IMG/VR virus record: IMGVR_UViG_3300037227_000021 | Coordinates: 1-28,358 of that record | DNA from: a virus | Reading direction: 5' to 3' (one strand) | Length of the DNA: 28,358 bases | Shown: piece after piece, positions 1-28,358 of the stretch | Layout: every line of letters starts with the position of its first letter | Numbering within the stretch: position 1 is the stretch's first letter | Translations under genes and position numbers: made by a program | Notes under the pieces: generated by a model | Databases searched by the model: none | What the model was told of the DNA's origin: nothing | What the model saw: only the letters and a program-made list of their open reading frames with translations

Positions 1-190
1 GCTCACGCAGATTTTGCGTGTCGGCTTTCCTGATTTGGTCCTGGGAGCCAACCCAACAGCGCGCCACGCACCGCTTGTGCGCCTCGGTCAGAACGTCAAG
101 TCGCGCCCCAATGGCCGCCATGTCCTCCACACGCTCGCGCTCCATGGCGTCGAGCCTACGGACGATCACATCAACGCCGTCTTTGCTCAT
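1..190 (-). CDS. Coiled-coil protein, partial (3' end beyond window edge)
   Basis: An open frame starts at ATG 188-190 and runs 63 codons to the left edge without a stop. The start overlaps the TGA of the preceding gene as ATGA, so translation is probably coupled. The visible part is highly charged and helical: it begins MSKDGVDVIVRRLDAME and carries heptad-like leucine and isoleucine spacing, with two cysteines (near residues 41 and 45). There is no signal peptide or membrane segment in the visible part. I do not recognise a family. Its place directly behind a membrane-anchored coiled-coil gene suggests a partner protein. A lysis or host-interaction role is inference only. Confidence 0.6.
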   Translation of the reverse strand, partial: MSKDGVDVIVRRLDAMERERVEDMAAIGARLDVLTEAHKRCVARCWVGSQDQIRKADTQNLRE

Positions 191-696
191 CCACGCACCG
201 GCCTGGGGGTGGCGCCCGTCACGTCATGCGGGCGGCTCAGCTCCTCATTCTCATCACGCAGGCGCCGGTTCTCAGCCTCCTGCACGAGACGTTCGTTGCT
301 GGCTCGTATCGACGTCGCTGCGCCCGTGAGGGCCGTGTCGAAGCGCGCCCCGAGAGTGGTAAAACCCTTTTCAATGTCTGCAAAGGTCTTGTCGTGCGCC
401 TGCCAGGTGACCTCGACGAATTTCTGATTAAGCCGCTCCTCTGCATCCCGAAGGACAGAGACGGAATCCACCCTGCACGCAAGGCAGTTCTCGCGGATGC
501 CGGTGAAGGCCCGCGCGAGTTCTTTCATCGCCGCCGTGCCCTCCTTCTGCTGTTCGAGCACGCCCTTGAAGAACTCGTCTATGTGCACGAGAAGGCTCTT
601 GACGATGGACCGACCGGCCCAAAGCAGGAATCCGATCAGCGGAAACAGGATGGCGACTGCCACCCCGTAGTTCAGAAGCTTTTCGTTTGGAAACAT
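187..696 (-). CDS. Membrane-anchored coiled-coil protein (spanin-like or holin-like candidate)
   Basis: A 169-residue protein. Residues about 9-35 form one hydrophobic segment (YGVAVAILFPLIGFLLWAG), followed by a long charged helical region (about 40-155) likely to be coiled coil. A CxxC pair (NCLACRV) sits near residue 71. The layout, one N-terminal membrane anchor plus a long soluble coiled coil, resembles inner-membrane spanins of the Rz type, and it lies after the fibre genes where lysis genes often are. No endolysin or Rz1-like lipoprotein is visible, so the function is unproven. A GAGGAG ribosome binding site lies about 12 bases upstream of the ATG. The stop overlaps the next start as ATGA. 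The 110-base gap upstream holds nothing else I can support. Confidence 0.7.
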   Translation of the reverse strand: MFPNEKLLNYGVAVAILFPLIGFLLWAGRSIVKSLLVHIDEFFKGVLEQQKEGTAAMKELARAFTGIRENCLACRVDSVSVLRDAEERLNQKFVEVTWQAHDKTFADIEKGFTTLGARFDTALTGAATSIRASNERLVQEAENRRLRDENEELSRPHDVTGATPRPVRG

Positions 697-806
697 GGCG
701 CTGCGCTACTCCTCACTCGTTTGATCGGCTCGGCGTGGGCCTCCCATATGACGATCACGAGTCATCGAGCTTTCACCGTGATTTCTCCCACTATACCCGC
801 TAGCTC

Positions 807-3800
807 CTAGTGCCCCCACTGCTGCACGGTTAGTTGCGCGTCTTCCCAGACGTTGGATGACTTGTTGCTATAGCAAGTCAGCCCGCCACCTGACCACAGG
901 TTGCACAGCGACAAGTACACGGTGTGATTCCCAGCCGCCAGGGTTACTGTTCCTTGTGCGCTGATATTAAATGGGGCAGTGTTACCTGGGCTGCTCATCC
1001 CGTATGCAATCGCAGTGCTGTCGTAGGACAGGTAGAGCCCGCAGATGTAGGTTGCGGATGAGTTTGTGTGCCCTGTCAGCATTCCGTTGACGACGAACTG
1101 CGACGCCGTAGAAGTCGACGTAACGGAAACTGACGCGAGAGTGGTGCACACGCCGACTCCCGCCGATCTGTCCGCCGCATTTGCGGCTGAGTACACGTTC
1201 ACCACGTGGTCGGCGGTGACATTCATTGGCGTATACCCCAGCGCCGTGGTCACGTCCGAAGATCCAATGTTCGCAGTGTTGGTCACGAGCCCGGACGCAT
1301 TAACGGTGAGCTTGGTGTACGTGCCCGCAGTGACGACCGACCCGAGGGCGCTGGTGACGTCCGACGAACTGAGCGAGCCGACGGACGTCACCAGGCCGTC
1401 GGAAACGTTGATTGCGGTAACGTGAGTGCCGTTGACCCCGTTGGGCCCAAGCGGGGTGTACGGGGCGTTCGTGACATGCGTGGAATCGGTGAACACGGCA
1501 AAGCTTGGTGATGAGCATGTTCCGCTACACCCGATGCCAGTGCCAGAGCCATTGGTTACGCAGGTTGGGGCGCCCGTGGTCAGGTAGGTGAGTACCTGGC
1601 CGGCAGAGCAGACGCCGGCGGCTGGCAGGAGTAGATCGGCGATGGCGTGGCCATTATTAGTCAAATTGGTGCTGGTCAGCGCGCCATACAGCAACAAGTC
1701 GCCCAATCTGTCGAGCTGTCCGACCAAGGTACCTGTAAAATTCATCCCTGAGTAACCGGGAGTGAGCGACGTGTAAAAGTTCATAGCCCCCACAGATTGA
1801 TCATAGAGCTGCGCCATTCCGTACTGATTGTTGCTGCCCGGACCATACTTCATTTGGTAGCCTGAGTACGTCGCGTTGAATCCAATTGCGGGTGCGTAAG
1901 TTCCGCTGTTTAACGTGATTTTGGCCCCGTTAATACCTGCGGCTAGTGTCGTACCCGCACCAGTCAAATTGATCGTTCCACTCGAAACCTCATTCCCGCT
2001 CGGATCGAACTGCGTCTGCCCACTGTTCCCGATGCTGAGTAGTGCAGGCGCTGCGCTGGCGTTGCCGATGCTGGCGTTCACCTCGGTCGTGGTCGACGTT
2101 CCGGTGCCAGTCCCCGTGACCGTGACGGAAACGGTTCCGGTGGCAGTTTTCGTCAGCGTCGCGTAGCCGGTCGCCGTGATGGTGCCCGTGCCTGTGAGGG
2201 TGCCTGTGCCCGCGCCGGTCGCAGTCCCGGTGACGGTGGCGGTGACGATAAGAGTGCCGGTGCTCGTGGCGGTCGTGCTCGCCGTCGCGGTCCCGGTGCC
2301 AGTGCCAGTGAGGTTGCCGGTGGCAGTGTAGTAGGGTGGGGGGAGCGCTTGCAGCGCGCTCACAATTCGCGAGTCATCCCCCGCCGCAACCGTGCCCGCA
2401 GTCGTCCCTACATCCTTGGTTGCGGCGTTGCCTGCGGTTGTGCCGCTGACCACGAGCCCCTTGGTGTCGTACTGCACGAGCTTGTTTGTTGCGCCGGAGG
2501 CAGTAATGGCGGTGTTGGCCGCGACGTCACTTGCCCATGAGGCTACGCCAGTGCCATCGGTGTGAAGGGCCTGATTCGCACTGCCAGCCGTGGTGGGGAG
2601 AGTGAGCGCCCACGTGCCAGCAGTGGCGGCGGGCTGGATTGTGACGGTGCCGGAGGTGGAGCCAAGAACTTGGTAGCTTTGAGCCGCGAAGTAGTTGCTG
2701 CCCGCCATTGTCCAATTTGTAGGATTCAACGTACCAACAAGCGCGACGCTGCTAGCAGATGGCTTGGCGTAGAACCGAATGGCTCCCACTTCACTTCCAG
2801 CAGACCCACCCATTATCGCATTCATGGCAGCGAATCGGATCGGGTTTCCAGAGCCGTTGTTCTGCACGAAGTTCCAAGACTGTGAACTCGCGCCACCGTC
2901 TACCATTTGGTATTTTCCTGCATAGGTCTGCAATGAGAAGATCACAGGGTTCCATGAACACACATCTGTGTTCGTTCCCATGTAGCAGAGCTGTGTGGTA
3001 TTCACCCCGACAGCTATACCATTGTCATAGATGAGAGAGTTTCCTTCGGCGGTAGACGTCTCAGTTGACGTTGCGGTAGATGTTGTAGTAGTCGTGAACT
3101 TCGGCAAGTAGTTTTTTGTACCTGAGCCAGTGATACCGGCCAGGGTGGTATTGATCACGGTGATTGTGTCTGTGGTCGAGGCGCTTGATACCGTGGCCGT
3201 GCCGGTCCCTGTGCCTGTCTGCTTGATGATTTGGATGCCCGCGCCAGCGGTGATCTGGCCTGTCGCAAGGGACGTTCCAAATGCGGTGCCGTTGGCGGAA
3301 AGCGCCAGTGAAGAGACGGTCGCCGTGGCGGTGTTGGTTCCGGTGCCAGTACGCTGAGAGCAGACGATGTTTCCACCGCATACGAGCGTATTGGTTGAGG
3401 CGCGTGCGTCGGTCAGTCGCGGGTCGTCGGTGCCTACAACGTGGCTAGAATCGGCGCTCGTGTCGACGGGCAAGAAACTCCTAGAAATATGGCTATCTGT
3501 GCCGGTACACGCAATCACGCCGGAACCTGGCGTTGTGGTGCAGATGTCGGTTTGAGTAACCGAGTAGTTGCCGGCGACGACTTTGGAACTGTATGGAAGA
3601 TGTTCTACCGCGTAGGGTACAAATGGGTAGTTAGTGACCGGCGCGCCAGAGGACATCACTCGGTCGTATCCCGTGCTATTCGCCACGGCAACGAAGACGC
3701 CGTTACCATACTGGATGTTGGTCCAGCTATGGTTTGTTGGGTTACTGCGTAGGGTCCAGGCCACGCCGTCGGGTGAGGTCATGACCTGATTTGGGAAGCC

Positions 3801-4889
3801 TCCAGATGCCACGGCTACGAAAGTCTTTTCGCCATAGTTCAACGCGCGCCAGTTATTGTCCGCAGGGGTTGTCTGCCCCGTCCAATTTGCGCCATCTACA
3901 GAGGTCATTGCTCGGTTGCCCATGCCGGATGTCGAGGTTGAAACCCACAATCCATCGCCATATGTGAGGCCAAACCAGTTGTTAGCCGCTGGGGTAGAGT
4001 GGCTTGTCCAAGTCGTGCCATCTGGCGAAGACATAGCCGCGCCTGCGTCCCCGACAGCGACGTAGACGTTATTGGCGTACCACACGTTGTTCCACGCGGC
4101 AGATGGGATACCTGTTCCGAGTGTCCACGTCACGCAATCGGGGCTAGTCATGACCTGATTTGCAGTCCCTGTACTCGCAACTGCGACAAATCCATATACG
4201 CTTCCGTATGCTACCGACTGCCACGCATTGGTGGTAGTGGGTGTAGTTTGCCGTGTCCAATTTGCGCCATCAAGCGATGACATTGCCTGGTGACTTGAGC
4301 CATTCTGCGAGACTGCGCAGAAAACACCGTTTCCGAAAACTACACTGGTCCATTGCTGGTTGATGTCCGACGATGTTGTCCGTACCGTCCACTGGATTCC
4401 ATCGGGCGATGTCATCACCTGGTGTAGACCGTCAGATCCACCGTAGGCGACAGAGACGAAGCGACCTCCGTTATATGTGATGCCGTACCAGCTAGCCGAG
4501 TTGTTGGGCACGGGTGTTCGGCTGACCCAGGTAGTCCCTAATGGATTGATCCACGCATTAAGGCCACCGTTGGAGTCGGCGACGGGAATAGCCCAGGCTT
4601 GTGGTATTGCAGTGCCAATGTCGTTTGATAGGATGGTACTGGTCGAACACGCGTTCAGCGTGATGATCGATCCGCCGGGCAAGTTGACGACCGCCCCACG
4701 GGAAGCCTGCGAGCAAAACACCTGCCCGGTCTTGTGACTGGCGTTGATGGTCGTGGCGTCCTTCTGGGCAGCGCCGGCCGGGCCGGATGTTCCGTCTGTG
4801 CCTTCGGTCGTGGTCACACCCCATGCGGCGGGCGGCAGCGCCAGCGAGACGATGAACCAACCGAGGAGAATCGCGCGCGTGCGTTTCAT
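807..4889 (-). CDS. Giant tail-fibre-like protein with signal peptide and seven-bladed propeller
   Basis: A 1360-residue protein. The start at 4887-4889 is chosen because it overlaps the preceding stop as ATGA and begins a classic Sec signal: MKRTR, a hydrophobic core AILLGWFIVSLAL, then PPAAWG. A start 11 codons upstream is possible but would spoil the signal. Residues about 119-420 hold seven repeats of about 43 residues (W...V.YGNG.FVAVA..G..NQVMTSPDG..WT), the pattern of an Asp-box/BNR seven-bladed beta-propeller. Tail-fibre motifs GTDDPRL and AGDDSRI follow, together with Thr/Gly/Ala-rich stretches (TGTGTATxT). The C-terminal part has paired SSDVT.ALG repeats and a beta-rich tip ending QQWGH. 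It is probably a receptor-binding fibre or a secreted adhesin. A Sec signal is unusual for a virion fibre. G+C is lower than in the head genes. Confidence 0.82.
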   Translation of the reverse strand: MKRTRAILLGWFIVSLALPPAAWGVTTTEGTDGTSGPAGAAQKDATTINASHKTGQVFCSQASRGAVVNLPGGSIITLNACSTSTILSNDIGTAIPQAWAIPVADSNGGLNAWINPLGTTWVSRTPVPNNSASWYGITYNGGRFVSVAYGGSDGLHQVMTSPDGIQWTVRTTSSDINQQWTSVVFGNGVFCAVSQNGSSHQAMSSLDGANWTRQTTPTTTNAWQSVAYGSVYGFVAVASTGTANQVMTSPDCVTWTLGTGIPSAAWNNVWYANNVYVAVGDAGAAMSSPDGTTWTSHSTPAANNWFGLTYGDGLWVSTSTSGMGNRAMTSVDGANWTGQTTPADNNWRALNYGEKTFVAVASGGFPNQVMTSPDGVAWTLRSNPTNHSWTNIQYGNGVFVAVANSTGYDRVMSSGAPVTNYPFVPYAVEHLPYSSKVVAGNYSVTQTDICTTTPGSGVIACTGTDSHISRSFLPVDTSADSSHVVGTDDPRLTDARASTNTLVCGGNIVCSQRTGTGTNTATATVSSLALSANGTAFGTSLATGQITAGAGIQIIKQTGTGTGTATVSSASTTDTITVINTTLAGITGSGTKNYLPKFTTTTTSTATSTETSTAEGNSLIYDNGIAVGVNTTQLCYMGTNTDVCSWNPVIFSLQTYAGKYQMVDGGASSQSWNFVQNNGSGNPIRFAAMNAIMGGSAGSEVGAIRFYAKPSASSVALVGTLNPTNWTMAGSNYFAAQSYQVLGSTSGTVTIQPAATAGTWALTLPTTAGSANQALHTDGTGVASWASDVAANTAITASGATNKLVQYDTKGLVVSGTTAGNAATKDVGTTAGTVAAGDDSRIVSALQALPPPYYTATGNLTGTGTGTATASTTATSTGTLIVTATVTGTATGAGTGTLTGTGTITATGYATLTKTATGTVSVTVTGTGTGTSTTTEVNASIGNASAAPALLSIGNSGQTQFDPSGNEVSSGTINLTGAGTTLAAGINGAKITLNSGTYAPAIGFNATYSGYQMKYGPGSNNQYGMAQLYDQSVGAMNFYTSLTPGYSGMNFTGTLVGQLDRLGDLLLYGALTSTNLTNNGHAIADLLLPAAGVCSAGQVLTYLTTGAPTCVTNGSGTGIGCSGTCSSPSFAVFTDSTHVTNAPYTPLGPNGVNGTHVTAINVSDGLVTSVGSLSSSDVTSALGSVVTAGTYTKLTVNASGLVTNTANIGSSDVTTALGYTPMNVTADHVVNVYSAANAADRSAGVGVCTTLASVSVTSTSTASQFVVNGMLTGHTNSSATYICGLYLSYDSTAIAYGMSSPGNTAPFNISAQGTVTLAAGNHTVYLSLCNLWSGGGLTCYSNKSSNVWEDAQLTVQQWGH
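2080..2335 (-). repeat. Thr/Gly/Ala low-complexity shaft coding region
   Basis: This stretch of the fibre gene encodes about 80 residues dominated by alternating threonine (units such as TGTGTATA and VTVTGTGT). Codons for the repeated residues vary (ACC, ACT, ACG, GGC, GGG), so the amino-acid pattern rather than the DNA repeat seems to be kept. Shorter stretches of the same kind lie near 3060-3100, 3185-3230 and 3310-3350. Boundaries are approximate. Confidence 0.7.
3630..4535 (-). repeat. Seven Asp-box-type propeller repeats within the fibre gene
   Basis: At protein level the repeat-initial tryptophans fall at residues 134, 180, 223, 266, 305, 347 and 389, a spacing of 39-46. Most units share YGNG.FVAVA followed by MTSPDG..WT. 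The last unit lacks its final strand, and the first is preceded by a lone TTWVSRT strand, the usual ring closure of a propeller. The DNA copies have diverged, so this is an old duplication rather than a recent tandem repeat. Confidence 0.8.
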
Positions 4890-4966
4890 GCGAACACCTT
4901 CCATGCGACGTCGATGGCCCAAGCCAGAAGCAACATCGTTGCCAGGATGATTGCTCCGCTTCTCAT
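4886..4966 (-). CDS. Tiny single-span membrane protein (26 aa)
   Basis: The ATG at 4964-4966 overlaps the preceding TGA as ATGA, and its own TGA overlaps the fibre ATG as ATGA. The peptide is 26 residues, starting MRSGAIILATMLLLAWAID: one arginine, then a hydrophobic helix long enough to span a membrane, then a short WKVFA tail. No family recognised. The double overlap and its place between another small membrane ORF and a signal-peptide gene support that it is translated. It may be a holin-like or pinholin-like peptide, or only a coupling leader. Confidence 0.5.
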   Translation of the reverse strand: MRSGAIILATMLLLAWAIDVAWKVFA

Positions 4967-5097
4967 CGAGAGAACCTTTCCACGCCGCCGAACATCCAGC
5001 CCCATGCGGCCCACGCGGCGAAAATGACGGCCAGGCCGGTCGTGAAGAAAGCCACCAGAATCGCAGCGTCGATGTAGATGTCTTTGCGTAGGGTCAT
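4963..5097 (-). CDS. Small single-span membrane protein (44 aa)
   Basis: The ATG at 5095-5097 lies 6 bases after the stop of the 698-residue tail gene. The 44-residue product has a short charged N-terminus (MTLRKDIYIDA), one long hydrophobic stretch (about residues 11-36, rich in Ala, Phe and Trp) and a short basic end (VERFSR). The stop overlaps the next tiny gene as ATGA. No clear Shine-Dalgarno is visible, so it probably relies on coupling with the gene upstream. Small membrane proteins at this place in phage genomes are often holins or accessory lysis proteins, but no specific family is recognised. Confidence 0.55.
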   Translation of the reverse strand: MTLRKDIYIDAAILVAFFTTGLAVIFAAWAAWGWMFGGVERFSR

Positions 5098-5103
5098 GTA
5101 TAC

Positions 5104-7200
5104 TCAGTTTGACAGGATTTCCAGAGCCGCCGCGTAGACGGTTGTGGTCGTGCTGCTCGTGTTTTGCAGGCTGAAACTCACGTAATTTGCGACCGTGCTG
5201 TTGAATGTTCCCGATGTTGCGGCCTGTACGCCACTCGCCCCGATGGCTCCGACCTCTTCTTGTCCCGCACCCAAGTGCGTGGCGCTCGCCCCGATAGCCT
5301 GCACGCCCGAGATGCATTCGGCGTAGCGCGTGCCCGCGTTGGTGGCGGCGGTAGCGTAGCAGGTCACGACAGCAGCGTCGCTGGTTGTACCTGCCGAACC
5401 GACGCGCAGACGCCCAGTGATGATGGTCGTGGCTGCTGGGTGGTAGCTGGTGGAGACGCGAAACACGCTTCCAACCTTGAGTGAGTTGGCCGGGATGGGG
5501 AGTTGCGCTACAATGACCTCGGTGGTGGTCGTGACGGTGGCTGCGGCAGCCGTGGTCTTGAGCCCGTTGGCGCCGCCACCGCCGCCTCCACCTCCGGCAC
5601 CAGCGCTGCCCGTGCCGATGACGAGCGACAGGCCCTGGACCAAAAGCACGTGGGCGGCGTCGCTCGACGAGAGCACCAGCTTGACCGGCAGCTTGCCGCC
5701 TGGATTCGTGATGCTCGCCTGAAGCAAAATCTGCGTGTAGGAGCCCGTCCCCGTGTAGGTCATCGTGGCCGCGGTCGTGCCGTCGGCGGTGTCCTTGGTG
5801 CCGCCAATCATCACAGCTATCGTCCCGGTGGTACCAACGTCGGCGTTCGCCCAACCGTTCAGCTCGACGGGGATGGAGCCGGTGGGCAGGTTGTCGAAGT
5901 CGCCTACCGTCTGCGCGGCCGCTGGGACCACGGGCGTCGTGCTCAGGGTCGGATAGGTGTCGACCAGGGGGACGACGATGGATCCACTCGGGGTGATACC
6001 GGCCATCGCGAGCGCGAATGGGCACTTGATCCACGTGGCGTGCGACGGGTCGCTATAGCGCAGAAAAATCGTGACCGGCGTCGGCGAGGTCGTGCTCAAC
6101 ACCGGAATCGCGACGAGCTTTGACGTTGGTCCGAAAGGGATGTCGGCCGCTTGATTGTACTGCGGGGCCATCGGGACAGCAGACATGGTGAGCGGCGGGG
6201 AGACAATCTCGAATAGGTCAGTCCCTACGCCTTCGTCGTCCTTCAAAATCTTCCACTTGAACACCGTTACGCCTGTCGAATCGTCGTCGACGTAGACCTC
6301 GGGCAGATTCGCAGTCCAAAGTCCAGCCGTCAGCGAGCTGAGTCCAGGCGTACCCGCCAAGGTGATGAAGTTCTGCGGCCCCTCGGCATCGCCAGATAAG
6401 TATGTCCACGACATATCGAGCGTCTCGTTGCTGGCGCCTTCGCTGGTGAGCTGCGGGCCGGTCAATAGCTCATAGGCCAGCGTGGACGTGTAGCTGCTCG
6501 CCGTCGCGAACGTCAGCGTAGTGGTGTCGACCACGATAGGGTCGGCCGTGGTCAGCGTCCGCCAACGAGGCGTACCATCGCCGGAATCTTGCACCTCGAC
6601 CACCATACCGTGGCAAAGCCCGGCGGGAGTATTGGCGTCGGCGACGCGACGAATGACTGCCTTGACGGAATAGCTTCCGGTGTGGAGAACCTCGTAGATT
6701 CCAGCGCGCATCATCGACGATGGCTCGCTGTAAAACGGATCTACAAACAAGCGCTCACCAAATTCGACAACGACATTCGCGACGTCATTGTAGCGATAAA
6801 GGAAGCCAACGTTGTTGGCCTGCCAGGTGCTCACCCCTGCGATCTGCGTCCACTGGCTAAAGGAGAATCCATAGCCCATCGCATAGGCCGTGTAGCCAGT
6901 GCAGGGTGCGCGCAGAAGCGGATCGGGAATTTCGGATGGGTAGAGGGTCGAGGCGACCACGGCCGGCGGGAGCGGTGGGACTTCCGGATGTTGATGCGTC
7001 CCCTTGGCGTAGGTGAGATCGCTCGGGTCGCCAGCGCTGCCTCCTCCGCCGTCCATGGTTGGAATCGCCAGCGACGGCTGGGGCAAATCCTCCAGCCGAG
7101 CCGCATCCGCCGGGGCAACGGGCGCGCCGAGATTGCGCCCCGTGACGGCTCCTTGCCCGTCGCGGTTCAATCCCCAAAGTCGGCGCGGACCCTTGGCCAT
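5104..7200 (-). CDS. Large tail-tip/fibre-associated protein (698 aa)
   Basis: A 698-residue beta-rich protein in the fibre cluster, starting at ATG 7198-7200, one base after the stop of the gene upstream. The first 80 residues are proline- and glycine-rich and flexible. Residues about 85-425 are of unknown fold. Residues about 433-530 form a domain also present in the 197-residue protein at 10214-10807 (shared TGT.A..IGGT, then SY...I, NPGG..PVKL.L.SS). A glycine run follows at about 536-543. The C-terminal domain (about 550-698) has LPIPANSLKVGSVFRV and LRVGSAGTTSDA, patterns common in phage fibre domains. No catalytic motif is seen. Probable role: tail-tip structural or adhesion protein. 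Confidence 0.75.
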   Translation of the reverse strand: MAKGPRRLWGLNRDGQGAVTGRNLGAPVAPADAARLEDLPQPSLAIPTMDGGGGSAGDPSDLTYAKGTHQHPEVPPLPPAVVASTLYPSEIPDPLLRAPCTGYTAYAMGYGFSFSQWTQIAGVSTWQANNVGFLYRYNDVANVVVEFGERLFVDPFYSEPSSMMRAGIYEVLHTGSYSVKAVIRRVADANTPAGLCHGMVVEVQDSGDGTPRWRTLTTADPIVVDTTTLTFATASSYTSTLAYELLTGPQLTSEGASNETLDMSWTYLSGDAEGPQNFITLAGTPGLSSLTAGLWTANLPEVYVDDDSTGVTVFKWKILKDDEGVGTDLFEIVSPPLTMSAVPMAPQYNQAADIPFGPTSKLVAIPVLSTTSPTPVTIFLRYSDPSHATWIKCPFALAMAGITPSGSIVVPLVDTYPTLSTTPVVPAAAQTVGDFDNLPTGSIPVELNGWANADVGTTGTIAVMIGGTKDTADGTTAATMTYTGTGSYTQILLQASITNPGGKLPVKLVLSSSDAAHVLLVQGLSLVIGTGSAGAGGGGGGGGANGLKTTAAAATVTTTTEVIVAQLPIPANSLKVGSVFRVSTSYHPAATTIITGRLRVGSAGTTSDAAVVTCYATAATNAGTRYAECISGVQAIGASATHLGAGQEEVGAIGASGVQAATSGTFNSTVANYVSFSLQNTSSTTTTVYAAALEILSN

Positions 7201-7201
7201 C

Positions 7202-7927
7202 CTAGTATCCGGCTAGTCGGAAGCTCACCACGCAGGTCGATCCGGCTCCCGCATTGCTCACGATGATTTGAGAGGTGTTGGCACCGAGTGACTTGATTGT
7301 TACTATGGTTGTTGATGGGGATAAGTCGGCATAATTCGCCGATTCGTAATAAATCCCCGATGGCATTGCCGCTCCAGCAGATAGCGTGATGACCGTGACG
7401 CCGTTTCCCCCGGTCAAGGGTATCGTTACCCTTCCCATCACCTCGAGAAAAATCGTAGAGCTGCCCATCTGCGTTTGCAGAATCGTCCCGAGCGTGGCGC
7501 CATTGTTGGCTGAAACTCCAGTAACTGAAGCCGTTGCGGCCGTGGTGGGGAGCAATGCCGCTATATCTGTGTAGCTGTGTCCCCACTTTTCCCAGTTACT
7601 GCCGTCTGAAGACGGTTTCGTCCCGACCGTTGACGTGTGCCCGACCTTAACCCGGTATGTGTTGTAAGAGTCGGTAACGTCTGTGGTTAGCATACCTTGG
7701 GTATAGGTGAGCGTGCTTTTCCAAGCGGTCACGCCAAGGAACCCGGCCAAATTCTTGAACAGGAATGCAAGGTGGTCCGCCGCGCTCTTGTAAGCCTGCG
7801 CCCACGTCGAGGCGTTGATCTCGTCGACGCCATCCTGGGGGAGGTTGAAAACGGGCATAGTGCCCCATGCGGGCGCGACGTCCGGTGCTTGGACTCCTGT
7901 TGGGTTGCCTGTGTATGGTGTTGCCAT
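7202..7927 (-). CDS. Putative tail fibre / carbohydrate-binding tail protein (241 aa)
   Basis: A 241-residue protein. The N-terminal 65 residues (FNLPQDGVDEINASTWAQ) resemble the baseplate-attachment segment of short fibres. Residues about 72-117 read Y..GMLTTDVTDSYNTYRV with P..DGSNWEKWG, a pattern similar to small chitin-binding modules of the CBM5/12 type. Residues 120-170 are Ala/Thr-rich, and the end is a beta domain finishing VSFRLAGY. A GAGGAA ribosome binding site sits just before the ATG. Its G+C is visibly lower than that of the baseplate genes. Likely receptor or cell-wall glycan binding; the assignment rests on pattern and position. Confidence 0.68.
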   Translation of the reverse strand: MATPYTGNPTGVQAPDVAPAWGTMPVFNLPQDGVDEINASTWAQAYKSAADHLAFLFKNLAGFLGVTAWKSTLTYTQGMLTTDVTDSYNTYRVKVGHTSTVGTKPSSDGSNWEKWGHSYTDIAALLPTTAATASVTGVSANNGATLGTILQTQMGSSTIFLEVMGRVTIPLTGGNGVTVITLSAGAAMPSGIYYESANYADLSPSTTIVTIKSLGANTSQIIVSNAGAGSTCVVSFRLAGY

Positions 7928-7935
7928 TGGTTCCT

Positions 7936-8742
7936 CTATTCAGTGGTGATGCCTGGATCGATGAAGATTGCGGTCCCGAGACTGCCGAGCGTCGCGGCGC
8001 CAAGGCTGCCGAGCAGTCGCCCTGCCGGCCATCCAAGCAGAGGATTACCGCTCGTAATCATTGAGGCGCCCTCATAGATTGCCCCACCACTGCGCCACCG
8101 CTGCACCGTTTGATTCAGACATGCCTTCGCGGAGTTTCCGTCGGTGTTTGCGAGCCCGGTGACTGTGGTGCTGAAAATTATCATGAAGTGCGAATAGAAC
8201 TGATCGCGCACATCGAGCGTGAACCCATTCAAGAGGGGCGATGGGATGGTGCCGAGCATATTCATTCGATTCGAGCACGCCCCGGCTGCAAAGATTGTGA
8301 GATTTCCACTTCCGTCTAGAACGTAGATTTTCCCAATGTGATTGACAAGGTAGGTTTGGGTCGCTGGGAATCCCGCAACTTTGAGCTGAGTCAGAAGTCC
8401 GAGGGGCATCCCGGCTTGAGCCCAAGTGGTCCACGCCTGATCGAGTCTGGCCGCGTAGGCGGTCAATGCTTCGTCGGTTGCGCCTGGAGTAGAAACAGAC
8501 CCGCGCGGAAGAAGCCGATCGTTTCCGTGCTCCAACAAAGCGTCGAGCGCGCCGACGCTGGCGCAGTAGTCTGGACCGCGCAACTTCGCCGCCGCTCGCA
8601 TCTTGGTGACTTGGTCATCCATAACGGCGCCCACGGCGGACCAGATGGCGTTAGAGTTCTGACCGTGCGCCCACGGCGGCCCGTTCGGCATCCCGTCGTG
8701 TTCGGGCTGCTGTAGCCACGCCTGGTAGGTCTGGCCAGCCAC
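7936..8742 (-). CDS. Baseplate/tail protein in the gpI (Mu gp48) position
   Basis: A 268-residue protein. I choose the GTG at 8740-8742 because it overlaps the baseplate J stop as TAGTG and has a GGAGG site about 8 bases upstream; a frame extension further upstream lies inside the J gene. Position directly after baseplate J and before the fibre genes is that of P2 gpI or Mu gp48, which links the baseplate to fibres. The sequence (residues about 40-130 helical and tryptophan-rich, later beta-rich, with a glycine/leucine-rich hydrophobic stretch near 235-262) does not show a family signature I recognise firmly, so the role rests on context. Confidence 0.65.
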   Translation of the reverse strand: MAGQTYQAWLQQPEHDGMPNGPPWAHGQNSNAIWSAVGAVMDDQVTKMRAAAKLRGPDYCASVGALDALLEHGNDRLLPRGSVSTPGATDEALTAYAARLDQAWTTWAQAGMPLGLLTQLKVAGFPATQTYLVNHIGKIYVLDGSGNLTIFAAGACSNRMNMLGTIPSPLLNGFTLDVRDQFYSHFMIIFSTTVTGLANTDGNSAKACLNQTVQRWRSGGAIYEGASMITSGNPLLGWPAGRLLGSLGAATLGSLGTAIFIDPGITTE

Positions 8743-10217
8743 TATGCAACCTCCAGCCAAGTGAGCTGAGTGGACAAGTCGCCGCTCGGAAGCGCCGCAC
8801 ACGAAGTTCGAGATAGTGTGATGTTCGCCGCCGAGCTGTTGAGCATCAGGCCAGAGGTATCGTAGGCGCCTGCATCCATGATGGCCTGCTCAAGCTCGGA
8901 CAACAGAACGAATCCCCCCGGCTGGCTGCCCCCGATGGGGAGGGCGGCAATATAGGCGGTCCAAGATTTTGTAGCTGCGGCTTGCACGCTCGCAGTTGTC
9001 CCTCGATGGGTGTAGACGGTCCCGGTCGGATTCACGGTCAGGGATGCAGCCGATTGGACGTTGGCACTCTCGATGTCTGACACCCTCACGTCAGTATAGC
9101 TCTGGACCGCCGACACTTGCGTCGGGGTGGCAGTCGCAGTCGGCCCGGCCAGAAACACGTCCTCTTGTCCCGCCACCACAATCGACGGCTGCGACCAAAA
9201 CTTTGTGAGCCCGAGGTGTTGGGCGGCGTTGCATGCTTGCGCCCACGCGACATAGCGCCCTGGCGTTGCAATCGGCGACTGTGATGGAAACTGCCCGCGG
9301 CACCGAGTGGCCAGCGCCGCAAGTGTCTCCTTATCGGTTCCGATCTGAAGATACGGGCTGCCCGGCACGCTCACCGTCCACGTGTCGCCAGCGTTGAAGC
9401 TCGTTGTCGAAACTGGCCCATCGGTAAGGGTTACCGTTAGATCCCCCTGTGTATAGGTCGCGTTCGCCGCGTATGGACCGAGTACGGTTTGGCTTGTGCC
9501 CTGGTAGACCGTCGCGGTGAAGTAGGCAGAATGATCGCTCACCCTGCCCGCCGTCGTGAACGTGATGACCACCGTGCGCAGGGTCGTCGTGATGCCGGTC
9601 GAGGTGACAGCTATGGTGCCTGTGCCCGAGATGGCACTCGTCGGTTGCCCCGCAGCGGTTGTAAGATTCGACACCGACACGCCAGGAAGTGGTGTCACCA
9701 TCGCAACGACCGAGCCAGCGGCGTCGATGGCGATGGCCCCAGGCGTCTGGCTTTGGAAAACCGCCGTCACACTGCCCCCGTTGGGGATCGTCACCACATC
9801 CGTATTCGTGTAGTTGTTTCCCGTGCTGGGCGAGTAGGCAATGATGCCCCCCGCCGGCTGCGTGTACGGACCAGGGCCGGAAGTGCAAGTCAGGGTCAAA
9901 TAGATCTTCGTGTAGGTCGCGGGGACTCGGTTCAGCCCGTAGCCGTTCCACGCGAGCAACTCCATCCATCCGTCGATCAGGTTTCCGTTTGCGTCCACCA
10001 TCGTCGAGGCGTAGTCGAGGAAGTTGGCGCCGGCCAAAAATGGGATCAGGTTCTCGCGGTCGAGCAGCCCCGTGGTGAACATCTGCATGATGGTCAACGC
10101 GACGCCGCCCTCATACCAGTCAGTCACGGGCAGGTTGTTCGCCTGCATCGATCCGAGCAAGATCGCCTGAAGGGTCGTCTGATTTCGCGCTTGAAGCAGA
10201 TCCGAGAGGGTCGTCAT
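8742..10217 (-). CDS. Baseplate J-like wedge protein with inserted beta domain
   Basis: A 491-residue member of the baseplate J / Mu gp47 family. The family plan is visible: an N-terminal helical part with FLDYAS and NRVPAT (about 66-101), IPNGGSV and TPGAIAIDAAG (about 144-168), PGVSVSNLTTAAGQ (about 178-191), then GTDKETLAALATRCRG (about 293-308) where the usual G.D.ET...L..R motif follows. Between the last two lies an extra Thr-rich beta segment of about 95 residues (195-290). It builds the wedge ring of the contractile baseplate. Its ATG overlaps the preceding TGA as ATGA. Confidence 0.88.
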   Translation of the reverse strand: MTTLSDLLQARNQTTLQAILLGSMQANNLPVTDWYEGGVALTIMQMFTTGLLDRENLIPFLAGANFLDYASTMVDANGNLIDGWMELLAWNGYGLNRVPATYTKIYLTLTCTSGPGPYTQPAGGIIAYSPSTGNNYTNTDVVTIPNGGSVTAVFQSQTPGAIAIDAAGSVVAMVTPLPGVSVSNLTTAAGQPTSAISGTGTIAVTSTGITTTLRTVVITFTTAGRVSDHSAYFTATVYQGTSQTVLGPYAANATYTQGDLTVTLTDGPVSTTSFNAGDTWTVSVPGSPYLQIGTDKETLAALATRCRGQFPSQSPIATPGRYVAWAQACNAAQHLGLTKFWSQPSIVVAGQEDVFLAGPTATATPTQVSAVQSYTDVRVSDIESANVQSAASLTVNPTGTVYTHRGTTASVQAAATKSWTAYIAALPIGGSQPGGFVLLSELEQAIMDAGAYDTSGLMLNSSAANITLSRTSCAALPSGDLSTQLTWLEVA

Positions 10218-10807
10218 GATGTGATGCTCACTTCCACGCCCTTGACGATCACGTCGTCGCCCGTGGCGCTTGATTGCAGGGTCAGCTTGACGGGCTGGGT
10301 TCCGCCTGGGTTCGAGAACGTCGCCGAGGTCGTGATCGTCTGGTAGCTCGAAACGCTGGAGATGGCCGCGCTCACCACGACCACGCCGTCAATGCCTTCG
10401 TCGGTTCCGCCCACTCGAATTGCAACGGTGCCAGTCCCGCCGCTGGGCACCTTTCCGTAGCAAGTGAGGTGCACCGTGAGGGTAGCGCCGCCCGGCGTGA
10501 AGTTGCCGAGGCTTTCATCCATGACCGACTCGGTGGTGACGTCGCTCGCGTAGACGCCGTCAAAAGAGGGCGCCACAAGTGCGCCGCCGCTGATTCCCCC
10601 GCCGCCGCCCGCGCCTTGTATGCCTGGGTTTCCCTGCGGCCCGGTCTGCGAGATGAGCGTCACCTGTTGCGCGACCGCCGCTTGCCCCACCAGCGGCACC
10701 TGTGGGTTGCCCTGGTTGAGGAACTCGACCGACACGTCGCCAATCGAAGCGATGAACGTGAAAGGCCCATCGGCGGACTCACCTTGTACGCGCAGATTCA
10801 GGCCCAT
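10214..10807 (-). CDS. Baseplate-associated protein with collagen-like linker and Ig-like/beta domain
   Basis: A 197-residue protein. The ATG at 10805-10807 overlaps the preceding TAA as TAATG; longer forms would read through the neighbour. Residues 1-48 form a small beta domain. Residues about 53-75 are GPQGNPGIQG followed by a glycine run, collagen-like. Residues about 100-197 form a beta-sandwich-like domain that is paralogous to residues 433-530 of the large protein at 5104-7200. Mu has no gene here between its gp46 and gp47 equivalents, so this looks like an inserted adhesion or decoration module on the baseplate. Function is inferred from context only. Confidence 0.72.
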   Translation of the reverse strand: MGLNLRVQGESADGPFTFIASIGDVSVEFLNQGNPQVPLVGQAAVAQQVTLISQTGPQGNPGIQGAGGGGGISGGALVAPSFDGVYASDVTTESVMDESLGNFTPGGATLTVHLTCYGKVPSGGTGTVAIRVGGTDEGIDGVVVVSAAISSVSSYQTITTSATFSNPGGTQPVKLTLQSSATGDDVIVKGVEVSITS

Positions 10808-11115
10808 TAGGGATCCCCCGTCAGTACCAGCGAAGGCACATTCGATTGCACGCGCGGATCCTTGTCGAGTTCGCGCTGTGTCTGCGCCGTGATGCCCGCC
10901 ATCTCGGACTGTGAGACGTCGTTGTTGAGCTGGCCGGGCAGGTCGTATCCGTAGTCCGAGTCGCCCCCGATGGCCACCATGCAGCCGGCGGGTGAAGAAA
11001 TTCGACGAAGCAAGGCTGCTTGCAAGTTCTGCTGTCCCCACACTAGCGTGAAGTGCGGATCAATGTCCGTTACCGCGAGGATGTCGACGCCAAGGGGATC
11101 GGCTGCGTTGCTCAT
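10807..11115 (-). CDS. gp25/GpW-like baseplate wedge protein (Mu gp46-like)
   Basis: A 102-residue protein. The order hub/spike, this gene, baseplate J is the order of Mu gp45-gp46-gp47, and its size fits the T4 gp25 / P2 gpW lysozyme-related wedge family. It begins MSNAADPLGVDILAVTDIDP and has ALLRRISSPAGCM, comparable to the ...L...L.T..G......YG pattern of the family, followed by GDSDYGYDL. It probably bridges the hub and the J-type wedge. Its ATG overlaps the upstream TGA as ATGA, and its TAA overlaps the next start as TAATG. Confidence 0.72.
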   Translation of the reverse strand: MSNAADPLGVDILAVTDIDPHFTLVWGQQNLQAALLRRISSPAGCMVAIGGDSDYGYDLPGQLNNDVSQSEMAGITAQTQRELDKDPRVQSNVPSLVLTGDP

Positions 11116-12299
11116 GTGACGTTCACCGTGGGCGAGAGGTAGGGCATTTCCTTGATGACCGGCAGAGCGCCGGCCAAGGTCACCGCCTGCGCGGACAATG
11201 TCCCAGAGTTCAGCCCCGTCGAGAATGTCGTCAACGCCTGCAACAGAGCATTGAGCATCGTTTGCAAGTTGTCGCCTTGGGGCACCGGGTGGCTCGCCGA
11301 CTTGCTGCCTAGGTTAACCTGCTCGGCCTGAAACGAAACCTTGAGCGGCACCAAGTCGCCCGACCACAGCGCCGCGAAGGGCTTGTCAGGACTGCCGTTG
11401 TCCCAGCCGACCACGAGATAGGAACCAAGCTCGACCGAAACGCGCGCACCGGGGATGCCGTGGCGGAGCGGTAGCTGGGCCATGTCGGGCAAGTCGGGGT
11501 CGTCTGGGCGCACGTCCACCTGGTCAGAATCGCCGTTTTGAGCCACGACTTTGCCACGGTATAGGGTGCGGTAGGCCGCCGTTGGGTCGTTCGCTTGGAG
11601 CGCGCGAAAGGCTGACTTTGTCCTGTCCAAGGCCGCGCCGGGGTTGGTCACGTACATGACCGTCGTGCGCTCGTCGTCGAGGTGGTGGGTCACGAAGTCG
11701 ACCTGGCGCCCGTTCAACGTGGTGCCAGGCCACACCGCCGGCACGTCTGTCCCGATCAGCTCAGTCGCCGATGAGCCGTTCTCTTCCATCGATCGAAACG
11801 GCGTCGGGCACGCTGGCCACGTCTCCGGGCCAATCCATACCGTCCCATCGAACAGCATTCGCCAGGTGACGCCCTTGCCGATAGTTTCACATAGGGCGGC
11901 CATGACAGCCCCGCCGGGGTCTGCCATCGTCGTCCAGGCTTCGAGCGTGGTGTTGAGGGTAACAGGGTCGGAGGTAGCCGAAAGCGTCTCCCCGGCGTCG
12001 CCAAGAAGCTGGGCGAGCACCTGGCGCACGGTCGGCCGGCGGAAGTGCTTCTTGGTGGCGATATTGGACAGCCCGCCGGAGCCGCCGACGAGTCGCACGT
12101 GGACGCTACCCAAGACGAGTTCTGACCGAACCACCGCCGCCGGCATGATGACGCTGGCGAGCGTGACGGTGATCTTCCCGACTGGCGGCTCAAGCCCATT
12201 CGCGGAAATGTCGGCCATCCAAAGCCCCGTGCGCGGAAAGTGTAAGTCCCCGTTCGTGACCTGGAAAACTGAGCCATCTTGTAGCGTGATTTGCAGCAT
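11112..12299 (-). CDS. Baseplate hub protein with C-terminal spike OB-fold
   Basis: A 395-residue protein from ATG 12297-12299, which overlaps the upstream TGA as TGATG; a GTG one codon earlier is also possible. Residues 1 to about 230 fit a hub (gp27/Mu gp44-like) protein: beta-rich, with VRQVLAQLLGDAGE and a tryptophan-rich centre. Residues about 245-330 show the OB-fold pattern of gpV/Mu gp45 spikes (GKVVAQNGDSDQVDVR, RHGIPGARVSVELGSYLVVG). The end (about 350-395) is a helix plus a short tail with no beta-helical needle and no HxH iron site. Hub and spike, separate in Mu, appear fused here. Assignment of the two halves is by pattern. Confidence 0.75.
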   Translation of the reverse strand: MLQITLQDGSVFQVTNGDLHFPRTGLWMADISANGLEPPVGKITVTLASVIMPAAVVRSELVLGSVHVRLVGGSGGLSNIATKKHFRRPTVRQVLAQLLGDAGETLSATSDPVTLNTTLEAWTTMADPGGAVMAALCETIGKGVTWRMLFDGTVWIGPETWPACPTPFRSMEENGSSATELIGTDVPAVWPGTTLNGRQVDFVTHHLDDERTTVMYVTNPGAALDRTKSAFRALQANDPTAAYRTLYRGKVVAQNGDSDQVDVRPDDPDLPDMAQLPLRHGIPGARVSVELGSYLVVGWDNGSPDKPFAALWSGDLVPLKVSFQAEQVNLGSKSASHPVPQGDNLQTMLNALLQALTTFSTGLNSGTLSAQAVTLAGALPVIKEMPYLSPTVNVT

Positions 12300-13087
12300 C
12301 ACGGTCCCGCGTTCGTTTGGGCTGGGCTGCCCTTGCCGTTGGCGGCCAGTGCTCCGTTGATCTTGTTGGTCAAGGCGCCGGGCTTGCGCGTGTCTTGCTG
12401 TCCTTTCACCGACTTGACCGCCGACTTGGAAACCTTCGGAGCCGGAACGTACTCGACCGCCGTCAAGATGATCTTCATCTCGCCGGGCTGGTCGCCGGGC
12501 TCTGGCGTCGATGGCGCCGTGATGACGATGGTGTGAATCCCGAGCTGATTGATCGCTGGGTTGACGATAGAAAGTGAGCGCTGTTCTCCTACCACTGCGC
12601 CTTGATCCCTCTGCTCAGCCCCGACCTTCCCAGTCTTGCCCAGCACAACCGACTGGGCCGAGACCTTGTCCGGGCGGTTCCAAATCTTTGGGAAGACCGT
12701 CTGATACATCGCCCACTGACTAGGCGTCCAAAGCTTTCCCGTCAGGGTGATATTCTTCGCCGGGTTGTAGCCACGGATCACGAGGGCCGCGCCGTCGAGC
12801 CCCTTCGGCTTTTGGACGTCGATCTGAATTGACGGCTTCGCGACCGCGTTCCAAATCCCAGGCAGGCCATACCCGCCGAGGGTCACGCGATCCCATGGGT
12901 TCGGGGCGAACAAGTCGCCCTCGATCCCGTACATGTCGAAGCCGCCGGGCCCGCCGCCGGGAATGGGAGTTCCGTTGTCCCAAAACGGCTGCAACATCGA
13001 TGCATCGAGAGCCGATCCATATTGGCTCTGATCGATTGGCACACCCTTGATCTTCGTGGCCGGTTGCTGTTTCGTGATGGACGCCAT
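12299..13087 (-). CDS. Tail/baseplate adaptor protein (Mu gp43 position)
   Basis: A 262-residue protein directly after the tape measure gene, stop-to-start distance zero. The N-terminal part (residues 1-60) is rich in Gly and Pro (NGTPIPGGGPGGFDMYG). The middle has RGYNPAKNITLTGKLWTP and a beta-rich region to about 220. The last 40 residues are basic and Ala/Gly-rich and probably disordered. In Mu the gene in this place is gp43, an adaptor between tail tube and hub often named DNA circularisation protein. Sequence likeness to that family is not obvious to me, so the call is positional. Confidence 0.6.
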   Translation of the reverse strand: MASITKQQPATKIKGVPIDQSQYGSALDASMLQPFWDNGTPIPGGGPGGFDMYGIEGDLFAPNPWDRVTLGGYGLPGIWNAVAKPSIQIDVQKPKGLDGAALVIRGYNPAKNITLTGKLWTPSQWAMYQTVFPKIWNRPDKVSAQSVVLGKTGKVGAEQRDQGAVVGEQRSLSIVNPAINQLGIHTIVITAPSTPEPGDQPGEMKIILTAVEYVPAPKVSKSAVKSVKGQQDTRKPGALTNKINGALAANGKGSPAQTNAGP

Positions 13088-14647
13088 CTATGGCCCCAGT
13101 CCCGACATGGTCGCGTTACGTTCCATGACGCTTGAGAAGTTTTGGAGCGATTCGGTCATGGCCGCGCTTGTACCCTTGGCTGCGCCCTCGGCTACGGCCT
13201 GCCCGGTCTCCTGAGCGTTGCCATGGGCACCGTACAAATTGACCGTCACCTGCGGCGCTCCGATGTGGTTGGTCGTGATTTTGCTCGACGACATGGGCGC
13301 AGGCGCAGCGGGCAGCGGAGGCATCGCAGACGATGTTAACATCGGCGCCGGTGGTAAAGACGAAAGCGGCCCGGCGACTTCCTTGGGCCGCGAGTCTAAA
13401 TACTGCTGATATGCCTCGTCGTTCTTGGCCTTTTTCTCGACCTCGACTCGATCGTATCTATCCTCAGCTGATTCCGTTTCCCCGGTCAAGTGTCGATTCT
13501 TGATCGTGCGGAACTGTTCACGCTGGTAGGCAAGCCCGCGATCCGCCGCTTGCTCGCCGATGCGTCCCCCGAATTCATGAAGTGCCCTGTAAATGTCGAT
13601 GATGAAGCCCGCCGTCTTGGCGAGCGGCCCAATGAGGCCCTTGAGATCATCTGTCAGCATTTGGACGTCTTTCCCAACGTCCTTCCAGTCAACGTTTTTG
13701 AACGCCTGCCCGATCTCTCCGATGAGATCCGTCAGCCCCGCGATCATCGCCTTTCCGGTTTCGCTATCCGGATTGAACGTCTCCAACATCTTGTCAAGGC
13801 CTACTTGCAGGTCTTTCATGCCCTGCGATTCGCTGACTCCCATCATGATCCGGTTGGGCAGATCCTTCAGGTGGGTCAAGCTCGATTCCATCTTGCCGGC
13901 CATGTCGCTGGCGGCTTCGCCCGCCTTCTTGCCGGTCTTCTTTGCGATCCCATCTAGCACAGCGCCGAACGCCGCAGCCGCGGGGATCGTTCCTTCGTCC
14001 AGGCCCTTCTTGACGGCCTCCTTGGACATGCCAAGCGCATTGGCGAGCGAGTCTGTCAGCTCTCGCGGGTCGAGTTGAAGTCCTGCGAGAACCCGCCGGT
14101 CGACCTTCCCGGTGCGTTCCATCTTCGCGAACGCTGAGGCGGCATCCTGGGCGGCTTCGAGCGGATGCAGCGATTGTGCGGCAGCGTCCGCTATGCCTTC
14201 GAGTGCATCGTGGAACTTGTCCCCGCGGTAGCCCGCGCGGGTGAGTTCGGCGCCAAATTCCTTGGCCTGGTTTCCGGTGAATTCCGTAAGGTCTGCGAAC
14301 TTTGCGAGATAGCGAAGCGTCTCCTCTGCGTCGTCCCCGAGCATGTTTTTGAAGACGGCACCGGTGCGCTCTTCTTCGGCCGCATTCTTGATCGTCTCCT
14401 TGATGACATCGCCGAGCGCCTCAATGCCCCGTAAGGCGAGGTGCGCGCCTTCTTTGAGGGCATCAAGGGCAAACTCGGCCTTGAAGATGTCGCGGGTGAG
14501 GTTCGGGAATTCCTTACGGCCCAGCTCGGCCAGAGAGTGGCCGGCTCCGTCGGCTGCGTGCTCTACGTCCTTGAGCCCCTTGACAGCATCGGCCGCGCCG
14601 GCTGTCTTGCCGTCGAGCTCGACGAGAAATTTGATGCCGTCTGCCAC
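13088..14647 (-). CDS. Tail tape measure protein
   Basis: A 519-residue, mostly helical protein that sets tail length. It has the typical start (GIKFLVELDGKTAGAADAVK), long Ala/Lys/Glu-rich helices, a central TMP-type region (TGNQAKEFGAELTRAGYRGD, about 122-141), a weakly hydrophobic stretch near 340-355 (LAKTAGFIIDIYRAL) and a Pro/Ser/Ala-rich C-terminal linker (about 425-455). It starts with GTG 14645-14647, three bases after the stop of the -1 frameshifted chaperone product, and has no good Shine-Dalgarno. At roughly 0.15 nm per residue it implies a short tail of about 75-80 nm, which is inference. Confidence 0.9.
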   Translation of the reverse strand: MADGIKFLVELDGKTAGAADAVKGLKDVEHAADGAGHSLAELGRKEFPNLTRDIFKAEFALDALKEGAHLALRGIEALGDVIKETIKNAAEEERTGAVFKNMLGDDAEETLRYLAKFADLTEFTGNQAKEFGAELTRAGYRGDKFHDALEGIADAAAQSLHPLEAAQDAASAFAKMERTGKVDRRVLAGLQLDPRELTDSLANALGMSKEAVKKGLDEGTIPAAAAFGAVLDGIAKKTGKKAGEAASDMAGKMESSLTHLKDLPNRIMMGVSESQGMKDLQVGLDKMLETFNPDSETGKAMIAGLTDLIGEIGQAFKNVDWKDVGKDVQMLTDDLKGLIGPLAKTAGFIIDIYRALHEFGGRIGEQAADRGLAYQREQFRTIKNRHLTGETESAEDRYDRVEVEKKAKNDEAYQQYLDSRPKEVAGPLSSLPPAPMLTSSAMPPLPAAPAPMSSSKITTNHIGAPQVTVNLYGAHGNAQETGQAVAEGAAKGTSAAMTESLQNFSSVMERNATMSGLGP

Positions 14648-14650
14648 TTG

Positions 14651-15192
14651 TCACCGTTTCGGTGATACGAAGAGGGTTGCCACGTCTGCGCATCGTTCAA
14701 GGTTATGGATTCCCTGCGCGATCAACATCGCGCCCAAATAGCCTAGCTCGTCGTCTTTTCCGTCCCGGAAAGCTAGGAGCGCGTCGGCCATCTGGAGCAA
14801 GTCTTTCTTGGCTGTGCGCCAGTCCGCTACAGCCGCCTGACTTTTTTTGCCTTCTCGGCCCCCGCGTACTGAATCAACTCGTTACCGATGCTCTCGACCA
14901 GGCCGGGCCGCGCATCGATGGCCGCCATGAATTCCACCATGGAGGGGTAGACCCGGCACGCCTGGCAAAGCGTCTTGAGCGATGCCACCTGAGCTAAGGT
15001 GCTGTCACTGACCCGCTCGCTCCGGTAGCGCATCCACTCGGCCGACGATGGGCGGCGAAACGCGAATGTCTCGCCGTCGTCTGCTCCGGGCGACTTCTCG
15101 GGAGCCTCGAACACCAGCACATCATAGGTGATGTTCGCCGCAGCCTTTGCCGCGGCGATGGCTTCGTTGATTTCTTTCTCAGTGGTGGGCAT
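14651..15192 (-). CDS. Tail assembly chaperone, -1 frameshift fusion product (GT-like)
   Basis: If ribosomes slip back one base on the seven A residues at 14842-14848, decoding continues from residue 117 into an open -1 frame for 63 more codons to TGA at 14651-14653, giving a 180-residue fusion. The extension begins SQAAVADWRTAKKDLLQMAD and ends TLFVSPKR, helical in character like lambda T or Mu gp41' domains. The extension has no start codon suited to independent use at its 5' end, fills the otherwise empty 180 bases between chaperone and tape measure, and lies exactly where a T domain is expected. The true product is a join with base 14842 read twice. Confidence 0.85.
14810..14834 (-). promoter_or_regulatory. 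Stem-loop downstream of the slippery site
   Basis: On the minus strand GGCTGT (14834-14829) can pair with ACAGCC (14815-14810), a perfect 6-bp stem around a 13-base loop. It begins 7 bases after the slippery heptamer, the usual distance for a stimulatory structure. The zero-frame stop lies at the end of the 5' arm. Stem strength is moderate; a larger or pseudoknotted fold was not computed. Confidence 0.55.
14827..15192 (-). CDS. Tail assembly chaperone, zero-frame product (G-like, Mu gp41 position)
   Basis: A 121-residue acidic/helical protein between tube and tape measure, the invariant place of tail assembly chaperones. It begins MPTTEKEINEAIAAAKAAAN; the middle has FAFRRPSSAEWMRYR, and it ends KAKKVRRL. 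The codons near its end read GCA AAA AAA GTC, a perfect A AAA AAA slippery heptamer, and a second product in the -1 frame is expected (see next entry). The chaperone pair coats the tape measure while tube subunits assemble, and is absent from the virion. A GAGAGG site lies 8 or so bases before the ATG. Confidence 0.85.
   Translation of the reverse strand: MPTTEKEINEAIAAAKAAANITYDVLVFEAPEKSPGADDGETFAFRRPSSAEWMRYRSERVSDSTLAQVASLKTLCQACRVYPSMVEFMAAIDARPGLVESIGNELIQYAGAEKAKKVRRL
14842..14848 (-). promoter_or_regulatory. Slippery heptamer A AAA AAA for -1 frameshifting
   Basis: Seven T on the plus strand give A AAA AAA in the chaperone reading frame (GCA AAA AAA GTC). The heptamer matches the X XXY YYZ rule. 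Zero-frame translation stops at 14827-14829, 13 bases further, while the -1 frame stays open to 14651. Confidence 0.85.
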
Positions 15193-15217
15193 CGTGAGTT
15201 ACCTCTCAGTTTGCGGG

Positions 15218-15754
15218 TTAGACGTTCAGGACTGCTGGAATCAAGCCGATTGCGCCTTGGGCTGCGGATAGCTGGGTGAAGCCCATTCCGCCGGTCGCAA
15301 GGTTCTTACCCCATTCGATCTGCATGATGTCGAGCTCGAAGGGGACCGTCAGGCCGTCGGTCCCTTCGGACCCACCGCCCTCGGGGGAGAGCAAGAGACA
15401 GCCCCTCAAGACGTCGGAAGTGATGTAGCTCGGCATCGACGGTTCGGCGTATGAGACGTGGATGTCGACCGGGATTTCGCCGAACCCGATCAGTCCAGCG
15501 CCCGGCAAGCCGTAGGCCATGATCTGATCCCATGCCGCGCGGTAGACTTCCCACGAACCATTGGGGTCAAGCTGCCCGCGCGTGCGGCCGATCTTCCTGA
15601 CCGACGTGCCGAAGATTTTCCCGATGGTGCGGTTGTCCTTGTACTTGAGCGACTTGGACTGCACCACATTCTTGATGCCACCGATTGAGATTTCCACCGA
15701 CGACCACGAGAAGTCGAAGCCGTTGATGTTTGGGTATTGAAGCGGCGAGGGCAT
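15218..15754 (-). CDS. Tail tube protein
   Basis: A 178-residue protein directly after the sheath gene. The start is the ATG at 15752-15754, preceded by a strong AAAGGAG site 6 bases upstream; a longer frame to 16027 overlaps the sheath gene and is arginine/serine-rich noise. Content: NGFDFSWSSVEISIGG at the N-terminus, KIGRTRGQLDPNGSWEVYRA in the middle, then VDIHVSYAEP and MQIEWGKNLATGG, typical of the beta-barrel tube fold of Mu gpM-like proteins. It forms the inner tube driven through the envelope on contraction. Probably highly expressed, together with the sheath. Confidence 0.82.
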   Translation of the reverse strand: MPSPLQYPNINGFDFSWSSVEISIGGIKNVVQSKSLKYKDNRTIGKIFGTSVRKIGRTRGQLDPNGSWEVYRAAWDQIMAYGLPGAGLIGFGEIPVDIHVSYAEPSMPSYITSDVLRGCLLLSPEGGGSEGTDGLTVPFELDIMQIEWGKNLATGGMGFTQLSAAQGAIGLIPAVLNV

Positions 15755-15764
15755 GGGTGCTCCT

Positions 15765-17480
15765 TTACAGCAACGGGTTGACGAACCCGATGTTGACGTT
15801 GATGGTGTGGAAGTACGCCTTGGGCACAATCGCGACCGTGGCGTTGAGCGTGGCCGTCGAGAGTAGATTGTCAGTGCGGGACAGTGTTGCCGACACCGAG
15901 CTGCACTCGTCAGTTGACGAACCGGGCGAGCCCATGAGCTGGGCTTGCAGGATGCCGGTGATCTTCTTTTCGATCTGCTGAGCGTCGCGCTCGTCGATGT
16001 AGCCGGTGGTCGGGTCAACCCTGACATCGTTGTTCAGGTAGAGCGAGAAGGCCGCGAATGCAATCGAGGCGGCCCGGTTCACTACCCTGACATTCATGCT
16101 TGACGAATAGTCCGAGCCCTGCGCCGCGATGGTGTGGCCATCGGTGATGTAGTATCCGCCACGACCGGGGAGCGTCCGCATCGTCATCAGACGAGCGGCG
16201 TCGAGTGCCGGGGTCATGTTCTCGTCGCGGTAGAGGGCGACGATGTTTGGAACCGGCCCGAGAAGAACCTTGCCGGGATTCTCGGACAGTTTCGATGCGC
16301 CCATGCGCGCGGTGACGACCCATGCGTTGTTTCGCCGCAGATTCCAACCGCTCGTCGGTGAAACGAGTTCAACGTCACCAGCGCAGACCATCATGCGCCC
16401 GGTGTTGCTTGCGACAGAGGCCCATGCGGTCGCGATGGTCGAGTCCGTGTCGGCGGCGTTGACTCCGCTGGCGCTTGGGGTTCCCACGGTCGGCTGTTCG
16501 ATGACGCCGAAGACGTACTGGTGGTTGGTGGCCGCCGTTTGCATGATGCTGTCCACGGCCGTATTGAGTAGAACCGCGTTCGCCGAGCTCGACGGCGTTC
16601 CCACAACGTGGACGCACTCCCAAGCGTTGGGGTTCGCCAGCAGAGCGTTGATCGAATTCTGCACCGAGGTCGTGTTGCTGCCCGCGGGCGCGCAGTAGGC
16701 CGCCGTGTAGACGTCGCCGACCACGTAGGTCCCGGCCGCGAAGGCGATGATGATGCCAGAGTTCGGGATGATGTAGGTCGCCGCCGTCGTGATGATGGGC
16801 GAAACAAACACGCCGTCGAGCGAGTAGGTGAACTGCGAAGTACCGACCGCGCCGCCGGTCACGATGGTGACAGACACCTGGTACATGTCGACGGGCGAGG
16901 ATGCCTGCGTGATGGTGTTCGGGCCGCCAGCGGGAGCGCTCGCACTCACTACGCCCGTGGTCGGCAGGGTGTAGACGTCGCCGAGCCGGTAGGTGGCCGG
17001 AGAGAATGTCAAGTTGGTGAAAGTCCCAGGCACTCGGTAGACCCACGTGGTGCCCTGGCTGACGACGGCCGTCGTGTAGGCGCCGCCGTTGACTGAGAAT
17101 TGAAAGGCCGCGGTGCCGACGGTGCCGCCGGTTGAGCACTTGATCAGGATCTGTTGGAATGGGGCGAGCGTCGCCGTCACGGTCGCGGGCGGTCCCGATC
17201 CCGTGAGGGTCAACGGCGAGGCGATGCCGCCCGCGCTGTCCTGACTGGACGGGCACACGAAAAGTGGGGCCTGAGCCACGCTGAGAAACTGCACAGCCGC
17301 TTCGTAGAGCGGTCCTGCAACCAGCGTCTGAGTCGCCGCCGTGGTGCTGCCGATGGCGTACACGGTGCCGGGGATGCCGCCCGCACTGACGCCGACTTTG
17401 GCCTGGTTGCGCCCGGCGCCCCCGGAGATGATCCCGAGGTTGCCGTCTTGAAAGGTGATGTTTGTGCTTGGAATTGCCAT
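15765..17480 (-). CDS. Contractile tail sheath protein
   Basis: A 571-residue protein in the Mu gpL position. The conserved sheath C-terminal half is visible: GRMMVCAGDVELVSP, GKVLLGPVPNIVALYRDE, MRTLPGRGGYYITDGHTIAA (about 430-449), VDPTTGYIDERDAQQIEKKI, and a final beta strand HTINVNIGFVNPLL. In the N-terminal half two copies of a roughly 60-residue beta module are seen (about 111-171 and 201-259; shared TGG.VGT..F.[FY]S and GDVYT), likely a surface domain and its duplicate. A strong AAGGAG site precedes the ATG. Its presence makes the virion a myovirus. Confidence 0.9.
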   Translation of the reverse strand: MAIPSTNITFQDGNLGIISGGAGRNQAKVGVSAGGIPGTVYAIGSTTAATQTLVAGPLYEAAVQFLSVAQAPLFVCPSSQDSAGGIASPLTLTGSGPPATVTATLAPFQQILIKCSTGGTVGTAAFQFSVNGGAYTTAVVSQGTTWVYRVPGTFTNLTFSPATYRLGDVYTLPTTGVVSASAPAGGPNTITQASSPVDMYQVSVTIVTGGAVGTSQFTYSLDGVFVSPIITTAATYIIPNSGIIIAFAAGTYVVGDVYTAAYCAPAGSNTTSVQNSINALLANPNAWECVHVVGTPSSSANAVLLNTAVDSIMQTAATNHQYVFGVIEQPTVGTPSASGVNAADTDSTIATAWASVASNTGRMMVCAGDVELVSPTSGWNLRRNNAWVVTARMGASKLSENPGKVLLGPVPNIVALYRDENMTPALDAARLMTMRTLPGRGGYYITDGHTIAAQGSDYSSSMNVRVVNRAASIAFAAFSLYLNNDVRVDPTTGYIDERDAQQIEKKITGILQAQLMGSPGSSTDECSSVSATLSRTDNLLSTATLNATVAIVPKAYFHTINVNIGFVNPLL

Positions 17481-17489
17481 GGGCGCTCC

Positions 17490-17726
17490 TTATCGAATGA
17501 CCACGTCGGTCGACGCGATTGCCTTGTCGTATTCGTCCTCGGTGACGAAGCTCTGGTCGTCCCACCCGGTGAAATGCTTGACCGCCACGAGCCGCCAGTG
17601 ATTGGGGTTATGGACGATGGGGCGGATCTTGCCGCCCTTGGTGGTCGCGGGAAGATGCCCGCGCTCGGTCGCGATTTCTCCGACTGTCCGCTTGAGGTCT
17701 TGGCCCTCGGTGGTGTCTTCGCTCAT
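17490..17726 (-). CDS. Small tail protein (Mu gp38 position)
   Basis: A 78-residue protein from ATG 17724-17726, which overlaps the upstream TGA as ATGA. It is charged and compact (HLPATTKGGKIRPIVHNP, then HWRLVAVKHFTGWDD), with no membrane segment. Mu has a small gene, gp38, in exactly this place between tail terminator and sheath. Specific homology is not evident to me, so this is a positional call. The region GG.IRP followed by W may correspond to the core of the family (DUF2635), which is uncertain. Confidence 0.65.
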   Translation of the reverse strand: MSEDTTEGQDLKRTVGEIATERGHLPATTKGGKIRPIVHNPNHWRLVAVKHFTGWDDQSFVTEDEYDKAIASTDVVIR

Positions 17727-18286
17727 GGGTGAACGATCTCCGGTGTGGGGTTGAGCCCTGTGACCGTGACGGTCGGGTTGTCCTCGCGGACCAGGGGCAG
17801 GTAGATGGTGACTTTGAACTCGCACGACATGCCGATCCCGTCGCGCCCTGGCATGAACCATTCGACCGACGGATCGCTGTAGTTGAACGTCCCGCCGACC
17901 TTGCGATGGATCGCGTTCACGAGATTGGCAAGCAACGCTTCCGTCTCGTCGGCGTCGTGCATGGTAGCGCGGCCCGCGGCCTGCTCGTTGGTGTCCGCTG
18001 TGTTGACCCAGGTCGGGTTTGCAGTGAGCCCGCCGAAGATCAAGAACGAAACCTCGATAGGCCGCGTCCACAGCGCGCCGGCCGTGCCCGTCTGGCCCTG
18101 GCGCTTTGGTGCCTGCCAGGTGCCCTCGCGCAGCGGCGCCCAGTAGATCGAGCGCGGGCCAGCCTGCGCGGCATCGTCGCGCGGGCCGAAGATATTGACA
18201 TCGCCGTTGGCCTCCCAATAGCTTTGCTTGACGTCGTCAAGAATGGCGCCGATGACTGTCGCGAGATTGCCAGGGGCGGCGCTCAT
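17723..18286 (-). CDS. Tail terminator / tail completion protein (Mu gp37 position)
   Basis: A 187-residue protein from ATG 18284-18286 (ATGA overlap with the virion morphogenesis gene). It reads as a tail-terminator type fold: an N-terminal helix (GNLATVIGAILDDVKQSYWE), a beta strand IEVSFLIFGGLTANPTW, a helix ETEALLANLVNAIHRKVGG and late strands GIGMSCEFKVTIYLPLV. That alpha/beta order, and its place before gp38 and sheath, are as in Mu gp37-like proteins that cap the tube and join head and tail. Longer upstream frames run into the neighbour and lack sense. Confidence 0.72.
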   Translation of the reverse strand: MSAAPGNLATVIGAILDDVKQSYWEANGDVNIFGPRDDAAQAGPRSIYWAPLREGTWQAPKRQGQTGTAGALWTRPIEVSFLIFGGLTANPTWVNTADTNEQAAGRATMHDADETEALLANLVNAIHRKVGGTFNYSDPSVEWFMPGRDGIGMSCEFKVTIYLPLVREDNPTVTVTGLNPTPEIVHP

Positions 18287-18873
18287 GCCCGCTTCCCTTC
18301 GTTGGCCCACCGGCCAAGCAAGCCTTTGGCCTCTTTGCCGATCATCGCGTTCCACGTGGAAGGCATACCGTGTTCAGCATCGGGCAGTATCATCCGCTGC
18401 GGAATCGTGATGCCGTTCGCGTAGGTTGCCCGCTTGGCAATGATATGCTTGCCCTTCTCGCGCAAGTTGGCGAACTGACCACCAAGCCGAGAGTGCGGGG
18501 AGATATGCGCGCCGTTCTGGTGCGCCGCCGCGTAGCCGGTAGCAATTGCCACGCCCCCCGCGTTCCCCCGCCATACCGGCGCGGTGCTGTTCCGCATACG
18601 CGCGGTGTCCGTGAGAATCTTGTGGCCACGCGACTTCTTCCCCGAGCGTTCACGCGCGATGCGGGCGCGCTTGTCACGGCTGCGCTCTTGCGCCAACGGC
18701 TTAAACGGCTTGCCGTAGGGGTCGCGCTCGTTGCGGAAACAATCCATGGTCAGCTTCACGCCGCCCGCCGCGATCAACTGCGACAACACCGGAAGATGCG
18801 CGTTGGCCTGAATCTGCGCAAGCCGACGGATGCGCTCCTCAAGTTGAGCGCGGTTGAACGTCACGCCTGCCAC
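18283..18873 (-). CDS. Phage virion morphogenesis / tail completion protein (GpG/GpS-like)
   Basis: A 196-residue basic protein. The start is GTG 18871-18873, with GGGGAGG about 7 bases upstream; the frame to 19140 overlaps the neighbour and is noise. It has the family layout of the pfam05069-type virion morphogenesis proteins: RDPYGKPFKPLAQ (P.G..W.PL), then KILTDTARMRNS (ILT.TG.LR.S), GGVAIATGYAAAHQNG (V.IGT...YA..HQ.G) and a late IPQRMILP (IPAR.flG). It joins heads to tails or completes tails. In Mu the similar gpG gene sits next to F; here it lies between the gp36-like and gp37-like genes. Confidence 0.85.
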   Translation of the reverse strand: MAGVTFNRAQLEERIRRLAQIQANAHLPVLSQLIAAGGVKLTMDCFRNERDPYGKPFKPLAQERSRDKRARIARERSGKKSRGHKILTDTARMRNSTAPVWRGNAGGVAIATGYAAAHQNGAHISPHSRLGGQFANLREKGKHIIAKRATYANGITIPQRMILPDAEHGMPSTWNAMIGKEAKGLLGRWANEGKRA

Positions 18874-18874
18874 G

Positions 18875-19345
18875 TTACCGCCTCCCCACGAACGCGCCGC
18901 CGTAGCAATTGCCCTGCGAGGTGTACCCGCGAGGCTGATATGACGAAACCTGCACCGTGCCCCCGCCCTGCACCTGCCCGGGGAAGCTGGCCGGCGCCGA
19001 GTCTTCCACGTTCGGCGTCGCCTTGCTGTTCGAGATGTCGACGAGCCAGTGGATCGCCTCGTCGTAAGCCGCCTTGATTTGTTCGTCCGACGCCCGCGCC
19101 GAATTGAATCCGCGGGCCTGAATGATCGTGTAAACGGCAATCTTCGCGCACGCGCCGGTTATGTCCGACCCCCAGGCCAACAGGGGAAGGGTGAAACGTG
19201 ACCGGAGGTAACTGTCAATCACATCGCTAGCCGCGCCGATGTTGGCCTGGAGGATCGAAGGGTCCACATTGGCAATCGCCTCAGCTCGGATCCCGTAAAG
19301 GGAGAGCTGGGCGATTGTGCAATATGCGGCTGAGGGGAGAATCAT
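18875..19345 (-). CDS. Neck/connector protein, DUF1320 (Mu gp36-like)
   Basis: A 156-residue protein from ATG 19343-19345 (TAATG overlap with the gene upstream). It follows the DUF1320 pattern: an N-terminal region with IAQLSLYGIRAEAI, then ILQANIGAASDVIDSYLRSRFTLPL, TGACAKIAVYTIIQARGF and AAYDEAIHWLVDI. Family proteins are head-tail connector subunits that stack under the portal. The C-terminal 45 residues are Ser/Gly-rich and unusual for the family, ending GGAFVGRR. The long frame to 19669 is not credible beyond this start. Confidence 0.85.
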   Translation of the reverse strand: MILPSAAYCTIAQLSLYGIRAEAIANVDPSILQANIGAASDVIDSYLRSRFTLPLLAWGSDITGACAKIAVYTIIQARGFNSARASDEQIKAAYDEAIHWLVDISNSKATPNVEDSAPASFPGQVQGGGTVQVSSYQPRGYTSQGNCYGGAFVGRR

Positions 19346-19743
19346 TATGTGTCCGTGTAGCGCTGAAAGGACATCGTGGGCAGAGTTCCGGCGGTTCCGG
19401 TGTCGTCGGTGAGAACTGCGCCCGTGCCGCCGCTGCTCGGCGTGTAGGCGATTTGAATAAACGGCGCGGCCGGCGGGATGCTCGCGATCAAGCAAGTCCC
19501 CGCCGAGCCAGCCGGTTGGGGTGTGATGGTGAACGTGTACGATTTGCCGGCGGTCCCTTGTATCCCGTGGTTCGAGAAGTTGATCGAGAACGCGCCGTTG
19601 GGCGAGCCAGTCGCAGGCCATCCGAGCCCAACAGAAACGTAAGCAGTCCCTTGTGGAATGCACACCCATTGACTGAGCAAGGTGTTGCTCATGTCGTTGA
19701 CGGTGCCCTTGAAAATGAGCTGCTTGAGGTCGCCGGCTGCCAT
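19345..19743 (-). CDS. Hypothetical structural protein (132 aa)
   Basis: A 132-residue beta-rich protein between the gp35-like and gp36-like genes. It begins MAAGDLKQLIFKGTVNDMSN. The centre (YVSVGLGWPATGSPNGAFSI, then GKSYTFTITPQPAGSAGTC) resembles a small jelly-roll or Ig-like domain, and the end SFQRYTDT is short. No family recognised. It may be a head decoration or neck protein. An AGGT site precedes the ATG; its TAA overlaps the next ATG. Confidence 0.65.
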   Translation of the reverse strand: MAAGDLKQLIFKGTVNDMSNTLLSQWVCIPQGTAYVSVGLGWPATGSPNGAFSINFSNHGIQGTAGKSYTFTITPQPAGSAGTCLIASIPPAAPFIQIAYTPSSGGTGAVLTDDTGTAGTLPTMSFQRYTDT

Positions 19744-19749
19744 GATGTT

Positions 19750-20205
19750 TTACCTGCGCTTGGGTTTCGTGGCTTGTTCGAGCAAATCTTCGTTGGCCTT
19801 GGCCTTCGCGGTGCTCACGCTGAGCTGGTCAGCGAGCCCCTTGATCGTTTCGTGAGCGTGGTCGAGTTCGGCTTCGAGCTCTGCGATGCGACGAACGAGC
19901 GCGACATTATCGTCAGCTCCCGACGCTTCATCCTTGCGCCGGCAAGTGAGCTGCGGATTGGCACGGATGCCTGCCCACTCCTCTTGTCCGATGATCGTCG
20001 GGTGCAAAAGTGTGCGGCCCGCGATGTGCTGATTTGGGATGGTCGGACACTTCAGTTCGTCGAGGACGATGACTTCGGTGTCCGTGGCGCTTGTCCAGAA
20101 CCGGTCGCGCGTCCAAATGCCTGGGTGACCGGCGCTTGTCCGGTCTGCCGCACGGACTAGCCAGACCGTGCCTTTCTGGGTTACCTCTTCCGTTACCTCG
20201 GACAT
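19750..20205 (-). CDS. Hypothetical head protein, Mu gp35 position (151 aa)
   Basis: A 151-residue protein after the capsid gene. The start at 20203-20205 is chosen for the ribosome binding site AAAGGAG 6 bases upstream, which is nearly identical to that of the tube gene. The N-terminal two thirds hold strands and a tryptophan-rich part (WLVRAADRTS, GIWTRDRFW, PQLTCRRKDEAS). The C-terminal 50 residues form a clear coiled coil (VALVRRIAELEAELDHAHET) ending in a basic KPKRR. Mu gp35 sits at this place and is of unknown role. It may bind the capsid or the connector. Confidence 0.7.
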   Translation of the reverse strand: MSEVTEEVTQKGTVWLVRAADRTSAGHPGIWTRDRFWTSATDTEVIVLDELKCPTIPNQHIAGRTLLHPTIIGQEEWAGIRANPQLTCRRKDEASGADDNVALVRRIAELEAELDHAHETIKGLADQLSVSTAKAKANEDLLEQATKPKRR

Positions 20206-20230
20206 TGGTGCTCCTTTGCAGGGTTGGGGA

Positions 20231-20258
20231 GCCGGGCCCATCTAGTGACAGGCCCGGC
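20231..20258 (-). terminator. Hairpin after the major capsid gene (attenuator or mRNA 3'-end)
   Basis: On the minus strand GCCGGGCC (20258-20251) pairs with GGCCCGGC (20238-20231): a perfect 8-bp G+C stem with a 12-base loop, 11 bases after the capsid stop. No T-run follows, so it is not a typical intrinsic terminator. It may partly stop transcription or protect the capsid mRNA 3' end, so that capsid protein is made in excess of the connector genes. Confidence 0.55.
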
Positions 20259-20269
20259 CCACGATGGGG

Positions 20270-21226
20270 TTAGGACGCAGACATTCGGATGGCGAGCCAG
20301 GGAAGCGAGTACCCGGCAACACCGCGCGCCTCGGCGCCGTAGACCAACTCTTGCCCGTAAAACACATTGGGTAGGGCCGGGTCAATGGCTGGAGTGAACA
20401 CGGGAGCCTGGCGAAGCTGCCAAACGAACGGCTTCACGGGGCGGTTGCGACACATGATGTAGGCCGCGGTCGAGGTCAGGTAGGGGTTCACGATGACGGT
20501 GAAGTCGCCAACGTAGACGTTACCCACGCCCGCCGCCGATGCGTTGGCGTTGCTGTTGCTGGTGAACGTCTGGGGAACCAGCTCGGCCTTCGCGGCCTGA
20601 ACTGCCCAACGTCGCAACTGCGGTGGAACCATGACGGTGTCCGCAACGAGCGCGAGCGGCTTGCCCGAGTCGCCAACGAAGGCGGCCATGGCCTCAGACC
20701 CGCGCTGCCACGCACCGATTGGATCGGCGGCCCAGTCGTAGGTGGCGCCCACGAGCTTGTTGCTGTAGGTGCCCTGGGTCGAGTCCGTCGTGCTCACCGG
20801 GTGAGCCGTGGCGAACATCGCTTGGCCGTCGTAGCAGAGCGCCGTGGTGGCGGCTTCAACTGCCGCCGCCATCTGCTCATCTGGCCAACGCTTGCAAGCG
20901 TCGGCGAAGAGCTTGACGGTCGGGCCAAAGGCGCCGTATTGGTCGTCTGCAATCTTGAACTTGTTGAGGGCGATTGTGTTCTCGAAGTTCAGATTGGTCA
21001 GGGTGTAGTCGCGCAGCGCCGGAGCATGCACGACCCTGTCGCCGATCCACTGCCGCATAGAGGGCAGTTGGCCAAGCCAGTGATGGAGTTGAGTCGTCGC
21101 TCCGCTTGGGATTTCCGAGGCGAATTCCTGGTAAAACGTCGGGACCGCCGTGTACGTTTCGTTGAAAATCGCTTGGAAGGTGACGAAGAGCTTTTGTGCT
21201 GTTGCTGAGTTGAGTTCGAGGGCCAT
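20270..21226 (-). CDS. Major capsid protein (Mu gpT-like)
   Basis: A 318-residue protein matching the Mu gpT family layout: N-terminal LNSATAQKLFVTFQAIFNETY (first 20 residues of which are helical), HHWLGQLPSMRQWIGDRVVH (the diagnostic W.G..P..R.W.GDR, about 48-67), then FENTIALNKFKIADDQYG, FATAHPVSTTDSTQGTYSNK (FA..HP........SN) and the C-terminal LPNVFYGQELVYGAEARGVA. HK97-fold shell protein. An AAAGGATC ribosome binding site lies ahead of the ATG, as expected for high expression. The gene is followed by a hairpin. Confidence 0.93.
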   Translation of the reverse strand: MALELNSATAQKLFVTFQAIFNETYTAVPTFYQEFASEIPSGATTQLHHWLGQLPSMRQWIGDRVVHAPALRDYTLTNLNFENTIALNKFKIADDQYGAFGPTVKLFADACKRWPDEQMAAAVEAATTALCYDGQAMFATAHPVSTTDSTQGTYSNKLVGATYDWAADPIGAWQRGSEAMAAFVGDSGKPLALVADTVMVPPQLRRWAVQAAKAELVPQTFTSNSNANASAAGVGNVYVGDFTVIVNPYLTSTAAYIMCRNRPVKPFVWQLRQAPVFTPAIDPALPNVFYGQELVYGAEARGVAGYSLPWLAIRMSAS

Positions 21227-21250
21227 GGTGTGATCCTTTCCGGTTCCGGG

Positions 21251-22108
21251 TTACACGCGCACGCCGTCGATGTACCAGACGCCTGCGACGCTGGTCGTGG
21301 AGTGGACGTTGACGCTGCGGAGAGTGGCCCCCGCATTGACGGTGTTGTAGGTCTGAATGACTTGCGCCGCTTCGGTGACGACGTTCGCGGCCTTCGTGGA
21401 AAGCGCGAGAGCGTCGGTGATGTAGTTGGTGGTCGCGCCGTTGGCGAGCTGGACAGTGTCCGAGGAGCCGCCGGTGGAACCCGTCTTCACGAAGCGAGCG
21501 GCGGTGATTAGAATCTTCCCGTAGGTGGCGTCCAGCACCGTGTCGGTGTTGGTGGTGCCGGCTCCGTCGACGACTGGAATGACCAGGGTGATCTTGACCT
21601 TGCCGATGCCCGTGCCCGTCGTGGGAGCCACGTTGGTCCCATCAATGAGGGCGCGGCTGGTGCCGTTGGCCGACTTGAGCGTGACTTGCACCGTCCCGTA
21701 TCCGGGTTGACCCGAAAGCGGCACGTCGTAGATGACGCCAGCGGGGGAGCGGGTTCCGCTGCCGTCGGTGAGCGCCACCGTCTGATCGTCGACGATGTAG
21801 CAGATTTGGCCGCGGCTTGCGTAGGTGATGGCGTCGCCCGCGGTGCTGTTCGCCAGCCCGAAGGTGCCCACGCGAATGCGCACGGGGTAGCCGGCGGTGT
21901 TGAAACCGTTGGACGTGTTGTCGACGGTGGATTCAAAGACTCCGTAGGGAATCAGACCGAGCTTGGTCTGCCCCTGTACGGTGTAGCCAGTGGAGGTGTC
22001 GATGCAGGCGATGCCGCCCGCGTAGGCCAGAACGCCGGTGGCCAGGTAGCCGTCGACGATCTCCTTGTTCTCGATTCGGTCGGTTGCTCTGAATGTTGAA
22101 AGTGCCAT
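21251..22108 (-). CDS. Putative capsid decoration / head protein
   Basis: A 285-residue beta-rich protein between protease/scaffold and major capsid genes, a place where many Mu-like and related phages encode a head decoration (capsid-stabilising) protein. N-terminal DGYLATGVLAYAGGIACIDTS and FGLANSTAGDAITYASRGQICYIVDD in the middle (no catalytic signature), then VKITLVIPVVDGAG and a final strand SVAGVWYIDGVRV. The roughly 25-base spacers on both sides hold strong AAAGGA-type ribosome binding sites. The role is inferred from position and fold impression. Confidence 0.68.
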   Translation of the reverse strand: MALSTFRATDRIENKEIVDGYLATGVLAYAGGIACIDTSTGYTVQGQTKLGLIPYGVFESTVDNTSNGFNTAGYPVRIRVGTFGLANSTAGDAITYASRGQICYIVDDQTVALTDGSGTRSPAGVIYDVPLSGQPGYGTVQVTLKSANGTSRALIDGTNVAPTTGTGIGKVKITLVIPVVDGAGTTNTDTVLDATYGKILITAARFVKTGSTGGSSDTVQLANGATTNYITDALALSTKAANVVTEAAQVIQTYNTVNAGATLRSVNVHSTTSVAGVWYIDGVRV

Positions 22109-22132
22109 GATGGGTTTCCTTTGTTTTGGCGG

Positions 22133-22795
22133 TTAGCGACCGACCAAGTTGGATTCGTACTGCTTTTGGAGAAGTTCCGGCTTGATGCCCATCACGCGGG
22201 CAATTTCCATATCCTTGCTGTCGAGCCCGTGGCCCGTCTTCGGGTCGATGGGGGCGCGAAGCTGAACGATAGCCGCGGATGGAATCGCCTTCTTGAGCGC
22301 CGCAAGCGCGCGCTCGGTGCCGAAGTCCGCCTTGAGCCCGACAATGAACTCCGCGTTGAACGGCGAGAGCTTGCCTTCGGCAGTGGCCGACTTGACAAGG
22401 CCCGCGAACTCCGTCTCAAGCGCGGCGGCCTTCTCGGTTTCGAGCTGAGCCTTGAGCGCGACGAACTCCTTGGACTGCGCCACGGACAGCGCCACGCAGC
22501 CGAGCGCCTCGGCAACATCGAACTTGCCCGTCAGGGCGAACAGCTTCGACTTGAGCGCGGTGAGCGCCTTGGTGTCTTCGGCCGCCTTGAGCGCCTTTTC
22601 TTTCTCGGCGCCCTCTTCGCTCTCTCCGTCGGTGTTGTGCTCGGCCGACTCTTCGGCCGCCCACTCGTCGAACGTCTTGCCCGTGAGCTTCTTCACGGTG
22701 TCCGACATCTTCTGGCACATGCCCTTGAACTCTTCGCGGTCTTTCTCGGCCTGGGCGAGCTTCGCGCCCAGCTCCTTCAGTTTCTCTTCGTCCAT
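22133..22795 (-). CDS. Nested scaffolding protein (Mu gpZ-like) from internal start
   Basis: Inside the protease gene, ATG 22793-22795 (residue 185 of the long form) is preceded by GAGGAG at 22802-22807, spaced 6 bases. It would give a 220-residue protein beginning MDEEKLKELGAKLAQAEKD, which is exactly the scaffold part. Mu, lambda (C/Nu3) and related phages make scaffold from such in-frame nested genes. The contrast between this strong site and the lack of one at the protease start fits the need for far more scaffold than protease. Confidence 0.78.
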   Translation of the reverse strand: MDEEKLKELGAKLAQAEKDREEFKGMCQKMSDTVKKLTGKTFDEWAAEESAEHNTDGESEEGAEKEKALKAAEDTKALTALKSKLFALTGKFDVAEALGCVALSVAQSKEFVALKAQLETEKAAALETEFAGLVKSATAEGKLSPFNAEFIVGLKADFGTERALAALKKAIPSAAIVQLRAPIDPKTGHGLDSKDMEIARVMGIKPELLQKQYESNLVGR

Positions 22796-23347
22796 TGGGG
22801 ACTCCTCGTTGCTGGTTGCGGATGAAGCGGCCACAAGCGGCTCAAGGCCGTAGGTCGCGGGTAAATTCGTCAGAGCTACGTTGATCAGGTAAGCGACGCG
22901 CACGCCTTCGCTGTCGGGCATGAACGCGGGGCTATAGAGGCGATACTCGCCGGCCGCCAAATGTTCGCGGGCCGTGTCGGTCCACTGCACTTGCGTGGCC
23001 CACAACTCAGGCTGTCCCGTGCTGTCCATGCGGACCTCGGGCACGAAGTTGGTGATGCTCGCGGGCGCCTTGACCGGCGGCTGCGCGAGGCTCATGTGCT
23101 CGTAGTCGCCCATAAAGGGCGTCTGGCGCGCGGTGTACGCGGCCATCACGCTCGCGGCGGACTCGGCGTCAAAGACAAAGTCACCCTTGGCGGTTGAATT
23201 CACGCCGGCGCGGAAAAGCCGAAACTCCGAGGGCGCAACTCGCGCCGAACCCTCGGCCGGCTCGTCGAATGCGGAAACGCTGCGCACTGCCAGACTGATG
23301 ACGTTTTGGATCTGTCGGCGCCGTTTCGCTTCACCCACGTTTGCCAT
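22133..23347 (-). CDS. Prohead protease with fused scaffold (Mu gpI/Z-like)
   Basis: A 404-residue protein. Residues 1 to about 175 are the Mu I-type serine protease: GDYEHMS with the likely catalytic His (about 84), EYRLYSPAF with the likely Ser (about 139), and NVALTNLPAT (about 156-165), the well-known family motif. Residues about 185-330 are the helical acidic scaffold (KLAQAEKDREEFKG), followed by a C-terminal part ending ELLQKQYESNLVGR that may contact capsid protein. The protease removes the scaffold during head maturation. An internal start gives scaffold alone (next entry). There is no Shine-Dalgarno before the ATG at 23345-23347; the operator-like pair lies directly upstream. Confidence 0.88.
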   Translation of the reverse strand: MANVGEAKRRRQIQNVISLAVRSVSAFDEPAEGSARVAPSEFRLFRAGVNSTAKGDFVFDAESAASVMAAYTARQTPFMGDYEHMSLAQPPVKAPASITNFVPEVRMDSTGQPELWATQVQWTDTAREHLAAGEYRLYSPAFMPDSEGVRVAYLINVALTNLPATYGLEPLVAASSATSNEESPMDEEKLKELGAKLAQAEKDREEFKGMCQKMSDTVKKLTGKTFDEWAAEESAEHNTDGESEEGAEKEKALKAAEDTKALTALKSKLFALTGKFDVAEALGCVALSVAQSKEFVALKAQLETEKAAALETEFAGLVKSATAEGKLSPFNAEFIVGLKADFGTERALAALKKAIPSAAIVQLRAPIDPKTGHGLDSKDMEIARVMGIKPELLQKQYESNLVGR

Positions 23348-23361
23348 GGTCGCAGAAGTCG

Positions 23362-23396
23362 TGACAAATTGGCAGAGTTGTGGTGACAGAATGGCG
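23362..23396. promoter_or_regulatory. Operator-like site pair upstream of the protease gene
   Basis: Two 13-bp sites, TGACAAATTGGCA (23362-23374) and TGACAGAATGGCG (23384-23396), are direct repeats 22 bp apart, about two helical turns, and each is partly palindromic (TGMCA-N3-WGKCR). They match the pair upstream of the portal gene. The site nearest the protease start is followed, on the minus strand, by CGACT, as at the portal gene. The protease ATG lies 14 bases beyond this site. Probable target of a phage regulator. Confidence 0.6.
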
Positions 23397-23407
23397 CAAT
23401 CGTTGAT

Positions 23408-23425
23408 GGTTAAGGTTAAGGTTAA
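23408..23425 (+). repeat. Three tandem GGTTAA hexamers
   Basis: Perfect tandem GGTTAA units at 23408, 23414 and 23420, in a locally A+T-rich stretch that continues as AGTTACTAAAGTC. Lies between the operator-like pair and the putative promoter of the plus-strand regulatory gene. May be a binding or DNA-bending site. Confidence 0.6.
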
Positions 23426-23438
23426 AGTTACTAAAGTC

Positions 23439-23467
23439 TTGACTATTGCCGTCGTGCGTGGTTGAAT
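23439..23467 (+). promoter_or_regulatory. Putative sigma70-type promoter for the plus-strand regulatory gene
   Basis: TTGACT (23439-23444, 5 of 6 to the -35 consensus) and TTGAAT (23462-23467, 4 of 6 to the -10) with 17-bp spacing. Transcription would start near 23474, about 20 bases before the ATG at 23494. The match is moderate. Confidence 0.4.
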
Positions 23468-23493
23468 CGCTTTCTGTGAAGCACAAACACAAT

Positions 23494-23745
23494 ATGGTCC
23501 TCACCCCCGAGCACGTCACCTGGCTGCGCACGTTCGCCGACTCGAAGGGCGGAATAAGCCAGGCGGCCAACTTCCTCGGACTCAGCCGAAACGCCCTCAC
23601 GAGGGCGGTGGCGCAGCTCGGGATTCACAGGGGGACGGCGGCCTTGCTTGAACAGCAGATTGAGGCTCGGGCAGAAGGGAAGCGGGAATCTACCGCGCCA
23701 GCCGTTCCTCAAGCGCCGCCCGAAGGTCAGGATCCAAACCGCTAA
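23494..23745 (+). CDS. Small Fis-type helix-turn-helix DNA-binding protein
   Basis: The only plus-strand gene. From ATG 23494 it encodes 83 residues; an in-frame GTG at 23476 and TTG at 23446 would give 89 or 99. The centre, GISQAANFLGLSRNALTRAV followed by AQLGI, is the Fis/NtrC C-terminal type helix-turn-helix (…AA..LG.SR..L.R....LGI), with the recognition helix around SRNALTRAV. A further helix ALLEQQIEARAEG follows, then a disordered Pro/Ala tail. It stands inside the late operon in opposite orientation, next to repeated operator-like sites, and its last 56 bases overlap the F-like gene antisense. A regulator of late head-gene transcription is the simplest guess. The Shine-Dalgarno is weak. 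Confidence 0.75.
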   Translation: MVLTPEHVTWLRTFADSKGGISQAANFLGLSRNALTRAVAQLGIHRGTAALLEQQIEARAEGKRESTAPAVPQAPPEGQDPNR

Positions 23746-24394
23746 GATCCGGCGTCCAGTCCTTGCCCTCGGCGGATGGCTCCTCGCCGAACCCTTCGTC
23801 AGCGTCCACGTCCGGGCCGGCTTCGTCGATGCCTTCCTCTTCTGCCTCTTCCTGGGATAGTGGTGTCTTCGTGCACTCGCAGCAGTGGTGCAGCAATGGC
23901 GAGTGCGTGGACCACCATGGGTCATCGGCCGGCAGCACTACCCCGCCGCAGTCGGCGCACGTGTCGCATTCGCGGTCACTGCTCACGTCGTCGAATCTAG
24001 TGTATGGGCGAGCGGCGCGCACCGCTGGCGCCGAGATGACAGCCTCGCGGCCTTGAGCGTAGCTGGTCAACACGTTCGTGCGGAAGATGGTTTCGATTCT
24101 GCCCGGCATCTCGCCGCCCCACGATTCGATCAGGTCACTGGCTATTTCGTCCTTGAATTCGTCGAGCGTGCTGCCCTGGTCGATGGCCCGGTCCACGCCG
24201 TCGAGCACGTCCTGGAGCACTCGCATCTCGGTCACGTTCGAGACGGTGAAGGCGTACTCTCGTTCCTCGGTGTTCAGCGTGTCCCACTCGTCGCGCTTTA
24301 CCGGCACGCGCTTTCGGATCGCCGCGGTCGCCTCGTCGAACTTGTCGGCGCTGCCTATGACCATCGGGGACGCTTTGAGCGCTACCGCTGGCAC
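23690..24394 (-). CDS. Head morphogenesis protein (Mu gpF-like)
   Basis: A 234-residue protein from GTG 24392-24394, 3 bases after the portal stop, with GAGGT in the preceding bases. It has the Mu F layout: FDEATAAIRKRVPVKRDEWD (the family's N-terminal AI..F..K..V....W), EREYAFTVSNVTEM, GRIETIFRTNVLTSYAQGRE (about 101-120, the diagnostic .FRTN....Y..GR) and a C-terminal Cys/His-rich part DRECDTCADCGG with HHCCEC. Mu gpF is a minor head protein near the portal, important for assembly. The acidic tail (about 180-230) is probably flexible. At 234 residues it is shorter than Mu F. Its 3' end overlaps the plus-strand regulator. Confidence 0.88.
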   Translation of the reverse strand: MPAVALKASPMVIGSADKFDEATAAIRKRVPVKRDEWDTLNTEEREYAFTVSNVTEMRVLQDVLDGVDRAIDQGSTLDEFKDEIASDLIESWGGEMPGRIETIFRTNVLTSYAQGREAVISAPAVRAARPYTRFDDVSSDRECDTCADCGGVVLPADDPWWSTHSPLLHHCCECTKTPLSQEEAEEEGIDEAGPDVDADEGFGEEPSAEGKDWTPDLSGLDPDLRAALEERLAR

Positions 24395-24397
24395 CGG

Positions 24398-26101
24398 CTA
24401 CCTCATCACCGAGTGGAGTACGTCCTCGCGGCCCTGCAAGTGGGCCAGGATATTGACCTGCTCGATAAGTTTTGCGATCTCGGGAACGCCTGCCCCGCGC
24501 TTGCGCGCGTGCACGACCACTAGCCGCTTGATGTCGTCGAAGCTCTGCGCCTTGTCGATGCCGTCCATGAGCCCCTGGATCATCGGTGCCAGCGCCTGCC
24601 CTGCGAGCCGCCGCGCGCGGGCCGCGACCGTCTTGGAGTAGCTGGCCTGCCGCTTGGCTTGGACCGTGCCCGCCTTGAGTGCTACGAGCTGCCCGATAGA
24701 TGCCGTGAGCTTCTTGGTGGTGTCCTCGGTGTCATCCTTGGGCTCGTCTCCACCGCCGGCCATTGCTGCCGCCATCTGCCCGGCCGTGCCGTCGCTGACC
24801 GTCTTGGCCTTCGCTGGTGCGCCTGGGAGCGCGCCCGGCACGGGTTGCGCCGGCATGCGGGCAATCTTCTCGGCAAGCGCGTCGCCTTCGAGTACGGGCA
24901 CGCCGTGCGCTTCCAGGATGGCGCCCGCGTCGACCTCTGGCGGGGCAATCTGCATCGCCTGCATGAGCGTTAGGAGCTGCGTCGCCTCGTCCACCGGGTC
25001 TAGGGCCGCTTCAATCTCGGGCCGAGGGTACGGCGCCAACTCGGGATCGCCGAAGTTGTAGAAAGCCCACCAGCACAGCAGCTGCTCGCGGGCGGCCTTG
25101 AAAAAGTGCGCGTCTCTACGCTTGACGTCGCCGCGAATCCCCTCGTGGACCTTGGACGCCGCGAGCGAACCGCCTTTGACCTCGGTGGTGAGGTTCTGCC
25201 CAAGCACCCGCACGGCGATGTCGGTGTCTAGAGATTCCTTGCGCGACTTGAAAGCCTGCCAGCCTTGGGCGGTACACTCGTGAATTTCCAGGCCGAAGCT
25301 GGCGTCATCCTTGCTGCGTCCCTGTGGCGTGACGATGGTTGGCTCGTTCCCGAGGTTGACCAGCTGGGCTTGATAGGCCGCCTTTTCCTGGTCGGTCGCC
25401 CCGCTGGGAACCTTGCCCTCGATGATGTTGAGCCCGTATTTTTCACAGTACCTGGCCCAGTCGCGCTCGGTCCAGTTGCGATCGATGTACTTCATTCCGA
25501 GCGAACGAATCAGGCCGGTCATCCATGATCGGTATCCGCCCCAGAAAAACCACTTGCCATCGCCTCTCGCCTCTTCGTCGGTACGTGGCATGACGATTTC
25601 GGGGCCTTCCTGTGCGATGACCACGAACGCGCGCCGACCCCAGTCGTAGCGAAGAAAGCGCGGATGCCAAGGAATCACGCGCGGAACCCACTCGCCGTCT
25701 CGTGTGTCCCATACGATGGGACCAAACGCCATTCCCAAGCCGATTTTCCACTTGAGCAATTCGGCCGCGGTGTCAGGATCCATCATGCGCAGCCAAAGAC
25801 CGTCATCCTCGGTCTGGTCGTGGCCGCCTAGGATGTCGGCTAGTTTTTTCGATTTACGGTGACCCTCTTCGGCTGGCTGGAAATGCAGGTTGGCTGATAG
25901 TATTCCGCCGATGCGGGTGTCGATGACGGCGCCGATGCGATCGTCTGAAAGCATTTCTTCCCACAGCGTCGACGAGCGGTAAAAAATCCCGTACTCGTGC
26001 TCGCGCAGAACGTGCGCAAGGTCATTGACCGAGTCGGTCGAACGCCAATTCGTATAGAGCGGGATTTGCGTCCATACCTGTTGACTCGGCGTTTGGGCCA
26101 T
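24398..26101 (-). CDS. Portal protein (Mu gp29-like, DUF935)
   Basis: A 567-residue protein of the DUF935 portal family: SSTLWEEMLSDDRIGAVIDT (about 43-62), KWKIGLGMAFGPIVWD, VIPWHPRFLRYDW, then RDWARYCEKYGLNIIEGK (about 213-230, the diagnostic RYCE.YG.P...G) and VLGQNLTTEVKGGSLAASKVHE (first 20 quoted residues form the usual ..lGq.lTt...gS.a...vH pattern). The dodecameric portal is the DNA gate and motor dock. The C-terminal 150 residues carry a Pro/Ala linker, then a helical region (RLAGQALAPMIQGLMDGIDK). The ATG at 26099-26101 has no Shine-Dalgarno; a 51-base spacer with operator-like sites lies upstream. Confidence 0.92.
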   Translation of the reverse strand: MAQTPSQQVWTQIPLYTNWRSTDSVNDLAHVLREHEYGIFYRSSTLWEEMLSDDRIGAVIDTRIGGILSANLHFQPAEEGHRKSKKLADILGGHDQTEDDGLWLRMMDPDTAAELLKWKIGLGMAFGPIVWDTRDGEWVPRVIPWHPRFLRYDWGRRAFVVIAQEGPEIVMPRTDEEARGDGKWFFWGGYRSWMTGLIRSLGMKYIDRNWTERDWARYCEKYGLNIIEGKVPSGATDQEKAAYQAQLVNLGNEPTIVTPQGRSKDDASFGLEIHECTAQGWQAFKSRKESLDTDIAVRVLGQNLTTEVKGGSLAASKVHEGIRGDVKRRDAHFFKAAREQLLCWWAFYNFGDPELAPYPRPEIEAALDPVDEATQLLTLMQAMQIAPPEVDAGAILEAHGVPVLEGDALAEKIARMPAQPVPGALPGAPAKAKTVSDGTAGQMAAAMAGGGDEPKDDTEDTTKKLTASIGQLVALKAGTVQAKRQASYSKTVAARARRLAGQALAPMIQGLMDGIDKAQSFDDIKRLVVVHARKRGAGVPEIAKLIEQVNILAHLQGREDVLHSVMR

Positions 26102-26122
26102 GCCACGAGACTAGGCCAGTCG

Positions 26123-26155
26123 TGCCAAAAAGGCAACAGGCTTGACAAAATGTCA
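26123..26155. promoter_or_regulatory. Operator-like site pair upstream of the portal gene
   Basis: Two 13-bp near-perfect palindromes, TGCCAAAAAGGCA (26123-26135) and TGACAAAATGTCA (26143-26155), start 20 bp apart. They agree with the pair at 23362-23396. The second overlaps the terminase stop codon. On the minus strand the near site reads TGCCTTTTTGGCACGACT, against TGCCAATTTGTCACGACT at the protease gene: 15 of 18 bases identical. TTGCCT-N17-TAGTCT ending 6 bases before the portal ATG could be a promoter giving a leaderless mRNA. Confidence 0.6.
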
Positions 26156-27523
26156 GCGGCGCGGGCGGTACAGTCCAGATGTGGGGGTGTAGCTGGGCGG
26201 CGGTGCATGCACGAGCAAGTCGGTCAACCCATGCACGAGAGCATCAACGCGGTTGGGGCTCTCAACCTGGTTGAGCGGATCCCATGTGACCATTTCGTCT
26301 TCTAGTTTCGCGAAGCAGCCCACGTGATGCACGCGCCCCTGTTCGTAGAGGCTGGCCACCGGTTCGGATCTCAATCGCTTGCCGTCTTTGGCATGAACGC
26401 CGCGATAGGCGAGGCGCTTTCCTTCGTCGGTCGACCTGAGCAGCGCTTCGAGGAAATCCCCGCCTTGGTTCGTCTCTCCGATGACCGTGTTTGCCTGCCG
26501 GCGCGAGTAGACCGACGCCACGCTGTCGCAGCTTTCCCGCGGGGTCAGGATGGAGCTGCAATCTTCGAGCACGAATCCATGTAGCTCGGGCTTGCCCTGG
26601 CACGCGCACATGCCGGCGCCCACTGCGATGATCCCATGCTCGTCGCTGGTCGCGTCGCTGGTAGTTGCCGGATCCCATGCAATCACGATGCGAGAGAGCT
26701 GTGGGACGTGGTTGACTCGCGCGGCGTCTATCTGGATCCGCTTCCACAATGCGCCGGGGTTATCGTCGAGAATCTCGGCGTCGATTTCCTGGCGGCCGAG
26801 CCTTGTGCCTTCGTACTTCTTGCGGATGGCTTCGAGAAACGGGGGCGCCAGGTTGGCTTGATTTTCGTAGGTGCTACCCCTGGTCGTGACGGTAGTGGCC
26901 TCGGCCTCCAGCTTGCGCAGGAACGCCAAGCCCCGCGGCGTGCTGGTGACAACTACCTGCGGATTGGATCCGATGCGTAGCCCGAATTGCAGCATATCCC
27001 AAGTTTCTTCGAGCGCTGCCCACGCGGCGAGCTCGTCGGCCCACGCGCGGTCATGCTGTGGCCCGCGTAGTCGGTCTGGCTCCTCGGCGCTGTAGAGAGT
27101 CCCGACCGCTCCATTCGGCCACGTAAGGCGGCGCTTGCTCGGCTCGTAGGTGGGTCGCCATCGTGGTGGAGAAATCGCCAGGATGCCAGATGGCCCCTCG
27201 ACCATGACGTCGCGGGTATCGGCGGCGGTCGCGCCCACGAGCGCAATTCGCCCGCACTGTCCAGACTCGACGCCCATCCGCACCCACTCGGCGCCCGTGC
27301 GCGTTTTGCCGAATCCGCGGCCCGCGCGCAACGACCAGACCCGCCACGCGCCAGGCGGTGGAAGTTGTTTCTTTCTCGCCAGGAATTCCCAGTCGAAATC
27401 AAGGTCGCGCTGCTCTGCCGGCGAACGAGTTTCTAGCCACGCCAGGAATGGAGCCGGCCCGCCAAAGAATTCTATTGAGCGCTCAAGATCGGAACGATCG
27501 TCTTCATCACTTACCAGCGTCAT
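26153..27523 (-). CDS. terL: Terminase large subunit
   Basis: A 456-residue packaging ATPase/nuclease. Walker A is RAGRGFGKT (66-74), Walker B/catalytic Glu RAWADE (159-164), coupling motif TSTPRG (193-198). The nuclease domain shows IAWDPA (Asp about 284), GETNQGGDF (Glu 350, Asp 356) and PNRVDALVHG (Asp about 427), the three acidic positions of the RNase H-like fold. It resembles the Mu gp28 / COG5323-like terminases. It cuts and pumps DNA into the procapsid at the portal. The gene starts inside the last 17 bases of the small subunit gene, so the pair is coupled. Confidence 0.95.
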   Translation of the reverse strand: MTLVSDEDDRSDLERSIEFFGGPAPFLAWLETRSPAEQRDLDFDWEFLARKKQLPPPGAWRVWSLRAGRGFGKTRTGAEWVRMGVESGQCGRIALVGATAADTRDVMVEGPSGILAISPPRWRPTYEPSKRRLTWPNGAVGTLYSAEEPDRLRGPQHDRAWADELAAWAALEETWDMLQFGLRIGSNPQVVVTSTPRGLAFLRKLEAEATTVTTRGSTYENQANLAPPFLEAIRKKYEGTRLGRQEIDAEILDDNPGALWKRIQIDAARVNHVPQLSRIVIAWDPATTSDATSDEHGIIAVGAGMCACQGKPELHGFVLEDCSSILTPRESCDSVASVYSRRQANTVIGETNQGGDFLEALLRSTDEGKRLAYRGVHAKDGKRLRSEPVASLYEQGRVHHVGCFAKLEDEMVTWDPLNQVESPNRVDALVHGLTDLLVHAPPPSYTPTSGLYRPRR

Positions 27524-27953
27524 CGGCTGGCGTCCCCTGCACCATCCGCGCCTTCTCGGCTTCGATGGCCGCGCGAAGGTCGGTCGCGATGCGGGCCGGC
27601 CCGAGCGGGCTCATGCTGCCGTCTTCGCTCGACAGGTCGAGCTGCTGCCGCGGCTTGCCCCCGTGCTGCTCCATGAGCGCCTTTCCGGCGTTGACGTCGC
27701 CCTTGATGGCCTCGAGGTACATCGCCTGCCAAACGCGCTCGATGCGGGTCTGTGGCTGTCCCTTCTCGGTCGCCTCTTCGAGCCAGCGAATCAGCGCGGC
27801 CTGCTTCTTGCGGCCGTTGTTGCCGGTTGGGTTGCGGACCTCTCCGGGCTTGGTCGGCGGCATCAGGTTCGCGCATCGCTTGGCCTTCAGCTCGGCGGCC
27901 TTCGCGGCTGCCCCCTCGGGCGTGAGGGCGGGCGTGGGGGCGTCGTCAGACAT
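27507..27953 (-). CDS. terS: Terminase small subunit / DUF5681-type DNA-binding protein
   Basis: A 148-residue protein directly before terL, overlapping it by 17 bases. N-terminal part basic and Ala-rich; residues about 33-51 read PPTKPGEVRNPTGNNGRKKQ, the KPG..GNP.G..G...signature of DUF5681 proteins that sit before large terminases. Helices with ALIRWLEEATEKG and VWQAMYLEAIKGDVNAGKAL (about 53-91) follow, then a low-complexity end rich in Ala. It probably recognises the packaging start and loads TerL. The start ATG 27951-27953 overlaps the methyltransferase gene by 8 bases. Confidence 0.82.
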   Translation of the reverse strand: MSDDAPTPALTPEGAAAKAAELKAKRCANLMPPTKPGEVRNPTGNNGRKKQAALIRWLEEATEKGQPQTRIERVWQAMYLEAIKGDVNAGKALMEQHGGKPRQQLDLSSEDGSMSPLGPARIATDLRAAIEAEKARMVQGTPADDAGK

Positions 27954-28358
27954 CGGCGCTTGCCTCCAAAATGGTTGAGCGCACGTGACGAGCTATGGCG
28001 CGCATGAAGAGAGGCGGAACGCTGTTTCCTATGCGGTTGACTGTCGCGTTCCAGTCGCCAGCGAATTTGAAGCCGTCCGGAAACGATGCCACTCTCTGAA
28101 GTTCACCAGTGTTCAGAAGTCTTGGCTCGTCAGGATGCATGTGCCCACCGCTTCCGGGCGTCTTCAAGACGGTTGGTGCTACACCATTCCAGTCAAGTCG
28201 ATTGAGCGAAAACCGCTTGTGATGCACGTGTCCTCGCCTAGTTTCAGCGTAGTGCTTTTGCTGATTCGGATAGAGCTTCGGCGCGACCTGCTTGTGATCC
28301 AAAAGCCCAGCAAGGGCTTCTCGTAGTGTCCAGCCCTTAGTTTGAGCGTTCGGGTGAC
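27946..28358 (-). CDS. C5-cytosine DNA methyltransferase, C-terminal part (5' end beyond window edge)
   Basis: The frame is open from the right edge to TGA 27946-27948, 136 complete codons; an in-frame TTG near 28302 is internal and not the start. It shows the C-terminal motifs of C5 methyltransferases: WNGVAPTVLKTPGSGGHMHP and RLLNTGELQRVASFPDGFKF (motif IX region), and NRIGNSVPP (motif X) that helps close the S-adenosylmethionine pocket. The target-recognition and catalytic PC motif lie outside. Stop overlaps the terS start, so it is expressed with the packaging genes. Likely modifies phage DNA against host restriction just before packaging; an orphan enzyme without a nuclease is assumed but cannot be seen. 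Confidence 0.9.
   Translation of the reverse strand, partial: HPNAQTKGWTLREALAGLLDHKQVAPKLYPNQQKHYAETRRGHVHHKRFSLNRLDWNGVAPTVLKTPGSGGHMHPDEPRLLNTGELQRVASFPDGFKFAGDWNATVNRIGNSVPPLFMRAIARHVRSTILEASADV

Follow-up and report, generated by a model that had tools for sequence, protein, structure and literature searches.

In the usual view, tailed phages produce and assemble their fibres in the cytoplasm. Proteins that act on receptors away from the virion are also encoded by phages. In phage T5, the gene for the receptor-blocking lipoprotein Llp is adjacent to and downstream of the gene for the receptor-binding protein pb5, and pb5, when added, itself blocks T5 infection (PMC9586334). That tail-fibre-type proteins can serve as cell-surface adhesins is known from PblB of Streptococcus phage SM1, for whose pneumococcal relative SMART predicts a signal peptide (PMC4508584). 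Here we describe an uncultured phage in which a long fibre-like protein, encoded in the tail operon, carries a predicted Sec-type export signal.

The stretch analysed (the window, 28,358 bases) is an entire IMG/VR virus record. On the minus strand are genes for terminase, a Mu-type portal, the gpT major head protein, the tail sheath, a tape-measure-like protein and baseplate J, followed by a fibre block. The closest cultured relative is Myxococcus phage Mx4 (portal 37%, head protein 33%, part of baseplate J 30%), a Mu-like myophage (PMC8530038). The Mu-like head genes suggest that the window phage may be temperate, and transposition genes are absent from the record; to place the host among the myxobacteria is no more than a guess. 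At the contig edge (27946-28356), a C-5 cytosine DNA methylase is represented by a C-terminal fragment. After the fibre gene, 187-696 encodes a protein of 169 aa whose N-terminus holds a membrane segment, and a protein of similar build is also found after the Mx4 tail genes. Residues 153-273, in the C-terminal part of the protein encoded at 10214-11041, share 34% identity with residues 406-528 of a 698-aa tail-fibre-type protein (the adaptor, a working name), a likeness that marks an internal duplication within the tail operon.

The signal-bearing gene (Table 1) is located downstream of the genes for baseplate J, the Mx4-type fibre and the adaptor, as a member of the tail operon. Its extent is as originally predicted; its strand, which had been left unsaid, is minus. 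The ATG at 4889 and the TGA that closes a 26-aa membrane ORF overlap (gcATGA); that ORF in turn overlaps a 44-aa membrane ORF, which starts a few bases after the adaptor gene. The Shine-Dalgarno energy at this ATG is -9.4 kcal/mol (background mean -3.4, 5th percentile -8.2), versus -0.9 kcal/mol at GTG codon 25, the nearest alternative start that drops the hydrophobic segment. Given the overlap, the ribosome-binding site and the selection on the signal codons described below, the ATG start is well supported.

Table 1. Features of the fibre block; positions are those of the window and residues those of the 1,360-aa protein.
Feature	Position	Strand	Remarks
241-aa Mx4-type tail fibre without signal	7202..7927	-	linked by position and an N-terminal likeness only
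698-aa tail-fibre-type protein without signal (adaptor)	5104..7200	-	homologues in L006, L020, L121
44-aa membrane ORF (MTLRKDIYIDAAIL...)	4963..5097	-	related to 32-aa ORF directly before L006 protein B gene
26-aa membrane ORF (MRSGAIILATMLLLAWAIDVAWKVFA)	4886..4966	-	ATGA overlap at both ends
Signal-bearing fibre-like gene, 1,360 aa	807..4889 (ATG 4889, stop 807)	-	ATGA overlap and Shine-Dalgarno
Sec-type signal peptide, residues 1-24 (MKRTRAILLGWFIVSLALPPAAWG)	4818..4889	-	own heuristic; dN/dS 0.15, codons 1-33 versus L006
N-terminal module after signal, residues 25-95	4605..4817	-	in common with L006 protein B
Seven-bladed beta-propeller, residues 121-414	3648..4529	-	AlphaFold model, Foldseek
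Fibre-shaft-like region, residues 430-1220	1230..3602	-	direct reading
GTDDPR, residue 486	3417-3434	-	GxDxR-type motif
AGDDSR, residue 836	2367-2384	-	GxDxR-type motif
Thr/Gly-rich stretch, residues 872-960, 35% Thr	2010-2276	-	
ALGYTP, residue 1216	1227-1244	-	fibre motif
C-terminal domain, residues 1235-1360	810..1187	-	probable knob, from sequence

The protein has much of what defines a phage tail fibre. Motifs of the predicted GxDxR type are present in two copies, together with an ALGYTP motif and a Thr/Gly-rich stretch, and mosaic sharing with other uncultured phages (L006 and L020) indicates modular exchange. A tail fibre should also be a cytoplasmic protein without an export signal, which does not apply here, given the Sec-type N-terminus and its supported start. 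On that basis we would class the product as fibre-like rather than as a virion fibre.

The N-terminus consists of MKRTR, AILLGWFIVSLALPP and AAWG, corresponding to the n-, h- and c-regions of a Sec signal peptide plus a cleavage site. Signals were scored with our own heuristic, not SignalP, and among the window genes tested it flags this product alone. Across the loci compared, 431 gene-like ORFs reach 300 aa or more, and it flags 18 of them, 14 outside the four focal loci (window, L006, L020 and L121). Almost none of approximately 77 propeller ORFs from 80 viral loci has an export signal, so that such signals are scarce among ORFs of a comparable kind. Protein B of L006, a 64.9-kb IMG/VR contig, is 62% identical to the window protein over residues 1-91 and has a counterpart of the signal at the same position (MRRTRAILLGLFIASLALPPAAWA). 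Across signal codons 1-33, 16 are identical between the two, 11 differ synonymously and six nonsynonymously (NG86: dN 0.114, dS 0.764, dN/dS 0.15). The scarcity of nonsynonymous changes indicates that this segment is translated and under constraint. In both proteins a signal-peptidase-compatible AWG/AWA site follows a PP helix breaker, so the permanent membrane anchor offered in the original prediction is less supported. The predicted Sec signal itself is upheld by sequence criteria (the heuristic), by purifying selection and by recurrence in four genes of three other phages, and on these grounds export from the cytoplasm appears to be the better reading. Paired cysteines are weak support for a periplasmic life: they cluster in the window protein (p = 0.019), and cysteine enrichment, which is not significant (p = 0.15), was dropped as proof.

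A complete seven-bladed propeller, as predicted, is seen in an AlphaFold model of residues 112-430 (pLDDT 90.7, pTM 0.90) that drew on 34 aligned related propellers; residues 1-460 modelled by themselves gave a pLDDT of 34. The 28 strands of the model are read as seven four-stranded blades, with the N-terminal strand (121-124) closing blade 7, closure being taken from the strand list and not from coordinates. The blades are not of the Asp-box type that had been proposed: the canonical Asp-box (BNR) motif SxDxGxxW has zero copies, and the repeat is instead SxDGxxW, with five exact copies and one variant. The closest PDB folds by Foldseek are streptogramin B lyase and YCF48. Foldseek matches many phage proteins as well, among them the tail fibre of a Caulobacter phage and a baseplate wedge protein of a cyanophage. 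The propeller is thus a customary binding module of phage tails and, as a frequent element of their proteins, not unusual by itself. An intact, unannotated propeller-repeat ORF was also identified on the plus strand of Synechococcus phage B23 (L002 4997-5836), where the annotation puts two hypothetical proteins on the minus strand.

Four signal-bearing fibre-like genes were identified in three other uncultured phages: two adjacent genes in L006 and one each in L020 and L121. The first of the L006 pair (protein A) matches the minor tail protein family phrog_2012. The search for the same fusion, proposed with the original prediction, recovered the order signal, propeller and fibre in a 1,242-aa protein of L020, an 82.8-kb contig with baseplate J; the start of this gene overlaps the preceding gene by ATGA. 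L121 has the head type of the window (gpT), and its signal-bearing fibre is, in part, 59% identical to that of L020. The signal sequences differ among L006A, L006B/window, L020 and L121, and thus it is the character of the segment that recurs, not its sequence. All of this rests on uncultured contigs, and the four focal phages are not fully independent.

Searches with the whole protein and with the N-terminal module, run against cultured phages, genomes and viral contigs, returned, besides propeller matches, only the L005/L006 pair, which has identical matches on two contigs and is probably the same phage. No long signal-bearing fibre was found in thirteen baseplate J-adjacent regions of bacterial genomes, several of which are related Mu-like prophages. 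Cyanophage matches to L006A involve its C-terminal part only, and none of the cyanophage ORFs checked, with only one of the matched proteins (S-CBS4) among them, has a signal. Signal-bearing propeller ORFs in L081 (lipoprotein-like), L089 and L090 look cellular on inspection and were set aside. In the open literature searched, we recognised no report of signal-bearing tail fibres, an absence that is not proof. A further exception among the propeller ORFs is in L057 (2980-8803), where the gene for a signal-bearing, fibre-like protein of 1,725 aa overlaps that of a tail terminator, with one more signal-bearing ORF after it; this phage is unrelated, and by a guess its host may be among the Bacteroidota. 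Shortly after the two signal-bearing genes of L006 are the ends of an IS200/IS605-type element (18383-19980; ORFs resembling TnpA and TnpB, judged from their translation).

The adaptor homologues of L006, L020 and L121 are linked at 25-73% identity. In all four phages the adaptor gene is close upstream of a signal-bearing gene, and in L020 and L121 it is directly upstream. Between the window and L006, DNA identity is 94% in the adaptor core (966 aligned bp), 90% in the small membrane gene (40 aligned bp) and 80% in the signal module (155 aligned bp). No Mu-type portal was recognised in L006, a weak absence since the portal search matched no control genome either, and no gpT was recognised there by a search that did match one control and L121. 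Identity of up to 94% despite apparently different head genes suggests that the adaptor/fibre block moves as a cassette, for which exchange in phages sharing hosts would be the simplest account. In L121 (3271-9272), the adaptor and signal-bearing fibre directly follow a gene like that at window 11112-12302, and a search of the contig yielded no baseplate J. From this position, the place of the cassette in the tail operon seems to vary. More distant adaptor matches (L143-L156) were rejected as a common tail-fibre domain only, with no long signal-bearing fibre downstream; a further match at 41%, in L142, ends at the contig edge.

We tentatively favour a role for the 807-4889 product as a late, Sec-exported, fibre-type receptor-binding protein that would act away from the virion and mask receptors on the cell that makes it and on the debris of that cell. 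The gene would be expressed late, judging from its position, and its overlaps with neighbouring genes may couple its translation to the end of the tail operon. The first 24 residues would direct Sec export and be removed by signal peptidase, consistent with their sequence, selection and recurrence. The mature protein, putatively a trimer, would comprise the modelled propeller head, a fibre-like shaft and the C-terminal domain. Outside the cytoplasm it may bind envelope receptors or glycans of the host, and masking could spare loss of progeny or lower superinfection, which is the weakest step. The DNA comparison supports the suggestion that the gene and the adjacent adaptor gene move together, as a host-interaction cassette that can be exchanged. 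Off-virion action is favoured because export is otherwise hard to square with cytoplasmic tail assembly, and because of the T5 arrangement, in which the gene for Llp neighbours the receptor-binding gene and infection is blocked by receptor-binding protein added by itself. Receptor blocking, one of the functions first suggested for this protein, is possible. Against the favoured reading we count the partnership with the adaptor, which would suit a virion role too, and the passage that so large a protein would have to make across an outer membrane.

It is rather unlikely that the product is an ordinary virion fibre assembled in the cytoplasm, with a docking or trimer-nucleating N-terminal segment that resembles a signal. 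Fibre N-termini are the usual docking site, the tail-operon position and fibre motifs suit such a protein, and annotated tail fibres and baseplate proteins contain this propeller too. A docking segment is expected to be conserved per baseplate, however, whereas unrelated signal sequences occupy the same place in L006A, L020 and L121; the positively charged n-region, the hydrophobic core and the PP break with its AWG/AWA site also argue for a true signal.

The joint occurrence of adaptor and signal-bearing genes in four phages, their joint exchange between backbones and the fibre position held by the signal-bearing gene are consistent with a fibre that is exported, matures in the periplasm and docks on the tail via the adaptor as the membranes collapse at lysis. 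We consider this unlikely: the adaptor has no signal, and we know of no precedent in tailed phages for an exported fibre that docks onto the virion at lysis. It is likewise unlikely that there is a whole class of exported tailed-phage fibres that dock via a dedicated adaptor only at lysis, with the cassette spreading between unrelated phages.

The surface adhesin of the lysogen put forward in the original prediction, which would act in lysogenic conversion, is less supported and seems improbable to us. Mu-like head genes suggestive of a temperate phage and the example of PblB (PMC4508584) speak for it, but the gene is in an overlapping tail operon, no promoter-like match (sigma-70 type only) was found on its minus strand within 1-8000, no cell-surface anchoring domain was recognised, and the record is without transposition genes. 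Translation from GTG codon 25, giving a protein without signal, is highly improbable: this GTG is present in both the window and L006B, but so is the ATGA overlap, the Shine-Dalgarno energy at the GTG is far poorer, and codons 1-33 are under selection.

If the reading of a conserved export signal on fibre-like proteins is true, these genes represent either a new, fibre-based form of host-receptor blocking or a new route for assembly of a virion part, and a fibre annotation need not mean a virion protein. Among known proteins, YCF48 and streptogramin B lyase have the propeller fold at a similar size, but are only 9-16% identical to the window propeller and come from an unrelated context. YCF48 is a lipoprotein, and hence exported as proposed for the window protein. 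The fibre of Caulobacter phage Percy and the baseplate wedge proteins of S-CAM9 and S-SSM7, known here by match only, share the propeller fold and the tail location, whereas comparable propeller ORFs almost all lack a signal. The receptor-blocking exported proteins Llp of T5 and Cor are phage-encoded and signal-bearing, as is the window protein, and Llp is encoded beside a receptor-binding gene (PMC9586334), as in the window layout. However, Llp works from the periplasm as a small lipoprotein, whereas the window protein is fibre-like, 1,360 aa in length and without a lipobox. PblB of the Streptococcus mitis phage SM1 is a tail-fibre-type protein that is an adhesin off the virion (PMC4508584), similar to what is proposed here, but its release depends on permeabilisation of the cell by lytic induction, and no cassette of propeller, signal and adaptor is described for it (PMC4508584).
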